Shown piece after piece: positions 1-64,000 of a stretch of 64,000 nt of DNA. The notes below the pieces were generated by a model. It searched no databases, was not told where the DNA came from, and saw only the letters and a program-made list of their open reading frames with translations. This DNA is from an uncultured Nitrospiraceae bacterium (GTDB lineage Bacteria; Nitrospirota; Thermodesulfovibrionia; Thermodesulfovibrionales; Dissulfurispiraceae), in the NCBI GenBank assembly GCA_903822005.1, contig CAIJNL010000009.1, positions 1 to 64,000 of the forward strand, written 5' to 3'. The position numbers were made by a program, and so were the translations under genes. Numbering within the stretch: position 1 is the stretch's first letter; each line of letters begins with the position of its first letter.

Positions 1-18
1 GGTTTCCACTATCAGCAT
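1..18 (-). CDS. istA: IS21 transposase IstA, first six codons only
   Basis: Six codons reading MLIVET run off the left edge. They follow the purine-rich stretch AAAGGAG and sit at the expected distance from the IS21 terminal repeats. IstA proteins commonly begin with a similar short ML.VE motif, so I read this as the transposase start. The fragment is too short to assign on its own; the call rests on the terminal repeats beside it. Confidence 0.45.
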
Positions 19-76
19 CTCCTTTCATCTGCTCCTCTCTCTGTTTGGCTACAGAGAGAATAGAGGATATGCCGAG

Positions 77-135
77 GTGGGTCAATTTTGGACGCCGATT
101 ATGGCCTCAAGTGGGTCAATTTTGCACGCCGATTA
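77..135. repeat. Paired terminal repeats of the IS21-like element
   Basis: Two 25-bp direct copies of GTGGGTCAATTTTGNACGCC plus GATTA lie at 77-101 and 111-135 and differ at one base. In IS21 elements such repeats are the transposase (IstA) binding sites at each end. Confidence 0.75.
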
Positions 136-146
136 ACACCATCTGC

Positions 147-1569
<1,423 letters not shown>

Positions 1570-1581
1570 AACGAAAGAATA

Positions 1582-2094
1582 TCACAATAAACCGCCAAGA
1601 ATCAACCTGGTATAATTTCCGAACTCCACCTCAAAGTTGTCGCTCAACAGACCGGTGCCGGTCGATTTTTTTATTTTTTCAAAGCTCCAGAAAGAGACCT
1701 CGTCAATCTCTCCTTTATCAAATGGGAAAGGGCCATTGTGAATGCAGCGGTAGGTATAGACAATCTCGCTCTCAAAGTCATTCCTGTAACAGTATGAGTA
1801 TAGATACAGGTAGTCATCAGAAACGACACCGAGTTCCTCCTGCATCTCCCTGAGTGCAGCGGCCAATAAATCTTCTCCCGGTGCCACATGCCCGCCGACC
1901 GATGTGTCCCATTTGCCGGGAGCCACATCTTTGCTCAAGGATCGTTTTTGGAGCAGAAGTTCTCCTGCATCATTGAACACCAACACATGTATGACTTTAT
2001 GGAGCAGGGCGGGGTTGCCGTGGACCTCGGAACGGCGGCCGAGACCGGTGGTCATGCCTTGTTCGTTTACGATTTCGAGCATTTCTTCCTGCAT
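1582..2094 (-). CDS. Nudix hydrolase, IPP-isomerase-like / YfcD type
   Basis: A 170-residue Nudix protein. The Nudix box is intact at about residues 67-90 (GGHV...REMQEELG), which binds the metal and hydrolyses a nucleoside-diphosphate-type substrate. The N-terminal region (EIVNEQG...VHGNPALLHKVIHVLVFN) is the pattern of the YfcD/isopentenyl-diphosphate-isomerase-like branch, whose substrates are mostly unproven. I see no isoprenoid genes nearby, so a housecleaning hydrolase is likelier than a true IPP isomerase. The start at 2094 is the track start; an ATG four codons in is also possible. It lies upstream of thrC on the same strand, about 90 bp away, and is divergent from pgpA. Confidence 0.85.
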   Translation of the reverse strand: MQEEMLEIVNEQGMTTGLGRRSEVHGNPALLHKVIHVLVFNDAGELLLQKRSLSKDVAPGKWDTSVGGHVAPGEDLLAAALREMQEELGVVSDDYLYLYSYCYRNDFESEIVYTYRCIHNGPFPFDKGEIDEVSFWSFEKIKKSTGTGLLSDNFEVEFGNYTRLILGGLL

Positions 2095-2197
2095 TCGATA
2101 AAATACAATACTTGTCCTTATAACGGCAAGAGAAACAGCCGCGCATTCAGGCGCTATTTTTACTTTTTAACAGACTTGTCAGCCGGGGCCCTGATAT

Positions 2198-2659
2198 ATG
2201 ATAGAATATTACTCGATGGACTCAATTTCGAGGGCGATTGCGACACTCTTTTATGTGGGTTACATTCCGTTTGCCCCGGGCACCCTCGGGACCTTTGCGG
2301 GGATGTTGTTCATATGGCTTATGAGGCCTTCAATGCCATGGCAGGCCTTCATACTGTCGGGCGTTTGCATTATAGGTGTTATTACCGCAGGCATCGCGGA
2401 AAAGTCATTTGGTGAAAAAGACAGCCAATATATTGTAATAGACGAGTTTGCGGGCTATTTGTGCTCTGTGATCTTTCTGCCGCTGACCCCGATAATTATG
2501 CTCGCAGCATTTGTACTATTCAGGTTTTTTGATATAATAAAGCCGCCGCCAATATGCCTGTTTGAGAGGATAAAAGGCGGCGCAGGCATCATGCTGGACG
2601 ATATTGCCGCCGGTCTAATAACCAATGTTATTTTGCAGATCTGCGTTGTGTTATTTTAG
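2198..2659 (+). CDS. pgpA: Phosphatidylglycerophosphatase A
   Basis: Removes the phosphate from phosphatidylglycerophosphate at the inner membrane to yield phosphatidylglycerol. Family hallmarks are the PFAPGTLGT segment near the N-terminus, the IDEFAGY motif with acidic metal ligands, and the LDDIAAG stretch close to the C-terminus, with several hydrophobic segments between. Length (about 150 aa) is normal. The start is uncertain: ATG at 2216 gives a more typical N-terminus (MDSISRAIATLF), while 2198 overlaps a TGATAGAAT sequence that could be a -10 element. It is the first gene of a run with thpR, recA, recX and alaS on the same strand. In many relatives cinA sits between pgpA and thpR; here it is missing. 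Confidence 0.92.
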   Translation: MIEYYSMDSISRAIATLFYVGYIPFAPGTLGTFAGMLFIWLMRPSMPWQAFILSGVCIIGVITAGIAEKSFGEKDSQYIVIDEFAGYLCSVIFLPLTPIIMLAAFVLFRFFDIIKPPPICLFERIKGGAGIMLDDIAAGLITNVILQICVVLF

Positions 2660-2680
2660 AGGTAACGGCAGGCTTCGGAC

Positions 2681-3238
2681 ATGAGAGCATTTATAGCCAT
2701 CGACATGTCTCCGGAAATCAAATCGGAGATTGGCGGCATCGTTCGCAAGGCCGGAACGGCGGATGCAATACGATGGGTGCCCAGCCGCAATATGCACTTG
2801 ACGCTCAAATTTCTCGGAGAAATCAGGGAAGACCTTGTTCCCGAGATAGAGAATCGAATTCGCGTGGTAACAGCCGGCAAGGGGCCTTTTTCAGTCGGCA
2901 TCAGGGGTACAGGGGCGTTTCCGAACCTGAAAAGGCCCAATGTGTTATGGGTAGGGGTTGAGCCATCTGCGCCGCTCAAGGCCGTCTTTGATGGTATAGA
3001 AAAGGGTCTTGCGGAAATCGGCATCCCGAAGGAGAGCAGGCCCTTTTCACCTCATCTGACCATAGGCCGGGTCAGGGACTTACGGGGCATTGAATCTGTG
3101 GTAAGGGAACTGGCTACATATAAAGACACCTTTTTTGGTACTATAGATGTGCATGAAATTCTGCTGATGAAGAGCGTGCTTAAACCAGCCGGGGCTGAAT
3201 ATTCGAAAGCAGCAGTCATAAGGCTCAACCAGAAGTAA
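2681..3238 (+). CDS. thpR: RNA 2',3'-cyclic phosphodiesterase (2H family, formerly 2'-5' RNA ligase)
   Basis: A 185-aa 2H phosphoesterase that acts on RNA ends with 2',3'-cyclic phosphates and can reversibly join 2'-5' ends in vitro. Both catalytic tetrapeptides are present: HLTL at residues 39-42 and HLTI at 125-128. The N-terminal RAFIAID is typical. It sits 21 bp after pgpA and 17 bp before recA, a pgpA-thpR-recA order seen in many bacteria, and is probably co-transcribed with them. The physiological substrate is unknown for most bacterial members. Confidence 0.93.
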
Positions 3239-3255
3239 TATTAAAGGAGGCATGG

Positions 3256-4314
3256 ATGAATAAGGAGAAAGACAAAGACAAGCTCAAGGCCCTCGAAAAT
3301 GCCATTTCCCAGATCGAAAGGAGCTTCGGCAAAGGGTCGATCATGAAGCTCGGCTCAGCAGGATTGGGCGAGACCATACCTGCGATTCCGACGGGATCTC
3401 TGACGCTCGACATTGCTACCGGGATAGGCGGGTTTCCGAGGGGGCGTGTCATTGAAATATATGGCCCTGAATCATCAGGAAAAACCACGCTGGCGCTCAA
3501 TGCCATTGCCCAGGCGCAGAAGCAGGGCGGAGTGGCAGCTTTTATAGATGCTGAGCACGCGCTTGATGTCAGTTATGCTGCACGGATAGGTGTGAATATC
3601 GACGAACTGCTGGTTTCGCAGCCCGATACCGGCGAGCAGGCGCTCGAAGTGGCTGAGACACTGGTCAGGAGCGGGGCAGTAGATTTGGTGGTTGTAGATT
3701 CGGTGGCAGCGCTGGTGCCCAAGGCTGAAATCGAGGGCGAGATGGGAGATGCCCATATGGGACTTCAGGCGAGGCTTATGAGCCAGGCCCTGAGAAAACT
3801 TACAGCGGCAATTTCCAAATCGATGACGACTGTAATCTTCATAAACCAGATAAGGATGAAGATCGGAGTAATGTTCGGCAATCCCGAGACCACCACGGGC
3901 GGCACGGCCCTCAAATTCTATGCCTCTATGCGGCTTGATATCAGAAGGATCGACGGGCTGAAAGACGGTCAGGAGGCGATCGGAAACCGGGTGCGTGTCA
4001 AGATCGTGAAGAACAAGGTTGCCCCGCCGTTCCGGCAGGCCGAGTTCGATATCTATTTCAATGAAGGCATATCCAGGGTCGGCGAGATTATCGATATCGG
4101 GGCAGACAAGAATGTTATAGAAAAATCCGGCGCATGGTACAGCTATGCCGGAAACAGGATTGGACAGGGACGCGAAAATGTGAGGGAGTACCTGAAGGCC
4201 AATCCCGCCATCGCGCTCGAGATTGAAGAGAAGATAATGGAGGCAGGCAACGACAAAACCGCTGCGCCGGCCCCGGCAAAAGGCGCTGGGAAAAAACAGG
4301 TAGTTGAAGAATAG
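3256..4314 (+). CDS. recA: Recombinase RecA
   Basis: The ATP-dependent strand-exchange protein of homologous recombination and co-protease for LexA. Length (352 aa) is normal. Walker A is GPESSGKTT at residues 70-78, and the Walker B-like [11 protein letters not shown] and the L1/L2 loop regions follow. The C-terminus ends in a short Ala/Pro/Lys-rich tail. A strong AAAGGAGG precedes the ATG. No clear LexA box stands in the 17-bp gap after thpR, so transcription probably starts upstream. The 3' end overlaps recX by 11 bp. Confidence 0.98.
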
Positions 4315-4795
4315 CGACAGCGATAATTACGGACAGGCCCTGCAGTACGCTTTTTTGCTGCTCAGGTACCGCGACAGAAGCGAAAAAGAGATAGTTTCAA
4401 GGTTGCAGAAAAAGGGCTTTATCGAAGAGACGGGCGGGAAGGTCAGGGACTATTTAAAGGACAAGGGTTTTATTGACGATCTTCGCCTTGCGGAAAGTCT
4501 CAAAAGGAACGCTGTAGAGCAGAAACATCTCGGGAAAGCAGGTGTCTTTCGTTACCTGCTCCTGAGGGGCATCCCTGCCGGTACGGCAAAGGACATGGCA
4601 GGAGCGGACGATGATGATGTTTATGCAGGCTCAGCCGCGGTCCTTGTTGAGCGGAAACTTAAGCAGTATGCCGGCCTGGATGAAATGACTGTGAAGCGAA
4701 GGCTCTGGGCAGCTTTGGCGCGAAAGGGGTATTCGCCCGAAGTCATCAGAAAGGCATTGAAAAAATTTCCTGAAATTGAAGGTAGCGATTTATAG
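4304..4795 (+). CDS. recX: Regulatory protein RecX
   Basis: RecX binds and limits RecA filaments. The protein (163 aa) shows the repeated three-helix RecX modules: [19 protein letters not shown]...RLQKKGF, then [17 protein letters not shown], and later [22 protein letters not shown]. The reading frame opens with TTG at 4304, inside the last codons of recA; no ATG is available before the conserved part, so a TTG start and translational coupling to recA are likely. The position directly behind recA fits the family. Confidence 0.92.
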
Positions 4796-4858
4796 AATTA
4801 ATCACACCAAAGGCAGGGGAGGGGCCCTTCCGCGGGTGAGGCAAAAGAGAGAGGTCAT

Positions 4859-7480
4859 ATGAAAGGTTCCGAGATCAGAAGCACCTACCTTGAATATTTT
4901 AAGTCCAAAGGCCATGAAGTCGTAAGCAGCTCTTCGCTGATACCGAGGAACGATCCGACATTGCTCTTTACCAATGCGGGCATGGTGCAGTTTAAATCGG
5001 TATTTCTTGGCGAAGAAAAGCGTGAATATTCGCGCGCAACAACTTCACAGAAATGCATGAGGGCCGGAGGCAAGCACAGTGACCTCGAAAATGTGGGCCA
5101 TACCGCGCGCCATCACACCTTTTTCGAGATGCTCGGAAACTTCTCTTTTGGCGATTATTTCAAGAAAGACGCGATACTCTTTGCATGGGAGCTGCTGGTT
5201 GAACGCTTTGGCCTGCCAAAAGACAAGCTCTGGGCGACCGTTTTTCAGGACGATGATGATGCCGCAAAGCTCTGGCCTGAACTGACAGGCATCCCGGCTG
5301 CCCGTGTAATCAGGCTCGGCGCAAAAGACAACTTCTGGCAGATGGGTGACACAGGCCCCTGCGGCCCATGCTCCGAGATCATTATTGACCAGGGTGAAGA
5401 GCTTGGCTGCGGCAAGCCCGACTGCAAGGTAGGCTGCGACTGCGACAGGTATCTCGAATTATGGAACCTCGTCTTCATGCAATTTAACAGGGATGAATCA
5501 GGCAAGCTGACGCCGCTGCCCCGGCCGAGCATTGATACGGGCATGGGGCTTGAGCGTATTGCTGCCGTAATGCAGGGCAAGAAGAACAATTACGATTCTG
5601 ATCTCTTTGAGCCGATAATATCGGCCATAAGCACCATGTCCAAAGTAACATACGGGAAATCCCCGGAAACCGACATTTCGATCAGGGTTATAGCCGACCA
5701 TCTGCGCTCAGTCGCCTTCCTTACCGCAGACGGCCTGATGCCTTCAAACGAGGGCAGGGGATATGTGATGAGACGCATCATCAGAAGGGCATCTCGTCAT
5801 GCACGGCTTCTCGGACTCGAAGGTGCGGCGCTTTCAAGGCTGATGGGTTCAGTATCAGACGCCATGGGTGACATCTATCCGGAACTTATACAGGAACGCG
5901 AGCGTTCAGCAAAGGTCCTGATGTTTGAAGAGGAACGCTTTACCAAGACACTCGACCAGGGCATGAGGCTTCTCGATGATGTAATGTCAAAGCTGAAAAA
6001 AACCGGAGAGAAGATCATTCCCGGCGACGAACTGTTCAAGCTTTACGACACCTTCGGATTCCCCCTCGATCTTTCGAGGGACATTGCGATGGACAACCAT
6101 CTGCAGATCGATGAGGACGGCTTTAACCGGGAGATGCAGATGCAGCGTGAGCGGGCAAGGGCGTCGTGGGTTGGCGAGGAAGAGGCGATTGCCACGATAT
6201 ACAAGGAGCTCAAGTCAGAGATCGGCGAGACGGTATTTGCAGGTTACGACACGCTCGAAGCTGACTGCGTTATCAGGGCGATACTGAAAGAGGGAAAGGT
6301 TGTGGATGAGGCGGCAGCGGGAGATGAGGTTGAACTCATTCTCGACAAGACGCCTTTTTATGGCGAGTCAGGCGGCCAGACCGGAGACATCGGCCTTATT
6401 TATGGCGGTGCATTCGAGGCAGTTGTCAGGAATACCAAAAAGGAAGCCGGAATTCATGCGCATGTATCGACGATCAAGACCGGAAGCCTGAAGGTCTGGG
6501 ACAAGGTTAAATGCGAGGTTGACGGCGAGTCACGAAAGGCGACTGCAAGGAACCATACTGCTACTCATCTGCTCCATACCGCGCTTAGAGCGGTCCTGGG
6601 CGAGCATGTAAAACAGGCCGGATCATTCGTATCGCCTGAAAGACTGCGTTTCGACTTTTCGCACTTTTACCAGGTCGACCGGGCAGAACTCGATTCACTT
6701 GAGGACCTTGTCAATGCGGAGATTATAGCCAACAAGCCGGTAAGTACCGAGGTATCTGACATCCAGGATGCCCTTAAATCCGGGGTCATTGCCCTTTTCG
6801 GTGAAAAATATGGCGATAGCGTACGAGTTGTTAAAGTGCCTGGCTTCGGTGCCGAGCTTTGCGGCGGCACTCATTCCAATGCTACCGGCGACATAGGCGT
6901 ATTCGCCATTATTTCCGAGGGCAGCGTTGCTTCGGGCATCAGAAGGATAGAGGCCTTTACAGGCAAGGCTGCCTTTGAATATCTGCGGCAGAAGCGGGAC
7001 GATCTTAAAAAGATGGCCGAGATGCTCAAGGCTGACCAACCCGTCGAAAGGCTCGAAAAGGTCCTGTCTGACATGAAGGACATGGATAAAGAAATTGAGG
7101 TATTGAAAGGCAAGCTCTCATCCCATAGTTCTGCTTCATTGCTCGATCAGGCCAGAGAGGTCAACGGGGTCAAGGTGCTCTCATGCCGTGTTGATAATCT
7201 CGAGCAGAAAGATCTGAGGGTGCTTGCAGACAATATCAGGGACAGGCTTGGGTCCGGCATTGTTGTTGTGGCATCCGCTAAAGACGGACAGGCTTCGATC
7301 ATTGCCATGGTGACCAAAGAGCTTGTCAAGCAGTATAGCGCGGGCGAGATATTGAAGAGCGTTGCGGCGCTGTGCGATGGAAGAGGGGGCGGCAAGCCAG
7401 ACATGGCGCAGGGCGGCACCAAGGAGCTGGACAAGCTTGATGCAGCGATGGAAGCGGTTTATTCGATAGTCAAGAAGTAA
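4859..7480 (+). CDS. alaS: Alanyl-tRNA synthetase
   Basis: Charges tRNA-Ala. The 873-aa protein is full length: class II catalytic core at the N-terminus (RSTYLEYFKSKGHEV, then FFEMLGNFSFGDYF), central tRNA-recognition region, editing domain with zinc ligands HTATH and CGGTH, and the C-terminal DHHA1-type oligomerisation domain with GGGGKPDMAQGG-like glycine-rich segment. GAGAGAGG precedes the ATG. A 63-nt gap with no recognisable T-box separates it from recX. It ends at a strong terminator. A diverged second copy of its last 19 codons (with stop) lies at 9267-9329 behind hipBA. Confidence 0.98.
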   Translation: MKGSEIRSTYLEYFKSKGHEVVSSSSLIPRNDPTLLFTNAGMVQFKSVFLGEEKREYSRATTSQKCMRAGGKHSDLENVGHTARHHTFFEMLGNFSFGDYFKKDAILFAWELLVERFGLPKDKLWATVFQDDDDAAKLWPELTGIPAARVIRLGAKDNFWQMGDTGPCGPCSEIIIDQGEELGCGKPDCKVGCDCDRYLELWNLVFMQFNRDESGKLTPLPRPSIDTGMGLERIAAVMQGKKNNYDSDLFEPIISAISTMSKVTYGKSPETDISIRVIADHLRSVAFLTADGLMPSNEGRGYVMRRIIRRASRHARLLGLEGAALSRLMGSVSDAMGDIYPELIQERERSAKVLMFEEERFTKTLDQGMRLLDDVMSKLKKTGEKIIPGDELFKLYDTFGFPLDLSRDIAMDNHLQIDEDGFNREMQMQRERARASWVGEEEAIATIYKELKSEIGETVFAGYDTLEADCVIRAILKEGKVVDEAAAGDEVELILDKTPFYGESGGQTGDIGLIYGGAFEAVVRNTKKEAGIHAHVSTIKTGSLKVWDKVKCEVDGESRKATARNHTATHLLHTALRAVLGEHVKQAGSFVSPERLRFDFSHFYQVDRAELDSLEDLVNAEIIANKPVSTEVSDIQDALKSGVIALFGEKYGDSVRVVKVPGFGAELCGGTHSNATGDIGVFAIISEGSVASGIRRIEAFTGKAAFEYLRQKRDDLKKMAEMLKADQPVERLEKVLSDMKDMDKEIEVLKGKLSSHSSASLLDQAREVNGVKVLSCRVDNLEQKDLRVLADNIRDRLGSGIVVVASAKDGQASIIAMVTKELVKQYSAGEILKSVAALCDGRGGGKPDMAQGGTKELDKLDAAMEAVYSIVKK

Positions 7481-7500
7481 GCCCGTTAAAATAACATTTG

Positions 7501-7536
7501 GCGCATATCGCAGGTTTTGCGGTATGCGCTTTTTAT
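7501..7536 (+). terminator. Intrinsic terminator of the recA-alaS run
   Basis: GCGCATATCGCA pairs with TGCGGTATGCGC (one G-T wobble) across a short loop, followed by TTTTTATT. It lies 20 nt after the alaS stop codon. Confidence 0.88.
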
Positions 7537-7580
7537 TCCACATAAATGCCGATGTAATTAGCTCTGCCGATTAAGGCGCG

Positions 7581-8864
7581 TTAAAGCAGATTATGGTGTG
7601 CCCTTATCCTTTCTATTTCGTGCTGATTAACAGCAGCTTCCGCAGCAAAATCAGGCCAGGCTGATACCGCGTCTTTGACCTGTTTAAGTACTTTAGGCGC
7701 AGACCCTATGCCAAAGCGATCGGCAACCGATAGCAGATCAGCGCGAGTAATTCCCCTAAAAACACCATTGACCGCCATAAGATGCTGATACGTCCACTCG
7801 CCCTCAGGATTGTAAGCATGCGTTACATCATACGCCGAAGCAAGCTGCCATTCCCGGCCCTCACGCAGGACAAAGGATATGTTTTTGGTGTGGTCATCAC
7901 AGTTTGCTGCCATCACATTAAACGCCATGCGGCGGAAAGCTTCCTCCGCAGAGGTATATCCCAGTTGCAGGCGCGCTATCGTCAAAAAAAGCTGGCTGTA
8001 ATCATGGCTTGCTTTCTGCTTGTAATCAAGATGTGTCATTGCACAGAGCGTCTGCAGATGATGTTTTGTGTTGCCGTCCCGGTCAAAGCGGCGCGTCATA
8101 AAGTGTGCGCGGCCATTTTCCTCCATTAGTCGGCATGGCGACATGGCAATGCCAGCCGCACGGGCCATCAGGGAATATGCGTATTCTATACGTCCGAAAT
8201 CCTGTGACACTCCCAGTTCCCGGTCTGCACCCATGCCGTCAAACTTGAGCAGCCAATGTTCAAACCCCTGCTCCACGTCAAACTGTCCGGGTCTGATCTC
8301 ATCCGTTATCGGGTTCCATGCAATAGCCGCCTTGGCCCTGGCTCCGCCTGCCGATGTCCCTACCTGTATTATCTGAGACAGCGCAGCCCTGGTCATAGTA
8401 TCTGAGCCAATCTCCCCGCGCACTGCATGGCGAGCGCTTTCGATCAGTCGCGAAAGAGTAATGGCCGTGCTGCTATGAACGGAAGGACTGCGGACCGGTT
8501 TGAACTCCAGTGCTCCCATCCCGCGTTTGCCCATGTAGGCAAGACGATCCAGTGCGGTAATATCTGACTTTTCTATGCCTCTTGCAGCCATCCATGCATC
8601 AATCAGGCTGTTGCCGAAATCGTCTGGAAGTGCATCGGCCACCATTGCAGGCAGACGCTTAAAGGTCAGTTCCGGCAGGTCCGTAAATACAAACGGTTCA
8701 TGTGCCTTTGCAAGAGGCATGGTGAGAGGTGCAAGCTCAATCCCTGTCGTAATAAAGGCAGGGTCATATTCGAAAACATAATAGCCTAGCTTTGGATCAC
8801 GCGCCACCGCACCGACTCGTTTTCCCCATATGCGAACCTCTATGGCATGAACAGGCTTATACAT
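7581..8864 (-). CDS. hipA: HipA-type toxin, Ser/Thr kinase of a type II toxin-antitoxin pair
   Basis: A HipA-fold kinase of 427 aa. In E. coli HipA phosphorylates glutamyl-tRNA synthetase and causes dormancy; the target here is unknown. Seen in the sequence are the N-subdomain (couple_hipA region, residues 1-110, including MVADALPDDFGN), the nucleotide-binding loop GTSAGGARAK at 169-178, the catalytic loop NCDDHTKN at 321-328 and the metal-binding Asp in AYDV near 346. All key residues appear intact, so the kinase should be active. The start overlaps the end of hipB by 8 bp, typical of translational coupling. It is transcribed against alaS and belongs to an accessory block. Confidence 0.93.
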   Translation of the reverse strand: MYKPVHAIEVRIWGKRVGAVARDPKLGYYVFEYDPAFITTGIELAPLTMPLAKAHEPFVFTDLPELTFKRLPAMVADALPDDFGNSLIDAWMAARGIEKSDITALDRLAYMGKRGMGALEFKPVRSPSVHSSTAITLSRLIESARHAVRGEIGSDTMTRAALSQIIQVGTSAGGARAKAAIAWNPITDEIRPGQFDVEQGFEHWLLKFDGMGADRELGVSQDFGRIEYAYSLMARAAGIAMSPCRLMEENGRAHFMTRRFDRDGNTKHHLQTLCAMTHLDYKQKASHDYSQLFLTIARLQLGYTSAEEAFRRMAFNVMAANCDDHTKNISFVLREGREWQLASAYDVTHAYNPEGEWTYQHLMAVNGVFRGITRADLLSVADRFGIGSAPKVLKQVKDAVSAWPDFAAEAAVNQHEIERIRAHHNLL

Positions 8865-9168
8865 TACCAGCTCTCTTCACTCGGGAGGCGCGCTGTCGTG
8901 CCGGTTTGGCCTTAAGCATCTGCAATGGGCTGATCGAAACCTCTGGAGACAGGGAATGCAGCCATTCGGTCCGGCCAAGCGCCCGGAGTATCTTTATGAA
9001 CGAACTGAGTGTTGCCCCTTTGCCACCTTCCAGGTTTTTTATAGCGTTCAGGGCAACGCCTGCCTGATCAGCCAGCTGCCGCTGATCAATGTTCTGCCGC
9101 AGCCGCAGATTGCGCAGCTGTTGCCCGATGGTCACTTCTAATTCCTCTGTCGTCTTACTTTCAATCAT
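8857..9168 (-). CDS. hipB: HipB-type antitoxin, XRE-family DNA-binding protein
   Basis: A 103-aa protein with a lambda-repressor-like helix-turn-helix at about residues 14-66 (QQLRNLRLRQNIDQRQLADQ, then VALNAIKNLEGG). It should bind and neutralise HipA and repress the hipBA promoter. The basic C-terminal tail (KAKPARQRASRVKRAG) is longer than in E. coli HipB and may contact HipA or DNA. Gene order (antitoxin first) and the overlap with hipA are classic. An AT-rich inverted repeat overlapping a likely -10 box lies just upstream. Confidence 0.92.
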   Translation of the reverse strand: MIESKTTEELEVTIGQQLRNLRLRQNIDQRQLADQAGVALNAIKNLEGGKGATLSSFIKILRALGRTEWLHSLSPEVSISPLQMLKAKPARQRASRVKRAGNV

Positions 9169-9183
9169 AGAAGACCTTATTAA

Positions 9184-9215
9184 GGCTATTAATAATATAA
9201 GTATATATTATAGCC
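9184..9215 (-). promoter_or_regulatory. Probable hipBA promoter with overlapping operator
   Basis: GGCTAT at 9184-9189 is mirrored by ATAGCC at 9210-9215, with AT-rich arms between that pair imperfectly. On the minus strand TATAAT (9212-9207) lies within the repeat, with TTTATA 16 bp upstream as a -35. A second small palindrome, CCTTATTAAGG, lies at 9175-9185 next to the start codon. Autoregulation by HipB at such sites is known for the family; the exact operator here is inferred. Confidence 0.5.
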
Positions 9216-9266
9216 CTAAAAAAGTCTATATAAAGTATTAGTCTAATAGAAACTTCATCTGTAAGC

Positions 9267-9329
9267 ATGATGGAACTGGACAAGCTCGATACCGGTAAGG
9301 AAGCTGTTTGCCCGATAGTTAAGAAGTAA
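9267..9329 (+). pseudogene. Displaced, diverged 3' end of an alaS gene
   Basis: The frame reads MMELDKLDTGKEAVCPIVKK-stop, against ELDKLDAAMEAVYSIVKK-stop at the end of the intact alaS. Over 57 nt ending with the stop codon I count 45 identical bases (79%), and many differences are at third codon positions. Similarity stops abruptly just upstream (about 9271) and is not seen after the stop. The differences look like those between alleles of two species rather than random decay. It lies on the same strand as alaS, with hipBA in between, so I read it as an attachment-type or recombination scar. Confidence 0.75.
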
Positions 9330-9412
9330 CCATTTTATATCGATAAATCAGTAAGTTAAATTTGAAGAGTTAAAGTTATTTTTGGTAATAGCGTATCCTG
9401 TCGCGGTAACGG

Positions 9413-10141
9413 TCAGACGTTTTTTATCGCGCCAAAGGCCGCAAAGCACGAATTTTTATGTAAAAGCTCAACATGAGCAAAACCAACTTTCCGAAGAAGA
9501 TCCAGTTGATAAGTTACCGGCCTCGGCGAATCTTCCTTATCGATATAGTCAAAGACTTTAGCCCTGTAATCTTCTCCTCCGAATGAGCAAAGGTATTCAC
9601 CATACCGCTCCCACATCATGGATTGAACAGGGCCGGTTTCATGAGATACCAGGTCTGTAATCCAGACGCTGCCCCCGGGTGCCGTAAGGCGGTAGATTTT
9701 GCTGAATGCTGACTCCCAATCCTGATCATCACGCAGATGATGTAAAACGGCAGCGGCAATGATGACATCATAGCTTTGTTCGGGCAGATCTGCTTCACGA
9801 AAATCGCCCTGAAATGTCCTTATTGTGCCGGTATTGACCGCTGAAATCCGTTCACGGGCTTTCTTAAGCATCGGCAAACTAAGATCTACAAGATCGCAGT
9901 CAAAAGGCGCAGCATATTGAGAAAGTTTTATTGTGTTGTTGCCGGCGCCGCAGCCGATATCCAGAGCTCTGCGGATGCTCCTGGTAGACTTAAACGCCGC
10001 CTGGGTAATCAACTCCATTGCCAATGGCGCGTCGATAGTTGCAGTCTGACCGGTTTCGAGGTTTGAAAATCGTTCAACGTCAATGTCAAAGCGCGCTTTT
10101 ATTTCGGATACGGATGATTTCTTTTTCAATGGTCTGTCCAT
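9413..10141 (-). CDS. Class I SAM-dependent methyltransferase
   Basis: A 242-aa methyltransferase with SAM motif I at RALDIGCGAGNNT, the acidic end of strand 2 in DLVDLSLPML, motif II-like YDVIIAAAVLHHL, and a post-motif APGGSVWI. The C-terminal part lacks a recognisable substrate domain. The family (Methyltransf_25/12-like) covers small molecules, lipids and quinones, so the substrate cannot be named. I chose ATG at 10141 because GAGAGG stands before it; the longer track start (10183) has no such site. It is an orphan within the accessory block, with a GNAT gene upstream on the same strand. Confidence 0.85.
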   Translation of the reverse strand: MDRPLKKKSSVSEIKARFDIDVERFSNLETGQTATIDAPLAMELITQAAFKSTRSIRRALDIGCGAGNNTIKLSQYAAPFDCDLVDLSLPMLKKARERISAVNTGTIRTFQGDFREADLPEQSYDVIIAAAVLHHLRDDQDWESAFSKIYRLTAPGGSVWITDLVSHETGPVQSMMWERYGEYLCSFGGEDYRAKVFDYIDKEDSPRPVTYQLDLLRKVGFAHVELLHKNSCFAAFGAIKNV

Positions 10142-10211
10142 AATTCCTCTCTGGCTGCTAAAAATTAAGCAAAGAAGTATCACACATATCGTTTTTGTTG
10201 GTCAATCAGGG

Positions 10212-10703
10212 TTACAGCACTTTCAGATAAACAATCATTGCCTCGCCGTCCGGCAGGTAATTTTCAATTTCTCCTGCAGGCTTAAAGCCCTTGTTTTGAT
10301 AAAACATTCTGGCTTTTTCAAAGGTTGGAGAGATATAAGTTTCTATAAACATCTTCTTAAACCCCATTTTTATTGCAAGAGAGACCATCTCATCAAATAA
10401 TTTGCTGCCGAGTCCTTTGCCATGCAAATCAGGATCGAGTGCAAACCAGGCGAGCCATACATTTTCTTTAGGCCCCCAGTTATATTGATGAAGACCGGTG
10501 ATACCCTGAACTTTCGATCCGTTTTTCCAGACAAAATAATACCTGCCGTCATCAAGATTGTTTTCAGCGCACCCAAAATGAAAATGCATGGTCTTGTCTG
10601 CCCAATCAGCTTCATCCTGGTTCATAGCTCTTCGAATAAGGTCCACAGCTTCGGGTATGTCGCCTTTATTCATAGGGACTAAATTAATATTTATAGGTGT
10701 CAT
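10212..10703 (-). CDS. GNAT-family N-acetyltransferase
   Basis: A 163-aa GNAT protein. The acetyl-CoA-binding motif A is visible as LDPDLHGKGLGSKLFDEM (Q/RxxGxG/A type), followed by a beta-strand KKMFIETY and the usual helix FEKARMFYQNKGF. The acceptor cannot be predicted. ATG at 10703 is preceded by GGAAAG and preferred to the track start four codons earlier. It is about 70 bp upstream of the methyltransferase on the same strand; whether they form an operon is uncertain. Confidence 0.87.
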   Translation of the reverse strand: MTPININLVPMNKGDIPEAVDLIRRAMNQDEADWADKTMHFHFGCAENNLDDGRYYFVWKNGSKVQGITGLHQYNWGPKENVWLAWFALDPDLHGKGLGSKLFDEMVSLAIKMGFKKMFIETYISPTFEKARMFYQNKGFKPAGEIENYLPDGEAMIVYLKVL

Positions 10704-10740
10704 AATTCTTTCCACATCAGTGTGACATCCATTGCGTCAA

Positions 10741-11541
10741 TTATTGCCGCGATGTTGGAGTGAGCCCGGCCTTGGAAATCGTTGGGGCCGCCTCGGGCGA
10801 TGAGAGGTAGCGGATTAGCGCCTCAGCAGCTTCCTGGTTCCTGACTGAGTTGGCGAGCGCTGCTGAAAAAAAGGTGTCTTGCTGAAGCTGTGCGGGAATC
10901 CTTCCTACGAATGTAATCCCCTTCACATGTATCAATTCGCTCACCTGTTGAAAGCCGATCTCAGCTTCGCCGCGCCCAACAACGTCAGCGACATTCTCGC
11001 CGGACGGCGGACCCTTAATCATGCGGCTCTTTGGCGATACCTGTTCTTTAACTCCAAGCCTTGTGAACAGTGTGGTCGACAGATATATGCCGCTGGCGCT
11101 GTCGGAGTACGCGATCGACTTTGCATCGAGAAGCGTTCGCCGAAGAGCGTCAACGGTGCTGATATCAGGCTTCGCTGCCCCGGCTTTCACGACCATGCCT
11201 ATTTCCGAACGGGCAAGGTCGACCTTGGTGCCGGCACGCACCGACCCCTGCCGGGTCAGGTCATCTATCGAAGCGCCGACCATAATCACAACATCGGTGG
11301 GCTCGTTGCGCTTGAGCCGATTTGGGATAGCCTCCGGGGAATTCCCGAGTGAGGGGCCACGTGTTGTGATCAGGCGGTGGCCAGTGGATTTTTCGAAGGC
11401 CGGACGCAATTCAGAATAAGCCTCATAAAAGCCTGCAGAGATCATCGCGTGTATGTCTGCCGCTTGCGCCGTTCCCGCGAGCAAGAGGGCTGCTACAGCT
11501 ATAAATTTTGAGAACCATCGAACGAGTGATCTTGTTTTCAT
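10741..11541 (-). CDS. Periplasmic substrate-binding protein, ModA-like, without a transporter
   Basis: A secreted 266-aa protein with a clear signal peptide (basic start, hydrophobic stretch, GTAQAA cleavage region). The mature part has the two-lobe binding-protein layout of the SBP_bac_11/molybdate-binding family, with PTDVVIMV and an AEIGFQQVSEL segment close to the C-terminal third. No permease or ATPase gene is near, so uptake cannot be inferred; this orphan family is common in Proteobacteria. Codons look richer in GC than those of the flanking genes, which suggests transfer. It is 37 bp upstream of the GNAT gene. Confidence 0.8.
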   Translation of the reverse strand: MKTRSLVRWFSKFIAVAALLLAGTAQAADIHAMISAGFYEAYSELRPAFEKSTGHRLITTRGPSLGNSPEAIPNRLKRNEPTDVVIMVGASIDDLTRQGSVRAGTKVDLARSEIGMVVKAGAAKPDISTVDALRRTLLDAKSIAYSDSASGIYLSTTLFTRLGVKEQVSPKSRMIKGPPSGENVADVVGRGEAEIGFQQVSELIHVKGITFVGRIPAQLQQDTFFSAALANSVRNQEAAEALIRYLSSPEAAPTISKAGLTPTSRQ

Positions 11542-11741
11542 AAGGCTCCTTCGGAACGCTTTTTTAGTGCATTATTATACCAAGTTAGTTTTTACTGGGG
11601 AAAGTATGCCAAAGAGATTCATAGGGTCGTTAGAAAGCCCCACAAAACAATTCTGCGGTATAGCATTAAAGTAGACTGTACCCTTTATGCCTTTAAACAA
11701 GCCTTGCCTTTTTATTTCTTATGTCGCCAACCGTATGGTTC

Positions 11742-12152
11742 TCATTGATTAACAAATCGGATACTGACTTCAATAGTCTCGGCGTTGCTCGATTCGGGTA
11801 TGGGAGGAAATCGCTTGACTGCTCGAATAGCATTCAGTGCAGCTTCATCGAACTCTGCATTTCGGGATGATTGATCAATGACTATTTTCCGGATACTGCC
11901 GTCTTTATTGATTTTTAACGTCACTAGGGTTATGAGTCTTTCGTTTTGTGAAAGCTCCCGCGGAGATTTCCATGACGATTTTACTGTCTCTAACGTATTC
12001 ATGTTATACGCCCGCTGATCCTCTATCAATGTGTTAGTTTGTACCGCCGGGGCAACCGTGTTTGAACAAGCAGCAGACATGACTGAAAAGGATAGAAGAC
12101 AGAAAAACAGCAAGCATTTGACGTTTGCGTAATTATCTGTGCAGTGTCTCAC
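11742..12152 (-). CDS. Lipoprotein with a TonB C-terminal-like domain
   Basis: A 136-aa protein starting at GTG 12152, with GGGAGG 8 nt upstream. The N-terminus is a lipoprotein signal (hydrophobic stretch ending in SAAC). The rest, from about residue 55, resembles the TonB C-terminal fold: a strand LITLVTLKINKDGSIRKIVI, helix DEAALNAIRAVKRFPPIP and a final strand EVSIRF. It lacks the transmembrane anchor plus proline-rich spacer of true TonB and stands without ExbB/D, so a role in energy transduction is doubtful; it may bind outer-membrane or peptidoglycan partners. Confidence 0.72.
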   Translation of the reverse strand: MRHCTDNYANVKCLLFFCLLSFSVMSAACSNTVAPAVQTNTLIEDQRAYNMNTLETVKSSWKSPRELSQNERLITLVTLKINKDGSIRKIVIDQSSRNAEFDEAALNAIRAVKRFPPIPESSNAETIEVSIRFVNQ

Positions 12153-12270
12153 AAATGACCTCCCAATATTATCGTTAAGTCAACGCTAGCAATTCATATA
12201 GGTACACGTCCCAATTAATCTTTGTCGCTGCGTTTTTTAAAAAATTGGATGTGTATCTATTAATCCTTTA

Positions 12271-12462
12271 TTACTGTTTAATGTCAGGAATCTCCAGCCC
12301 CTTACAAATCTTTCTGGCAAGCTTATCTGGTATTTCGACATGGCGCGGTACAGCCTCTACAGCACCTGTTGTTGGATTCATCCAAAGTGAATGGGAGGAG
12401 CCTTCTCTTTTAAGGTAGCACCCAAACCGCCGCAAATGACGAAGGAGGGTTTGTCGCTTCAC
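12271..12462 (-). CDS. hicA: HicA mRNA-interferase toxin
   Basis: A 63-aa HicA toxin with the double-stranded-RNA-binding-like fold. Diagnostic features are the N-terminal KRQTLLRHLRRFG helix, the GSSH motif with the catalytic His at residue 24, and the strand AVEAVPRH. HicA cleaves mRNA when not held by HicB. It begins with GTG overlapping the hicB stop by 4 bp. Confidence 0.92.
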   Translation of the reverse strand: MKRQTLLRHLRRFGCYLKREGSSHSLWMNPTTGAVEAVPRHVEIPDKLARKICKGLEIPDIKQ

Positions 12463-12674
12463 GAGACGGCAACTACTTCACTAATTGCATCATCAGGCAG
12501 GCCACGCATGGCATCCTCGCGGCGGTCTTCAAGTATGAGAGAAATAGCCTCGGCCAGATTGGTTTTGCATTCTTCAATTGTCTTTCCCTGCCCATTTGCG
12601 CCCGGCACTTCAGGGCAATAGGCAATATACCAATCGCAGTCTTTTTCAATAATTGCGGTAAATTCATTATGCAT
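12459..12674 (-). CDS. hicB: HicB antitoxin
   Basis: A 71-aa HicB with the partial RNase H-like fold: FTAIIEKDCDWYIAYCPEVPG, then GKTIEECKTNLAEAISLILEDR. The start is ATG 12674, preceded by GGAGG with a 7-nt spacer; the track start at 12716 is 14 codons too long. It lacks a C-terminal DNA-binding domain, so autoregulation may be weak. Order hicB-hicA is reversed from the more common hicA-hicB. It is the last gene of the accessory block, divergent from cydAB. Confidence 0.92.
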   Translation of the reverse strand: MHNEFTAIIEKDCDWYIAYCPEVPGANGQGKTIEECKTNLAEAISLILEDRREDAMRGLPDDAISEVVAVS

Positions 12675-12831
12675 GGCATTCCTCCGGCAACTTAAACGGT
12701 TTCTGAGATAAAGCAAAACCTGTCATTTACTGCAATCTTTCAATATACTTCTCAATACTACCCTAAATTCCATTAAAATATCATCCTGATCCGTTGTCTT
12801 TACCCGATTTCTTCGTATTTTGATAGTGATA

Positions 12832-12870
12832 TTGACAAATCATTTAATTAAGAGTAAATTAGTCCTAATT
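12832..12870 (+). promoter_or_regulatory. cydAB promoter with an overlapping palindrome (likely Rrf2 operator)
   Basis: TTGACA at 12832-12837 and TAAATT at 12855-12860 are 17 bp apart. A perfect palindrome AATTAG-TC-CTAATT covers 12857-12870, overlapping the -10 and likely start point. A repressor bound there would block transcription. The Rrf2 regulator encoded at the end of the same operon is the obvious candidate; that link is inferred. Confidence 0.65.
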
Positions 12871-12903
12871 AGATTTATACTTTACAAAAAGGAGGAATCA
12901 GCG

Positions 12904-14268
12904 ATGGATGTCTTAATGCTAAGCCGTTTGCAGTTTGCGGTCACAGCAGGGTTCCATTTTATCTTCGTACCCCTGACCCTGGGCCTTGTAATGCTGGTTG
13001 CCTACATGGAAACCATGTACGTGCGCACCGGCGACGAAATGTATCTAAGGATGACCAAATTCTGGGGAAAGCTCTTTTTAATTAATTTTATTCTTGGTAT
13101 CGTCACAGGTATTACGCTTGAATTCCAGTTCGGCATGAACTGGGCGGAATATTCAAAATACGTGGGTGATATCTTTGGCTCCCTGCTGGCAATTGAGGCC
13201 ACTGCCGCTTTCTTTCTCGAATCCACCTTCATCGGTCTCTGGGTATTCGGCTGGAACAAGATATCAAAGAAACTCCATGCGGCATCGATCTGGATCGTGG
13301 CTATTGCTGCTAACCTCTCTGCCCTCTGGATACTTCTTGCCAACGGCTGGATGCAGCACCCGGTCGGGTATGTTATAAACAACGGCCGCGCCGAAATGAC
13401 CGATTTCCTGGCCCTTGTGACAAACGGACATGGCTGGTCAAAATTCGTTCACACTGTAGCATCCGGTTATGTAGTTGCCGCTTTTTTTGTGATGGGCATC
13501 TCTGCATATCATATCCTCCGCAAACAGAATCTCAGGTTTTTTAAGACCTCATTTAAAATTGCCGCCACTTTCGGCCTGCTGTCTACCCTGCTTGTTTTCG
13601 CAAGCGGAGATCATCACGGGGTAGAGGTTGCGAAGACCCAGCCTGCCAAGTTCGCGGCCATGGAATCGGTATGGGAAACACAGAAGGCTGCCACGTACCA
13701 CCTGATTGTCGTGCCCGATTCTGACAACGAGAGAAACAGCATCGAGGCACTGGGCATTCCGAAGCTAATGAGCCTGCTCGCCTTTCATGACCCTGATGCA
13801 GAGATCAAAGGGCTGAAGGAGTTTCCAAAAGAGCTGAGGCCTCCGGTCTTTATTACCTTCGCAAGTTTTAAGGGAATGGCCGCGCTCGGCATGCTCTTTT
13901 TGCTTCTGACCGCCATTAGCTGGTATCTTTCGCGAAAGGACAGGCTTGAATCATGGCCTCTGTTCTTGCGCATTATGCTTTATTCGATTCCATTGCCCTA
14001 TATTGCCTGTCAGATAGGCTGGATTGTCGCCGAGGTCGGCCGTCAGCCCTGGATTGTTTATGGGGTGCTCAAGACCTCTGACGCCGTATCCAAATCAGTA
14101 TCTGCAGGGCAGGTCATATTTTCCCTGGCCGGTTTTACGCTGCTGTATGGTTTCCTTGCCATAGTGGACTTCTATCTCCTTACCAAATTTGCCAAACAAG
14201 GTCCGGATGGGCCGGAAGAATCCGCTATAACGAATACGAAGCCCTCAGCGGGCTCACAGGAGGCATAA
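12904..14268 (+). CDS. cydA: Cytochrome bd ubiquinol oxidase subunit I
   Basis: The catalytic subunit of cytochrome bd oxidase, which reduces O2 with quinol in the inner membrane without pumping protons. The 455-aa protein starts at ATG 12904 behind AAAGGAGG; the track start is 28 codons too long. Haem ligand candidates are His18 (AGFHFIF) and His183 (FVHTVASGY), and the GRQPW motif is present near the C-terminus. Length is below E. coli CydA (522 aa), which places it in the short Q-loop group. cydB follows after 1 nt. In anaerobes this enzyme usually scavenges oxygen. Confidence 0.96.
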   Translation: MDVLMLSRLQFAVTAGFHFIFVPLTLGLVMLVAYMETMYVRTGDEMYLRMTKFWGKLFLINFILGIVTGITLEFQFGMNWAEYSKYVGDIFGSLLAIEATAAFFLESTFIGLWVFGWNKISKKLHAASIWIVAIAANLSALWILLANGWMQHPVGYVINNGRAEMTDFLALVTNGHGWSKFVHTVASGYVVAAFFVMGISAYHILRKQNLRFFKTSFKIAATFGLLSTLLVFASGDHHGVEVAKTQPAKFAAMESVWETQKAATYHLIVVPDSDNERNSIEALGIPKLMSLLAFHDPDAEIKGLKEFPKELRPPVFITFASFKGMAALGMLFLLLTAISWYLSRKDRLESWPLFLRIMLYSIPLPYIACQIGWIVAEVGRQPWIVYGVLKTSDAVSKSVSAGQVIFSLAGFTLLYGFLAIVDFYLLTKFAKQGPDGPEESAITNTKPSAGSQEA

Positions 14269-14269
14269 A

Positions 14270-15280
14270 ATGGAATATCAGATAATCTGGTTCATATTAT
14301 GGGGAGTCTTGTGGTCCGTATATTTCATGCTCGACGGATTTGATCTTGGGGCAGGCATGTTACAGCGTTTTATTACAAAAAATGAAAAAGAGCGTCAGCA
14401 GGTAGTAAGCAGCATAGGGCCGGTATGGGACGGCAACCAGGTCTGGCTTATCACTGCAGGCGGAGCCACTTTCGCGGCCTTCCCGACAACATACGCGCTG
14501 ATGTTCAGCTACCTTTACACGGCGCTTCTGCTTATCCTGTTTGCCTTAATTATCAGGGGCGTTGCCCTTGAATTGAGACATAAAGAACCTGGCGAAAGAT
14601 GGCGCAAAAACTGGGACATAGCCTTTTTTATAGGCAGCATGCTGCCCGCGCTCCTGTTTGGCGTTGCCTTTGGAAACATCTTCCAGGGACTACCGATGGA
14701 TGAGATGGGTTATCACGGCACGCTCTTTACACTCCTGAATCCCTACGGTCTCATTACCGGCGTGCTCTTCGTAATGCTGTTCCTCATGCATGGTGCGCTA
14801 TGGCTTGCCCACAAGACATCTGATGAACTGAGCGACCGCTGTACTGGTTTCGCTATTAAGCTATGGATCCCTCTTGTTGTTGTGGCCGTCACTTTTTTGT
14901 GTGCGACTTACTTTGCGACAAAGCTCTATGACAATTTCCTTAAGGCGCCGATATTCCTTATGTTCCCGCTGATCGCCGTATCGGCGCTGTTCATAATGCG
15001 CTTCTTTATTGGTAAGGGACAGATATTAAATGCTTTTTTTGCTTCCTGTGCCCTTATCGTGATGGTTTGCTTCACGGGTGTAACCGGACTATTCCCGAAC
15101 CTTATACCGTCTAGTATAAATCCGGCGTACAGTCTAACTATATATAATTCCTCATCTAGCATCTATACGCTGAAGATAATGACTGCTGTGGCCTTTATCT
15201 TTGTCCCGATAATTATCGCTTATCAGATCTGGGCATACCGGGTCTTCAGGCAGAAGACAGATTCTGCCGAAGGATATTGA
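14270..15280 (+). CDS. cydB: Cytochrome bd ubiquinol oxidase subunit II
   Basis: The partner subunit of CydA (336 aa), a membrane protein with eight or nine helices. The N-terminal WFILWGVLWSVYFMLDGFDLGAG stretch is diagnostic, as is GPVWDGNQVWLITAGGA. The gene starts 1 nt after the cydA stop with AGGAGG in the cydA tail, and is clearly co-transcribed. No cydX-like micro-ORF or cydCD was seen nearby. Confidence 0.96.
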   Translation: MEYQIIWFILWGVLWSVYFMLDGFDLGAGMLQRFITKNEKERQQVVSSIGPVWDGNQVWLITAGGATFAAFPTTYALMFSYLYTALLLILFALIIRGVALELRHKEPGERWRKNWDIAFFIGSMLPALLFGVAFGNIFQGLPMDEMGYHGTLFTLLNPYGLITGVLFVMLFLMHGALWLAHKTSDELSDRCTGFAIKLWIPLVVVAVTFLCATYFATKLYDNFLKAPIFLMFPLIAVSALFIMRFFIGKGQILNAFFASCALIVMVCFTGVTGLFPNLIPSSINPAYSLTIYNSSSSIYTLKIMTAVAFIFVPIIIAYQIWAYRVFRQKTDSAEGY

Positions 15281-15314
15281 AGGGGAAGGGCAGCATAACG
15301 GGCGGTAGATAAAA

Positions 15315-15710
15315 ATGCTTTCCATCAGGAGGGAAACAGACTACGCCATACGCGCAGTATATTATCTCGCACAAAAAAAGGGTGCTGTTACTATGGTGGA
15401 CGAGATAGCGCGCGAGATGCATATACCCAAAAGCTTTCTGGCCAAGATTGTTCAGAAGCTTAACAGGGCAGGGCTGGTAAAATGCTTTGTCGGCATGAAG
15501 GGAGGATGTTCTCTGGCTGAAAAACCTGAGGGCATCTCCTTTCATGACGTTATTGTCGCTATTGAAGGGCCGCTAGCAATGAATATATGCACTGTAAACA
15601 AGGAAGAGTGCTCGCTAAGCGCGGATTGCGTGGTCCATCCGCTATGGGTAAGCGTGAGGGGTGATGTTGAAAAAATACTTAAAAGCAGGAATTTCGGGAC
15701 ATTAACATAG
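15315..15710 (+). CDS. Rrf2-family transcriptional regulator with an iron-sulfur-type cysteine motif
   Basis: A 131-aa Rrf2 protein. The winged helix lies in the first ~80 residues (TDYAIRAVYYLAQKKG, PKSFLAKIVQKLNRAGLV, KGGCSLAEKPEGISFHDVI). Three cysteines in the order C-x7-C-x5-C (ICTVNKEEC, ADC) match the cluster ligands of IscR/NsrR-type sensors, so it may sense O2, NO or redox state through an Fe-S cluster. It is the third gene of the cydAB operon and probably controls it through the palindrome at 12857. Whether it is closer to IscR or NsrR cannot be told from the sequence alone. Confidence 0.9.
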   Translation: MLSIRRETDYAIRAVYYLAQKKGAVTMVDEIAREMHIPKSFLAKIVQKLNRAGLVKCFVGMKGGCSLAEKPEGISFHDVIVAIEGPLAMNICTVNKEECSLSADCVVHPLWVSVRGDVEKILKSRNFGTLT

Positions 15711-15741
15711 CCGCCAGGCAGCTGTCTAAAGGCGGCTTATT
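15709..15741. terminator. Hairpin after the cydAB-rrf2 operon
   Basis: AGCCGCC pairs perfectly with GGCGGCT across 15 nt, followed by TATT. It begins in the stop codon of the Rrf2 gene and also faces the convergent kinase gene. The T-run is short, so efficiency is uncertain. Confidence 0.55.
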
Positions 15742-15757
15742 CGGAAGATTTTACGTG

Positions 15758-16837
15758 TTAAGGTATTTTATTGTCTCTCGGAATCAATATCGATATTGTT
15801 GTACCAGTGCCCTCGTTGCCGATACTCAACTGACCATCCCACATGCGCACGCGTTCGCGCATCCCGAGAAGGCCGAAGGAATTTGCCTTGCGCATGTTTT
15901 CTTCGGAAATACCGATGCCGTTGTCCGCAATTTCGAAGATGATGCTGTTATCCCGCTCAGACAGCCTTGCCGTCACAGTAGTTGCTTCCGCATGTTTAAT
16001 TACATTGGTAAGCGCTTCCTGAAATATCCGGAAGAGGGCGGTGGCCCTGTCAATGTCGATATCAAGGCTGTCCGGAGAGAAAGAGACTCTGCATTTAATC
16101 CCTGTCCTGCGCTGGAACTCCTCTGCCTGCCATTCGAGAGCGGCTTCAATACCGAGATGGTCCAAAAGGCCGGGCCTTAGTTCATTGCAGATCCTCTTCA
16201 CCGACTGGATGTACTCATCTACAAGAGCGATGTCTGACTGCATCTTTTCCTGCAGTACCTGTTGATCGGCAGGAAGCTTGCCCTGTACATAATTCAGGTC
16301 CAGTTTTAATGCGGTGAGTATCTGCCCGAGCTCGTCATGTATCTCGCGGGCGATCTTGAGCCTTTCCTCTTCCCTGACAGACTGCAAATGAGCAGCCAGG
16401 TTCCGTAATTCTTCATGTGATATTTCGAGCTCTTCAACAGCGCGCCTGCGCTCCTGGCGCTCACATGTCTCTTTAAGTGCGCGTTTTACCGAAGGTCCCA
16501 GCCGTGAAAGGCTGTTTTTCAGTACGTAGTCGGTAGCACCGCTCTTGAGTGTATCAATGGCAAGTTCCTCGCCCATCTTTCCTGAAATAAATATAAAGGG
16601 AATGTCGGAGTATTGGGCGGTTGCTATGTTGAGCGCGGACAGGCCGTCGAATCCAGGCAGCGAATAATCGGAAAGGATTATGTCGTATCCGCCCTTTTCA
16701 AGCGAATTGATAAAACTGTCGCGTGAATTGACCAGGTGGATATCGGCGACTATCCCATCTTCAGAAAGGGCCGATTTAACGAGTTCGGCATCGCAAGGAT
16801 CGTCTTCCAGGTGAAGGATTTTAATGGCAGCTGTCAT
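15758..16837 (-). CDS. Receiver domain fused to a NarX-type (HisKA_3) histidine kinase
   Basis: A 359-aa cytoplasmic signalling protein. Residues 1-125 form a receiver domain (LEDD acidic pocket, phospho-acceptor Asp in SDYSLPG, Lys in DYVLKNS). After a coiled coil (about 125-155) comes a dimerisation domain with the phospho-His in REIHDELGQ, then a HATPase_c domain (EALTNVIKHAEA, DNGIGI, GTGTTISILIP). There is no sensory or membrane domain: input must come through phosphorylation of the receiver. The preceding genes on the strand are a lone receiver and a PAS/GAF kinase, so the three probably form one relay. No DNA-binding response regulator is near. Confidence 0.88.
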   Translation of the reverse strand: MTAAIKILHLEDDPCDAELVKSALSEDGIVADIHLVNSRDSFINSLEKGGYDIILSDYSLPGFDGLSALNIATAQYSDIPFIFISGKMGEELAIDTLKSGATDYVLKNSLSRLGPSVKRALKETCERQERRRAVEELEISHEELRNLAAHLQSVREEERLKIAREIHDELGQILTALKLDLNYVQGKLPADQQVLQEKMQSDIALVDEYIQSVKRICNELRPGLLDHLGIEAALEWQAEEFQRRTGIKCRVSFSPDSLDIDIDRATALFRIFQEALTNVIKHAEATTVTARLSERDNSIIFEIADNGIGISEENMRKANSFGLLGMRERVRMWDGQLSIGNEGTGTTISILIPRDNKIP

Positions 16838-16870
16838 CTTTGACCTTTCTTTAACTCAGAAGCAGTTGTA

Positions 16871-17314
16871 TTATGCCGACCGCGGTGGCGGTTCGTTGAT
16901 GATTGCCCAAAAGGCCCCGGTCTTCATGACCGCATCAACAAATTCGTGAAAATTGAGAGGCTTAACAACATATCCATTTGTGCCCAGGCGATAGCCTTCT
17001 ATTATATCTTTTTCTTCGCCGGAAGATGTAAGTATCACCACGGGCACGCGCACCAATTTTGGGTTGCTTCTGATATGGTCCAGCACCTCGAGGCCTCCAA
17101 CTTTCGGCAATTTGAGGTCAAGCAGGACCACTGCCGGATTGCCGCCTGTTCTGCCGGCGTATTTCCCGCGATAGTTAAGGTAATCGAGTGCCTCTTCCCC
17201 ATCTCTCGTGACGATGATATCATTTGCGAGTTTATTCGAGGCCAGGCCGGCCATAATAAGTTCGACGTCATTCGGGTCATCTTCGACAAGAAGGATACTC
17301 TTCATCACACTCAT
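16871..17314 (-). CDS. Single-domain response regulator (Rcp1/CheY-like)
   Basis: A 147-aa stand-alone receiver of the Rcp1 type, which usually pairs with phytochrome-like kinases. The acidic pocket EDDPNDVEL, the acceptor Asp in LLDLKLPK and the conserved Lys in VVKPLNF are all present. It starts 2 nt after the kinase gene upstream, so translation is coupled. With no output domain, it most likely passes phosphate on or acts by binding another protein such as the receiver-kinase that follows. Confidence 0.92.
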   Translation of the reverse strand: MSVMKSILLVEDDPNDVELIMAGLASNKLANDIIVTRDGEEALDYLNYRGKYAGRTGGNPAVVLLDLKLPKVGGLEVLDHIRSNPKLVRVPVVILTSSGEEKDIIEGYRLGTNGYVVKPLNFHEFVDAVMKTGAFWAIINEPPPRSA

Positions 17315-17316
17315 TA

Positions 17317-19884
17317 TTAAGCCCCTTTCATCTTTGGAAGAGTGAAATAAAACACGGCGCCTAGCCCCTCTTCGCCTTCGGCCCAGGTCCTGCCGCCATG
17401 CCTCGAAATTATCCGCTGAACATTCGCAAGACCTATTCCTGTGCCTTCAAATTCTTCCTGAGCATGAAGGCGCTGGAAGACGCCAAAAAGTTTTCCGGCA
17501 TATTTCATATTGAAGCCCACGCCGTTGTCTTTTATGTGGCAGATAAACTCATCCGCATCTTCGCTGCAGCCAATTTCTATCTCCGTCAATGGACGAGTAC
17601 GCGTGAATTTTACAGCATTGGATATGAGATTAACAAGCACGAGACTGAGCATCGAAGCGTCGCCCTGAACACGCGGCAGTCTGTCTATCTTCCATTCGAT
17701 ACTGCGGACTCTTTCCACCTTCATGACTTCATCTATGGCAGCCCTGGTGAGTGCGGTAAGGTTAACCTGTTTCATCTGCATTTCCGAGCGTCCTATGCGT
17801 GAAAAAATCAGCAGGTCGTCGATAAGCCGGCCCATTTTCTTTGATGCGCCAGAGATTACCTGCAGATAATGGATGCCGGTTTCGTCCAGCTGTCCCTCGA
17901 ACCTTTTTCGGAGCAATTCGACAAACCCGGACATATGCCGCAAGGGAGAACGAAGATCATGTGAAACCGAATAGCTGAAGCTCTCAAGTTCCTTGTTGGC
18001 CAATTCCAGGTCGGAAGTGCGCTCCGTTATTCTCCTTTCAAGATCTTCATTGAGGTTCCTAAGCGCCTCTTCAGCCTCGAGGCGTTTTTGTTCATTGTTC
18101 ATTGCATCTATAGCAAAGGAGATATCGTCGGCAAGGGAGGAGAGAAGGTATATTTCAGCGTCCGTAAAAAATTGGGGCACATGGGAATATATAGTCAAAG
18201 CTCCAATCACCTTGCCGGAGACCCGAAGAGGGAAGGCCGCCGAAGAGCGGAATCCATGCAGCCGCGCTTTATCCAGCCATGGAAGCATGTTTGGGTCACT
18301 ATCAAAGTCGCTGCAGATAAAGTATCTATCTTCATAAATGGCCCTGCCCGTGGGGCCCTTGCCTTCGGAAAGGTCATTTGCAAAGATGGTGATCCCATCC
18401 AGATACCCGTTCCTGTCCCCGTAGCTTACGACCGGTTTTACGATTAGTGTATCGAGGTCTTTAAGGCCAATCCATGCCATCCTGAATAAACCGTATTCGA
18501 CGATTATACGGCATACCCTTTCATACAGTTCATGAGGGTCATTGAGCCGGACGATCGCCTCGTTGATCTTGCTCAGCACGGAATAGAGGCGGTTCAGGCG
18601 GAAGAGTTTGTCCTCAGCATCGATGCGCCCTGAAATATCGCGGGCTGCTGCGAAAACGCCAATGACTTCCCCTGCTTCATCCCGATAGACAGCGGCATTA
18701 TACAACACAGGAGTAATATGTCCGTCACGGTGAAGAATCTCGAGCGGATAGTCTGTCACCGATCCCTCACTGAACACTTGTCTGTACCCCGCCTGAGCTT
18801 TATCCGGATCTGTAAAATAACCGGAAAAGTCGGAACCTATTATCTCTTCACGGGAGAGTCCCGTCACTTTTTCAGTTGCAAAGTTGATATCGGTTATTTT
18901 GCCGTAGATGTTAATTGTTACCAGGGGATCAAGGCTTGCTTCGATCAGGCTTCGGTTGTACGCATTTGCGCATTTCAGCTCTTCCCCCGCCATTTTACGA
19001 CGGGAGACCTCGATCTCCAGCTCCTCATTTACCCTGACAAGGTCCTCGGTGCGTTCGAGCACCCGGATTTCAAGGTCTTCCTGCACCTGTTTCATGGCGT
19101 CTTCGGCCCGTTTGCGTTCCGCAATCTCGTGTTCAAGATCAAGATAAGACTTTTGCAGTTTTTCGGTCATTGCGTTTAATTCACGGGACAGCCCGGCTAA
19201 TTCATCATCACCTATGACATCGATCCGGTGATAGAGGTTTCCGCCCCCAATCACAGCCGCGCCTTCGCGAAGACGGAGGACCCTCTCCGTTATTGAGCGA
19301 CTCATTATCCGTGAATTGATAACGGTGGCGGCACATACCAGCAGAAGCACCAGCAGGATTGCCCCGGCAGACATTTTCAGGGACGAGATGACGGCCTCAT
19401 TGCCCGACTCCTGCAATTTGCCGCTAAGTACAACTGTCTCGTAGACCCACATGTTCAGCTGGCTGAGCATTCTGTCCTCGAACTCCCGTGAGAGTGCGCC
19501 GGGACGGAGAGTTGGTCCGGTTTTACCCCGATTTTCCCTGAGGGCCCTGAAGAATTTACCGATTGATTCGTGGATGGCGAGTAACTCACTAATAGTTCTT
19601 TTGTCTTCAGGGGCAGGGAATTTTTCCGAGGCGGCTTTCAATAGTTCGCCGATCTGGTTGTGCTTGGCAATAAGCTGTATTTTTGATCTCTCATGGCCGG
19701 TCCGCAGATGGTCGGTCCGAAGCATTAAGCGCTCAAATGAAGCGGTGATTATGCTGTCGGCGATTGTTGCTTCCTCAAGGGCCCTGTTTACCCCATATAT
19801 TGTCACAACAAGCACAACGAGTATGGCAAGCACCGATGCTGCCGAAACGATCGAATTAATTCGCAGTCTTTGCTTGACCAGCAT
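17317..19884 (-). CDS. Membrane-bound sensor histidine kinase (HAMP-PAS-GAF-HisKA-HATPase)
   Basis: A hybrid-input sensor kinase of 855 aa from ATG 19884 (GGACGG upstream; the track start lies in the terminator region). Domains in order: transmembrane helix at about 10-30, periplasmic helical region, second helix at about 170-190, HAMP, coiled coil, PAS (about 310-430), GAF (about 450-600), HisKA with the phospho-His in SVSHDLRSPL, and HATPase_c with NLISNAVKF and DNGVGF. The last part is phytochrome-kinase-like (FQRLHAQEEFEGTGIGL), which suits the Rcp1-type receiver encoded next. The signal sensed by the PAS/GAF domains is unknown. Confidence 0.92.
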   Translation of the reverse strand: MLVKQRLRINSIVSAASVLAILVVLVVTIYGVNRALEEATIADSIITASFERLMLRTDHLRTGHERSKIQLIAKHNQIGELLKAASEKFPAPEDKRTISELLAIHESIGKFFRALRENRGKTGPTLRPGALSREFEDRMLSQLNMWVYETVVLSGKLQESGNEAVISSLKMSAGAILLVLLLVCAATVINSRIMSRSITERVLRLREGAAVIGGGNLYHRIDVIGDDELAGLSRELNAMTEKLQKSYLDLEHEIAERKRAEDAMKQVQEDLEIRVLERTEDLVRVNEELEIEVSRRKMAGEELKCANAYNRSLIEASLDPLVTINIYGKITDINFATEKVTGLSREEIIGSDFSGYFTDPDKAQAGYRQVFSEGSVTDYPLEILHRDGHITPVLYNAAVYRDEAGEVIGVFAAARDISGRIDAEDKLFRLNRLYSVLSKINEAIVRLNDPHELYERVCRIIVEYGLFRMAWIGLKDLDTLIVKPVVSYGDRNGYLDGITIFANDLSEGKGPTGRAIYEDRYFICSDFDSDPNMLPWLDKARLHGFRSSAAFPLRVSGKVIGALTIYSHVPQFFTDAEIYLLSSLADDISFAIDAMNNEQKRLEAEEALRNLNEDLERRITERTSDLELANKELESFSYSVSHDLRSPLRHMSGFVELLRKRFEGQLDETGIHYLQVISGASKKMGRLIDDLLIFSRIGRSEMQMKQVNLTALTRAAIDEVMKVERVRSIEWKIDRLPRVQGDASMLSLVLVNLISNAVKFTRTRPLTEIEIGCSEDADEFICHIKDNGVGFNMKYAGKLFGVFQRLHAQEEFEGTGIGLANVQRIISRHGGRTWAEGEEGLGAVFYFTLPKMKGA

Positions 19885-19911
19885 GATTCCGTCCTTTATA
19901 AATAATCTGCG

Positions 19912-19959
19912 TAGATGCAAAAAAAGCCATCCGGTTGCGGAAGGCTTTTTTTGCATCTA
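19912..19959. terminator. Bidirectional terminator with perfect 17-bp arms
   Basis: TAGATGCAAAAAAAGCC at 19912-19928 is the exact reverse complement of 19943-19959. The 14-nt loop contains a nested TCCG/CGGA stem, so the core GC hairpin is followed by T7 in both directions. It separates the acyl-CoA dehydrogenase gene from the kinase operon on the minus strand. Confidence 0.88.
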
Positions 19960-20014
19960 TTATCATGGACTGTTTCAGGATCTGTTTCTGAGTCCACATG
20001 CTCGAGCAAATACC

Positions 20015-21172
20015 TTATTTTTTCTTTGCGGCTTCCCTTATAATGGCTTGTCCGATTACGTTTCTCTGTATCTGGTTGGTGCCCTCATATATCTGTAGTA
20101 TCTTCGCGTCACGCATCATTTTTTCGAGCGGGTACTCTTTCATATAGCCCGAACCGCCCATCACCTGCAGGGCGTTGGTGGTGACCCTCATTCCGACGTC
20201 TGTCGCATAGGTCTTGGCCATGGCTGATTCCCTTGAAACATCCTTTGCCCCGCTGTCAATGAATCTTGCCACCGAATAGATAAGGGCCCTTGCGGCCTCT
20301 ATCTCTATCGCCATGTCGGCCAACATATGCTGTATCGCCTGGAAACTGATTATGGGATGCCCGAACTGTACCCTTTGACGGGCAAATTTGACGGCTTCGT
20401 CAAAGGCACCCTGGGCCACGCCCAGACCCTGGGCTCCAACTCCCGTGCGTGAAGCATCAAGAGTCTTCATCGCAACTATAAATCCCATACCGTCTCTGCT
20501 CAGCAGGTTTTCTTTCGGTATGCGGCAGTTGTCAAAAACAAGTTCGGTCGTTATGGAAGCCCTGATGCCCATCTTGTTCTCTTTCTTGCCGAATGAGAAG
20601 CCTGGCGTGCCTTTTTCGACAATAAATGCCGAGGCGCCTCTTGCTCCCTTGGACCTGTCGGTGATAGCTATGACAGTATAAATTTCGGCAACGCTGCCGT
20701 TAGTGATCCACTGTTTTGTGCCGTTAAGTACATACTCGTTTCCCTCGAGACGGGCGGTTGTCTGAATGCCGCCCGCGTCGCTGCCCGCATTTGCTTCTGT
20801 AAGCCCGAATGCCACAAGCTTTTTGCCGGCTGCTATGTCCGGAAGATATTTGTTCTTCTGTTCATCAGTCCCGAAGAAGAGAATAGGAAAGGAGCCGAGC
20901 GCATTTGCGGCGTAAGATGTCGAAATTCCGACACAGCCCTTGGACAGCTCTTCAACCGCTAAGCATAGCTCAAGGCAACCCTTGCCAAGACCGCCGTATT
21001 GTTCAGGTATGAAAAGTCCGAACATGTCGGACTGGGCAAGCACCTTTATGACTTCCCATGGGAATTCGCCGGTTTCATCGAGTTCTGCCCGTATGGGGAC
21101 AATCTTCTCTTCAGAGATCTGCGCGGCGAGGTCCCTTATCATCTGTTGTTCTTCAGTTAAGAAATAGTCCAT
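20015..21172 (-). CDS. Acyl-CoA dehydrogenase (short/medium-chain type)
   Basis: A 385-aa FAD-dependent acyl-CoA dehydrogenase that introduces a double bond between C2 and C3 of an acyl-CoA, passing electrons to electron-transfer flavoprotein. The three-domain layout is complete. Signature sequences include FGLTEANAGSDA, KQWITNGS and the C-terminal QVMGGSGYMKEYPLEK. The catalytic Glu is at about residue 363 in IYEGTNQIQ, as in butyryl-CoA or medium-chain enzymes. GGAGGG precedes the ATG. No thiolase, hydratase or ETF genes are nearby; the terminator at 19912 closes the unit, so its pathway is open. Confidence 0.93.
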   Translation of the reverse strand: MDYFLTEEQQMIRDLAAQISEEKIVPIRAELDETGEFPWEVIKVLAQSDMFGLFIPEQYGGLGKGCLELCLAVEELSKGCVGISTSYAANALGSFPILFFGTDEQKNKYLPDIAAGKKLVAFGLTEANAGSDAGGIQTTARLEGNEYVLNGTKQWITNGSVAEIYTVIAITDRSKGARGASAFIVEKGTPGFSFGKKENKMGIRASITTELVFDNCRIPKENLLSRDGMGFIVAMKTLDASRTGVGAQGLGVAQGAFDEAVKFARQRVQFGHPIISFQAIQHMLADMAIEIEAARALIYSVARFIDSGAKDVSRESAMAKTYATDVGMRVTTNALQVMGGSGYMKEYPLEKMMRDAKILQIYEGTNQIQRNVIGQAIIREAAKKK

Positions 21173-21211
21173 GAATCGACCCTCCTAAAGTATCCTGGTT
21201 GTAAATTGTTC

Positions 21212-22546
21212 CTACCCGCTGATATCTATATTGCCGGCGAGGACATATGAAGTTCCTATGTTACCATAAAACCGGATGTCTTCACCAATCATAATGATGT
21301 TTCTGAAAAGATCCAGAATATTGCCTGATATGACAGCTTCTTTTACAGGGTATGCGATAGCGCCGTTTTCTATCCAGAGGCCTGAAACGCCCACTGAGTA
21401 TTCTCCCGATATTGGGTTGGCGGTATGCATGCCCATGGTCTCGGTAACATAGATACCCCTGTCGATCATTCCCGCAAGGTCCTTAAAGTTTCGCGTATGA
21501 TCAGCAGACGCAGCAGATATTACAAAGTTTGATCGACCGACCCCGGGAATGCCGGTAAAGCCGCTCCGAACTGCATTTCCGGTTGAGATGGTACTGTCTT
21601 TCAGCGATGTATATGTATTGTGCAGAAAGCCTTTAAGTATTCCTCTTTCGATAAGGACTTTTTCTGTCGTGGGAACGCCTTCGGCGTCAAACGTCCTGCT
21701 GCCCAGCCTGCCATCGAGAAGGCCGGAGTCCGTAATATTCAGAACAGGGCTTATTACCGGTTCCCCGATTCTTCCGGCCAGCATGGATTTATTTTTCTGA
21801 ACAGCGTCAGCGGACAGGGCTGAAGAGAGGATCTCGAGGAAGTCTGCGGTTACCGCAGAGTCGAGCAGCACAAAGCCCCTGGCAGGTCTTATCTTTCGGG
21901 CGCCTAGCAGCTGAAGTGCTCTCATGGCGGCCATGCCGCCGATCTCGCCGAAATTTATGTCACTGAGAAAACGGCTTCCATTATACTCCCAGGCCATCTG
22001 GCTTTCTGAGGTATCCACTGCAACCGCCATGATGCTGCCTGAGCATGAGGTAGCATCATATTCCGAATCGATCCCTTTCGAGTTTAATATCCTGGTGCTG
22101 CTTCCTCCAAAACTGCCGGAGGCGCTGCGCGTTTTTTTGATCAGGCTGTCTCGATCCAGAGCGGCCCGCTCCATAGAGAGCACAAGCCGTATAGCCTCCT
22201 GTTCGGAAAGGGACGTGACAGCTGCATCGAATATCTTGACCGTGGATGGGGCGGCTTTTGAAGGAAGGGCATTGAATTCATCCGGTTCAGAGAACCCGGC
22301 TGACTCAACAGCCTGTCTTGCCACAATATTAATATCGGAGGGGTTGGTAGAGTAGGAAAAACCGAGGCGTCTGTCTTTAAATACCCGGACAGAGTACCCC
22401 ACAGAATCAGACCTTTCGAGCGTATCAATCTCCTGGCCGCTGACCTCTATGTTGAGATGTTTTGAAGTCGTGACTAATACCTCGGCCTCGTCCGCCCCGT
22501 GACTGAGGACGTTATCGAGTAACTCTTCTGCGAACCGTGTATCCAA
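21212..22546 (-). CDS. pmbA: TldE/PmbA-family protein (metalloprotease partner subunit)
   Basis: A 444-aa member of the TldD/PmbA family. It lacks the HExxxH zinc motif of TldD, so it is the TldE/PmbA-type non-catalytic subunit. Family features are the EVSGQEIDTLERSDSVGYSVRVF segment early, and TGNAVRSGFTG and GEYSVGVSGLWIENG late. No tldD was seen in the window; it may be elsewhere. The start is TTG 22546 with GAGGATT upstream. It follows queD after 12 nt, so hpt-queD-pmbA appear to be one operon. In E. coli TldD/E trims microcin and CcdA; here the substrate is unknown. Confidence 0.88.
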   Translation of the reverse strand: MDTRFAEELLDNVLSHGADEAEVLVTTSKHLNIEVSGQEIDTLERSDSVGYSVRVFKDRRLGFSYSTNPSDINIVARQAVESAGFSEPDEFNALPSKAAPSTVKIFDAAVTSLSEQEAIRLVLSMERAALDRDSLIKKTRSASGSFGGSSTRILNSKGIDSEYDATSCSGSIMAVAVDTSESQMAWEYNGSRFLSDINFGEIGGMAAMRALQLLGARKIRPARGFVLLDSAVTADFLEILSSALSADAVQKNKSMLAGRIGEPVISPVLNITDSGLLDGRLGSRTFDAEGVPTTEKVLIERGILKGFLHNTYTSLKDSTISTGNAVRSGFTGIPGVGRSNFVISAASADHTRNFKDLAGMIDRGIYVTETMGMHTANPISGEYSVGVSGLWIENGAIAYPVKEAVISGNILDLFRNIIMIGEDIRFYGNIGTSYVLAGNIDISG

Positions 22547-22558
22547 CGTGCGAAATCC

Positions 22559-22930
22559 TCAGTCCTCGGTATAGGTTGCCGAAGCAGAATCGGATTCCCA
22601 GACAGTTACGGCCTTGACTTTGACCTGATAGGCGGCGATTTTTTCCCGCAAAGAATTAAATACCCACTTCGCGAGATTTTCCGATGACGGATTGATTTCT
22701 GTAAACGGGGGTATATCGTTAAGGCAGGCATGGTCCAGAGGTTCCACGATCTCATTTGCTATCCGGCGCATGTCTGTGAAATCCATGGCCAGATCGATAT
22801 TATTGAGCTTTTCAGCAGTAATGAACACCTGCACCTTCCAGCTGTGACCATGGATATTTTCGCATTTGCCCTTGTATCCCCTCAACTGGTGAGCAGAGGC
22901 AAATTTTGTTTCGACCATCAGCGTATACAT
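22559..22930 (-). CDS. queD: 6-carboxy-5,6,7,8-tetrahydropterin synthase (QueD family)
   Basis: Converts dihydroneopterin triphosphate to carboxytetrahydropterin, an early step of queuosine synthesis. The 123-aa protein has the zinc histidines at 14 (ASAHQL), 27 and 29 (HGH), and the catalytic Cys23 in KCENIHGH. The C-terminal WESDSASATY segment carries the substrate-binding Glu. It starts 24 nt after the hpt gene. The other queuosine genes are not in the window. Confidence 0.92.
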   Translation of the reverse strand: MYTLMVETKFASAHQLRGYKGKCENIHGHSWKVQVFITAEKLNNIDLAMDFTDMRRIANEIVEPLDHACLNDIPPFTEINPSSENLAKWVFNSLREKIAAYQVKVKAVTVWESDSASATYTED

Positions 22931-22954
22931 AGGTTTGTCCGCGAAGCCCCCAAA

Positions 22955-23476
22955 TCAGGTCTTCTTCTTGAAAATGGATATATAGGGAAGGTTTCTGAAC
23001 TGATTTTCGTAATCAAGCCCATATCCCACAACAAAAACATTCGGGATTTTGAACCCTATATAGTCTATCTGGGGATGGGCTATCCTGCGTTCCTGCTTGT
23101 CGAGAAATGCGCATATCTTCAGACTGGCCGGATTTGAGCGTAATATTCTTTCGCGATGGTAGTTGAGCGATACCCCGGTGTCGACTATGTCTTCAATAAG
23201 AAGGACATGCCTCCCCTCAATTTTCTCGGTTACATCGTACAGTACATTGACTTTGCCTGTTGATTCAGTGTCTTTGTAACTCGAGGCGATAATGAAGTCG
23301 GTAGTCAGACGCTGACCAATGGCCCTTACCAGATCAGAGTAGAACATGAAAGCGCCTTTTAAAATGCCTATTGCCAGGACCTCTTTGCCCTCATAGTCAC
23401 TGGATATGCTGTTACCCAGCTCTGTAACCCGGGTCTGGATCTGCTCAACACTAAACAATGGCTTGCCAATAATCAT
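22955..23476 (-). CDS. hpt: Hypoxanthine phosphoribosyltransferase
   Basis: Purine-salvage enzyme making IMP or GMP from the free base and PRPP. The 173-aa protein has the PRPP-binding motif LLIEDIVDTG at about 92-101, the flexible loop with SSYKDTEST, and the C-terminal FVVGYGLDY segment typical of HPRT. Length is normal. It is first in the hpt-queD-pmbA run and divergent from the patatin gene. Confidence 0.94.
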   Translation of the reverse strand: MIIGKPLFSVEQIQTRVTELGNSISSDYEGKEVLAIGILKGAFMFYSDLVRAIGQRLTTDFIIASSYKDTESTGKVNVLYDVTEKIEGRHVLLIEDIVDTGVSLNYHRERILRSNPASLKICAFLDKQERRIAHPQIDYIGFKIPNVFVVGYGLDYENQFRNLPYISIFKKKT

Positions 23477-23531
23477 TGAGACCCCCGTAAAAATCGGTTT
23501 GATTCTATATAATACTTGTAATCGGTTATTA

Positions 23532-23554
23532 ACTCAACCTGTCTTTTGTTGAGT
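23532..23554. other. Inverted repeat between hpt and the patatin gene
   Basis: ACTCAAC and GTTGAGT form a perfect 7-bp repeat with a 9-nt spacer in the divergent intergenic region. It may be an operator or the hairpin of an mRNA leader. No further evidence supports either. Confidence 0.3.
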
Positions 23555-23629
23555 GCCCGGAGGGATGTGCAGCTGAATATGTATTTTTGTTAGTATAGAA
23601 ACAATGTTGTCTTTTCAGGAGGTAATATC

Positions 23630-24520
23630 ATGCATAAAAGTATAAGGAAAATGGCGGGGCTGACGATACTGCTTGTCTTGATTATTTCACTTGTCTGTTC
23701 GTGTACCCCCAGAACGGGGCTTCAGACCGGACATGGAAACGGCAAAGTTGCCCTTGTACTTGGGGGCGGCGCTGCAAGGGGCTTTGCTCATATCGGCGTG
23801 CTCAAGATCCTCGAACAGAACAAGATACCTGTTGACATCGTACTTGGGACCAGCGCAGGGAGTTTTGTCGGTAGTCTCTATGCCTATGGTTTCAATGCGT
23901 ATCAAATACAGAAGATAGGCCTCGAATTGGAGAGGGGCGATATTATCGACATATCCATTCCTGACAATGGTTTTATCAAGGGCGAACTGCTCGAGAATTA
24001 TGTGAACAGGATGCTCAGGAATACGCCAATGGAAAAACTGAGGATACCTTTTTACGCTATCGCCACGGATATTCAAAACGGTAAGGAAATGGTATTCGGA
24101 GTCGGCAATACCGGCAAGGCCGTTCGGGCGAGCTGTGCAATACCCGGAGTATTCAACCCGGTTTTAATCGGAGATCGGATGTATGTCGACGGGAGTGTTG
24201 TGAGCCCGGCTGCTGTTGACGCGGCAAGGGCAAACGGCGCCGATATTGTTATAGCAGTAGATATCTCATCCGATCTTGGCAGCGAAAAACCTGCGGGCAC
24301 TGTCGAGACCATCCTGCAGGCTATCGATATAATGAGCAGCAAGATCTCTGCTGCTCAGCTCTCCAGGGCTGATGTCGTAATAAGACCGCTTGTGGGACAT
24401 ATTGGTTCCACCGATTTTACAAAGAGGCACGAGGCAATCCTTGAGGGTGAAAAGGCGGCTGTCCAGGCCTTGCCGAAAATCAGGGAGATATTGTCTCGGG
24501 CCAGACCGGATTGGAAATAA
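23630..24520 (+). CDS. Patatin-like phospholipase lipoprotein (RssA type)
   Basis: A 296-aa lipid acyl hydrolase with the Ser-Asp dyad of the patatin family: oxyanion loop GGGAARG, nucleophile Ser75 in GTSAGS and Asp187 in YVDGS. A lipobox ending in Cys25 (LVCSC) indicates a membrane-anchored lipoprotein. The RssA-like layout with an IVIAVDIS segment is clear. AGGAGG precedes the ATG. The next gene, a small lipoprotein, starts 5 nt after it, so they are co-transcribed. Whether it acts on membrane lipids is inferred from the family only. Confidence 0.92.
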   Translation: MHKSIRKMAGLTILLVLIISLVCSCTPRTGLQTGHGNGKVALVLGGGAARGFAHIGVLKILEQNKIPVDIVLGTSAGSFVGSLYAYGFNAYQIQKIGLELERGDIIDISIPDNGFIKGELLENYVNRMLRNTPMEKLRIPFYAIATDIQNGKEMVFGVGNTGKAVRASCAIPGVFNPVLIGDRMYVDGSVVSPAAVDAARANGADIVIAVDISSDLGSEKPAGTVETILQAIDIMSSKISAAQLSRADVVIRPLVGHIGSTDFTKRHEAILEGEKAAVQALPKIREILSRARPDWK

Positions 24521-24525
24521 TCATA

Positions 24526-24756
24526 ATGGGTCACAATTATTATAAAACCATTTTCCTGCTGCTGGTGCTGGCCTTGCTTTTAGCCGGCTGCTCAGACAGG
24601 AAGGCTGCCGAGCTTTTTGATACCGCCAGATTTGAAGAGATCCAGAACAACAGGGAGCATGCAACAAAGCTTTATGAGAGGATCATTGTGGCCTATCCGT
24701 CCAGCGATTATGCCGTTAAGGCAAAGGAAAGGCTTGACGATCTTAAAGGTAAATAA
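24526..24756 (+). CDS. Small lipoprotein with a TPR-like helix pair
   Basis: A 76-aa lipoprotein: signal stretch with lipobox LLAGC, followed by a single helical hairpin (ARFEEIQNNREHATKLYERIIVAYPSSDYAVKAKERL) of the tetratricopeptide/YfiO kind. The ATG at 24526 is used; the track start (TTG 24511) would overlap the patatin gene. It is too short to be BamD and has a single repeat. Function is unknown; it may be an assembly or anchoring partner of the patatin lipoprotein. Confidence 0.75.
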   Translation: MGHNYYKTIFLLLVLALLLAGCSDRKAAELFDTARFEEIQNNREHATKLYERIIVAYPSSDYAVKAKERLDDLKGK

Positions 24757-24825
24757 TCGCGGCAAAAGGAGTTTGCCATACTGCCTGAGTTCATGCTTAT
24801 TCTGATTTCGATGCCGCTTTTTGTA

Positions 24826-27657
24826 CTATTTTACGACCCACTGGGTGCCGCAGATGTACTGGAAATCACAGGACGGGCAGACCTTCTTCCTGTCATGCGC
24901 CTGTGAAAAGGGAACCAGCGGGTCTGTTATTTCTTTAAGCAGTCTGAATATAACTGTCTTCAGCGACGCAAACGTCTCTGCCTGCGATGCTCCGCCGAAG
25001 AGGGGAAGTTCAACATCGCTGCTTATCTGTGAGCGGCCTAACAGAAGAAAAACCGCCTCAAGATCTTCTATCGGCTTTCTTTTATCCGCAGTGTAAAGCA
25101 GGAGGTAGAACGGAAGCTGAAGGCTTCCTATGGCCTTGTCCCAAGTCTCACGCCTGTTGATGTCGAGTTTTTCGGCATCTATCCTCAGGTAATTTGCGCT
25201 GGAGCCTGTCTTGTAATCAACAATAACGGTCTTGTCATCCCGCTGCTCAACGCTGTCCAGCCTTCCGCTCAGATTAAAGGAGTCCTCCCTTATCCGTATC
25301 AGTTCTTCGCTTGCCAGTATAGTCACTTTCTTTCCCTTGACGAGAGGCAGATAATAATATTTAAGCACGTCAGCCAGATGTCTCCTGACCTGTCTTTTCA
25401 GAAAATAGAGGGCGCCGGAAGGGTCAGCTCCGTATCTGTCCGCAAATAGCTCTTCCACAATAGAGTCCATCTGCCTGACTGCCAGATCTGTTTCCCTGAG
25501 CGGTCTGCCTTTCTTGTCGAGAAAATAACGCACCAGGATGGAATGGACAAAATTTCCGAGATCATCGCGTTCAATGTTCCCGGTCATCTCTTCTCTCCGG
25601 CCAAGGCCGAGCACAGAGGCGTAGTAGAACTGGAGCTGACACTTGAGATAACGGTTCAGCGCGGTCGCACTGTAGTTGAAGTCCTTGAGAAAGGCGACCA
25701 TTGCATCGGTTTTTTCAATCGGGTCTGTTGCGCTGTTTGTGAGTTTTACCTGGTACTGGACAGGTCTGATGTAGGACTTGTCGCCCGTCGTCCTGTCCTT
25801 TTTCTGCCTTTCCCACAGGAGCTTTTCTACAAACCTCGACCGCTCTATTTTGCTGTTTTCAATAAAGAAAAGATGCACCTTCCTGGCTCCCTTCAGCAGC
25901 GTGTCGAAATAATAGGCGGCGAGTTTGTCCCTGTCAATATAAGTCGGAAGTCCGAGGATCTCGCGGGCCTTGAAAGGAAGCAGGGTCTCTTCCTTTCTCG
26001 TATTCGGAAGGATTTCCTCATTGGCATCGAGGACATATACAGTGTCGAACTTCAGGTTCCTGGTCTCAAGGGCCCCGAGGACCTGCAGCCCCCTGACAGG
26101 CGTGCCTGTAAAAGGTGTATGGCCGGTCGTTATATATTTTTTGAAAAATATAAAGTAGCTGGACCTGTCCGAAAAGACCAGGTCTTTCATCATGGACCTC
26201 ATAAGTACATCAAGGGACGTTACGAAGGACTCCGAGAACGGATAAAAAAGAGGATGCAGTCTTGCAGTGCTGTTGTTGAAGACAAAAAGGAGCACCTCAA
26301 TACATTTTCCCGCAAAGTCCCCGATCCCTTTGAAAGAAAGGAATCTTTCAAGAGTATTTTTGTGAATGGCCTTCAGATGCGCCCTGATCTCTGCTTCGCC
26401 TGCCTGCGCCTCGTCTTTTGGCAGTTTCCCCAAGACCTCCCTGAACAGGGTTTCACTATTCTCGATCTCTTCAATGGTTGTGAATGTTTTAGCCTTGTTC
26501 CTGAGGAGCTCTTTCTCGATGGTATGGAACATCACTCGAGTGGTCTCGGACTTGCCCCTGTAATAAATGTTTTTCGTGTAGGGATGGAGAACGAATTTCA
26601 GGTAGTCGGGGATATATATTCTGTCCATGTCCATCGAATTGATGAGTTCCATGAGGTTATTGAGAAAACCGAAGACAGGCGTACGGTGCAGGGGATAACC
26701 GAGCGATACATTGTATTCATCCTCGGGAATGGCCGAGAGGCCCTGGCGCAGAAGAGGGAAAAGTGTTTCTGAAGCAGGCAGGACAATCACCGTGTTCTCG
26801 TCGGGAATATTCCCCGAATCGAATTCTTCGCCGAGTATGTTTCCAAGTGCAAAGACCTCGCCATGGGTGTCGGGGCTGCTGTAAAAGCAGACTTCCGGCT
26901 CCGAGTCCGGGCCCTCATTCGTAATGCAGGTTATGCCGAGTTCTTCAAGTTTCTCATTCAGTCCTGCCCCGTCCTGGAAGATAAAGACAGTATTATCGCA
27001 AGAGAACATTTTCCGGAACAGGGACTTTTCAGCCCTGGTGAGGGCAAAGAATCCGGCGACAATAATACGATCATATTTGCCAGGTCCGGTTTCGTCCAGC
27101 TTTTCAGATGCAAGATGATATCTAACCGACCTGGTAGAAAGGCGGAGTGCGGCAATATCTTTGTAGAATTGCTCATAAAAGTGAGACAGGGACTGTAATC
27201 TTTCTATCGTCTGCTCAGGAACGCCCTCTGCGATGAAGGAGTCGATTCCTTTGACCATAGAGGGGCGTATGCCTTCAATGGTCAGCTCCTCTATGTCGCG
27301 GTAAATTTTCAGCCCGAGGTGGAAAAAACTGTCAGGAGTCATGAATCCACTTCCCCCAAGAGGCATAGCGGCCTTCCTGTGGATATTGTAAAGCAGGGCC
27401 ACGGCGTCTATGCTCTCGATCTTTCTGCCGGACCCCGGTCCTTCGAACAGGGAATCGACGAACTCATCCATCGAAAAGACCCTCGGCGGGATGAAGCCTG
27501 ATCCTACCTTTGACGCCAGCATCTTTCTGAGAAAATGGGCCGGTCTCTTGCCCGGGAATATCACCAGGGATGAAGAGTAGTCTTTTTCATACCCGGTCAA
27601 ATGGGACATTACTTCTTCGATAAGACTTTTGTTAGAAGGGATTACAATTGTGTTCAC
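24826..27657 (-). CDS. addB: AddB-like helicase-nuclease subunit with PD-(D/E)XK domain
   Basis: Subunit of a RecBCD/AddAB-type enzyme that resects double-strand breaks. The 943-aa protein has the AddB layout: an N-terminal helicase-like half without a recognisable Walker A (SLVIFPGKRPAHFLRK), then a C-terminal PD-(D/E)XK nuclease with RLDSVEQ and VDYKTGSS. Four cysteines (one near residue 673 in YLKCQLQ, three near the end in CPSCDFQYIC) are the iron-sulfur staple of AddB nucleases. The start is GTG overlapping the end of addA by 4 bp. Sequence is far from the Bacillus protein, so AddB is a type-level call. Confidence 0.85.
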   Translation of the reverse strand: MNTIVIPSNKSLIEEVMSHLTGYEKDYSSSLVIFPGKRPAHFLRKMLASKVGSGFIPPRVFSMDEFVDSLFEGPGSGRKIESIDAVALLYNIHRKAAMPLGGSGFMTPDSFFHLGLKIYRDIEELTIEGIRPSMVKGIDSFIAEGVPEQTIERLQSLSHFYEQFYKDIAALRLSTRSVRYHLASEKLDETGPGKYDRIIVAGFFALTRAEKSLFRKMFSCDNTVFIFQDGAGLNEKLEELGITCITNEGPDSEPEVCFYSSPDTHGEVFALGNILGEEFDSGNIPDENTVIVLPASETLFPLLRQGLSAIPEDEYNVSLGYPLHRTPVFGFLNNLMELINSMDMDRIYIPDYLKFVLHPYTKNIYYRGKSETTRVMFHTIEKELLRNKAKTFTTIEEIENSETLFREVLGKLPKDEAQAGEAEIRAHLKAIHKNTLERFLSFKGIGDFAGKCIEVLLFVFNNSTARLHPLFYPFSESFVTSLDVLMRSMMKDLVFSDRSSYFIFFKKYITTGHTPFTGTPVRGLQVLGALETRNLKFDTVYVLDANEEILPNTRKEETLLPFKAREILGLPTYIDRDKLAAYYFDTLLKGARKVHLFFIENSKIERSRFVEKLLWERQKKDRTTGDKSYIRPVQYQVKLTNSATDPIEKTDAMVAFLKDFNYSATALNRYLKCQLQFYYASVLGLGRREEMTGNIERDDLGNFVHSILVRYFLDKKGRPLRETDLAVRQMDSIVEELFADRYGADPSGALYFLKRQVRRHLADVLKYYYLPLVKGKKVTILASEELIRIREDSFNLSGRLDSVEQRDDKTVIVDYKTGSSANYLRIDAEKLDINRRETWDKAIGSLQLPFYLLLYTADKRKPIEDLEAVFLLLGRSQISSDVELPLFGGASQAETFASLKTVIFRLLKEITDPLVPFSQAHDRKKVCPSCDFQYICGTQWVVK

Positions 27658-30600
27658 TGCATACTCTCCACCTGGACGAGGTCAACGAAGGCAATAATGC
27701 CCCTGACGGTTTTCCCGGGATAGACGTCACGCAATATGCTCATGTAGTTCTTCAGCTGAGCAGTATATTTATCAGGCGACTCCCTGTCTTTCCCTGTTTT
27801 ATAGTCGATAACGGTGACGCCGTCATTGTCTATTATCACGCGGTCCATCCTGAAAAGCCTGCCGGCTTTGTCGGAATACTCCTGTTCTTTTCTGATCAGC
27901 CGCCCCGGAGCTGCGGTAAAATACCTTTCCATCTCCCTGTGGCGTACTATCGCGATGACGGGTGTTTTGATTTCATCGTCCGGATAATCCGAGCCCGTCT
28001 CTTCTCTTACAAGGGTTATGATCCCCTGAAGTTCAGTTTCAAAGCTGTCATTCAGTAAGTCGATGAAGGACAATACCCTGTGGATGAACTCGCCTCTCTT
28101 TAATTCTTCTACGGTCAGAAACTTTTCGGGACCGGCTTCGAATTTCAGCTGCTCGTGATGGTGCAGGAGACGGCAGGGAGCAAGAGCCGCCGGCCCTGCA
28201 GAAAGGGTGACATCAGGAACGCGCAGCGGCTTGGCAGATGGGGCGAATTCAGCGGCAGGCAGCAGGACGAACGGATATGTCTTGTCATTGCCTTTGACTC
28301 CGATCACATAAAGCTCTTTCTCGGGGCGGGTAAAACCTACATAGAGGCTGTTAAGTCTGTTCACAAGTTCGCTCATTCTCTCTTCGTCATAGAGGTTCTG
28401 GAGTGTATTGTCACACGCGGCTGTGGTTTTGTTGATCTTGAGGAGGCAGACAGTATCACCATTATCCTCGACAATATATTCGAAGCCCCTGTTTCTAACT
28501 TCATAGAGAAGGACAATCACTACCGGGAATCCCAGACCTTTGGCCTTGTGTACAGTCATCACCTGCACGGCGTCAATGTTTTTCGGAACGGCCAGGTCCC
28601 ATTCAGCGTCGCTCTTTTCATCATCGAGCGCGGTTTCGAGAAAATCTTTCAGGCTGTTAAATCCGCCCCCTTCGAAGTCTTTCACTACTTCCAGTATCTT
28701 GATGAGAGCGGCTTCCTCTTCCGGCATGTCTTCGAAGACTCTGAAGACGGCAAAAACCTCTGTGACCAGATCATACAGAGGCAAAAAACCGGCCGACCTG
28801 AAAAGGCCGTCAAAATATTGTTCCCAAAGGCAGCTGAACTGTCCCTGAAACGCCTTGTACAGGGGGGGATTTTTTCTCTGAGTGAAGCAGAATTCTCTCA
28901 GGCTTCCGATGCCGGCCGCGGGATGGTCTTTTGCGATCGCGGTTTTGAAAACATCGCCCAGTATGAATGTGCCGAAGGAGAAATCATCAGTGGGTGCATC
29001 CAGAAAGTTCATCAGCGATATAATCTCACCGGTTATCTTGCGTCTTCTTACGTCGAGGCTGCTGTGCGATATAAACGGAATTTCCTTTTCGTTCAGCCAG
29101 GTTGTGGCACTGACAGCATCTTCGTTGGTTTGTGTAAGCACGGCAATGTCCCCGTAACGGTATCCTCGGGTGCACAGCTCTTCAATGAGTTCCTGGATCT
29201 TTTTCCGTTCTGCGGGTTCGTCGTCGTTTCTTTCATGCAATGAGACTTCAGCATACCCGTCGCCGTCTATATTTTCTCTCGGTTTCTGGATATATTCGGT
29301 AAGACCGCTTCTGGCGCCGGCCTCCCTGTATTCATCGTTACTGACGAGGTTTTCCCTGAAAACTCTCTCGTTGAATTCAAGTATCCTCTTTCTGCTCCTG
29401 TAGTTGGTGTCAAGTTCGCGGACAGAATGTCCGGCCGAGGGAAACTGGTTCGCTTTCTCAAGGCCTTTCATGATGGTGTAGTCCGCGTTCCGGAAGCCGT
29501 ATATGGCCTGTTTTGTGTCACCAACAACAAAGAGGCTTCCTCCCTGGGAAAGCGAGTTCTCGATCAGTGGCGATAGGTTTTCCCACTGGATGGGAGAGGT
29601 GTCCTGAAACTCATCGATGAGGAAATGAAAGATAGTCTCACCCATCCTGAAATAGACATCGGGGACTATGGAACTGCTGAGGTAAGAGGCAAGCTGCATA
29701 TTGATGTCTTCTATGAAGACCTTGCCCTGCTGTTTCTTAACTAGTTCCACGGTCTCGCTGAAGGCAAGGGAGGCCTTCACGCAGGGCATACACCGTGTGC
29801 GTACGAAATAAACGGTATACTGCCGGGTCAGTTCGCCGACGTCAGACCACATGTTCGATATTCGGTCGAAAGCAACCTGTTCGCCGCCCGTATTTTTTTT
29901 CGGTTTGTTTACCGGAGGATTGGCAAATCCCTTCCCGATCAGATCAGGAAATCTTTTCTCTCTTACCAGCGGGAAGACAGTTACGTAAGATGAATTTCCG
30001 CGTCTGGCAAGCCCTGAAGTTCCGATCTCTTTTTCAATGTCGTTAACAAGCTCGCTTATCCGGTCTTTTATGTTGCTGAGCTCTTTGCTGTAATCCTCGA
30101 TCGCGGCATTTTTTCCTCTTGATGAGAGCTTCCTGTAAATCTTTTTTATTTCGTCAAGGAGCGCTGTTGACGGGTCCCATAAATAGGCTTCAGTGGCCTT
30201 CTTTTGCTCCAGCAGCAGGTCCACGATCTCTTCGATACAGACAGCCTCCGCGGTTCCGTGTTTGACCTTTCGCATAAAAAGATTGAAGGAATGGCCCATA
30301 AGCAGATCGTTGCTCATCAGGATATCGAAGTCCGGGTTATAACCGAAATCGATGGCCGAGGCCTTGAAGACGGTCGTCATGAAACTGTCTATAGTTTTTA
30401 TCTGGAAATCAGAGTAACTGGCGAGTATCTCTTCGATCAGTAGTCCGGCTTTTTTTTGCATCATGTCGTTATCGAGGGAAATTAAATCCGAGAATTCCCC
30501 CAACCCGGCACCGTCTCCGAAGTAGACCTCCTTGAGGCGCGAGAGTGTCCTCTCTTTCATCTCTTTTGCTGCATTGTTGGAAAAAGTAATAGCGAGCATA

Positions 30601-30755
30601 TTCCCGAGGCTGTTTCTGGGGATTCTCTCTGATACAAGAAACTGGACAAGCCTTTCTGTGAGCGTACGAGTCTTTCCTGAGCCGGCTGATGCCTTAAGGA
30701 CCGTAAAGTGCGGGAACTTTAGTTCCGTATCTTTTATTAAAACCGATTCTCCCAT
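27654..30755 (-). CDS. addA: AddA-like UvrD-type helicase with C-terminal nuclease domain
   Basis: The motor subunit of the AddAB-type enzyme, 1033 aa from ATG 30755 (AGGAG upstream; the track start TTG 30770 lacks this). Walker A is KASAGSGKTRT, motif II LIDEFQDTS, and later motifs GDTKQAIYGFRNAD, LDTNYRSR and MTVHKAKGLGFPVV are all clear. The C-terminus carries a RecB-family nuclease core (RVIIDNDGVTVIDYKTGKD). Both subunits therefore have a nuclease, as in AddAB and unlike RecBCD. It is the first gene of the two-gene unit. Chi recognition cannot be judged. Confidence 0.9.
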   Translation of the reverse strand: MGESVLIKDTELKFPHFTVLKASAGSGKTRTLTERLVQFLVSERIPRNSLGNMLAITFSNNAAKEMKERTLSRLKEVYFGDGAGLGEFSDLISLDNDMMQKKAGLLIEEILASYSDFQIKTIDSFMTTVFKASAIDFGYNPDFDILMSNDLLMGHSFNLFMRKVKHGTAEAVCIEEIVDLLLEQKKATEAYLWDPSTALLDEIKKIYRKLSSRGKNAAIEDYSKELSNIKDRISELVNDIEKEIGTSGLARRGNSSYVTVFPLVREKRFPDLIGKGFANPPVNKPKKNTGGEQVAFDRISNMWSDVGELTRQYTVYFVRTRCMPCVKASLAFSETVELVKKQQGKVFIEDINMQLASYLSSSIVPDVYFRMGETIFHFLIDEFQDTSPIQWENLSPLIENSLSQGGSLFVVGDTKQAIYGFRNADYTIMKGLEKANQFPSAGHSVRELDTNYRSRKRILEFNERVFRENLVSNDEYREAGARSGLTEYIQKPRENIDGDGYAEVSLHERNDDEPAERKKIQELIEELCTRGYRYGDIAVLTQTNEDAVSATTWLNEKEIPFISHSSLDVRRRKITGEIISLMNFLDAPTDDFSFGTFILGDVFKTAIAKDHPAAGIGSLREFCFTQRKNPPLYKAFQGQFSCLWEQYFDGLFRSAGFLPLYDLVTEVFAVFRVFEDMPEEEAALIKILEVVKDFEGGGFNSLKDFLETALDDEKSDAEWDLAVPKNIDAVQVMTVHKAKGLGFPVVIVLLYEVRNRGFEYIVEDNGDTVCLLKINKTTAACDNTLQNLYDEERMSELVNRLNSLYVGFTRPEKELYVIGVKGNDKTYPFVLLPAAEFAPSAKPLRVPDVTLSAGPAALAPCRLLHHHEQLKFEAGPEKFLTVEELKRGEFIHRVLSFIDLLNDSFETELQGIITLVREETGSDYPDDEIKTPVIAIVRHREMERYFTAAPGRLIRKEQEYSDKAGRLFRMDRVIIDNDGVTVIDYKTGKDRESPDKYTAQLKNYMSILRDVYPGKTVRGIIAFVDLVQVESMQ

Positions 30756-31057
30756 ATACTCCTCGCTCAATGGTATAGAATCACAGGTGCATGCAGATAA
30801 TGGAGGTTTTGAGAATTGTGTGCATTATATTAACAGTTTCGGCCCTTGCGGTGCAGGCGGAAAGTTGCCTGTGGATCAAGACAGGATTAGTTGCGTACTG
30901 AATAAATGTTAAAATATTCAAGGGAAATGTGATGTCCGGCCTGACGCCGGTATGCCATAATATTAGTTGCCGGGGTTTCCAGTCAGAACATCTCGTCACT
31001 ATTTATCTGCAAACAGGATGACACGGATAAAATAATGTTATATATGATATTGACCTG

Positions 31058-31954
31058 ATGACGAAACCATCGACCCATATAATCGGGATAACACGCACTT
31101 TCTTCACATTCATGTTCACGGTATTGAAGGAATTCAAGCGGAATCAGGGCCTCCTGTTGTCCGGAGCAGTTGCTTATTACACACTTCTCTCCATCGTACC
31201 ACTCTCAATTCTCGCGCTGATTGTATTGCCTAATTTCATAGGAGAGGAGCAGCTGATTCAGACGCTGTCTACATATCTGGAGTTAATGATACCCGGTTAC
31301 GCGTCGACTCTTACCGAGCAGGCGCGTGTTTTTCTGGCTAATCGCCACGTAGTCGGTGTGGTCGGCCTCCTTGTGATGCTTTTTTTCAGTTCCATTGCCT
31401 TTACCGTACTCGAAAATGCCATGTCAGTGATATTCTTCCATAAGGTCAGGATTCATCACCGTCACTTCCTTATCTCCGCGATTATACCCTATGTCTACAT
31501 CCTGCTGATGGGGATGGGGATTTTATTTGTGTCGTTTATTGCAGGGGTGATAGAAACGCTCGAAAACAGGCAATTGTCTCTATTCGGATGGAGCATGGGC
31601 CTTGAGGGCACTTTAGGGGTCGTATTGTATCTGTTGGGGATCATTGGTGAAGTGCTCGTGCTCACTTCAATATATCTGGTTATGCCCGTGATGCGCATAA
31701 GGTTTCGCCATGCCTTGATAGGGGGAATAGCGGCCGCTTTTCTATGGGAGCTCGTGCGGCATGTACTGGTCTGGTATTACTCGGTCCTTTCAATGGTGAA
31801 TTTGATATACGGCTCTTTCGCGACCGCGGTAGTTGCTCTTCTCAGTATCGAGGTTGCAGCGATAATTTTTTTACTTGGAGCGCAGATCATATCAGAGCTT
31901 GAGCGAAAGGACCGTAAATGGGATGATGATGAGTCGGATGGATTTCAGACATAG
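31058..31954 (+). CDS. YihY/BrkB-family inner-membrane protein
   Basis: A 298-aa membrane protein of the YihY/virulence-factor-BrkB (formerly RNase BN) family with about six helices. The signature stretch LLSGAVAYYTLLSIVPLSILAL and the later AAFLWELVRHVLVWYY are typical. It is not a ribonuclease; its molecular function is unsettled. It lies about 100 bp before engB on the same strand. Confidence 0.88.
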   Translation: MTKPSTHIIGITRTFFTFMFTVLKEFKRNQGLLLSGAVAYYTLLSIVPLSILALIVLPNFIGEEQLIQTLSTYLELMIPGYASTLTEQARVFLANRHVVGVVGLLVMLFFSSIAFTVLENAMSVIFFHKVRIHHRHFLISAIIPYVYILLMGMGILFVSFIAGVIETLENRQLSLFGWSMGLEGTLGVVLYLLGIIGEVLVLTSIYLVMPVMRIRFRHALIGGIAAAFLWELVRHVLVWYYSVLSMVNLIYGSFATAVVALLSIEVAAIIFLLGAQIISELERKDRKWDDDESDGFQT

Positions 31955-32056
31955 AGGCGGCGGTCTGTTATAACTGCCGGATTAGCATTTTAGAAGCCGG
32001 GCAGGCAGCTGCTGTTCGGTCATGATACAATTCAATTATGCTGCAAAGGATGAAAA

Positions 32057-32650
32057 ATGAAGATTATATCGGCTAAATGTACCATGAGTGCAGTGGGACC
32101 CGCACAGTACCCGGACACCGGATATCCCGAAATTGTTTTTGCCGGGAGATCCAATGTCGGCAAATCATCCCTTATCAATTCATTATGCTCAAAGCATGGC
32201 CTGGCACGCATTAGTGGTCAACCCGGTAAAACACAGACCATTAATTTTTTCTCCATAAATGAGCAAATGTATCTGGTTGATCTGCCGGGGTATGGTTATG
32301 CGGAAAGATCAAAAGGGCAGCGCAGAGAGTGGGGTGAGTTCATCACTAACTATCTGAGGGACCGCGAAAGACTTGCGCTTATCGTCCATTTGATTGATCT
32401 GAGACATGAGCCTATGGACAATGACAAGGAAGCCTCGGAATGGCTGGCAGGGCTCGGCATACCATATGTAATTGTAGGGACAAAGGCAGACAAAATTGCC
32501 CGCGGCAAGCGTCAAGCCCATATTGCAGCTATCCGTAAAGGTCTGGGACTGACGGCCGATGTTCCGGCTCTCGTTTATTCGAGCGAAACCGGTGAGGGTA
32601 GGGACGATTTGTGGCGTCATGTCAGGGGCATGTTGGCCCTTAAAAAATAA
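32057..32650 (+). CDS. engB: Ribosome biogenesis GTPase EngB/YsxC
   Basis: A TRAFAC-class GTPase needed for large-ribosomal-subunit assembly. The 197-aa protein has G1 GRSNVGKSS, G3 VDLPGYGYA and G4 GTKADK. The G2 region (TQTINFF) is the EngB kind. GGATGAAAAATG-type leader precedes the ATG. Convergent with degP. Confidence 0.96.
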   Translation: MKIISAKCTMSAVGPAQYPDTGYPEIVFAGRSNVGKSSLINSLCSKHGLARISGQPGKTQTINFFSINEQMYLVDLPGYGYAERSKGQRREWGEFITNYLRDRERLALIVHLIDLRHEPMDNDKEASEWLAGLGIPYVIVGTKADKIARGKRQAHIAAIRKGLGLTADVPALVYSSETGEGRDDLWRHVRGMLALKK

Positions 32651-32706
32651 GCAGCGCAGGAAGTACTCATCGCCTCCTGCACTGTTTACTGGTTGCGAAA
32701 CACCCT

Positions 32707-34173
32707 CTATTTTGAGGAGAGAGTTATATAAATAGTCGATCCGTTTCTGAACAGGAGCAGCAGTATGTCGTCTGATGTTTTGATCCCGGAGACGACAGCT
32801 TCATACTCTTTAGTGTCTGTTATCTTTTTTCGGTTTACCTCGAGTATGATATCGCCCGCTGCAATAACACCCGCTGCAGGGCTGTTGTCCTCAACTTCAG
32901 TGACTACGACACCCGTCAAACGCTTTGGCAAGTCCATTTCCCCTTTTATTTCGGATGTCAGGTTTTGAATAATAACTCCATTGAGCAGATTGTCGAATTT
33001 GCCTTTGGCCTTTTGCAGCTTTGAGGGCAATTCGGCGATTAGGACTTCCATTTTCTGCTCTTTTCCGGAACGAAGGACAGTTAACGACACTTTTGTGCCT
33101 GGTGGAATTCCAGCAACCATGTTTCTAAGGGCGGCAGGATCATTGATATCTTTTCCATCAATGGCTGTAATCACATCTCCCCTCTGAATGCCGGCTTTTT
33201 CAGCCGGGCTTCCTTCCACCACATCCCCTACCAATGCGCCTCTGTCCTCTTTTATTCCGAACTGTTTCGCCAGTTCAGGTGTTACAGGCTGTATCGAAAC
33301 CCCGAGCCAGCCCCTCACAACCTTGCCTTTCCTGACCAGATTCTCCATTACGATCTTTGCCATGCTGCTCGGAATTGCGAAGCCAACCCCCTGGTAGCCG
33401 CCTGAAGTGCTGAATATGGCAGTGTTTATTCCAACAAGCTCTCCCCGCACATTGACGAGGGCTCCGCCCGAATTCCCCGGATTAATGGCCGCGTCTGTCT
33501 GAATGAAATCCTCATAGTCAGCTATTCCCACATTCGCCCGGCCAGTAGCGCTAACTATTCCGGAAGTAACGGTCTGGTTCAAACCAAAGGGATTGCCAAT
33601 TGCAATTACTGTTTCGCCGACTTTTAATTTGTCGGAATCACCAATCCTGATTGACGGAAGGTGGTCAGAATCAATTTTTATCACGGCCAGATCGGTCTTG
33701 GGATCAATACCGACGACCTTGCCCTTGAACTCGCGCTTATCGGATAACTTGACCTTGATTTCATCAGCATCCTTGATCACATGATAATTGGTCAGGATAT
33801 AACCGTCCTTATCCACTATTACCCCGGAACCGAGCCCGGACTGCTTAAACTTCCGTGATTTTCCGGGCTGGCCAAATTCGTCTCCAAAAAATCTTTTGAA
33901 TAAAGGGTCATCAAAAAAAGGAGATTGCATGCCTGGTAATTTTACTGTTTTGGCCGAAGATATATTTACTACGGCAGGTTTTACCGCGGCAACCACTTCT
34001 GCCATGGCCTGCCCCGTCTTCGTCAGGATCTCGATGGATTCGGCCGATATTTTGGCGTCTTCAGTGTAAGCCTTCGAATGCCAGCCGAAGTTTGAGGAGA
34101 TGACCAGCCCTATAATCAGTCCGGATGTCAGAAGAATTGCTCCATAGACTAAACTGCTTTTTTTCTTAATCAT
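32707..34173 (-). CDS. degP: Periplasmic serine protease, DegP/HtrA family
   Basis: A 488-aa Do-like protease/chaperone of the periplasm. An N-terminal membrane segment (about 8-27) serves as signal or anchor. The trypsin-like domain has His131 (TNYHVIKDAD), Asp161 (DPKTDLAVIK) and Ser235 (NPGNSGGALV). Two PDZ domains follow (about 275-370 and 400-485), with ADVITAIDGKD-like segments. It is alone on the minus strand with no two-component or rpoE genes near; stress induction is likely but not shown by the sequence. Confidence 0.93.
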   Translation of the reverse strand: MIKKKSSLVYGAILLTSGLIIGLVISSNFGWHSKAYTEDAKISAESIEILTKTGQAMAEVVAAVKPAVVNISSAKTVKLPGMQSPFFDDPLFKRFFGDEFGQPGKSRKFKQSGLGSGVIVDKDGYILTNYHVIKDADEIKVKLSDKREFKGKVVGIDPKTDLAVIKIDSDHLPSIRIGDSDKLKVGETVIAIGNPFGLNQTVTSGIVSATGRANVGIADYEDFIQTDAAINPGNSGGALVNVRGELVGINTAIFSTSGGYQGVGFAIPSSMAKIVMENLVRKGKVVRGWLGVSIQPVTPELAKQFGIKEDRGALVGDVVEGSPAEKAGIQRGDVITAIDGKDINDPAALRNMVAGIPPGTKVSLTVLRSGKEQKMEVLIAELPSKLQKAKGKFDNLLNGVIIQNLTSEIKGEMDLPKRLTGVVVTEVEDNSPAAGVIAAGDIILEVNRKKITDTKEYEAVVSGIKTSDDILLLLFRNGSTIYITLSSK

Positions 34174-34503
34174 CTCTGATCTGTTCCTCCATTCTTGATT
34201 CTAATTCAGTTATTAGATGTTCTTTGGCAAAACTCGCGTTTGTTTAAAAAAAAGACGCCGAGCCCACAAAACAAAACCGGAACATATTTCAGTACAGATT
34301 ACTTGTAAATAATCGGAGGCAATTTCAGATCGAAAGTGCCATAATTATTTTTTTATCATAATCGTGAATGCTTGTCAAGTCTTCTTTGAATGAGAATGCA
34401 ATACTTATAAATTAAGCGCATTTAGTGTTAAAGGGCTTGATTGCTCGAAAATCATGGCAAATGGTAGACTTAAAGACAAATCAAATCTGTCGTGGAGGGT
34501 ACT
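34174..34503. other. Intergenic region between degP and the slipin gene
   Basis: 330 bp between divergent genes. It is AT-rich, with a run of A residues near 34247 and a long T-run near 34350. It must hold the promoters of both genes, but I could not pick convincing -35/-10 pairs. No short gene was seen. Confidence 0.5.
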
Positions 34504-35283
34504 ATGGAAGCAATATTCCAGGTGTTCACGCCTTTTGTCTTTGTCATTGTTCTTGTTGTTTACATCCTTTCCAGCGCTATCAGGATTCTCAAGGAATACG
34601 AAAGAGGCGTGATCTTCAGGCTCGGACGTATAATTCCAATCAAGGGTCCGGGCCTTGTCCTTATATGGCCGATCATCGACAAGCTGGTCAGGGTCAGCCT
34701 CAGGACTATCACCATGGATGTGCCCCCTCAGGATATCATCACCCGCGATAATATTACTGTCAAGGTCAATGCTGTAATTTATTTCAGGCCGATAGATCCG
34801 ATTAAGGCAATAACGGAAGTCGAGGATTTCTACTATGCGACCTCGCAGATTGCTCAGACCACTCTCCGCAGCATTCTTGGTCAGAGTACGCTCGATGATC
34901 TTCTTATCAACAGGGAACAGCTTAATGCGGAGCTGCAGAAGGTAATAGATACCCAGACCGAACCCTGGGGTGTAAAGGTTTCGACGGTTGAAGTTAAGAA
35001 TGTGGACCTTCCGCAGGAGATGCTCAGGGCGATTGCGAAGCAGGCAGAGGCAGAGAGAGAAAGACGCGCAAAGGTCATTCATGCTGAAGGTGAATATCAG
35101 GCGTCACAGAAACTTGCTGATGCGGCCAAGATCATTTCATCCCAGCCCGCAACTCTCCAGCTAAGATTTCTCCAGACGTTGACCGAAATCGCAACAGAGA
35201 AGAATTCGACTATTATTTTCCCGGTGCCGATAGATTTGATCTCTACCTTCATGAAAACGTTTGGAAAGGATACAGGGAAATAA
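34504..35283 (+). CDS. Slipin (stomatin/SPFH-family membrane protein)
   Basis: A 259-aa SPFH protein: one N-terminal membrane hairpin or helix (about 8-25), then the band-7 domain with [27 protein letters not shown], and a C-terminal coiled coil ([22 protein letters not shown]). Slipins form membrane rings and are often clipped by NfeD proteases; here no nfeD is next to it. ATG 34504 with GGAGGG is preferred to the GTG four codons earlier. A VTT membrane protein starts 3 nt after it. Confidence 0.92.
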
Positions 35284-35286
35284 ACA

Positions 35287-36066
35287 GTGCATATTGAAGG
35301 GGGCGGCGAAGACAACGGGAAACATAAAAAGAGGATACATGTATGGATAAGGCTGCTGTCGCTTTTCCTGCTGATTGGAGGTCTTTGCTGGATTCTTTAT
35401 GAGACGGGGCTTATCACTTTTTTTCTCGATGAGCAGAAGATGCTTGATTTCATTGAATCCCTTGGGCCGTGGGGACTTTTGGGATTCATCTCGCTGCAGG
35501 TCCTTCAGGTGGTACTGGCCCCCATTCCGGGAGAGGTGACCGGGTTTATTGGAGGCTACCTTTACGGGCCGGTTATGGGTGTCGTCTGGTCTACAATAGG
35601 GTTGACAATCGGTTCCTGGATAGCCTTTGCGCTTTCGAGATATTTTGGACGTCCTTTTGTCGAAAGGTTTGTAGATAAAGATACAATCGGCAGATTCGAC
35701 TATCTGCTTCATCATAAAGGAGTATTCTTAATATTCCTGCTGTTCCTGATTCCCGGCACGCCAAAAGATTTTCTCTGCTATATACTCGGACTCGGTCATC
35801 TCACGACCATGCAGTTTCTGGTGATAGGGGGGGTCGGACGCCTGTTCGGTACCATACTTCTTTCTGTCGGAGGAGATTTGATCAGGAACAGTGAGTATGG
35901 CGAGTTTTTTATAATGGTAGGCGCTACTGTCGCGGTTGTGCTGCTCGCAATTATATTCAAGAAGCAGCTCGAGAGACTCTTCAGAAAGATGCATGCATCC
36001 AATTATAAGAAGACAAAAGCTGAAAATCATCGAAACAAAAAGGGGCATAACTCGGATGTCCGGTAA
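35287..36066 (+). CDS. TVP38/TMEM64-family (VTT domain) membrane protein
   Basis: A 259-aa membrane protein with the VTT/SNARE-associated domain of DedA-related proteins: APIPGEVTGFIGGYLYGPVMG, SRYFGRPFVERF and a re-entrant LFLIPGTPKDFLCYILGL segment. Such proteins act as lipid scramblases in eukaryotes and are proposed to have similar roles in bacteria. The start is GTG 35287; no ATG is in frame near it. It is translationally close to the slipin gene, so the two may work in the same membrane domain. Confidence 0.88.
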   Translation: MHIEGGGEDNGKHKKRIHVWIRLLSLFLLIGGLCWILYETGLITFFLDEQKMLDFIESLGPWGLLGFISLQVLQVVLAPIPGEVTGFIGGYLYGPVMGVVWSTIGLTIGSWIAFALSRYFGRPFVERFVDKDTIGRFDYLLHHKGVFLIFLLFLIPGTPKDFLCYILGLGHLTTMQFLVIGGVGRLFGTILLSVGGDLIRNSEYGEFFIMVGATVAVVLLAIIFKKQLERLFRKMHASNYKKTKAENHRNKKGHNSDVR

Positions 36067-36094
36067 AACAGGGACTAAAAAGGCAAGGGTGTAT

Positions 36095-37075
36095 TTACCA
36101 CCTGATAAGTGATGAACCCCATGTAAGTCCGGCGCCGAAGGCCTCGAGCAGAATGTAGTCACCTTTCCTTATCCTGCCGCTTGTCAGGGCCTCGTCCAGT
36201 GCTATGGGGATAGACGCAGATGACGTATTGCCGTATTTCTCGATATTTACCATGACCTTTTCCATGGGCAGCCCGAGCCTTTTTGCGGTCGCCTGAATGA
36301 TCCTTATGTTGGCCTGGTGCGGTATCAGCAGCGATAACTGTGAAGCTTTAATATTGTTTTTTTCGAGCGTCTCAAGCGCGATGCTCTCGAGAGTTTTAAC
36401 AGCGACCTTATAGGTCTCGTTGCCTTTCATTCTGACAAACTGCAGCTTCTTGTCAAGACATTCCTTGGAGAAGGGCGTTCTCGACCCCCCGCCAGGTACC
36501 TGGATATAATCCCACATGCTGCCGTCGGACCTTATATCCGTAGACATTATCCCGCTCTCGTCTTTTGAAGGTTCGAGGATGACGGCACCCGCGCCATCGC
36601 CGAATATTATGCAGGTGGACCTGTCATCCCAGTCAGTTACCCTGGAAAGCATGTCAACGCCAATCAACAGAATTCTTTTTCTGGCACCGACTTTTATCAG
36701 ATTGTCCGCCAGATAGAGTCCATATATAAAACCGGAGCAGGCCGCGGACACGTCAAACGAGGCCGCGTTAACAGCGTCCAGCCGGTTTTGCAGAAGGCAG
36801 GCAGTGGATGGAAAAGGGAGATCACCAGAAACGGTAGCGCATATGATCATATCAAGGTCTTTTGCCTTAAGGCCGGCTTTTTTCAGGGCGATTTTTGAGG
36901 CTTCATAGGCGAGATCGGATGCAGCTTCATCCTTTGTTCCGATCCGTCTTTCATGGATACCTGTCCTCTCGACGATCCATTCTGCGGAGGTGTCAACGAT
37001 CTTTTCGAGATCGAAATTGGTCAGTCTGTTTTCCGGCAAATATGACCCTGTGGATACAATCCTGGTTTTTATCAT
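36095..37075 (-). CDS. fabH: 3-oxoacyl-ACP synthase III (FabH)
   Basis: Starts fatty-acid synthesis by condensing acetyl-CoA (or another acyl-CoA) with malonyl-ACP. The 326-aa protein has the complete catalytic triad: Cys113 (AACSGF), His253 (IPHQAN) and Asn283 (EKYGNTSS). The N-terminal RIVSTGSYLPEN is typical. The start overlaps the plsX stop by 4 bp. Confidence 0.96.
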   Translation of the reverse strand: MIKTRIVSTGSYLPENRLTNFDLEKIVDTSAEWIVERTGIHERRIGTKDEAASDLAYEASKIALKKAGLKAKDLDMIICATVSGDLPFPSTACLLQNRLDAVNAASFDVSAACSGFIYGLYLADNLIKVGARKRILLIGVDMLSRVTDWDDRSTCIIFGDGAGAVILEPSKDESGIMSTDIRSDGSMWDYIQVPGGGSRTPFSKECLDKKLQFVRMKGNETYKVAVKTLESIALETLEKNNIKASQLSLLIPHQANIRIIQATAKRLGLPMEKVMVNIEKYGNTSSASIPIALDEALTSGRIRKGDYILLEAFGAGLTWGSSLIRW

Positions 37076-38082
37076 ATACCTTGTCCTTTTTGGTGTATTT
37101 CTTTGATCGTGGCTGCGATATTTTCATGCACATGCTGCCTCGACATTTCTGCGGCAACCCGTATGGCATGCTTTATGGCCTTTGCGGAAGATCTTCCGTG
37201 GCTTATGATACAGGTGCCTTTGATACCGAGAAGCGGGGCACCCCCGTATTCATCATAGTCGGTCCTTTTCTTGAAATTTCTCAAGGCCGGTTTTATCATC
37301 AGATAGCCCAGCTTGCCGGTCTTAATATTGGCGATCTCGAACTTAAGCATTTTCATAATAGTGTCCGCAAGGCCCTCACTGGTTTTCAGCACGATATTGC
37401 CTATGAAGCCGTCGCATACAATAACGTCGGCCTTGCCAGAAAAGACATCTTTACCCTCGATATTTCCGATAAAATTGATTTTGGTGGCCTTCAATAGTTT
37501 GAAGGCCTCTTTTGTGAGTTCATTGCCTTTGGTGTCTTCTTCGCCTATGCTCAGCAGGGCGATTCGTGGAGAAGGACTATTTGACATTGCCCTGTAATAG
37601 GCATCGCCCATATGCGCGAATTCGAGCAGATTTTGAGGCTTGCAATCCACATTTGCTCCTGCGTCAATGAGGACGAAATGACCTGAGAGTGAAGGCATCA
37701 GGGTCGCAATAGCAGGGCGGTCAATTCCTTCAGTCTTTCCTAGGAGTATAAGTGACATTGCCATGGCTACGCCGGAATTGCCGGCACTTACGGCAGCATC
37801 AGCCTGCCCATTTTTTACAAGATCAATAGCGCGGCGTATGGAAGAATCTTTTTTCTTTCTTAAAACAGTAGTAGGCGCTTCGTCCATCTCCGCCACCTGG
37901 GTGGAATGGACAATTGAAATCCTTTCCGCAGGATAGCGCCTGTCCTGAAGACGCGCATTAATTTTGTCCGTATCGCCTATAAGGATGACATGGACGTCGT
38001 ATTCACTAACTGCTTCGATGGCCCCCGCAACTGTTACCTCAGGCGCGAAATCGCCACCCATGGCATCAAGGGCGATAATCAT
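37072..38082 (-). CDS. plsX: Phosphate acyltransferase PlsX
   Basis: Makes acyl-phosphate from acyl-ACP for phospholipid synthesis. The 336-aa protein begins with the family signature IIALDAMGGDFAPEVTV, and later has SAGNSGVAMAMS and DGFIGNIVLKTSEG. It lies 2 bp after rpmF and overlaps fabH, giving the common order yceD-rpmF-plsX-fabH. Confidence 0.96.
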   Translation of the reverse strand: MIIALDAMGGDFAPEVTVAGAIEAVSEYDVHVILIGDTDKINARLQDRRYPAERISIVHSTQVAEMDEAPTTVLRKKKDSSIRRAIDLVKNGQADAAVSAGNSGVAMAMSLILLGKTEGIDRPAIATLMPSLSGHFVLIDAGANVDCKPQNLLEFAHMGDAYYRAMSNSPSPRIALLSIGEEDTKGNELTKEAFKLLKATKINFIGNIEGKDVFSGKADVIVCDGFIGNIVLKTSEGLADTIMKMLKFEIANIKTGKLGYLMIKPALRNFKKRTDYDEYGGAPLLGIKGTCIISHGRSSAKAIKHAIRVAAEMSRQHVHENIAATIKEIHQKGQGI

Positions 38083-38084
38083 GG

Positions 38085-38267
38085 TTATTTCGAGACTACC
38101 TCAAGAATTTTCTTCCCGTTGTATGTGCCGCATGAGATACATGCCCTGTGAGGTACTTTCATCTCTTTGCAGTCCGGGCAAGCTACCAGTGTAGGCTGTT
38201 CACCTTTCCAGTTGGCCCTTCTTTTGTCTCTTCTTGATCTCGAATGTCGATGGGTTGGATTTGCCAT
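38085..38267 (-). CDS. rpmF: Ribosomal protein bL32
   Basis: A 60-aa ribosomal protein of the large subunit. N-terminal MANPTHRHSRSRRDKRRA matches bL32 and two cysteine pairs (CPDC and CISC) show the zinc-binding form rather than the zinc-free paralogue. Directly followed by plsX. Confidence 0.96.
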   Translation of the reverse strand: MANPTHRHSRSRRDKRRANWKGEQPTLVACPDCKEMKVPHRACISCGTYNGKKILEVVSK

Positions 38268-38271
38268 GGTA

Positions 38272-38781
38272 TTACTCCTTTTCTGTCTTTAGTTTTTTCA
38301 GTATTTCAAAACGTGTATCAGGCTCGCTTGTCCCACAGCCGCAGGCCGAAATATTCATGTCGGCCCCGCAAACGGGACAGAAGCCCTTGCATTCAGAAGA
38401 ACAGAGCGGTTTCATCGGAAGGTTCAGTATTAGCTGGTCCTTCAGCAAATCGTCTGTCTCCAGTATATCGCCTGTATAAAATACAGTGTCGAGTTCATCA
38501 CTCTTCAGTTCGTGCTGCTCATGTTTACCGATTTCATCGGCCGGATGATAAACGACGTTAACCTGCGAGGCTATCTTCAATTCAAAATTCGTCAGACAGC
38601 GCGCGCATTCCAGCTCCACTTTACCGCTCAGAACTCCCCGCACAATCAGTTCCGGTTCGACCTTGTCTATGCGCAGGGACGCCTTCACCGGGGCCAGCAC
38701 CCTGACTGCGTCAGACTGTATATCTCCAGTCAATTCAAGCTCAATTCCCTCATCGGGTATTTCGGGTATAATTATCTTCAT
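38272..38781 (-). CDS. yceD: YceD family protein (DUF177), 23S rRNA accumulation protein
   Basis: A 169-aa member of the YceD/DUF177 family, which is nearly always encoded next to rpmF and is needed for normal 23S rRNA accumulation in E. coli and plants. Visible are LECARCLTNFEL in the middle and a C-terminal four-cysteine cluster (CSSECKGFCPVCG, CGCG) that may bind zinc. First gene of the lipid operon, behind a consensus promoter. Confidence 0.9.
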   Translation of the reverse strand: MKIIIPEIPDEGIELELTGDIQSDAVRVLAPVKASLRIDKVEPELIVRGVLSGKVELECARCLTNFELKIASQVNVVYHPADEIGKHEQHELKSDELDTVFYTGDILETDDLLKDQLILNLPMKPLCSSECKGFCPVCGADMNISACGCGTSEPDTRFEILKKLKTEKE

Positions 38782-38801
38782 GCCGCAAAACGTAAGTCAC
38801 A

Positions 38802-38831
38802 ATTATAGATGTTAAATCAATGTATTGTCAA
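38802..38831 (-). promoter_or_regulatory. Consensus sigma-70 promoter of yceD-rpmF-plsX-fabH
   Basis: On the minus strand TTGACA (38831-38826) and TATAAT (38807-38802) are 18 bp apart, both perfect matches. The predicted transcript start is about 15 nt before the yceD start codon. Confidence 0.85.
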
Positions 38832-38952
38832 CGCTGCATTCGCCTTGCACCTTCATGGACGTGCAGGGCCGGTGAGTAAGTTGACCGAAGCCTCCACTTT
38901 AACACTATCAACAGCACGAACAAACATCAGGCATAGTCCGGTGTTTAGGGGA

Positions 38953-38989
38953 TGAGGGACCGGTTAACAATAAATTAACCAGTCCCTCA
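38953..38989 (-). terminator. Strong hairpin behind the porin gene
   Basis: TGAGGGAC-C-GGTTAA pairs with TTAACC-A-GTCCCTCA around a 7-nt loop (one mismatch). It lies 22 nt after the porin stop. There is no T-run on the minus strand, so it may be a Rho-dependent end or mRNA-protecting hairpin rather than a classical terminator. Confidence 0.5.
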
Positions 38990-39010
38990 CAATAAACCTT
39001 AAAACCCGAG

Positions 39011-40477
39011 TTAGATCTTAAACTGAAGCTGCCACCTGAAAAACAGGGCATCTTTTGTATTTGGAGTATAAAACTTTCCGGGAATGAAGTATTCGAATTG
39101 CAGCATACCGTCAATATTTTTTGTAAATTGATGAGATAACATTGCGGTTGGCAGATGTCCCCTGTCTCTGCTCCTGTTCGAATATTCCGTCGACGACAGA
39201 CCAGTAGTGGTCTCTGCCGATCTAAGGTATTGATAAGTCATGGTTATCGCCGTTGTGTCAGTAATATTGGCCTTTCCCTTGATCATATAGATAACAAGAT
39301 TGGTCCAGTAGCCTGGTATTGGGCCGCTGTATTTTCCGGCTGTTTCGTTTATAAGCGAATAAATATAGAGTTCGTTCCAGTAAGGGTTTCTTGAGAAGAG
39401 AGGGTCCCAGGCCTTGCGTTTACTGGAAGGATCATTGGGATTATCGCCCGACAGATATACGGCGCCGAGGTCGAATTCGACCTTGCCGGGCAGTTCGTCG
39501 AATTTGCGGCCCGCAAAAAAGTACCCTCCCATACCTGTCCGGTCGATACCATGCGGATAGGTTGAGTTATGGTCATATTTTCCGAACTGGTACGCAAATT
39601 CAGCCTTTGCCCTCCAGCCATCAGAGCTGAATGTTGCCCTCGCGCCGGCTGTATGCAGGTTCAGTCTGGGGTTGCCGCTGAAACCGTCTTCAGTCTTGTA
39701 AATGTAATAAGGATCAAATGTAGCGATCTTGCCGAACCTGTTTCTCATGTAGGCAACATAGGCCTGTTCGTGCGAAGTGCTCAAAAGCTTCTCATTGTCG
39801 TAGTATAGAGCATTTCCGGTTATTGCCGGGTGGGCCGACGGAAGCAGGGAGTCAACGCTGGCATCTGTAATGTACACGAAATCAATGCTGTTATCTTTTG
39901 TTATGTTCAGTCGCGCCTTGGCAGCATTGAAATAAAAAGTTCTGGATCCGTCTCCTGGGGTTCCGTCCATCAAGAGGAACCCTTCTCCATAGATGTCCTC
40001 GGGAGCCAGGAAATCCTGTCTGCCGATACGAAAGTCGACGAGGCCGTCAATAAGTTTTTTGCCGGATATATAGACATTGTCTATTACAACCTCATCCTGA
40101 TCCCAAGTTTGATTGCGTTTAATTCTGTTTGGTCCATCAAATACAGGATGGTATGGGCCCATATAATATTTAGGCTCGGTCGTGCCTCTGACATAAAAAT
40201 CGAAATTACTTCCGACCTCGGCCTTGCCCCAAACAGAGGCCCTGATACGGAAAAAATCCCTGTCTTTCTGCGTGGAATTATTTGTCCCCAGTGAAACAAC
40301 ATTAGTCCAGATTTCCTGGCGAAGCCTTAACGATGCACCGACAGAGAATTTCAGGTCTGTGCTTCCGACTTTTACTGTCTGGGACAGGTCGGGCTGATCT
40401 GCAGCAAATGCCGGCCAGGCGAATATTACGATGATCAACGTCAGCAAAATAGCTCTCAAAAAATATTTCCCAGTCAT
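39011..40477 (-). CDS. Outer-membrane beta-barrel porin (alginate-export-like family)
   Basis: A 488-aa outer-membrane protein starting at ATG 40477 (GGAGAGG upstream), with a signal peptide ending in WPAFAAD. The mature part is rich in alternating strands and aromatic girdle residues, and resembles the alginate export/AlgE-like porin family, e.g. RIGRQDFLAPEDIYGEGFLLMDG. The last residue pattern (FRWQLQFKI) is a typical C-terminal beta-signal, although ending in Ile rather than Phe. It is 19 nt behind a sodium:solute symporter, so both likely bring the same solute in. The substrate is unknown; alginate is only the family name. Confidence 0.82.
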   Translation of the reverse strand: MTGKYFLRAILLTLIIVIFAWPAFAADQPDLSQTVKVGSTDLKFSVGASLRLRQEIWTNVVSLGTNNSTQKDRDFFRIRASVWGKAEVGSNFDFYVRGTTEPKYYMGPYHPVFDGPNRIKRNQTWDQDEVVIDNVYISGKKLIDGLVDFRIGRQDFLAPEDIYGEGFLLMDGTPGDGSRTFYFNAAKARLNITKDNSIDFVYITDASVDSLLPSAHPAITGNALYYDNEKLLSTSHEQAYVAYMRNRFGKIATFDPYYIYKTEDGFSGNPRLNLHTAGARATFSSDGWRAKAEFAYQFGKYDHNSTYPHGIDRTGMGGYFFAGRKFDELPGKVEFDLGAVYLSGDNPNDPSSKRKAWDPLFSRNPYWNELYIYSLINETAGKYSGPIPGYWTNLVIYMIKGKANITDTTAITMTYQYLRSAETTTGLSSTEYSNRSRDRGHLPTAMLSHQFTKNIDGMLQFEYFIPGKFYTPNTKDALFFRWQLQFKI

Positions 40478-40496
40478 TTCAATTCCTCTCCGCAAT

Positions 40497-42041
40497 TTAT
40501 TTAAGGTCAGCCCTTTGTGTATGACAGTCGGCATCGCCAAAGGCAGCATCGACTGTTTCTTTGGGCAAAGGCTGGGTCAAGAGACTAACAACAGGCACTA
40601 CAAGAAGCGGAAGAAACATGGTAATGGCGCCCGCAAGAGGGATACCGTCTTTGCCCCAAAGAACGAAAAGTGCAAATGCGGTAACAAGGCCTGTAATAAT
40701 GCCGGCATAAGCACCGGCCCTGGTTGTCCGTTTCCAGAAGAGACCGTATATATATGGGGCAAGGAATACGCCGGCAAGCGCGCCCCAGGACATAACCATC
40801 AAATTTACTATAACATCCACCTTGTTCATGGCCAGTATCAGAGACAGTGTCACGAACACACCGCACAGAAGCCGCATAAGCAGCATGGTCTGTTTCTGGT
40901 TTACGTGACGGTTTACGAAGGCCCCATAAAGATCTATGGCTATCGCTGAACTCGAGACCAGGACCAGGGATGACAGGCTGGACATTGAGGCCGAGAAGAC
41001 CAGCAGCAGAATAAGAAATACGAAGGCCTGCGGAAATTGGGTAGTTATAAAGACCGGCATCAACTGGTCCAGGTTTGGTTTGCCGTCCACCATGATGGCC
41101 TGGGGAAAGCCATCTGCATAATAAAGATGGGTAAGTGCTCCGCTGTAATAAGCTCCAAATGTCATGAAGAACGCAAAGATTCCTGCTATTGTCATGGCAC
41201 GCGTAACATCGGCCCTGCTGCGTATCGAATAAAATTTTTGAACCATCTGGGGAAGGGCCATCGGCCCGAAGCTGGTTATAAGGATGAGTGAAATGAGAAT
41301 GACCGATCCCGGGACTGTTATCTGCCAGCCAGCAGGTCCGAGCGCCACTGCTTTTGTCAGGCCCGGCGCCATGATCTTTGCATCGCCTAGCAGCGCGGTT
41401 GCCGTCTCAACAAAGCCGCCTTTCCATTGGGCAAGCAATACTACCATGCCCAACACGCCCGCAAACTCGATTATGCCGCGAATGAAATCACTTATTGCCA
41501 CGGCCAGGTATCCTCCCATGATAAGATAGACACCTGTCAGCAAGGCCAGGAATATAAGGGCTTCATTGTACTGCAGTCCGAGGGTCATCTCGAACAGGTA
41601 GCTTAATCCCATATAGACTGAAGCTGAGTAGGGCACGAGGAATATGAATATGGCGAGAGCTGCAATTACTTGTATCGGGGTGCTGTCGTAGCGGGCCCTA
41701 AGAAATTCGGGCATGGTGAGAGCTTTTAGTCTCACCGTCATCTCGTGCGTCCTTCCGGCCAATAACTTCCATGCGAGGAAGGTGCCGATAAGGGTGTTGC
41801 CTATCACGATCCACATGGTATGGATTCCGAATCCCCAGCCAAGTTTTCCGGCATAGCCGATAAAGAGAACCGCTGAGAAATATGTCGTGCCGTATGCGAA
41901 GGCGCTCATCCATGGTCCAAGTGTTCTTCCGCCGAGGAAGAAGTCGCCGACAGTCTTGGTCTTGCGCATCGACCAGTATCCTATCCAAAGCATAACAAGT
42001 ACATAGATAACTACAATCAGGATATGCAGTATCTGATTCAT
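40497..42041 (-). CDS. Sodium:solute symporter (SSS family)
   Basis: A 514-aa inner-membrane transporter of the SSS family with about 13 helices. The N-terminal GDFFLGGRTLGPWMSAFAYGTTYFSA region and the FSASMSSLSSLVLVSSSAIAIDLYG sodium-site region are diagnostic. Family members take up proline, pantothenate, acetate, aryl acids and others, so the substrate cannot be read from sequence. It is divergent from iorB-paaK and in operon with a porin, which hints at an organic or aryl acid. Confidence 0.9.
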   Translation of the reverse strand: MNQILHILIVVIYVLVMLWIGYWSMRKTKTVGDFFLGGRTLGPWMSAFAYGTTYFSAVLFIGYAGKLGWGFGIHTMWIVIGNTLIGTFLAWKLLAGRTHEMTVRLKALTMPEFLRARYDSTPIQVIAALAIFIFLVPYSASVYMGLSYLFEMTLGLQYNEALIFLALLTGVYLIMGGYLAVAISDFIRGIIEFAGVLGMVVLLAQWKGGFVETATALLGDAKIMAPGLTKAVALGPAGWQITVPGSVILISLILITSFGPMALPQMVQKFYSIRSRADVTRAMTIAGIFAFFMTFGAYYSGALTHLYYADGFPQAIMVDGKPNLDQLMPVFITTQFPQAFVFLILLLVFSASMSSLSSLVLVSSSAIAIDLYGAFVNRHVNQKQTMLLMRLLCGVFVTLSLILAMNKVDVIVNLMVMSWGALAGVFLAPYIYGLFWKRTTRAGAYAGIITGLVTAFALFVLWGKDGIPLAGAITMFLPLLVVPVVSLLTQPLPKETVDAAFGDADCHTQRADLK

Positions 42042-42203
42042 GGGCTTCCATTTGCCCGCCGAGACTGCCGGAATACAGTTTCGGCCTAGGGGCTGTCCTT
42101 TTCATTGATTTTTCCCATAAGAAAATTGCTTTTACCTTACCATACTTGTGTTATATCGTCAACATGCAAACAGAGAAAATCGCACATGGCCCAAGAGGCC
42201 GCA

Positions 42204-42231
42204 TTGTTGTTATGAGTGCTCAGTGTATGAT
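42204..42231 (+). promoter_or_regulatory. Likely promoter of the iorB-paaK operon
   Basis: TTGTTG at 42204-42209 and TATGAT at 42226-42231 are 16 bp apart, the latter preceded by a TG. The predicted start falls about 42238, at the first base of the hairpin described next. Confidence 0.5.
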
Positions 42232-42237
42232 AAAATC

Positions 42238-42260
42238 CCTGACGCATTATTTGCGTCAGG
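42238..42260 (+). other. Perfect 8-bp hairpin at the predicted 5' end of the iorB transcript
   Basis: CCTGACGC and GCGTCAGG are separated by ATTATTT. It stands 31 nt before the iorB start codon and has no T-run after it. A 5'-terminal stabilising hairpin or a repressor-binding palindrome are both possible. Confidence 0.5.
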
Positions 42261-42291
42261 CTTAAATATTTTCAGGATAGGCAGACTGCAT

Positions 42292-42876
42292 ATGGATATC
42301 AAGAGCGTTCTTTTTTCAGGGGTTGGGGGACAGGGTATAATCCTTGCCAGTGCCATCCTCGCAAAATGCGCATTCAAGAAGGGCTTGATGGTGAAGGAAA
42401 GCGAACTGCATGGGATGGCCCAGCGAGGCGGTAGTGTTGTCAGCCATGTCAGGTTTGGGAATGAAGTATTTTCTCCGCTAATACCAAAAGGCGGGGCGGA
42501 TTTTCTGGTTGCACTGGAAGAACTGGAAGGTCTGCGGAATTCGTATTACCTTAAGCCTTCAGGTATCGTAATCCTCAGCACAAAAAAAATAATTCCCCAG
42601 ACTGCAGATCCGTCGCTGAATCCCTATCCGGAGGATGCCGAAAAGAGGCTCTGTGCGGACGGCTTTCAGGTCCGGACGATCGATAGTTTTGCGATTGCAA
42701 AGGAAATTGGAAACTTGAAAGTTGAGAACGTAATTCTGGTCGGCGCACTTTCATCGTATCTTGACTTCCCAATGGAGTTATGGGAGCAAGCCATTAGTGA
42801 TTCGGTGCCGCCGAAAACGGTGCAAATCAATATAGAGGCATTTAATAAAGGTCGGGAGATAACTGTAAACATATGA
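42292..42876 (+). CDS. iorB: Indolepyruvate:ferredoxin oxidoreductase, beta (gamma-domain) subunit
   Basis: The small subunit of an aryl-pyruvate:ferredoxin oxidoreductase that converts aryl-pyruvates to aryl-acetyl-CoA plus CO2 with reduced ferredoxin, reversibly. The 194-aa protein begins SVLFSGVGGQGIILAS and contains ESELHGMAQRGGSVVSHVRFG, both hallmarks of this family. I take ATG 42292 as the start; the track start is 48 codons upstream in leader sequence. It overlaps paaK by 4 bp. Its partner iorA is 5.4 kb away on the opposite strand, which is unusual. Confidence 0.92.
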   Translation: MDIKSVLFSGVGGQGIILASAILAKCAFKKGLMVKESELHGMAQRGGSVVSHVRFGNEVFSPLIPKGGADFLVALEELEGLRNSYYLKPSGIVILSTKKIIPQTADPSLNPYPEDAEKRLCADGFQVRTIDSFAIAKEIGNLKVENVILVGALSSYLDFPMELWEQAISDSVPPKTVQINIEAFNKGREITVNI

Positions 42877-44195
42877 GCAGAACTGATCCGTTAATAGAGG
42901 GCGCTTTTTGGCAGCGCCAAAACGAGGTAATAGAGCGAACATTTCTGGAGGCCGAACAGCTGCATCATCTGAAAGAGACTCTGGATAGTGTTTATAGCAA
43001 TGTGCCATTTTACAAGTCGCGTTTTGAAAAGGCAGGACTTATTCCAGGCGATATACGAAGTCTGGGCGATCTGCGAAGACTGCCTTTTACTACAAGCGAT
43101 GATTTGCGGGCCGCGTATCCCTTCGGTATGCTGGCAGTATCCAAAGAGGATGTCGTGCGCCTTCATACGTCAAGCGGAACAACCGGCAAACCAAAGGCCA
43201 TTTTTTTCTCCCGGCAGGATATTGAGAACTCGTCAGATCTTATAGCGCGCTGTCTTGTTATGACAGGGACAGGCAGGGGCGACATTCTTCAGAACATGAT
43301 GACATACGGAATGTTCACCGGGGCGCTTGTGATGCATTACGGTGCGGAGAAGGTAGGGGCGCTGGTCATACCTGCCGGCCCCGGCAATTCCGACCGGCAG
43401 ATATCCTTTATGCAGGACTTCGGAGTGACTGCGTTTCATATCACACCGAGTTATGCCCTGTATATTTCAAGTTTAATGCAGGAGCGCGGTATTGATCCCG
43501 GAAAAGACCTGAGCCTTAAGAGGGCTTACCTTGGAGCGGAACCATATACCGAAGAGACGAGAAGGAAAATAGAATATATCTTTGGTATCGATGTCTACAA
43601 TTGTTACGGTCTTACCGAGATGAACGGCCCTGGCGTCGCATTTGAATGTATGCACAAAAACGGCATGCACCTTTGGGAAGACCATTTTCTGATGGAGATT
43701 ATTAATCCTGACACGGGTGAGGTGCTTGAGGATGGAGAGAAGGGAGAGCTGGTGCTCACTTCCCTGAGACGCGAGGCAATGCCGCTCATAAGGTACCGCA
43801 CACGCGACATCACTAGAATTATGCCGGATAACTGCGAATGCGGCAGGACGCACAGGCGGATATCGCGCATTCTCGGCAGGTCTGATGATATGTTCATTGC
43901 AAGGGGAGTTAATATATTTCCTCAGCAGATCGAGCAGGTGCTTATGGGCATCAAAGGTGTTGCACAGAACTACCAGATAGTCCTTGAATCGTTTGATGAT
44001 ATTACTGTAAGGGCAGAGATATCAAAAGACCTATTTGATGGAAACATAGAACATCTGCTCGACCTGCAGACCGAAATAGCTGACAAGATAAGGGCCGAGA
44101 TAATCGTCAAGCCTAAAGTCGAACTTCTCGAACCGGGAGCTCTACCTGTGAGTGAAGGCAAGGCCAAGAGGGTCATCGATAACAGGACGATGTAA
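42873..44195 (+). CDS. paaK: Phenylacetate-CoA ligase family protein, first copy
   Basis: An AMP-forming aryl-acid CoA ligase (440 aa). It has the ATP-binding P-loop [10 protein letters not shown], the A-motif YGLTEMNGPG, and the C-terminal GRSDDMFIARGVNIFPQQIE hinge with adenylation lysine region. It activates phenylacetate or indoleacetate to the CoA thioester, or runs in reverse to conserve ATP from aryl-acetyl-CoA. The start overlaps iorB, which links the two activities. It is similar throughout to the second copy at 44673. Confidence 0.93.
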   Translation: MSRTDPLIEGAFWQRQNEVIERTFLEAEQLHHLKETLDSVYSNVPFYKSRFEKAGLIPGDIRSLGDLRRLPFTTSDDLRAAYPFGMLAVSKEDVVRLHTSSGTTGKPKAIFFSRQDIENSSDLIARCLVMTGTGRGDILQNMMTYGMFTGALVMHYGAEKVGALVIPAGPGNSDRQISFMQDFGVTAFHITPSYALYISSLMQERGIDPGKDLSLKRAYLGAEPYTEETRRKIEYIFGIDVYNCYGLTEMNGPGVAFECMHKNGMHLWEDHFLMEIINPDTGEVLEDGEKGELVLTSLRREAMPLIRYRTRDITRIMPDNCECGRTHRRISRILGRSDDMFIARGVNIFPQQIEQVLMGIKGVAQNYQIVLESFDDITVRAEISKDLFDGNIEHLLDLQTEIADKIRAEIIVKPKVELLEPGALPVSEGKAKRVIDNRTM

Positions 44196-44227
44196 TAAAT
44201 ATACTTTTGAACTATTAAGGAGCCACT

Positions 44228-44653
44228 ATGGACAAGGTAAGGCAGGTTTCTGTTTTTTCCGAGAACAAACCAGGCAGGATCCAAAAGATCACCGGCATCT
44301 TTGGCGAGGAAGGCATTAACATCCTCGCGATCTCGATAACCAGCACAAACGGCTTCGGCATCATCAAGCTGCTGGTTGACAAATGCGATCTGGCATATGA
44401 AAAACTCAAGGAGCACGGCTTCACGGTAAAGCTCAGCGAAGTGCTTGCCATTGAGATGAAGGACAGTCCCGGAGGACTTCATGAGGTTTCGCAGATCCTG
44501 TCCGACAAGGGCATCAATATAGAAAACGCGTATGTGTATGTCGTAGAATCAAGGGCAAGGGCCTACCTGCTTGTGGAAGTCAAGGACATCGAAAAGGCCA
44601 GGGAAATACTTGCCGGATCAAACCTGAACTTTTTCAGGCACGAAGACTTTTAG
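44228..44653 (+). CDS. Tandem ACT-domain protein, first copy
   Basis: A 141-aa protein made of two ACT domains: residues 1-67 ([29 protein letters not shown]) and 68-141 ([28 protein letters not shown]). ACT domains bind amino acids as allosteric sensors. It has no enzyme domain. Its position between two paaK genes suggests it senses an aromatic amino acid and controls the CoA ligases, but that is inferred. Confidence 0.88.
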
Positions 44654-44672
44654 CTCTAAAAGAGGTGAGAGA

Positions 44673-45974
44673 ATGATCTGGAACAAGCAGGCGGAGTGTA
44701 TGCCGGCCCATGAACTCAAAAGCCTCCAGCTCGAAAGGCTAAGAGAGACGGTCAGGCTGGCGGGCGAGAATGTTCCGCATTATAAAAAGCAGTTTGCGGA
44801 CATGAAGCTCAAGCCTTCATCTATCACATCTCTTAACGACATTTCAAAGCTTCCGTTTACAAGCAAAACAGACCTCAGGGACGGATTTCCATTCGGTATG
44901 TTTGCGGTTCCGCAAAGCGACATCGTAGAGATCCATACATCCTCCGGCACTACCGGCAAGCCCATTGTCGTGGGCTATACCCGATCGGATATCGACTTGT
45001 GGGGCGAGGTCATGGCCAGGTGCCTCAGCATGGCCGGGACCACCAGAGACGATATTATCCAGAACGGGTACGGGTACGGTCTTTTTACGGGCGGACTGGG
45101 TGTGCATTACGGGGCCCAAAAGATCGGGGCAACGGTTGTGCCCATATCTGCCGGTAATACCAAACGACAGATCGAAATAATGCGTGATCTCGGCACGACA
45201 ATCATAACTTGCACCCCCTCATACGCGCTGTATCTTGCGGAGAGTGCGGAAGAAGAGGGCCTGCTTCCCAGGAAGAAGATCAAACTGAGGGCCGGCTGCT
45301 TCGGCGCAGAGATGTGGACTGAGAAGATGCGCGACGAGATTGAATCCAGGTTTAAAATAATGGCCCTGAACATTTATGGATTGACCGAGTTGATAGGACC
45401 CGGTGTTGCGAATGAGTGCGAACACAAGAACGGCCTGCATATCTTTGAAGATTATTTCTATCCTGAGGTGATATCGCCCGAAACACTTCAGACATTGCCT
45501 GAGGGAGAAACGGGTGAACTCGTGCTCACGACCCTTTCCAGGGTAGGCACGCCAATGATCCGTTTTCGAACCAGAGACATCACTTCATTGCACAGAGAGC
45601 CTTGCAAATGCGGAAGGACCGTGGTCAGGATGGCCCGCATTACGGGCCGCAGCGATGATATGATCAAGGTGCGCGGTGTGCTCATATTCCCGTCCCAGAT
45701 CGAAAGGGCGCTCCTCGAGATCAAGGACGTTGAACCCCAGTATCAGATCGTAATAACGAGACCGCACCATCTGGATGAGCTTGAGGTGCAGGTCGAGCTT
45801 TCTAAAAAGATGTTTTCCGACGAGATAAGGCATATAGAGGAATTCAGGAGGAAGATAGAAGATAATATCGAAAGAACCATCAATCTCAGGGTCAAGGTGT
45901 CGCTTGTCGAACCAAAGAGTCTGCCGAGGAGCGAGGGCAAGGCCAAGAGGGTCATCGACAAGCGGGAAATCTAA
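44673..45974 (+). CDS. paaK: Phenylacetate-CoA ligase family protein, second copy
   Basis: A 433-aa paralogue of the ligase at 42873, with the same order of motifs: P-loop [21 protein letters not shown], and [20 protein letters not shown]. Differences cluster in the substrate-facing middle third (e.g. [17 protein letters not shown] against NMMTYGMFTGALVMHYG), so the two copies probably use different aryl acids. It follows the first ACT gene after 19 nt with GAGGTGAGAG before the ATG. Confidence 0.93.
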
Positions 45975-45985
45975 AGGAGAATGCC

Positions 45986-46417
45986 ATGAAGCTTAAACAG
46001 ATATCGGTCTTTTTGGAAAACAGAAAGGGCAGGCTGGCAGAAGCACTCGAGACCCTTGCGCAGGCAAAGATAAATATCCGCACTCTTTCCATTGCCGACA
46101 CTTCGGAATTCGGGATACTGCGTCTGATTGTGCCTGATCCCGACAAGGCCAAGAAGGTTTTGGAAAAGGCCAACTTTACGGTCAAGGAGAACAGCGTTAT
46201 AGCCGTTATGGTTGACGACAGGCCCGGAGGACTTGCGGCGTCCCTGAGGGTTTTAAGCGATGCCAATATCAATGTCGAGTATCTTTACGCATTTGTTGAG
46301 AAGAGCGGTGAGAAAGCGGTAGTGATACTCAGGACAGAGGATGTGGATGCGGGGATAAAGGCTTTGAAGACGGCCGGTATCGGCCTATTGAAGGCTGAGC
46401 AGGTTTATAAGCTGTAG
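45986..46417 (+). CDS. Tandem ACT-domain protein, second copy
   Basis: A 143-aa double ACT-domain protein ([22 protein letters not shown], then [28 protein letters not shown]). It closes the iorB-paaK-ACT-paaK-ACT operon with GGAG before its ATG and a terminator behind. The pairing of each ligase with its own ACT protein is striking. Confidence 0.88.
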
Positions 46418-46439
46418 CATATTATTCATTCAATCCAGT

Positions 46440-46474
46440 AGCCCGGCTGCTGCTGTATGCAACCGGGCTTTTCT
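46440..46474 (+). terminator. Intrinsic terminator of the iorB-paaK operon
   Basis: AGCCCGG pairs with CCGGGCT, and TGC with GCA across one mismatch, followed by TTTTCTGTTT. It starts 22 nt after the last stop codon. Confidence 0.85.
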
Positions 46475-46529
46475 GTTTCAGAAATCTGTTTGCGACCCCT
46501 GAATTTGATGCAACAGTGGATATGTAGTA

Positions 46530-47894
46530 ATGACCAGAAGCAATCTGCTAAACTTGCGCTCACTGAATTCGGGAGTATCATGGACAATGAGTAACATTTT
46601 GAGTGTCGACAAAAGAGATTTGCAGAACAGTCTACTGCCTATTGCGGCACTGGTCCTGCTCTATTTCAGCAGCCTCTACAATTATCTGCTGTTTCATAGT
46701 CTGGCAGAGATATTCAGCATCTGCATAGCGATTACTACATTCAGTATTGCCTGGAATTCCCGGGAATACATGAATAACAACTACCTGCTGTTTATAGGCA
46801 TATCCTACCTGTTTATTGGCGTTCTGGACCTGTTCCACACCCTGTCATACAAGGGCATGAATATATTTACGGACTACGATTTTTATGCGAACCAGCTATG
46901 GATAGCTGCAAGGTTCATGGAGAGCTGTTCTTTTCTCATAGCATTCTTCTTCCTGTTTAAAAATAGGGCCATGAATTCCCGGTATGTTCTTATCATGTAT
47001 GTGGCAGTCACGGCGGGCATACTGCTTTCAATCTTTACATGGAAGGTGTTTCCCATATGCTTTATCGATGGCACGGGGCTCACTCCATTCAAAGTCTATA
47101 GCGAATATGTAATTTGCGTGATACTGCTGATTGATACACTCCTGCTCGTCAGGTACAGGCGATTTTTTGACGACGCCGTCTATAAGTTGCTGATCTGGTC
47201 CCTTCTGACAACAATCGCATCTGAACTGGCATTTACCGTGTATATCTCAAACTATGGATTTTCAAACCTGGTCGGCCATTATTTCAAGATCATATCATTT
47301 TATTTCATGTATAAGGCGATAATAGAGAAAGGAGTAAAGACTCCCTACGCACTTATTTTCAGGGAACTAAAATTGAGCGAAGCCGCCCTCGCAGAGCAGA
47401 ACCGTATACTTGAGAACCTGGCATCGATTGACGGGTTAACCGGCCTGTTCAATCACGGTGAAATATATCGATTGATAAATGATGAGATTGAAAGGGTCAA
47501 ACGCTACGATTCATCATTCTCGGTCATCATGTTTGATATAGATCATTTCAAATTGGCAAACGATACCTACGGCCATGTATTTGGTGACAGCGTTATCAGC
47601 TCAGTAGCACAGATCATTAAGGGCAGTATTCGATCAGTTGATATGGCCGGGCGCTATGGAGGGGATGAATTTATTGTTGTATTGCCGCAGATTGATATGA
47701 AGGGATGCTTGTCTGTGGCCGAGAGAATTCGCATGGCTGTTGAAAAGCTTGTCATCAGGGAAGGGTTTGTCATTACAGTAAGTGCCGGGATTGCCGCATA
47801 CTTTAATGGTCTCTCGGATGATATTGTAAATACTGCGGATGAGCGCCTTTACAGGGCCAAGCAGCACGGCAGAAACAGGATTGTTAATGATTAA
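46530..47894 (+). CDS. Diguanylate cyclase with MASE3 membrane sensor domain
   Basis: A 454-aa c-di-GMP synthase. Residues about 35-270 form a multi-helix MASE3 domain (LDLFHTLSYKGMNIF is its signature), then a short coiled coil and a GGDEF domain (IDGLTGLFNHGE, FDIDHFKLANDTYGH). The active site GGDEF is intact, and RSVD five residues before it is the inhibitory I-site, so product feedback is expected. The start is uncertain: an ATG 19 codons further in lies closer to the first helix. It stands alone between the aromatic operon and DUF2784. Confidence 0.92.
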   Translation: MTRSNLLNLRSLNSGVSWTMSNILSVDKRDLQNSLLPIAALVLLYFSSLYNYLLFHSLAEIFSICIAITTFSIAWNSREYMNNNYLLFIGISYLFIGVLDLFHTLSYKGMNIFTDYDFYANQLWIAARFMESCSFLIAFFFLFKNRAMNSRYVLIMYVAVTAGILLSIFTWKVFPICFIDGTGLTPFKVYSEYVICVILLIDTLLLVRYRRFFDDAVYKLLIWSLLTTIASELAFTVYISNYGFSNLVGHYFKIISFYFMYKAIIEKGVKTPYALIFRELKLSEAALAEQNRILENLASIDGLTGLFNHGEIYRLINDEIERVKRYDSSFSVIMFDIDHFKLANDTYGHVFGDSVISSVAQIIKGSIRSVDMAGRYGGDEFIVVLPQIDMKGCLSVAERIRMAVEKLVIREGFVITVSAGIAAYFNGLSDDIVNTADERLYRAKQHGRNRIVND

Positions 47895-47910
47895 CCCGTC
47901 AGTTGCCGAA

Positions 47911-48267
47911 TTAGTTCCGTTTATTTTCCCTGAGATATAGCCACAAATTAAAAAAGACTAATAGAATGGTCAGTACGAAGACGATGGTTCGTGAAATGTC
48001 AATATAGATAAGCTCTTCGACATAATGCGCAATGAATGATCCGGTGTAGGTAAGGGTCGGGTCATGCCGTGATCGAAGCCACGCTTCAAGATGCGTAAGA
48101 GGGCAGATCCAGTCCATTATTTCTGATAGAATTGCAAATGAAAGGCCGCCGAGATGTATTATCCTGACGGCTTTGTATTTTCTGCCCCAAAGAGCACCGA
48201 TAAACAGAAAGACTATCCACGCCAGGTGGAGCAGCACTACCGCATCGGCAAGCAGTTTGTATGTCAC
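47911..48267 (-). CDS. DUF2784 small membrane protein
   Basis: A 118-aa protein with three or four hydrophobic segments, matching the DUF2784 family (DAVVLLHLAWIVFLFIGALWG, then WICPLTHLEAWLR). Function unknown. It begins at GTG 13 nt after the iorA stop, so it is probably co-transcribed with it, taking the place where the ferredoxin part of iorA would be. Confidence 0.82.
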   Translation of the reverse strand: MTYKLLADAVVLLHLAWIVFLFIGALWGRKYKAVRIIHLGGLSFAILSEIMDWICPLTHLEAWLRSRHDPTLTYTGSFIAHYVEELIYIDISRTIVFVLTILLVFFNLWLYLRENKRN

Positions 48268-48280
48268 GGAATGTATTGAG

Positions 48281-49843
48281 TTATCTTTTCTTGATCAATA
48301 TGCATGGGCGTCTTGAAATTATTACATTGACGCCGTCCGAATCGAGCTTTTCTTTTATCAGCTTTTCAGTCTGTTCATGGTTGATCGGGTCTATTACCTC
48401 AAGGGACGTCACCCCGCAGCCCCGGCACAAATCTTCGAGCGAGACTTTTCCGCCTTCCGCTCCTTTAGCTGTTATTCCGGTCAGAGGAGTAGGCTGATGG
48501 CCGGTCATTGCGGTTGAGGAGTTGTCCATAATTATTACAAGTATATTTGCCCTGTTATACACGGCGCTTATGAGGGCAGGTACGCCCGTATGCAGGAAAG
48601 TCGAATCTCCAATGACAGCAGCGATCCTCGTTGCTCCAGCCTGGGACATGCCGGCTGCCTTGCTGATGCTTGCGCCCATGCACAAACAGGTGTCCATTGC
48701 GTTAAGGGGAGGCATGGCACCGAGTGTATAACAGCCTATGTCACCGGTCGTAAAAGAGGGTGATGCCGCTTTAAGGGATTTGTACAACTCCCGGTGCGAG
48801 CAGCCTGTACATAAAACAGGTGGCCGCTTTAGAAGAGTGGCGTCAACAGTTTTTTTCGGCGTAGCCTGCCCGAGTGCTTCTGCCAGTGCGTCAGGGCCGA
48901 GTTCACCAACATCGCTCAGATGTCCGGAAAGTTTACCTTTTATCGCCGGGTGATATTTGCGTGCAATCTCCTCAACTACAGGTTCGCCTTCTTCGAGCAC
49001 CCATACTTCTTCGAGCCCTGTCACGAAGTCTTTAATCAGGTCGTCAGAGAAAGGATAAGCCGATATCTTCAGAAAATCGAAATCGCCTTTAGTCTCTCTG
49101 GCATACATATAAGTAATTCCGCAGGCTATTATGCCGCGCTTGTTTCCTGTTTTGAAAGATTTATTCAAGCCTGAATCTGCGGCCCATTTTTTCAGTTCCA
49201 GCTGTTTATTGTTAAGGGCCTTATGCAGCCTCACAACATTGCTCGGCACTGCCAGAAGCCGTTCAGGGTTCTTTTCTAGGAGCAGGCTGTTTTCTTTCCT
49301 CGGCTCACAGATAGAAACCGGTGAAAGGGCATGAGAGACACGGGTGAGCGTTCGCAGCATTACCGGCAGTTCCATTTTTTCCGATAGATCGAGGGCGGCA
49401 ATTGCCATGTCCTTGGCCTCCTGTGAGTCAGCAGGTTCGAGGCATGGTATATTCGCAAATCTGGCAAATATGCGCGAGTCCTGCTCATTCTGGGAAGAGT
49501 ATGCGCCAGGATCATCGGCCACTACCAGAAGCAGCCCGCCTTTTATGCCGAGATATGCTGATGTCATCAGTGGGTCTGCCGCAACATTGAGCCCGACATG
49601 TTTCATTGAGCAGATCACTCTTTTGCCTGCATACGATGCGCCTATCGCTGTTTCGAGCGCCACTTTTTCATTGATTGCCCATTCAGCCTTGCCAGAAAAA
49701 TTTGCCGCTATATATTGAAGTATCTCAGTTGCGGGGGTGCCGGGATAACTTGTAGCAATCGAGATGCCGGCTTCGATGGCTCCTCTTCCTATTGCATCAT
49801 TGCCCGAAAGAAGTTCTTTTTTTGTTATTTCTGCATTGGTCAT
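48281..49843 (-). CDS. iorA: Indolepyruvate:ferredoxin oxidoreductase alpha subunit, without C-terminal ferredoxin domain
   Basis: The TPP-binding large subunit of the oxidoreductase. Present are the pyrimidine domain (SYPGTPATEILQYIA, AWAINEKVALE), the LEEGEPVVEE linker, the CTGCSHRELYKSLK motif and the TPP/metal site GDSTFLHTGV plus DNSSTAMTGHQ. Typical IorA proteins are roughly 600-650 aa and end with two [4Fe-4S] clusters; this one is 520 aa and stops directly after ISRRPCILIKKR, just where that domain would start. No frameshifted remnant is seen: the next gene begins 13 nt on. It is on the opposite strand and 5.4 kb from iorB. Confidence 0.9.
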   Translation of the reverse strand: MTNAEITKKELLSGNDAIGRGAIEAGISIATSYPGTPATEILQYIAANFSGKAEWAINEKVALETAIGASYAGKRVICSMKHVGLNVAADPLMTSAYLGIKGGLLLVVADDPGAYSSQNEQDSRIFARFANIPCLEPADSQEAKDMAIAALDLSEKMELPVMLRTLTRVSHALSPVSICEPRKENSLLLEKNPERLLAVPSNVVRLHKALNNKQLELKKWAADSGLNKSFKTGNKRGIIACGITYMYARETKGDFDFLKISAYPFSDDLIKDFVTGLEEVWVLEEGEPVVEEIARKYHPAIKGKLSGHLSDVGELGPDALAEALGQATPKKTVDATLLKRPPVLCTGCSHRELYKSLKAASPSFTTGDIGCYTLGAMPPLNAMDTCLCMGASISKAAGMSQAGATRIAAVIGDSTFLHTGVPALISAVYNRANILVIIMDNSSTAMTGHQPTPLTGITAKGAEGGKVSLEDLCRGCGVTSLEVIDPINHEQTEKLIKEKLDSDGVNVIISRRPCILIKKR

Positions 49844-50160
49844 ATATTCTCCGGATATTTATGATTGTATAAAGGTGCAAGTGAAAAGATAACAGAAAGG
49901 GCGTTCTTTTCTCAAATTTATTAAGGGCAAATGAGGCAATCGGATGCAGAATCGGGCAAATAGAAATAAATTTGACAAAATAATGTTGCTGGCGTATATA
50001 TTAATTGCTATCATTATTAGTACATCCATTATATGCCGGAGCTTACTAAATATATTCGATCGTATGGTTTTATTGTAGTTATAGCAAATGTGAGGGGGAA
50101 TTGATGCATGTGCAATAATCTTAGGGAGTTGATATCAAGAGAGTTGAGGTTTGGCAGATA
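49844..50160 (+). promoter_or_regulatory. Intergenic region with the likely efflux-operon promoter
   Basis: The 317-bp gap between iorA and the efflux operon is AT-rich and has no supported gene. TTGACA at 49972-49977 is followed after 17 bp by TATATA (or after 19 bp by TATATT). No regulator gene is adjacent, so control of the pump is not evident. Confidence 0.55.
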
Positions 50161-51381
50161 ATGACGGCCAGGGATATAAGAGACAAGTTGAGCCCATTTC
50201 AAAAGCGCTCACAGGGATTTATGAAGAGAAATTGGAAATGGCTGCTGGCTGTTTCCATAATTATCGTTATAGCCATTATCTATTTCGCTATCTCAGGTAT
50301 TCAGTCAAAATCATCCAGACAGACAGGCCCGCGCAGCACATCGGTAGTTACAGTAGCCGCCAGGAAAGGCGATCTCAATGTCTATATCACCGGATTGGGT
50401 TCTGTTGTTCCGCTGAATACAGTAACAGTGAAAAGCCGTGTTGATGGCCAGCTAATGAGGGTGAATTTTCAGGAGGGACAGGTCGTAGGTGTTGGTTATC
50501 TGCTTGCTGAATTAGATTCGCGTCCGTTTGAGGCGCTTTTGAAACAGGCTGCCGGGCAGCTTGCAAGGGACCAGGCCCTTCTGGATAATGCCCGGATTGA
50601 CGTCCAACGCTACAGGGTGCTGATAGAGCAGGATTCGATAGCAAAGCAGCAGCTTGATACTCAAGAGGCCCTTGTGAGGCAATATGAGGGAACTGTAAAG
50701 ATAGATCAGGGAGTAGTAGACAACGCGAAACTGCAGCTCGCTTATTGCCGTATCACCTCACCGATATCGGGCAGGATAGGCCTGCGGCTTGTGGACACTG
50801 GCAATATCGTGCGCGCCAGCGATGCCACTGGCCTTGCGGTGATTACGCAGATACAGCCGATTACGGTCCTTTTTTCCATACCTGAGGACAACGTGCCCGC
50901 TATTGTGAGCAAACTCAGGGCAGGGAAACGTATAGTTGTAGAGGCTTATGATCGCGCCCAGCTTCAGAAGTTAGCGAGTGGGTATTTGCTGACTATCGAT
51001 AACCAGATAGATCCTACGACAGGCACGGTAAAGCTCAAGGCCATGTTCCAGAATAGCAGGAGTGAACTTTTTCCAAACCAGTTTGTTAATGCGAAGCTTC
51101 TGCTCGATACAAAGAAAGGTACAATTATTATCCCCCAGGCCACTGTACAGCGCGGTCAGAAGGGAACTTTTGTTTATGTTATAAAGCCTGACCAGACCGC
51201 ATCTGTAAGGCCCATCAGGCTCGGACCGGCAGACGGCGACGATGTCTCTGTCGAAGATGGATTGACTGCTGGAGAATTACTTGTTGTGGAAGGCGCTGAC
51301 AAGCTGCGTGAAGGCAGTAAGGTGGATTTGCCCGGACAGGGTCAGCCAGAGGGCGGCCAGAAGACACGCAAGGCCAAGTAA
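50161..51381 (+). CDS. mdtA: RND efflux periplasmic adaptor (MdtA/AcrA type)
   Basis: Membrane-fusion protein linking the inner-membrane pump to the outer-membrane channel. The 406-aa protein has one N-terminal anchor (WLLAVSIIIVIAIIYF), a lipoyl/barrel-sandwich part (NTVTVKSRVDGQLMRVNFQEGQVV), an alpha-hairpin coiled coil and a C-terminal beta-barrel with PISGRIGLRLVDTGN and QATVQRGQKGTFVYVI. The start could also be at the ATG 20 codons in. It ends one base before the first pump gene starts. Sequence pattern is closest to MdtA. Confidence 0.9.
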   Translation: MTARDIRDKLSPFQKRSQGFMKRNWKWLLAVSIIIVIAIIYFAISGIQSKSSRQTGPRSTSVVTVAARKGDLNVYITGLGSVVPLNTVTVKSRVDGQLMRVNFQEGQVVGVGYLLAELDSRPFEALLKQAAGQLARDQALLDNARIDVQRYRVLIEQDSIAKQQLDTQEALVRQYEGTVKIDQGVVDNAKLQLAYCRITSPISGRIGLRLVDTGNIVRASDATGLAVITQIQPITVLFSIPEDNVPAIVSKLRAGKRIVVEAYDRAQLQKLASGYLLTIDNQIDPTTGTVKLKAMFQNSRSELFPNQFVNAKLLLDTKKGTIIIPQATVQRGQKGTFVYVIKPDQTASVRPIRLGPADGDDVSVEDGLTAGELLVVEGADKLREGSKVDLPGQGQPEGGQKTRKAK

Positions 51382-54300
51382 ATGAACCCCTCTCGTATCT
51401 TCATTCTGCGGCCGGTTGCGACCGCACTCATTATGGTCGCCATTCTGCTGGCTGGGGCGATTGCATACTACCAGCTGCCTGTTTCTGCCCTGCCTCAGGT
51501 AGATTACCCGACCATTCAGGTGGCAACTTTTTATCCTGGTGCCAGCCCGGATGTCGTATCTTCTTCTATCACTGCTCCGCTCGAAAGGCAGTTCGGGCAG
51601 ATGCCCGGACTGAGGCAGATGACATCAACCAGTTCAGGCGGCAGTTCGGTAATAACGCTCCAGTTCAGCCTTGACCTCAGCCTCGATGTAGCTGAACAGC
51701 AGGTGCAGGCGGCCATCAACGCCTCAGGAACATTCCTCCCCAGAGACCTGCCGAATCCGCCTGTCTACAGCAAGGTAAATCCTGCGGATGCGCCGGTCAT
51801 CACTTTGGCCCTGACTTCCAGCACCATGCCTCTGCCCCAGATAGAAGACCTTGCGGATACCAGGCTTGCACAGAAGATATCGCAGTTGTCCGGTGTCGGT
51901 CTTGTGACCATCAGCGGCGGACAGAGGCCTGCTGTGCGCGTTCAGGCAAACCCGACGGCGCTTGCGGCGTATGGGCTTACGCTCGAAGACGTGCGGGCCG
52001 CGCTGCAGACCGCTAACGTTAACCAGGCAAAGGGAGGCTTTGACGGTCACAGACAGTCATCGATAATAGGCGCGAATGATCAGCTGCTCTCAAGCAAGGA
52101 TTATAAACCCCTGCTTGTTGCCTATCGCAACGGTGCGCCGATATTGCTGAGTGATGTAGCGGATGTTGTGGATGATGCCGAGAATATCAAGCAGGCAGCC
52201 TGGATGAATGAAGACCCCGCCGTTATAGTCAACATTCAGAGACAGCCCGGTTCGAATGTCATAGAGGTAGTGGACAGGATAAAAAAGCTGCTGCCCCAGA
52301 TCGAACAGTCCCTGCCGTCATCCGTAAAGGTCTCGATTCTTACTGACCGGACCACAACCATCAGGACCTCTGTAGAAGATGTTCAGTTCGAACTGATGCT
52401 TGCTGTTGTCCTGGTCGTTATGGTCATATTCCTCTTCTTGCGTACTGTTGCTGCAACATCGATACCGAGCATTGCGGTGCCGTTGTCCATTGTAGGCACA
52501 TTCGGGATCATGTATCTCCTCGACTTCAGCCTTAACAACCTTACCCTGATGGCACTCACAATTGCCACCGGTTTTGTTGTGGACGATGCCATTGTAATGA
52601 TCGAAAACATAAGCCGCTATATCGAACAGGGCGAGTCACCACTTGAGGCCGCTTTAAAAGGATCTGAACAGATAGCCTTCACAATTATGTCATTGACCAT
52701 ATCCCTGATTGCTGTCCTGATTCCTCTTCTCTTTATGGGAGATGTTGTGGGCAGGCTCTTCCGCGAATTTGCCATTACCCTTGGAGTTACCATTGTAATC
52801 TCGGCCGTGGTCTCACTCACATTAACTCCGATGATGTGCGCCAAATTGCTCAAACACCAGCCGGCAGAGCAGCATAACAGGCTTTTTCGGAAATCCCAGG
52901 AGATATTCGACAGGATAATAGAATTTTACGGGAGGACGCTCAAATGGGTATTGGGCCGGCAGACTGCGACCCTGCTTGTAGCGGCCGCCACTCTGGTCTT
53001 TACTGTCCTTTTATACATCTGGATACCGAAGGGTTTTTTCCCTGTTCAGGACACGGGCATAATACTCGGCATTTCCGAGGCGCCGCAATGGACCTCATTC
53101 AATGCCATGGCCGAAAGGCAGCAGGCCCTTGCGAGGGTGATACTGCAGGACCCGGGAGTCAAGAGCCTTTCGTCTTTTATTGGTGTTGACGGAACCAATA
53201 CAACACTCAATACCGGAAGGTTTCTGATCAATCTGAAGCCACTCTCCGAAAGCGGACTCGATGCTACCGGGGTCATACATCGTCTGCAGCCCGAGATCGA
53301 AAAACTCAAGGGCATAGCACTTTTTATGCAGCCTGTGCAGGACCTGACGGTCGAGAGCCGCGTAAGCAAGACCCAATACCAGTACAGCCTCGAAGACCCC
53401 AACATCAAGGAGCTGAATTACTGGACACCCAAACTTGTTGAAGCATTACGGGAACTGCCCGAGCTGCGGGACGTGAGCAGCGACCAGCAGGACCAGGGCC
53501 TGCAGGTGTCCCTGAATATCGATCGCAATACAGCGTCGAGGCTGGGCATCACGCCGCAGATGATTGATGACACTCTTTATGACGCATTCGGGCAGAGGCA
53601 GGTATCTACCATGTTTACACAGCTGAATCAGTACAGGGTGATCCTTGAGGTAAAGCCCGAATTCAGACAGAACCCCGAAAAGCTCAAGCACATATTCATC
53701 AGGGGAGCAGGCGGCGGGCAGGTGCCGCTGTCAGCCGTCGTAACCGCCAAAGAGACTACCGGCCAACTGATTATCAGCCATCAGGGACAGTTCCCTTCAA
53801 CCACTCTGTCGTTCAATCTCTCACCTGGCTCTTCGCTTGGCGACGCTGTAAAGGCCATAGAAACGACTACGATTGAGCTGGGTATGCCCGTCAGCATACG
53901 CGGCAGCTTCCAGGGAACGGCACAGGCATTTCAGTCATCGCTTGGGAATGAATCTCTGCTTATCCTTGCTGCACTTATAACGGTGTATATTGTGCTCGGT
54001 GTGCTGTACGAAAGCTACATCCATCCCATTACCATCTTGTCCACGCTGCCGTCTGCCGGGGTAGGGGCGCTGCTTGCATTGATCATATGCCGCACAGAGT
54101 TCAGCGTGATAGCCTTGATAGGCATTATCCTGCTCATAGGTATCGTAAAGAAAAACGGCATTATGATGGTTGACTTCGCCCTTGATGCAGAGCGTAAACA
54201 TGGTGTGCCGCCGGTTGAGGCGATATACCAGGCCTGCCTGCTCAGATTCCGTCCCATCATGATGACGACTATGGCTGCGCTGCTTTCTGCCGTTCCGCTG

Positions 54301-54510
54301 GCACTTGGTACAGGCATGGGGTCGGAATTGAGGCATCCGCTTGGCATCTCCATAATAGGCGGACTTGTCATCAGCCAGGTCCTTACCCTCTATACGACCC
54401 CGGTTATTTATCTCTGGTTTGATCGCCTGGCCTTGCGAGTTGGCAGGAAAAAACCAGCCGATGCGTCTGAAGGTGCACTGGGCAAACCAGTTGAATCTGG
54501 AGAGAAATGA
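51382..54510 (+). CDS. mdtB: RND multidrug efflux pump, MdtB-like subunit
   Basis: A 1042-aa inner-membrane proton/drug antiporter with 12 helices and two large periplasmic loops. The paired Asp of the proton relay are in [13 protein letters not shown] (about helix 4) and the partner Lys is in [14 protein letters not shown] (helix 10). It starts directly after the adaptor stop and overlaps the next pump by 4 bp. The presence of two different pumps in one operon matches the MdtB-MdtC heterotrimer of E. coli. Confidence 0.92.
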
Positions 54511-57500
54511 ATATCTCCGCGCCTTTCATAAAGAGGCCAGTTGCAACAACGCTGTTAACCATAGGTCTGGTACTTTCAGGTCTGGTTGCAGTCAGAACAC
54601 TGCCGGTTTCTCCTCTTCCGCAGGTTGATTTCCCGACTATAAATGTATCTGCGGGTCTGCCCGGGGCCAGCCCCGAGACAATGGCTACAGCAGTGGCCGC
54701 GCCGCTTGAGCGCCAGTTTGCACATATTGCCGGCGTGACAGAAATGACCTCTTCCAGCGGACTGGGCAGCACCTCAATCACTCTGCAGTTCGAACTCAGC
54801 CGCGATATAGACGGGGCCGCAAGGGACGTTCAGGCCGCTATAAATGCGGCCAGGACTAATCTCCCTGCCAACCTGCCGAGTAATCCGCGCTACCGCAAGG
54901 TCAATCCGGCGGATGCGCCGGTACTGATACTGGCCCTGACATCGGATACGAGCAAGAGAGAAAATATGTATGACGTTGCCTCGACTATCCTGGCGCAGAA
55001 ACTTTCGCAGGTTGAAGGAGTGGGGCAGGTGTCTGTCGGCGGCAGCTCGCTGCCGTCTGTTCGCGTCGAGCTTAATCCGACTGCCCTGAATAAATACGGT
55101 ATCGGACTGAACGATGTCAGCAGCGCGCTGAATGCAACTAATGCCAATAAACCAAAGGGTCAGCTTTCTGATGACTCGCGCACATGGGAGATAAGGACAA
55201 ACGATCAGATTTATACGGCGGCGGAATACAAACCTCTGATCATAACATACAGGTCGGGTGCGGCCGTACGGCTGGCAGATGTGGCTGATGTGCAGGATTC
55301 GGTTGAGGACCTCCGTAATTCCGGTCTTGTAAATGGGAAACCGGCTGTTATGGTAATCGTCTTCAGGCAGCCGGGCGCTAACATAATCGATACAGTTGAC
55401 CGGGTGCTTGCATTGTTGCCGCAGCTCGAGGCGTCATTGCCCGGCGCAGTAAAGCTGTCCGTGGTAAATGACCGCACCCCTTCGATCCGCGGATCTCTTA
55501 AGGATGTCGAAATTACTCTCGTTATCTCGGCCGTTCTGGTAATACTCGTGGTGTTCATATTTTTAAGAAATATCAGGGCGACCCTGATACCCGCCATTGC
55601 GGTGCCTGTCTCGCTGATAGGCACCTTCGGCGTAATGTATCTGTTTAATTACAGTCTTGATAATCTCTCGCTGATGGCGCTGACTATTGCTACCGGGTTT
55701 GTAGTGGATGATGCCATAGTGGTGCTCGAAAACATAACGCGGCATATGGAGCAGGGCATGTCTGCTGAAGAGGCTGCCTATCTTGGCGCGAAAGAGATCG
55801 GCTTCACTGTCCTGTCGATCAGCATATCACTTATTGCGGTCTTTATCCCGATACTCCTGATGGGAGGCATGCTTGGCCGCCTTTTCCGCGAGTTTGCGGT
55901 CACGCTTTCGGCCGCAATCATGATATCTCTAGTGGTTTCGTTGACAACTACGCCAATGATGTGCGCAAGGCTGTTGAAAAGCGATAAAGGCGTGGAGCAC
56001 GGATGGCTGTATAATAAGGGTGAGCGGGCATTCGACTGGCTGCACAAACATTATGAAACGACCCTGAAACGCGCACTTCAGCATCCGCTTCTTATGATTT
56101 CGCTGACAATCATAACAGTAGCGATCTTTGTCGTATTATTCATCAATATCCCAAAGGGATTATTTCCGCAGCAGGACACAGGCAGACTGATGGGCTCCAT
56201 ACAGGCTTCGCAGGATATATCCTTTCAGGCAATGAACGAAAAGCTCAAGGCCATAGTTGATATTATTCAGGCCGATCCCGCTGTCGCAACCGTCGCCGCG
56301 TTCAGCGGAGGCGGATCCACTAGAAATACCGCAAGGATGTTCATAGCTCTGAAACCATATTCAGAGAGCAAGTTGAGAACGGATGAGGTGATAGCAAGGC
56401 TCCGCGGCAAGCTGGTGAGTGTGCCGGGGGCCCCTGCATATTTGCAGTCAGTACAGGACCTGCGGTTAGGCGGCAGGATGGGCGGCGCGCAATTCCAATA
56501 CACGCTGCAGGGTGATAATCTTGACGAGCTTTTGACCTGGGCGCCGCGCATAGAGCAGCAATTACGCACGTTGCCCGGTATTGCCGACGTAAACAGCGAT
56601 CAGCAGGACAAAGGCAGTCAGTCCCTGATAGTGATAGACCGCACTACCGCATCGCGCCTGGGCATTTCGACACAGGTGATAGATGAGACGCTCTATGGCG
56701 CCTTTGGACAGAAACAGGTTTCTGTCATGTATACCCTGCTCAACCAGTATCATGTAGTTATGGAGGTTGCACCGCAATACTGGCAGCGGCCCGAAACGCT
56801 TAGGGACATTTATGTAAGATCATCAACCGGCTCGCTTGTACCCCTGAGCGCGTTTTCTCATTTTGAGCCTACTCGTACTGCCCTTGCTGTTGCCCATCAG
56901 GGCCAGTTTCCTGCAGTAACTCTTTCTTTCAACCTCCCGTCCGGGACTGCTTTGGGCGACGCTGTTAATGCTATTGACGATGCTACAGCTAAGATGGGGA
57001 TCCCATCAACCATACGCGGTACATTTCAGGGTACTGCCCAGGTTTACCTCTCATCTCTCGCAGGTCTGCCATTACTGATACTTGCCGCGCTTATTGCAGT
57101 ATATATCGTGCTCGGGGTGCTTTATGAAAGTTATATCCATCCTATAACGATCATATCAACGTTGCCCTCTGCCGGAGTCGGTGCCCTCCTTGCGCTTATG
57201 ATATGCAACACAGAGCTCAGCATTATCGCCATGATCGGCCTGATTCTGCTAATTGGCATAGTAAAAAAGAATGGTATCATGATGGTTGATTTTGCTCTGG
57301 AAGCGGAACGCAAGGACGGTTCCAGGCCGGAAGATGCAATATTCCAGGCCTGCATGCTCAGGTTTCGTCCGATTATGATGACTACAGCGGCTGCCCTGCT
57401 CGGGGCCTTGCCTCTCGCCATAGGCCTCGGAGTCGGAGGTGAGCTTCGCCGGCCTCTTGGAATCTCGATAGTCGGCGGTCTCATATTCAGCCAGATGCTT

Positions 57501-57641
57501 ACGCTATATACTACACCCGTTGTTTATCTCTACATGGACCGCTTCAGATTATGGATTGCGGAGAAAAGGGCCGCACGCGGAGGGAAATTGATAACTCTGA
57601 ATATCTTTAACAGGCCTGGCCGGAACCGCAGAGATAAATAA
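54507..57641 (+). CDS. mdtC: RND multidrug efflux pump, MdtC-like subunit
   Basis: A 1044-aa paralogue of the preceding pump, with the same proton-relay residues ([27 protein letters not shown]). It differs mainly in the porter domain loops, the drug-contact surface, consistent with a second, non-identical protomer of an MdtBC-type trimer. Start ATG overlaps the mdtB-like stop (ATGA). An outer-membrane factor follows. Confidence 0.92.
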
Positions 57642-57763
57642 TAATATGAATAGATTGAAAGGGCGTAATATCCTTTACGAAGGACATGTAAATTGAATTC
57701 ATAGAAGTGGAAAGGTTAAGGTATAATTTGTTCAGGACATTTATCGTTATTTGGGAGAAAAAT

Positions 57764-59236
57764 GTGGAAAATGTTGAGCCGTTATTTAACAGGCGCCGGG
57801 TGTCTATTTTACTGATATTATGCGGCATGCTGACTCTGCTGACCGGATGTGCCGTCGGCCCTGACTATGTCAGACCTACAGCCGAAACACCATCATCATT
57901 TAAAGAAAACGCGGGCTGGAAAGTGGCTGAGCCTCGTGATAATGGCATTAAGGGGAAATGGTGGGAGATATACAATGATCCGCAGCTGAACATGCTTGAA
58001 GAGCAGGTAATTGTTTCAAACCAGAACATTGCGGCGGCCGAGGCGCAGTTCCGTCAGGCGACAGCTATCGTTCAGGGTTCGCAGGCGGGGTTGTTTCCGG
58101 TGTTGGGGGCATCGGTTACTCCATCACGCTCCAGCAAGGCTATCGGATCCAGCAGCAGTCCATCCAGATCGAGGAGTACAACAAATGATTTTCTTTTGAC
58201 CGGTCTCATATCATGGGAACTTGACGTATGGGGCAAGATTCGCAGGACAGTAGAATCAAACGAGGCAAGTGCCCAGGCCAGCGCAGCTGACCTCGAGGCT
58301 ATACGCCTGAGCATACAGGCCACACTCGCGCAGAACTATTTCCAGTTGCGAACGCTGGACGCACAGAAACAGCTGTTTGATGTCACGATCAGCGAATACC
58401 AAAAAAATCTCGAGCTGACGAAGAACCGTTATGTCGGAGGAGTTGCTGCAAAATCGGATGTTCTTAAGGCCGAAACACAACTTAAAACAACCCAGGCACA
58501 GGCAATCGACATCCGCATTCAGCGCGCCCAACTCGAACACGCCATTGCAACTCTAATTGGAAAACCAGCGTCATCTTTCTCAATACCATTTTCTCCTCTT
58601 GCATCAATCCCGCCGAATATACCGGCAGGGATACCCTCTGATCTCCTCGAACGGAGATCAGATATTGCCGGAGCTGAGAGGCGTATGGCTGCTGCGAATG
58701 CCCTAATAGGTGTTGCGAAGGCGGCTTACTATCCTGCAATAACGCTGAATGGATCGGGCGGATTCGATGCTGCTACGCTGTCGAAATGGCTTGTATGGCC
58801 GAGCCGTTTCTGGTCTATAGGTTCAACTGCAGCGGAGACAATTCTCGATTTCGGGGTGCGGAGCGCTCATACCGACCAGGCGATTGCTGCCTATGATGCC
58901 AGCGTTGCTGCATATCGACAGGCAGTATTAACCGGCTTCCAGGAGGTAGAAGACAACCTGGCTGCCCTGAGGATACTCGAAGAAGAAGCCGCAATGCAGG
59001 ACGAAGCTGTTAGGGCGGCCAAGCAATCAGTTGCCGTCAGTATCAATCAATACAAGTCAGGCATAATCAGTTATCTTGACGTTGTGACTGTCCTGGCCAT
59101 TGCACAGGGCAATGAACAGACTGCCATCGGTATTAACGGCCGGCGCATGGCTGCGAGTGTGCTTCTTATAAAGGCCCTTGGAGGAGGCTGGGATTCTGCT
59201 GCCGCATCAGCTGATAAAGGCAATAGAGTAAAATAA
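57764..59236 (+). CDS. Outer-membrane efflux lipoprotein (OprM/NodT family)
   Basis: The outer-membrane channel of the tripartite pump. From GTG 57764 (GGGAG upstream) it is 490 aa, with a lipoprotein signal ending in LLTGC. The mature part begins VGPDYVRPTAETP, diagnostic of the NodT family, and shows the duplicated long coiled-coil helices and LLERRSDIAGAERRMAAANALIGVAKAAYYP. The track start (GTG 57707) would add a long non-signal leader and is less likely. MdtABC in E. coli uses TolC; here the operon has its own channel. Confidence 0.9.
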   Translation: MENVEPLFNRRRVSILLILCGMLTLLTGCAVGPDYVRPTAETPSSFKENAGWKVAEPRDNGIKGKWWEIYNDPQLNMLEEQVIVSNQNIAAAEAQFRQATAIVQGSQAGLFPVLGASVTPSRSSKAIGSSSSPSRSRSTTNDFLLTGLISWELDVWGKIRRTVESNEASAQASAADLEAIRLSIQATLAQNYFQLRTLDAQKQLFDVTISEYQKNLELTKNRYVGGVAAKSDVLKAETQLKTTQAQAIDIRIQRAQLEHAIATLIGKPASSFSIPFSPLASIPPNIPAGIPSDLLERRSDIAGAERRMAAANALIGVAKAAYYPAITLNGSGGFDAATLSKWLVWPSRFWSIGSTAAETILDFGVRSAHTDQAIAAYDASVAAYRQAVLTGFQEVEDNLAALRILEEEAAMQDEAVRAAKQSVAVSINQYKSGIISYLDVVTVLAIAQGNEQTAIGINGRRMAASVLLIKALGGGWDSAAASADKGNRVK

Positions 59237-59291
59237 GCAAGGCCGAAAACAGTGGATTAGAACAAGCCGGTTGCAACGTCTGACCTAATAG

Positions 59292-60521
59292 TTAAGACCG
59301 AGCAGGGGACTTTTTGACTGCAGGTATTCTCGCAGTCAGCTCTTTTATAGAAATATTGTTCTTTTCGGATATCAGTTTCAGGTCCTCGTATTCTGGCGTG
59401 GAAGTAACTATCATTCCCTTATGGCGGGATATTTTGTAACGCACTGTGCCAAATTCGGTTTTAACCTTTATTGTTTCCCTTGCCAGTATGTTTCTATGAG
59501 CGCTCTGGAACCGGATTCCGATTGTGGTAGTTTCGGAAAAGAGGACTGAAGAAATCCTGTCCATGTCCTGTTCAGTTGTTATTACCGTGAGCTTTATGGC
59601 CGGGCGGCCCTTTTTCATGATTATATTTTCCAGGAACACATCGAGGGCCCCGGCTGAGAAGAGCCGGTTCATAACGGTCTCATAATACTGGGGGTTCATG
59701 TCGTCTATATTGGTTTCGAGTACCATGACCTTGTCATTCTCACAGCCTTCTGACGGCTTGATGTTTGACGGTTCGGTGCCTATGAGAATCCTCAGGGCAT
59801 TAGGCATGCCGGCGATTTCCCTGCTTCCCGCACCGTAGCCGATATGTTCAATAGCCATAACCGGCAAGGGACCTGTTGATGACGCCAGTTCTTTCACGAG
59901 AGATGCTCCTGTAGGCGTTGCAAGTTCAAACTGTACGCCTGAAGAGTAAATGGGCAGACCTTTTAGCAGGACAGCCGTAGCCGGGGCCGGAACAGGAAGA
60001 ATCCCGTGCGCTGTCTTTACCGTGCCCTGGCCGGTATTTATAGGTGACGTAATTATTTTTTTAACTCCAAGAAGGTCCAGGCCGATCAGTGTGCCGAATA
60101 TATCCACCATGCAGTCAACGGCGCCGAGTTCATGCAGGTGGACCTGCTCAACGGGTTCTCCATGGACTGCTGCTTCGGCCTCAAACAGGCGGCGGAATAT
60201 CTCAAGGCCTTTCTTTTTTATGGATGGATCAAGCTCCGAATTCTTAATAAGCCTCTGAACATCCTTCCACTTTCGTGCATCTGAATGGCGGTGATGATGG
60301 TGATCGTGGTGATGATCTGCCTTTTTTTTGATGACAACGTCTACTTTTGTTGCGGCGATGCCGCTGCGCTTAACTTTTTTGGCAGAGATAGTATAGCCGT
60401 CCAGGGCGAGCTTCTTCAGTTCGCTTCTGATCCTGCTTATGCTTGCACCTGCATCCACGAGTGCGCCGAGGCACATATCACCACTTATTCCTGACGAGCA
60501 ATCCAGATAGGCTGTTTTCAT
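59292..60521 (-). CDS. larC: Nickel pincer cofactor biosynthesis protein LarC
   Basis: The CTP-dependent nickel insertase (DUF111 family) of the lactate-racemase cofactor pathway. The 409-aa protein has N-terminal TAYLDCSSGISGDMCLGAL, EQVHLHELGAVDC, SPINTGQGTVKTAHG and the C-terminal ETNIDDMNPQYY segment, so both halves are in one frame; in Lactobacillus the gene needs a programmed frameshift. A histidine cluster (HHHDHHHHRH at about 70-80) is an extra metal-binding patch. No larA, larB or larE is in the window, so the acceptor enzyme is unknown. Confidence 0.92.
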   Translation of the reverse strand: MKTAYLDCSSGISGDMCLGALVDAGASISRIRSELKKLALDGYTISAKKVKRSGIAATKVDVVIKKKADHHHDHHHHRHSDARKWKDVQRLIKNSELDPSIKKKGLEIFRRLFEAEAAVHGEPVEQVHLHELGAVDCMVDIFGTLIGLDLLGVKKIITSPINTGQGTVKTAHGILPVPAPATAVLLKGLPIYSSGVQFELATPTGASLVKELASSTGPLPVMAIEHIGYGAGSREIAGMPNALRILIGTEPSNIKPSEGCENDKVMVLETNIDDMNPQYYETVMNRLFSAGALDVFLENIIMKKGRPAIKLTVITTEQDMDRISSVLFSETTTIGIRFQSAHRNILARETIKVKTEFGTVRYKISRHKGMIVTSTPEYEDLKLISEKNNISIKELTARIPAVKKSPARS

Positions 60522-60662
60522 CCATTTATTTTACATGTAAATGATCAGAATGGAAAGATGTTTGCGCTTGTGATAATGTGCGCAAAAAAAAAGACTTGCA
60601 TATCCTATGGCAGTATTTGATAAAATAACCTTCCGAAAAAATGGCCGCAATCATTCCGCGGT

Positions 60663-60692
60663 TTGTTTCTAAAGACTGCCAACGGTTATAAT
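60663..60692 (+). promoter_or_regulatory. tRNA-Thr promoter
   Basis: TTGTTT at 60663-60668 and a perfect TATAAT at 60687-60692 are 18 bp apart. The start would lie about 7 nt before the mature tRNA. Confidence 0.65.
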
Positions 60693-60705
60693 ATTCGGGT
60701 TCTAT

Positions 60706-60778
60706 GCCACCTTAGCTCAGCTGGTAGAGCAATTGATTCGTAATCAGTAGGTCGCCGGTTCGACTCCGGCAGGTGGCT
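60706..60778 (+). tRNA. tRNA-Thr, anticodon CGT
   Basis: A full cloverleaf of 73 nt: acceptor GCCACCT/AGGTGGC, D-arm GCTC/GAGC, anticodon stem ATTGA/TCAGT with loop TTCGTAA (anticodon CGT, reads ACG) and T-arm GCCGG-TTCGACT-CCGGC. CCA is not encoded. The 3' end borders the sparse accessory region on the right. Confidence 0.95.
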
Positions 60779-61317
60779 TTTTCTCTTCTTGAAGTCAATA
60801 GGTTAAATGTTCCAATATCAGCGACAAAAGTGACTTCTCATATTTCTCTTATATTCTTAAATTTCGCTAAAATTTCTCGGGGCCATACTGGGTCAAAACT
60901 GAAGCGGAAAGTGCGATTAATTTACGCTACAGAATTGGTTCGCATCAAGATGTAATCAGATGACGGGGCAAAGGGTGAAAGCAGTGTTTCTATTTGATTG
61001 ACCGTGCGAACTATTTCGCGAATCCTTTATGTCGGGGAAAATGCTAAAACATGGGTAATTAATGGGCATGACCTATAGAAAGCTCTTATAAAGCAATATC
61101 ATACGCAAGGCAGTTAAGTTTCCAAACTGGGTGTCACGAGATCTTGCTGGGCCTTCCCGCTGCCTTATGTGAAAATCTATTCGAAATGCTATTGAAAGGT
61201 GTAGAACTTTCTGCTACAGTTGCTGTAACGAGATAATAACTGGCCGCAACTTGCGTTCTTCTATGGAATGCGCTTAGTGTGAGGGCTGTATATGCCCAAT
61301 TTACATAGGGGGCGCAA
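60779..61317. other. 539 bp behind tRNA-Thr without a supported gene
   Basis: The short frames here have no ribosome-binding sites or family resemblance, and one overlaps the tRNA. The sequence is less coding-like than the left part of the window. No copy of the tRNA 3' end is repeated downstream within the window, so no attachment site pair can be shown. Confidence 0.5.
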
Positions 61318-61536
61318 ATGTACTCATGGGGAAAGTGGCTGTCGTACTTGATAGGGATGGTCTTCGGTTTCGGTATTGGGGGGATCATTGGAGGATTGCT
61401 CGGGGAGGCCATGAAGAAATATAATATCCTAGATCAAGCTGATAAGGACTATTGGCCTTCACTGTTAGGTTTACTATTCGGTGGTGCTGGCTTTGGTGCA
61501 GGGATTTATATCGTCACGAAGATTTTCGGAGACTAA
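61318..61536 (+). CDS. Small membrane protein with glycine-zipper helices
   Basis: A 72-aa protein with two hydrophobic helices rich in regularly spaced glycines (GMVFGFGIGGIIGGLLG and GLLFGGAGFGAGIYIV) joined by a short charged loop. GGGGGC precedes the ATG, with no classic Shine-Dalgarno. I recognise no family. Such glycine-zipper proteins can oligomerise in membranes. Its gene lies in the accessory tract behind tRNA-Thr. Confidence 0.6.
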   Translation: MYSWGKWLSYLIGMVFGFGIGGIIGGLLGEAMKKYNILDQADKDYWPSLLGLLFGGAGFGAGIYIVTKIFGD

Positions 61537-61709
61537 GTTTACTTATCATGGCATGTCGATCATAGGTGAAGAGAAAGGAGATATTTTTTCGGCATACCCT
61601 TATAAAATCCAGCGGATGGGGATGCTTTTTTTTCTTTCTTTCTTCTTCTTGCCCTTGGTTCGCTGCCGCTGAGCTTAACGTTCGGCCGTTTATCTTGAAA
61701 GGAGAAAAG

Positions 61710-62144
61710 ATGAAATTCTTGACCCTGGTTCTTTCCATCTCTTTCATTGTATTGATCGGCAATTGCTCTCAACAAATGGCCAGTGGTAATTCTAATGTGA
61801 ATGATTCGATCTTCCAGTCCTATGGATTTCCCGCACACCCTAACCTAACCCATTTATGCACTGAATATGTTTATGGATTAGACAACCACATAACATGGGA
61901 TGCTTTTGTTTCTCCTGCCAAGCCATCTGAGCTTGTGGATTACTATCGTCGGAAGTTGGGAGATGCCGGATTTACAAGAGAAGGTGAGGGTGGTTCATGG
62001 AGGCGTCCCGCTGATGCTACTCAGCCGCAGGCAGTAATGAATATTATGGCGATTGGGACAGATAACCCTTCTCGCAATTGCAAGAAGAAGCCGCCTTCTG
62101 ATTCACGCGCTATTATCATCATCTCCCGAATGAATAAGCGCTAA
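61710..62144 (+). CDS. Orphan lipoprotein of unknown function
   Basis: A 144-aa protein starting at ATG 61710 behind AAAGGAGA; the track start is 48 codons too long. The N-terminus is a signal of the lipoprotein kind (FLTLVLSISFIVLIGNC, Cys about 18). The rest has a compact alpha/beta pattern (PSELVDYYRRKLGDAGFTREGEGGSWRRP) similar to domains that pair a short helix with strands in other exported proteins. No family recognised. Confidence 0.65.
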   Translation: MKFLTLVLSISFIVLIGNCSQQMASGNSNVNDSIFQSYGFPAHPNLTHLCTEYVYGLDNHITWDAFVSPAKPSELVDYYRRKLGDAGFTREGEGGSWRRPADATQPQAVMNIMAIGTDNPSRNCKKKPPSDSRAIIIISRMNKR

Positions 62145-62340
62145 ATCTATTGATTCTGAAGATATTCTTGACATGCTGCAGACGTTTCTCCAGTCTTTTT
62201 ACATCATCCTGACGTCCCAATTGAGACGCTAATGTAATTGAAGCGTAAAATGCTTCTTTTGCGCGCGAATAGCATCCTGTGGGGTTCCTCGAGTCATACA
62301 TTTCGTCATATGAGGCAGCGACAGACCGTTTTAAGGCTCT
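62119..62340 (-). pseudogene. C-terminal remnant of a hypothetical protein gene
   Basis: Read on the minus strand, the frame after an in-frame TAG gives RALKRSVAASYDEMYDSR, then NPTGCYSRAKEAFYASI and DDVKRLEKRLQHVKNIFR. This strongly resembles the end of a widespread uncharacterised family, by my own recollection and not by a search. There is no start or ribosome-binding site that would make it a complete gene, so I take it for a truncated piece. It overlaps the end of the lipoprotein gene on the other strand by 26 bp. Confidence 0.4.
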
Positions 62341-62627
62341 CTATAAAGTAGTATACTGAATTCGGTAACTTTTGATAACCCGGTGAACGTATGCGCAGCG
62401 GTGCGGAGAGTTGCTACGCCCACAAACCTGAACTGCTCCCTCGGCTTCCGCGTTGCCTTCTCCGCTCGGTAGTTATTTTCTGAGTTCTGGTATTCTATTT
62501 TCAGCCGTGCCAGGTTGGGGACAGGGTCTATGCTCCTGTCCGAGATGAAATATTTGGGGAGGGGAATCAGCAAAGAGTCGCTGATGATAAATATTATAAC
62601 GATGATAACTATTGTGGAGGGAACACC

Positions 62628-63074
62628 ATGTTGAAGCGAATATTGATAATTTACTTGATACTGTGTGCAATTGCACTGGTGTATGGCGAGGCTTCGATTG
62701 TTTGTGCCCAGTGGGGTGGCCTGCCCAAGACCTCACAGCCGCCGCAGCCACCTCCAAGGCCGATACTGACTCTTCCAGAGAACCCATTGCAATCGCCACT
62801 GGGCAATATCCCGTCGGCACCAAAGGTCAATACAGATACCAGCCGAAGGGATTCCGCAACAGGCAGCGGTAATAATAATTCGGCGGTTGAGAAAGGCAGG
62901 GAAGGGACTCGCTCGATGCCAGTCCCCATAGCAGAACCGGTTTCACCACCGACTGCTGTCAAAAACCCAACACCTATCCAAGTGCCCGAGTCATCTAATT
63001 CGAAAATGCCTTGGATCATTGTTGCTGGATTAATAGCGATCATCGCTTTTCTCGTCGGTCGACGTACACGGTAG
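62628..63074 (+). CDS. Exported proline-rich protein with a C-terminal membrane anchor
   Basis: A 148-aa protein with a signal peptide (ILIIYLILCAIALVYG), a proline/serine-rich low-complexity middle (PPQPPPRP, VSPPTAVKNPTPIQ) and a C-terminal hydrophobic helix (WIIVAGLIAIIAFLVG) followed by a basic tail RRTR. The order short motif (VPES), helix, arginines resembles C-terminal protein-sorting signals. GGAGGG precedes the ATG. Function unknown; no sortase or exosortase gene is in the window. Confidence 0.68.
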   Translation: MLKRILIIYLILCAIALVYGEASIVCAQWGGLPKTSQPPQPPPRPILTLPENPLQSPLGNIPSAPKVNTDTSRRDSATGSGNNNSAVEKGREGTRSMPVPIAEPVSPPTAVKNPTPIQVPESSNSKMPWIIVAGLIAIIAFLVGRRTR

Positions 63075-63209
63075 CGTAGAACCGAAAAAAGTTAAATGTA
63101 GGAAATTGATATTCCATTTGGCGAATTCGGCATGGCCATTCCCTTAAAAGGAAATAATGCAGTCATCTAAGAATAAGCGGAAACCAGCAGGCTAAGGATT
63201 GTCCAGAGG

Positions 63210-63947
63210 TTATGGCTGCCTGAACTCTTGGGCCGTCGGGGAGAGATCGAGACCAAAATGGGTCGCGATCTCGGCGGACGTGTCCGCGACTATGGGCTCC
63301 CCGGAGGCCTTTGCGATGCGTAGTATACCCACAGCCTCCAGCACCGTGTTGCCTTGATCCTCATTGCCAGGTTTGCGCGTCTCTTCAAGACGAGTTCTCA
63401 CTGCTTCTAAGGCAATCAATTTCGGATAAGCCAAAGTTACCCCCATACCGCGTACCTCGTGCTGAGTCGATGCGGGGGCCTGGCGTGAGCAATTATCCAG
63501 ACTTAGGCAACGGGGTTCGCTGACCACGGAACGGAGAAAAGCCCAGTCTTCAGGGGAGTCGAGGTTGCTGCCCAGCAGAAAGACAATTGTGCCTCTAGTG
63601 GCGCGGGCTTCAACAGGGGCCTGAGCATATCTTTGGCGGAAAAGGCGTTTGGTTTCAGGCGTGAGGGCGTTAAAATCCCTATCGAGCCTGGGGTCGTTGT
63701 CATTGCCGGATTCCAGTATCTCATTCAGCTCCGCAAGAAGTCTGCCAGCAACATCGGAACCTTGAGCCGGTGGCTGGTCAAGGCCGGCGGTCATCTTGTT
63801 TTGGTAAAGAGGCGTGAGTTCTGGAGCAGATAGTGGGACATTACCGGGGGCATATTGTGCTTTACGCTCGATTGGATCCGACCATACTTTATCCTGAAAT
63901 GCTACCAACAGGACAACCAGCAGCACTATTGCACGGACTGTCTGCAT
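63210..63947 (-). CDS. Exported protein of unknown function
   Basis: A 245-aa protein with a signal peptide (AIVLLVVLLVAFQDKVWS) and no recognised domain. The middle is mostly helical (VAGRLLAELNEILES; LTPETKRLFRQRYAQ), and a segment ATRGTIVFLLGSNLDSPEDWAFL could be part of a HEAT-like repeat. Two cysteines (PRCLSLDNCS) may form a disulfide in the periplasm. GGAGGAGG stands 6 nt before its ATG. It is convergent with the proline-rich gene. Confidence 0.62.
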   Translation of the reverse strand: MQTVRAIVLLVVLLVAFQDKVWSDPIERKAQYAPGNVPLSAPELTPLYQNKMTAGLDQPPAQGSDVAGRLLAELNEILESGNDNDPRLDRDFNALTPETKRLFRQRYAQAPVEARATRGTIVFLLGSNLDSPEDWAFLRSVVSEPRCLSLDNCSRQAPASTQHEVRGMGVTLAYPKLIALEAVRTRLEETRKPGNEDQGNTVLEAVGILRIAKASGEPIVADTSAEIATHFGLDLSPTAQEFRQP

Positions 63948-64000
63948 CTATGCCTCCTCCTATAAGCTGATTTATGTTAATCAGGCAATTTGTGGATTAA

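Follow-up and report, generated by a model that had tools for sequence, protein, structure and literature searches.

The window, the 64,000-nucleotide stretch of DNA analysed here, carries an intact alaS gene for alanyl-tRNA synthetase (positions 4859–7480, plus strand, 873 aa), as seen from its open reading frame and from full-length alignment with alaS of relatives. The best match of its product is the AlaS of the only congener, G001, with 81% identity. Directly after alaS an intrinsic terminator is found (7500–7535, plus strand), formed by a stem of 13–14 bp and a following T run (−21.4 kcal/mol, z −3.2). The next two genes are on the minus strand. hipA (7581–8864) encodes a HipA-family toxin kinase of 427 aa with the Pfam domains HipA_C (1.9e-47) and Couple_hipA (2.4e-19), and the motifs NCDDHTKN and AYD are recognized by eye in its product. 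hipB (8857–9168), which overlaps the start of hipA by 8 nt, encodes a HipB-like antitoxin with an Xre-type helix-turn-helix (Pfam HTH_3, 7.8e-8; NCBIfam couple_hipB is below its cut-off). A toxin with both the HipA_C and the HipA N-terminal domains and an upstream, overlapping Xre-type antitoxin gene identify the pair as HipBA. The control region of hipBA (9164–9234, minus strand) is AT-rich, with 24% GC, and contains promoter-like sites, the best of which is TTTATA-N16-TATAAT (10/12 matches). hipBA would be an ordinary predicted HipA-kinase toxin-antitoxin pair, run from its own divergent promoter.

The relatives of the window genome that carry names in GTDB records are Thermodesulfovibrionales/Nitrospirota. 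In relatives the order is alaS, a phasin-like gene and ubiB, often followed by rrf2 and cydAB. The window has kept the right side of this arrangement, with cydA, cydB and an Rrf2-type regulator (12820–15710, plus strand), genes that also follow in relatives; these three were named by sequence, not by profiles. The place of the phasin-like gene and ubiB is occupied by hipBA, by a relic of the alaS end (see below) and, at 9330–12819, by genes for a methyltransferase, a GNAT protein and a ModA-like binding protein and by small ORFs. Neither ubiB (PF03109) nor the phasin-like gene, which adjoin alaS in most relatives whose locus is intact, is found anywhere in the window genome, and the same family search detects UbiB in G001 and G018. 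G001, the nearest relative, has no hipA and possesses phasin-ubiB. The segments 7481–7580, 9169–9270 and 9330–9412 show no similarity above control to the DNA downstream of alaS in relatives. At 12271–12716 on the minus strand, two small overlapping ORFs resemble HicA/HicB by eye (no match in NCBIfam), and a second toxin-antitoxin pair may therefore be present in the replaced stretch.

We regard hipBA as an acquisition, because no close hipA is found in the other genomes of the family, where the only homologue, in G014, has 36% identity, and because relatives of about 61% identity are located on proteobacterial plasmids. A further relative (63%) is present in the viral contig L062. The homologues on plasmids, in the phylum and in viral contigs were considered as donors and rejected, as with 44–63% identity they are too distant.

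Two copies of the alaS end around hipBA

The last 57 nt of alaS (7424–7480, plus strand), at the position where relatives carry a promoter-like element that is degenerate here, occur again beyond hipBA at 9273–9329. As originally predicted, the two copies lie on the same strand and in the same frame, with 45 of 57 bases identical and no gap, at an offset of 1849. Adjacent offsets give 6–15 matches, and the runner-up site on either strand of the window gives 32. The second copy, a decayed alaS 3' end with its stop codon, spans about 9272–9329, and the similarity stops sharply on both its upstream and its downstream side. The only features between the two ends are the terminator of alaS and a hipBA operon that looks intact. 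The absence of an integrase between them, also part of the original prediction, holds, and the four Phage_integrase genes of the genome sit on other contigs. The second copy might resemble the alaS end by chance or belong to a common repeat, and the latter had been named as a finding that would overturn the prediction. This explanation is refuted: a search of 9262–9335 over the 3.2 Mb genome returns only the segment itself and alaS as matches of note (E 6.1e-8), and a second, independent case exists in another genome (see below). The match next after alaS, 18 nt on G000:C2, was dismissed, as it lies inside an unrelated regulator. An ATGATG stands in frame before the second copy and opens a mini-ORF of 20 codons (9267–9329), which ends at the alaS-type stop codon.

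The differences between the two ends had been described as dominated by third codon positions, as between alleles of different species. A closer inspection shows that this was overstated. The 12 differences are distributed 7:3:2 over third, second and first codon positions, and the excess at third positions is not significant (p 0.066). In five of the nine changed codons the copy at 9273 encodes a different residue, with Y to C, M to K and S to P among the replacements. Furthermore, the copy at 9273 reaches 8.5 bits in a profile built from 143 other alaS tails, in which the working end, of 18 residues, reaches 24.7 bits. On account of these residue changes and of the low profile score, we read the copy as a decaying relic and not as a live allele of a different species. 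The expectation that hipBA would be hard to lose at this site is not borne out either, because a deletion between the two tails would leave alaS stop-terminated and nearly normal, with few residues changed.

A second occupied alaS end in the order

A survey of alaS 3' ends with up to 5 kb of downstream DNA was carried out across the order (145 regions, 137 without duplicates). Apart from artefacts, two of the 145 regions pass the scan for a second tail, the window and locus L084 of genome G122, with scores of 58 and 35 for the passing loci vs 20 or below in the reverse-strand control. Two kinds of match were rejected: that of L137 (G099) lies inside a phasin coiled-coil in AT-rich DNA, and those of L119 and L175 to a "tail" in L203 arise from a stretch of N there. 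A third occupant with a second tail is not present among the 137 loci. In G012 (L045) a DUF4160 and DUF2442 gene pair is located in the 574 nt between alaS and phasin; it was considered as a possible third occupant and set aside, as no second alaS tail accompanies it. In L032 (G009:C90, a 5 kb contig) a second alaS-like C-terminal fragment is seen at about 501–635, with a weak match of 49%, and is possibly contamination.

In G122 the order is alaS, a ParD-like ORF, ParE (Pfam 2.2e-17), the second alaS tail, phasin and ubiB. The second tail together with about 2 kb downstream is identical at 1962 of 2007 positions (97.8%) to the uninterrupted locus of G121 from the same genus. The alaS gene itself is 92–100% identical to that of G121 in each block of 40 codons, up to a core of 25 bp, TTGAAAAACTGGACAAGGCGCTTGA; past the core, the end of the gene and the leader switch to resemble those of G120 and G119. 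Both junctions lie within this one core, which is nearly identical at the two borders, and the inserted unit measures 660 bp core to core. To be noted, G122 is a metagenome-assembled genome with an estimated contamination of 9%, and a chimera may account for its left junction; the right junction between toxin and tail is not explicable by shared sequence. As judged from these identities, G122 shows a native tail displaced downstream and an alaS that has been given a new end. The comparison of alaS loci that had been suggested as a check has thus yielded, for G122, an uninterrupted sister with the spare type of tail. The proposed supply of a new end with displacement of the old one stands for G122, where the tail is that of the sister and the alaS end is G120-like, and extends to the window by analogy. 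We infer that displacement in the window was the same process at an older stage, with hipBA as cargo.

A local duplication was also weighed for the window, in which replication slippage or break capture copied the tail in place, hipBA was joined simultaneously and alaS kept its own end. The two window tails indeed share more bases with one another (45/57) than with the congener G001 (37/57 each), which agrees with such an event. G001 is equally far from both copies, with a 4:4 split at the sites where they differ, and favours neither tail as the older one. At synonymous third positions, a very small sample, the spare tail matches the congener three times and the working tail once, which speaks against a duplication in place. 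In G122, moreover, alaS now has a clearly foreign end, and the spare tail is clearly native. We consider local duplication improbable.

The border repeats bear also on a site-specific integration, by which a larger tyrosine-recombinase element with the alaS 3' end as attB would have replaced the end from its attP and lost its integrase later. Such elements have as their hallmark a restored gene end together with a repeat of the tail at either border (PMC5704250). Both G122 junctions fall in a single core, and the inserts of the window and G122, which belong to unrelated toxin-antitoxin types, begin no more than about 9 nt from the homologous alaS position. Against it, no recombinase is encoded in the inserts, which measure 660 and 1849 bp from core to core, the four integrase genes of the genome all lie outside the window contig, the 137 loci contain only these two occupants with a second tail, and a published alaS attachment site was not found among open-licence papers. 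Thus, of the integrated element first proposed, the repeats at both borders are present and an integrase-bearing element is not found in the inserts. Site-specific integration appears rather unlikely to us, and insertion by recombination at the alaS end is the preferred reading.

Promoter-like motif in the last alaS codons

The conservation of the alaS end was analysed at the codon level, with correction for the amino acids, in 37 diverse full-length alaS genes and 817 windows of eight codons. The seven most synonymously conserved of these windows are all located in the last ~18 codons. In particular, the codons of two Asp residues rank first and second among the 59 Asp columns of alaS. The conserved bases in the tails form the motif TGGACA-N17-TAYGAT, for example at 261–289 of L085. 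Where both Asp residues are present and a phasin gene is nearby, the first is GAC in 51 of 51 loci and the second is GAT in 51 of 51, with a background of 55:45 over the whole gene. The motif is found in 64 of 90 loci with an adjacent phasin gene vs 1 of 41 without, and within the own family in 16 of 19 vs 0 of 8, both counts being taken over related genomes that are not independent. A pattern search in 177 genomes finds the motif in 82 of them, about once per genome, with two copies in G122 only. There the second tail starts about 5 nt before TGGACA, and both boxes are kept next to phasin.

Within single genomes the motif is no better than in tails with shuffled codons, as promoter-like DNA is already favoured by the peptide LDKALEAVYD, and TACGAT is a mediocre −10 box. 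The promoter claim is carried by the codon bias at group level and by the association with phasin, both of which are affected by shared ancestry. On this basis, the last alaS codons probably hold the promoter of the phasin-ubiB operon, and the duplicated tail would be that promoter. The window genome gives zero matches to the motif pattern. The working tail reads TTGATG-N17-TATTCG at the corresponding position (7/12), and the second tail is devoid of the motif. In the window the promoter role of the tail would belong to its history, because neither tail keeps the motif.

Proposed history and comparison with known systems

The account we consider reasonably probable as a whole is that recombination placed a toxin-antitoxin unit without recombinase at the alaS 3' end, and that the tail was duplicated in a useful way. 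A small unit free of recombinase genes would enter the 3' end of alaS. The gene would be complete, with its end on the upstream side of the unit and the second copy of that end downstream. This second tail would be useful at first, because the putative phasin-ubiB promoter overlaps with the end of the alaS coding sequence. A copy of the tail beside phasin-ubiB would keep the operon expressed while the toxin-antitoxin pair parts it from alaS. In the lineage of the window, phasin and ubiB would have been lost later; alaS has its terminator, and the spare tail would be decaying without function.

More tentatively, the alaS end in this order may be a sequence with a dual role, in coding and as a promoter, at which toxin-antitoxin units without recombinase land repeatedly; this is possible rather than probable. 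Such units would bring a borrowed alaS end, recombine in the tail, renew the end of alaS and take up a promoter, and the old tail would stay behind to serve the displaced operon as its promoter.

For chromosomal toxin-antitoxin pairs without visible mobility genes, one site with two different pairs, the same flanking gene end and, for one of them, an empty sister would offer a concrete route of spread. The suggested route runs through recombination within a gene end that also serves as a promoter, and it predicts where further insertions occur. In addition, the conserved C-terminus of the protein may partly reflect a DNA signal.

Integrative elements at the 3' ends of housekeeping genes, with the gene kept intact, are well known (PMC5704250), and for tRNA targets the duplication of the tail, about 50 bp, is the standard element border (PMC7371117). 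The present units resemble the integrative and mobilizable elements of the tyrosine-recombinase type at gene 3' ends (PMC5704250) in the direct repeats of the target end that flank the insert and in the intact gene. Such elements often carry toxin-antitoxin genes as well. The present units differ in the lack of mobility genes such as a recombinase or relaxase, in their size of just 0.66 and 1.85 kb, and in their target, as alaS is not found among known targets in open-licence papers. Nothing direct on alaS as a target, or on recombinase-less toxin-antitoxin units bounded by duplicated gene ends, was found in the open-licence literature.

The hipBA pair is similar to the HipBA systems with HipA_C / Couple_hipA kinases in domain content, in the order of antitoxin and toxin, in the gene overlap and in its own predicted promoter. 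It differs from known HipBA in its divergence from the solved HipA/HipT proteins (best E 1.7e-4) and in its setting between two alaS ends. The putative phasin-ubiB promoter is comparable to the intragenic promoters that lie in the 3' end of one gene and serve the next operon, with Sigma70-like boxes in the coding sequence, codon conservation and a link to the presence of the next operon. Unlike in other intragenic promoters, the gene end that carries the putative promoter is here also duplicated around toxin-antitoxin inserts.
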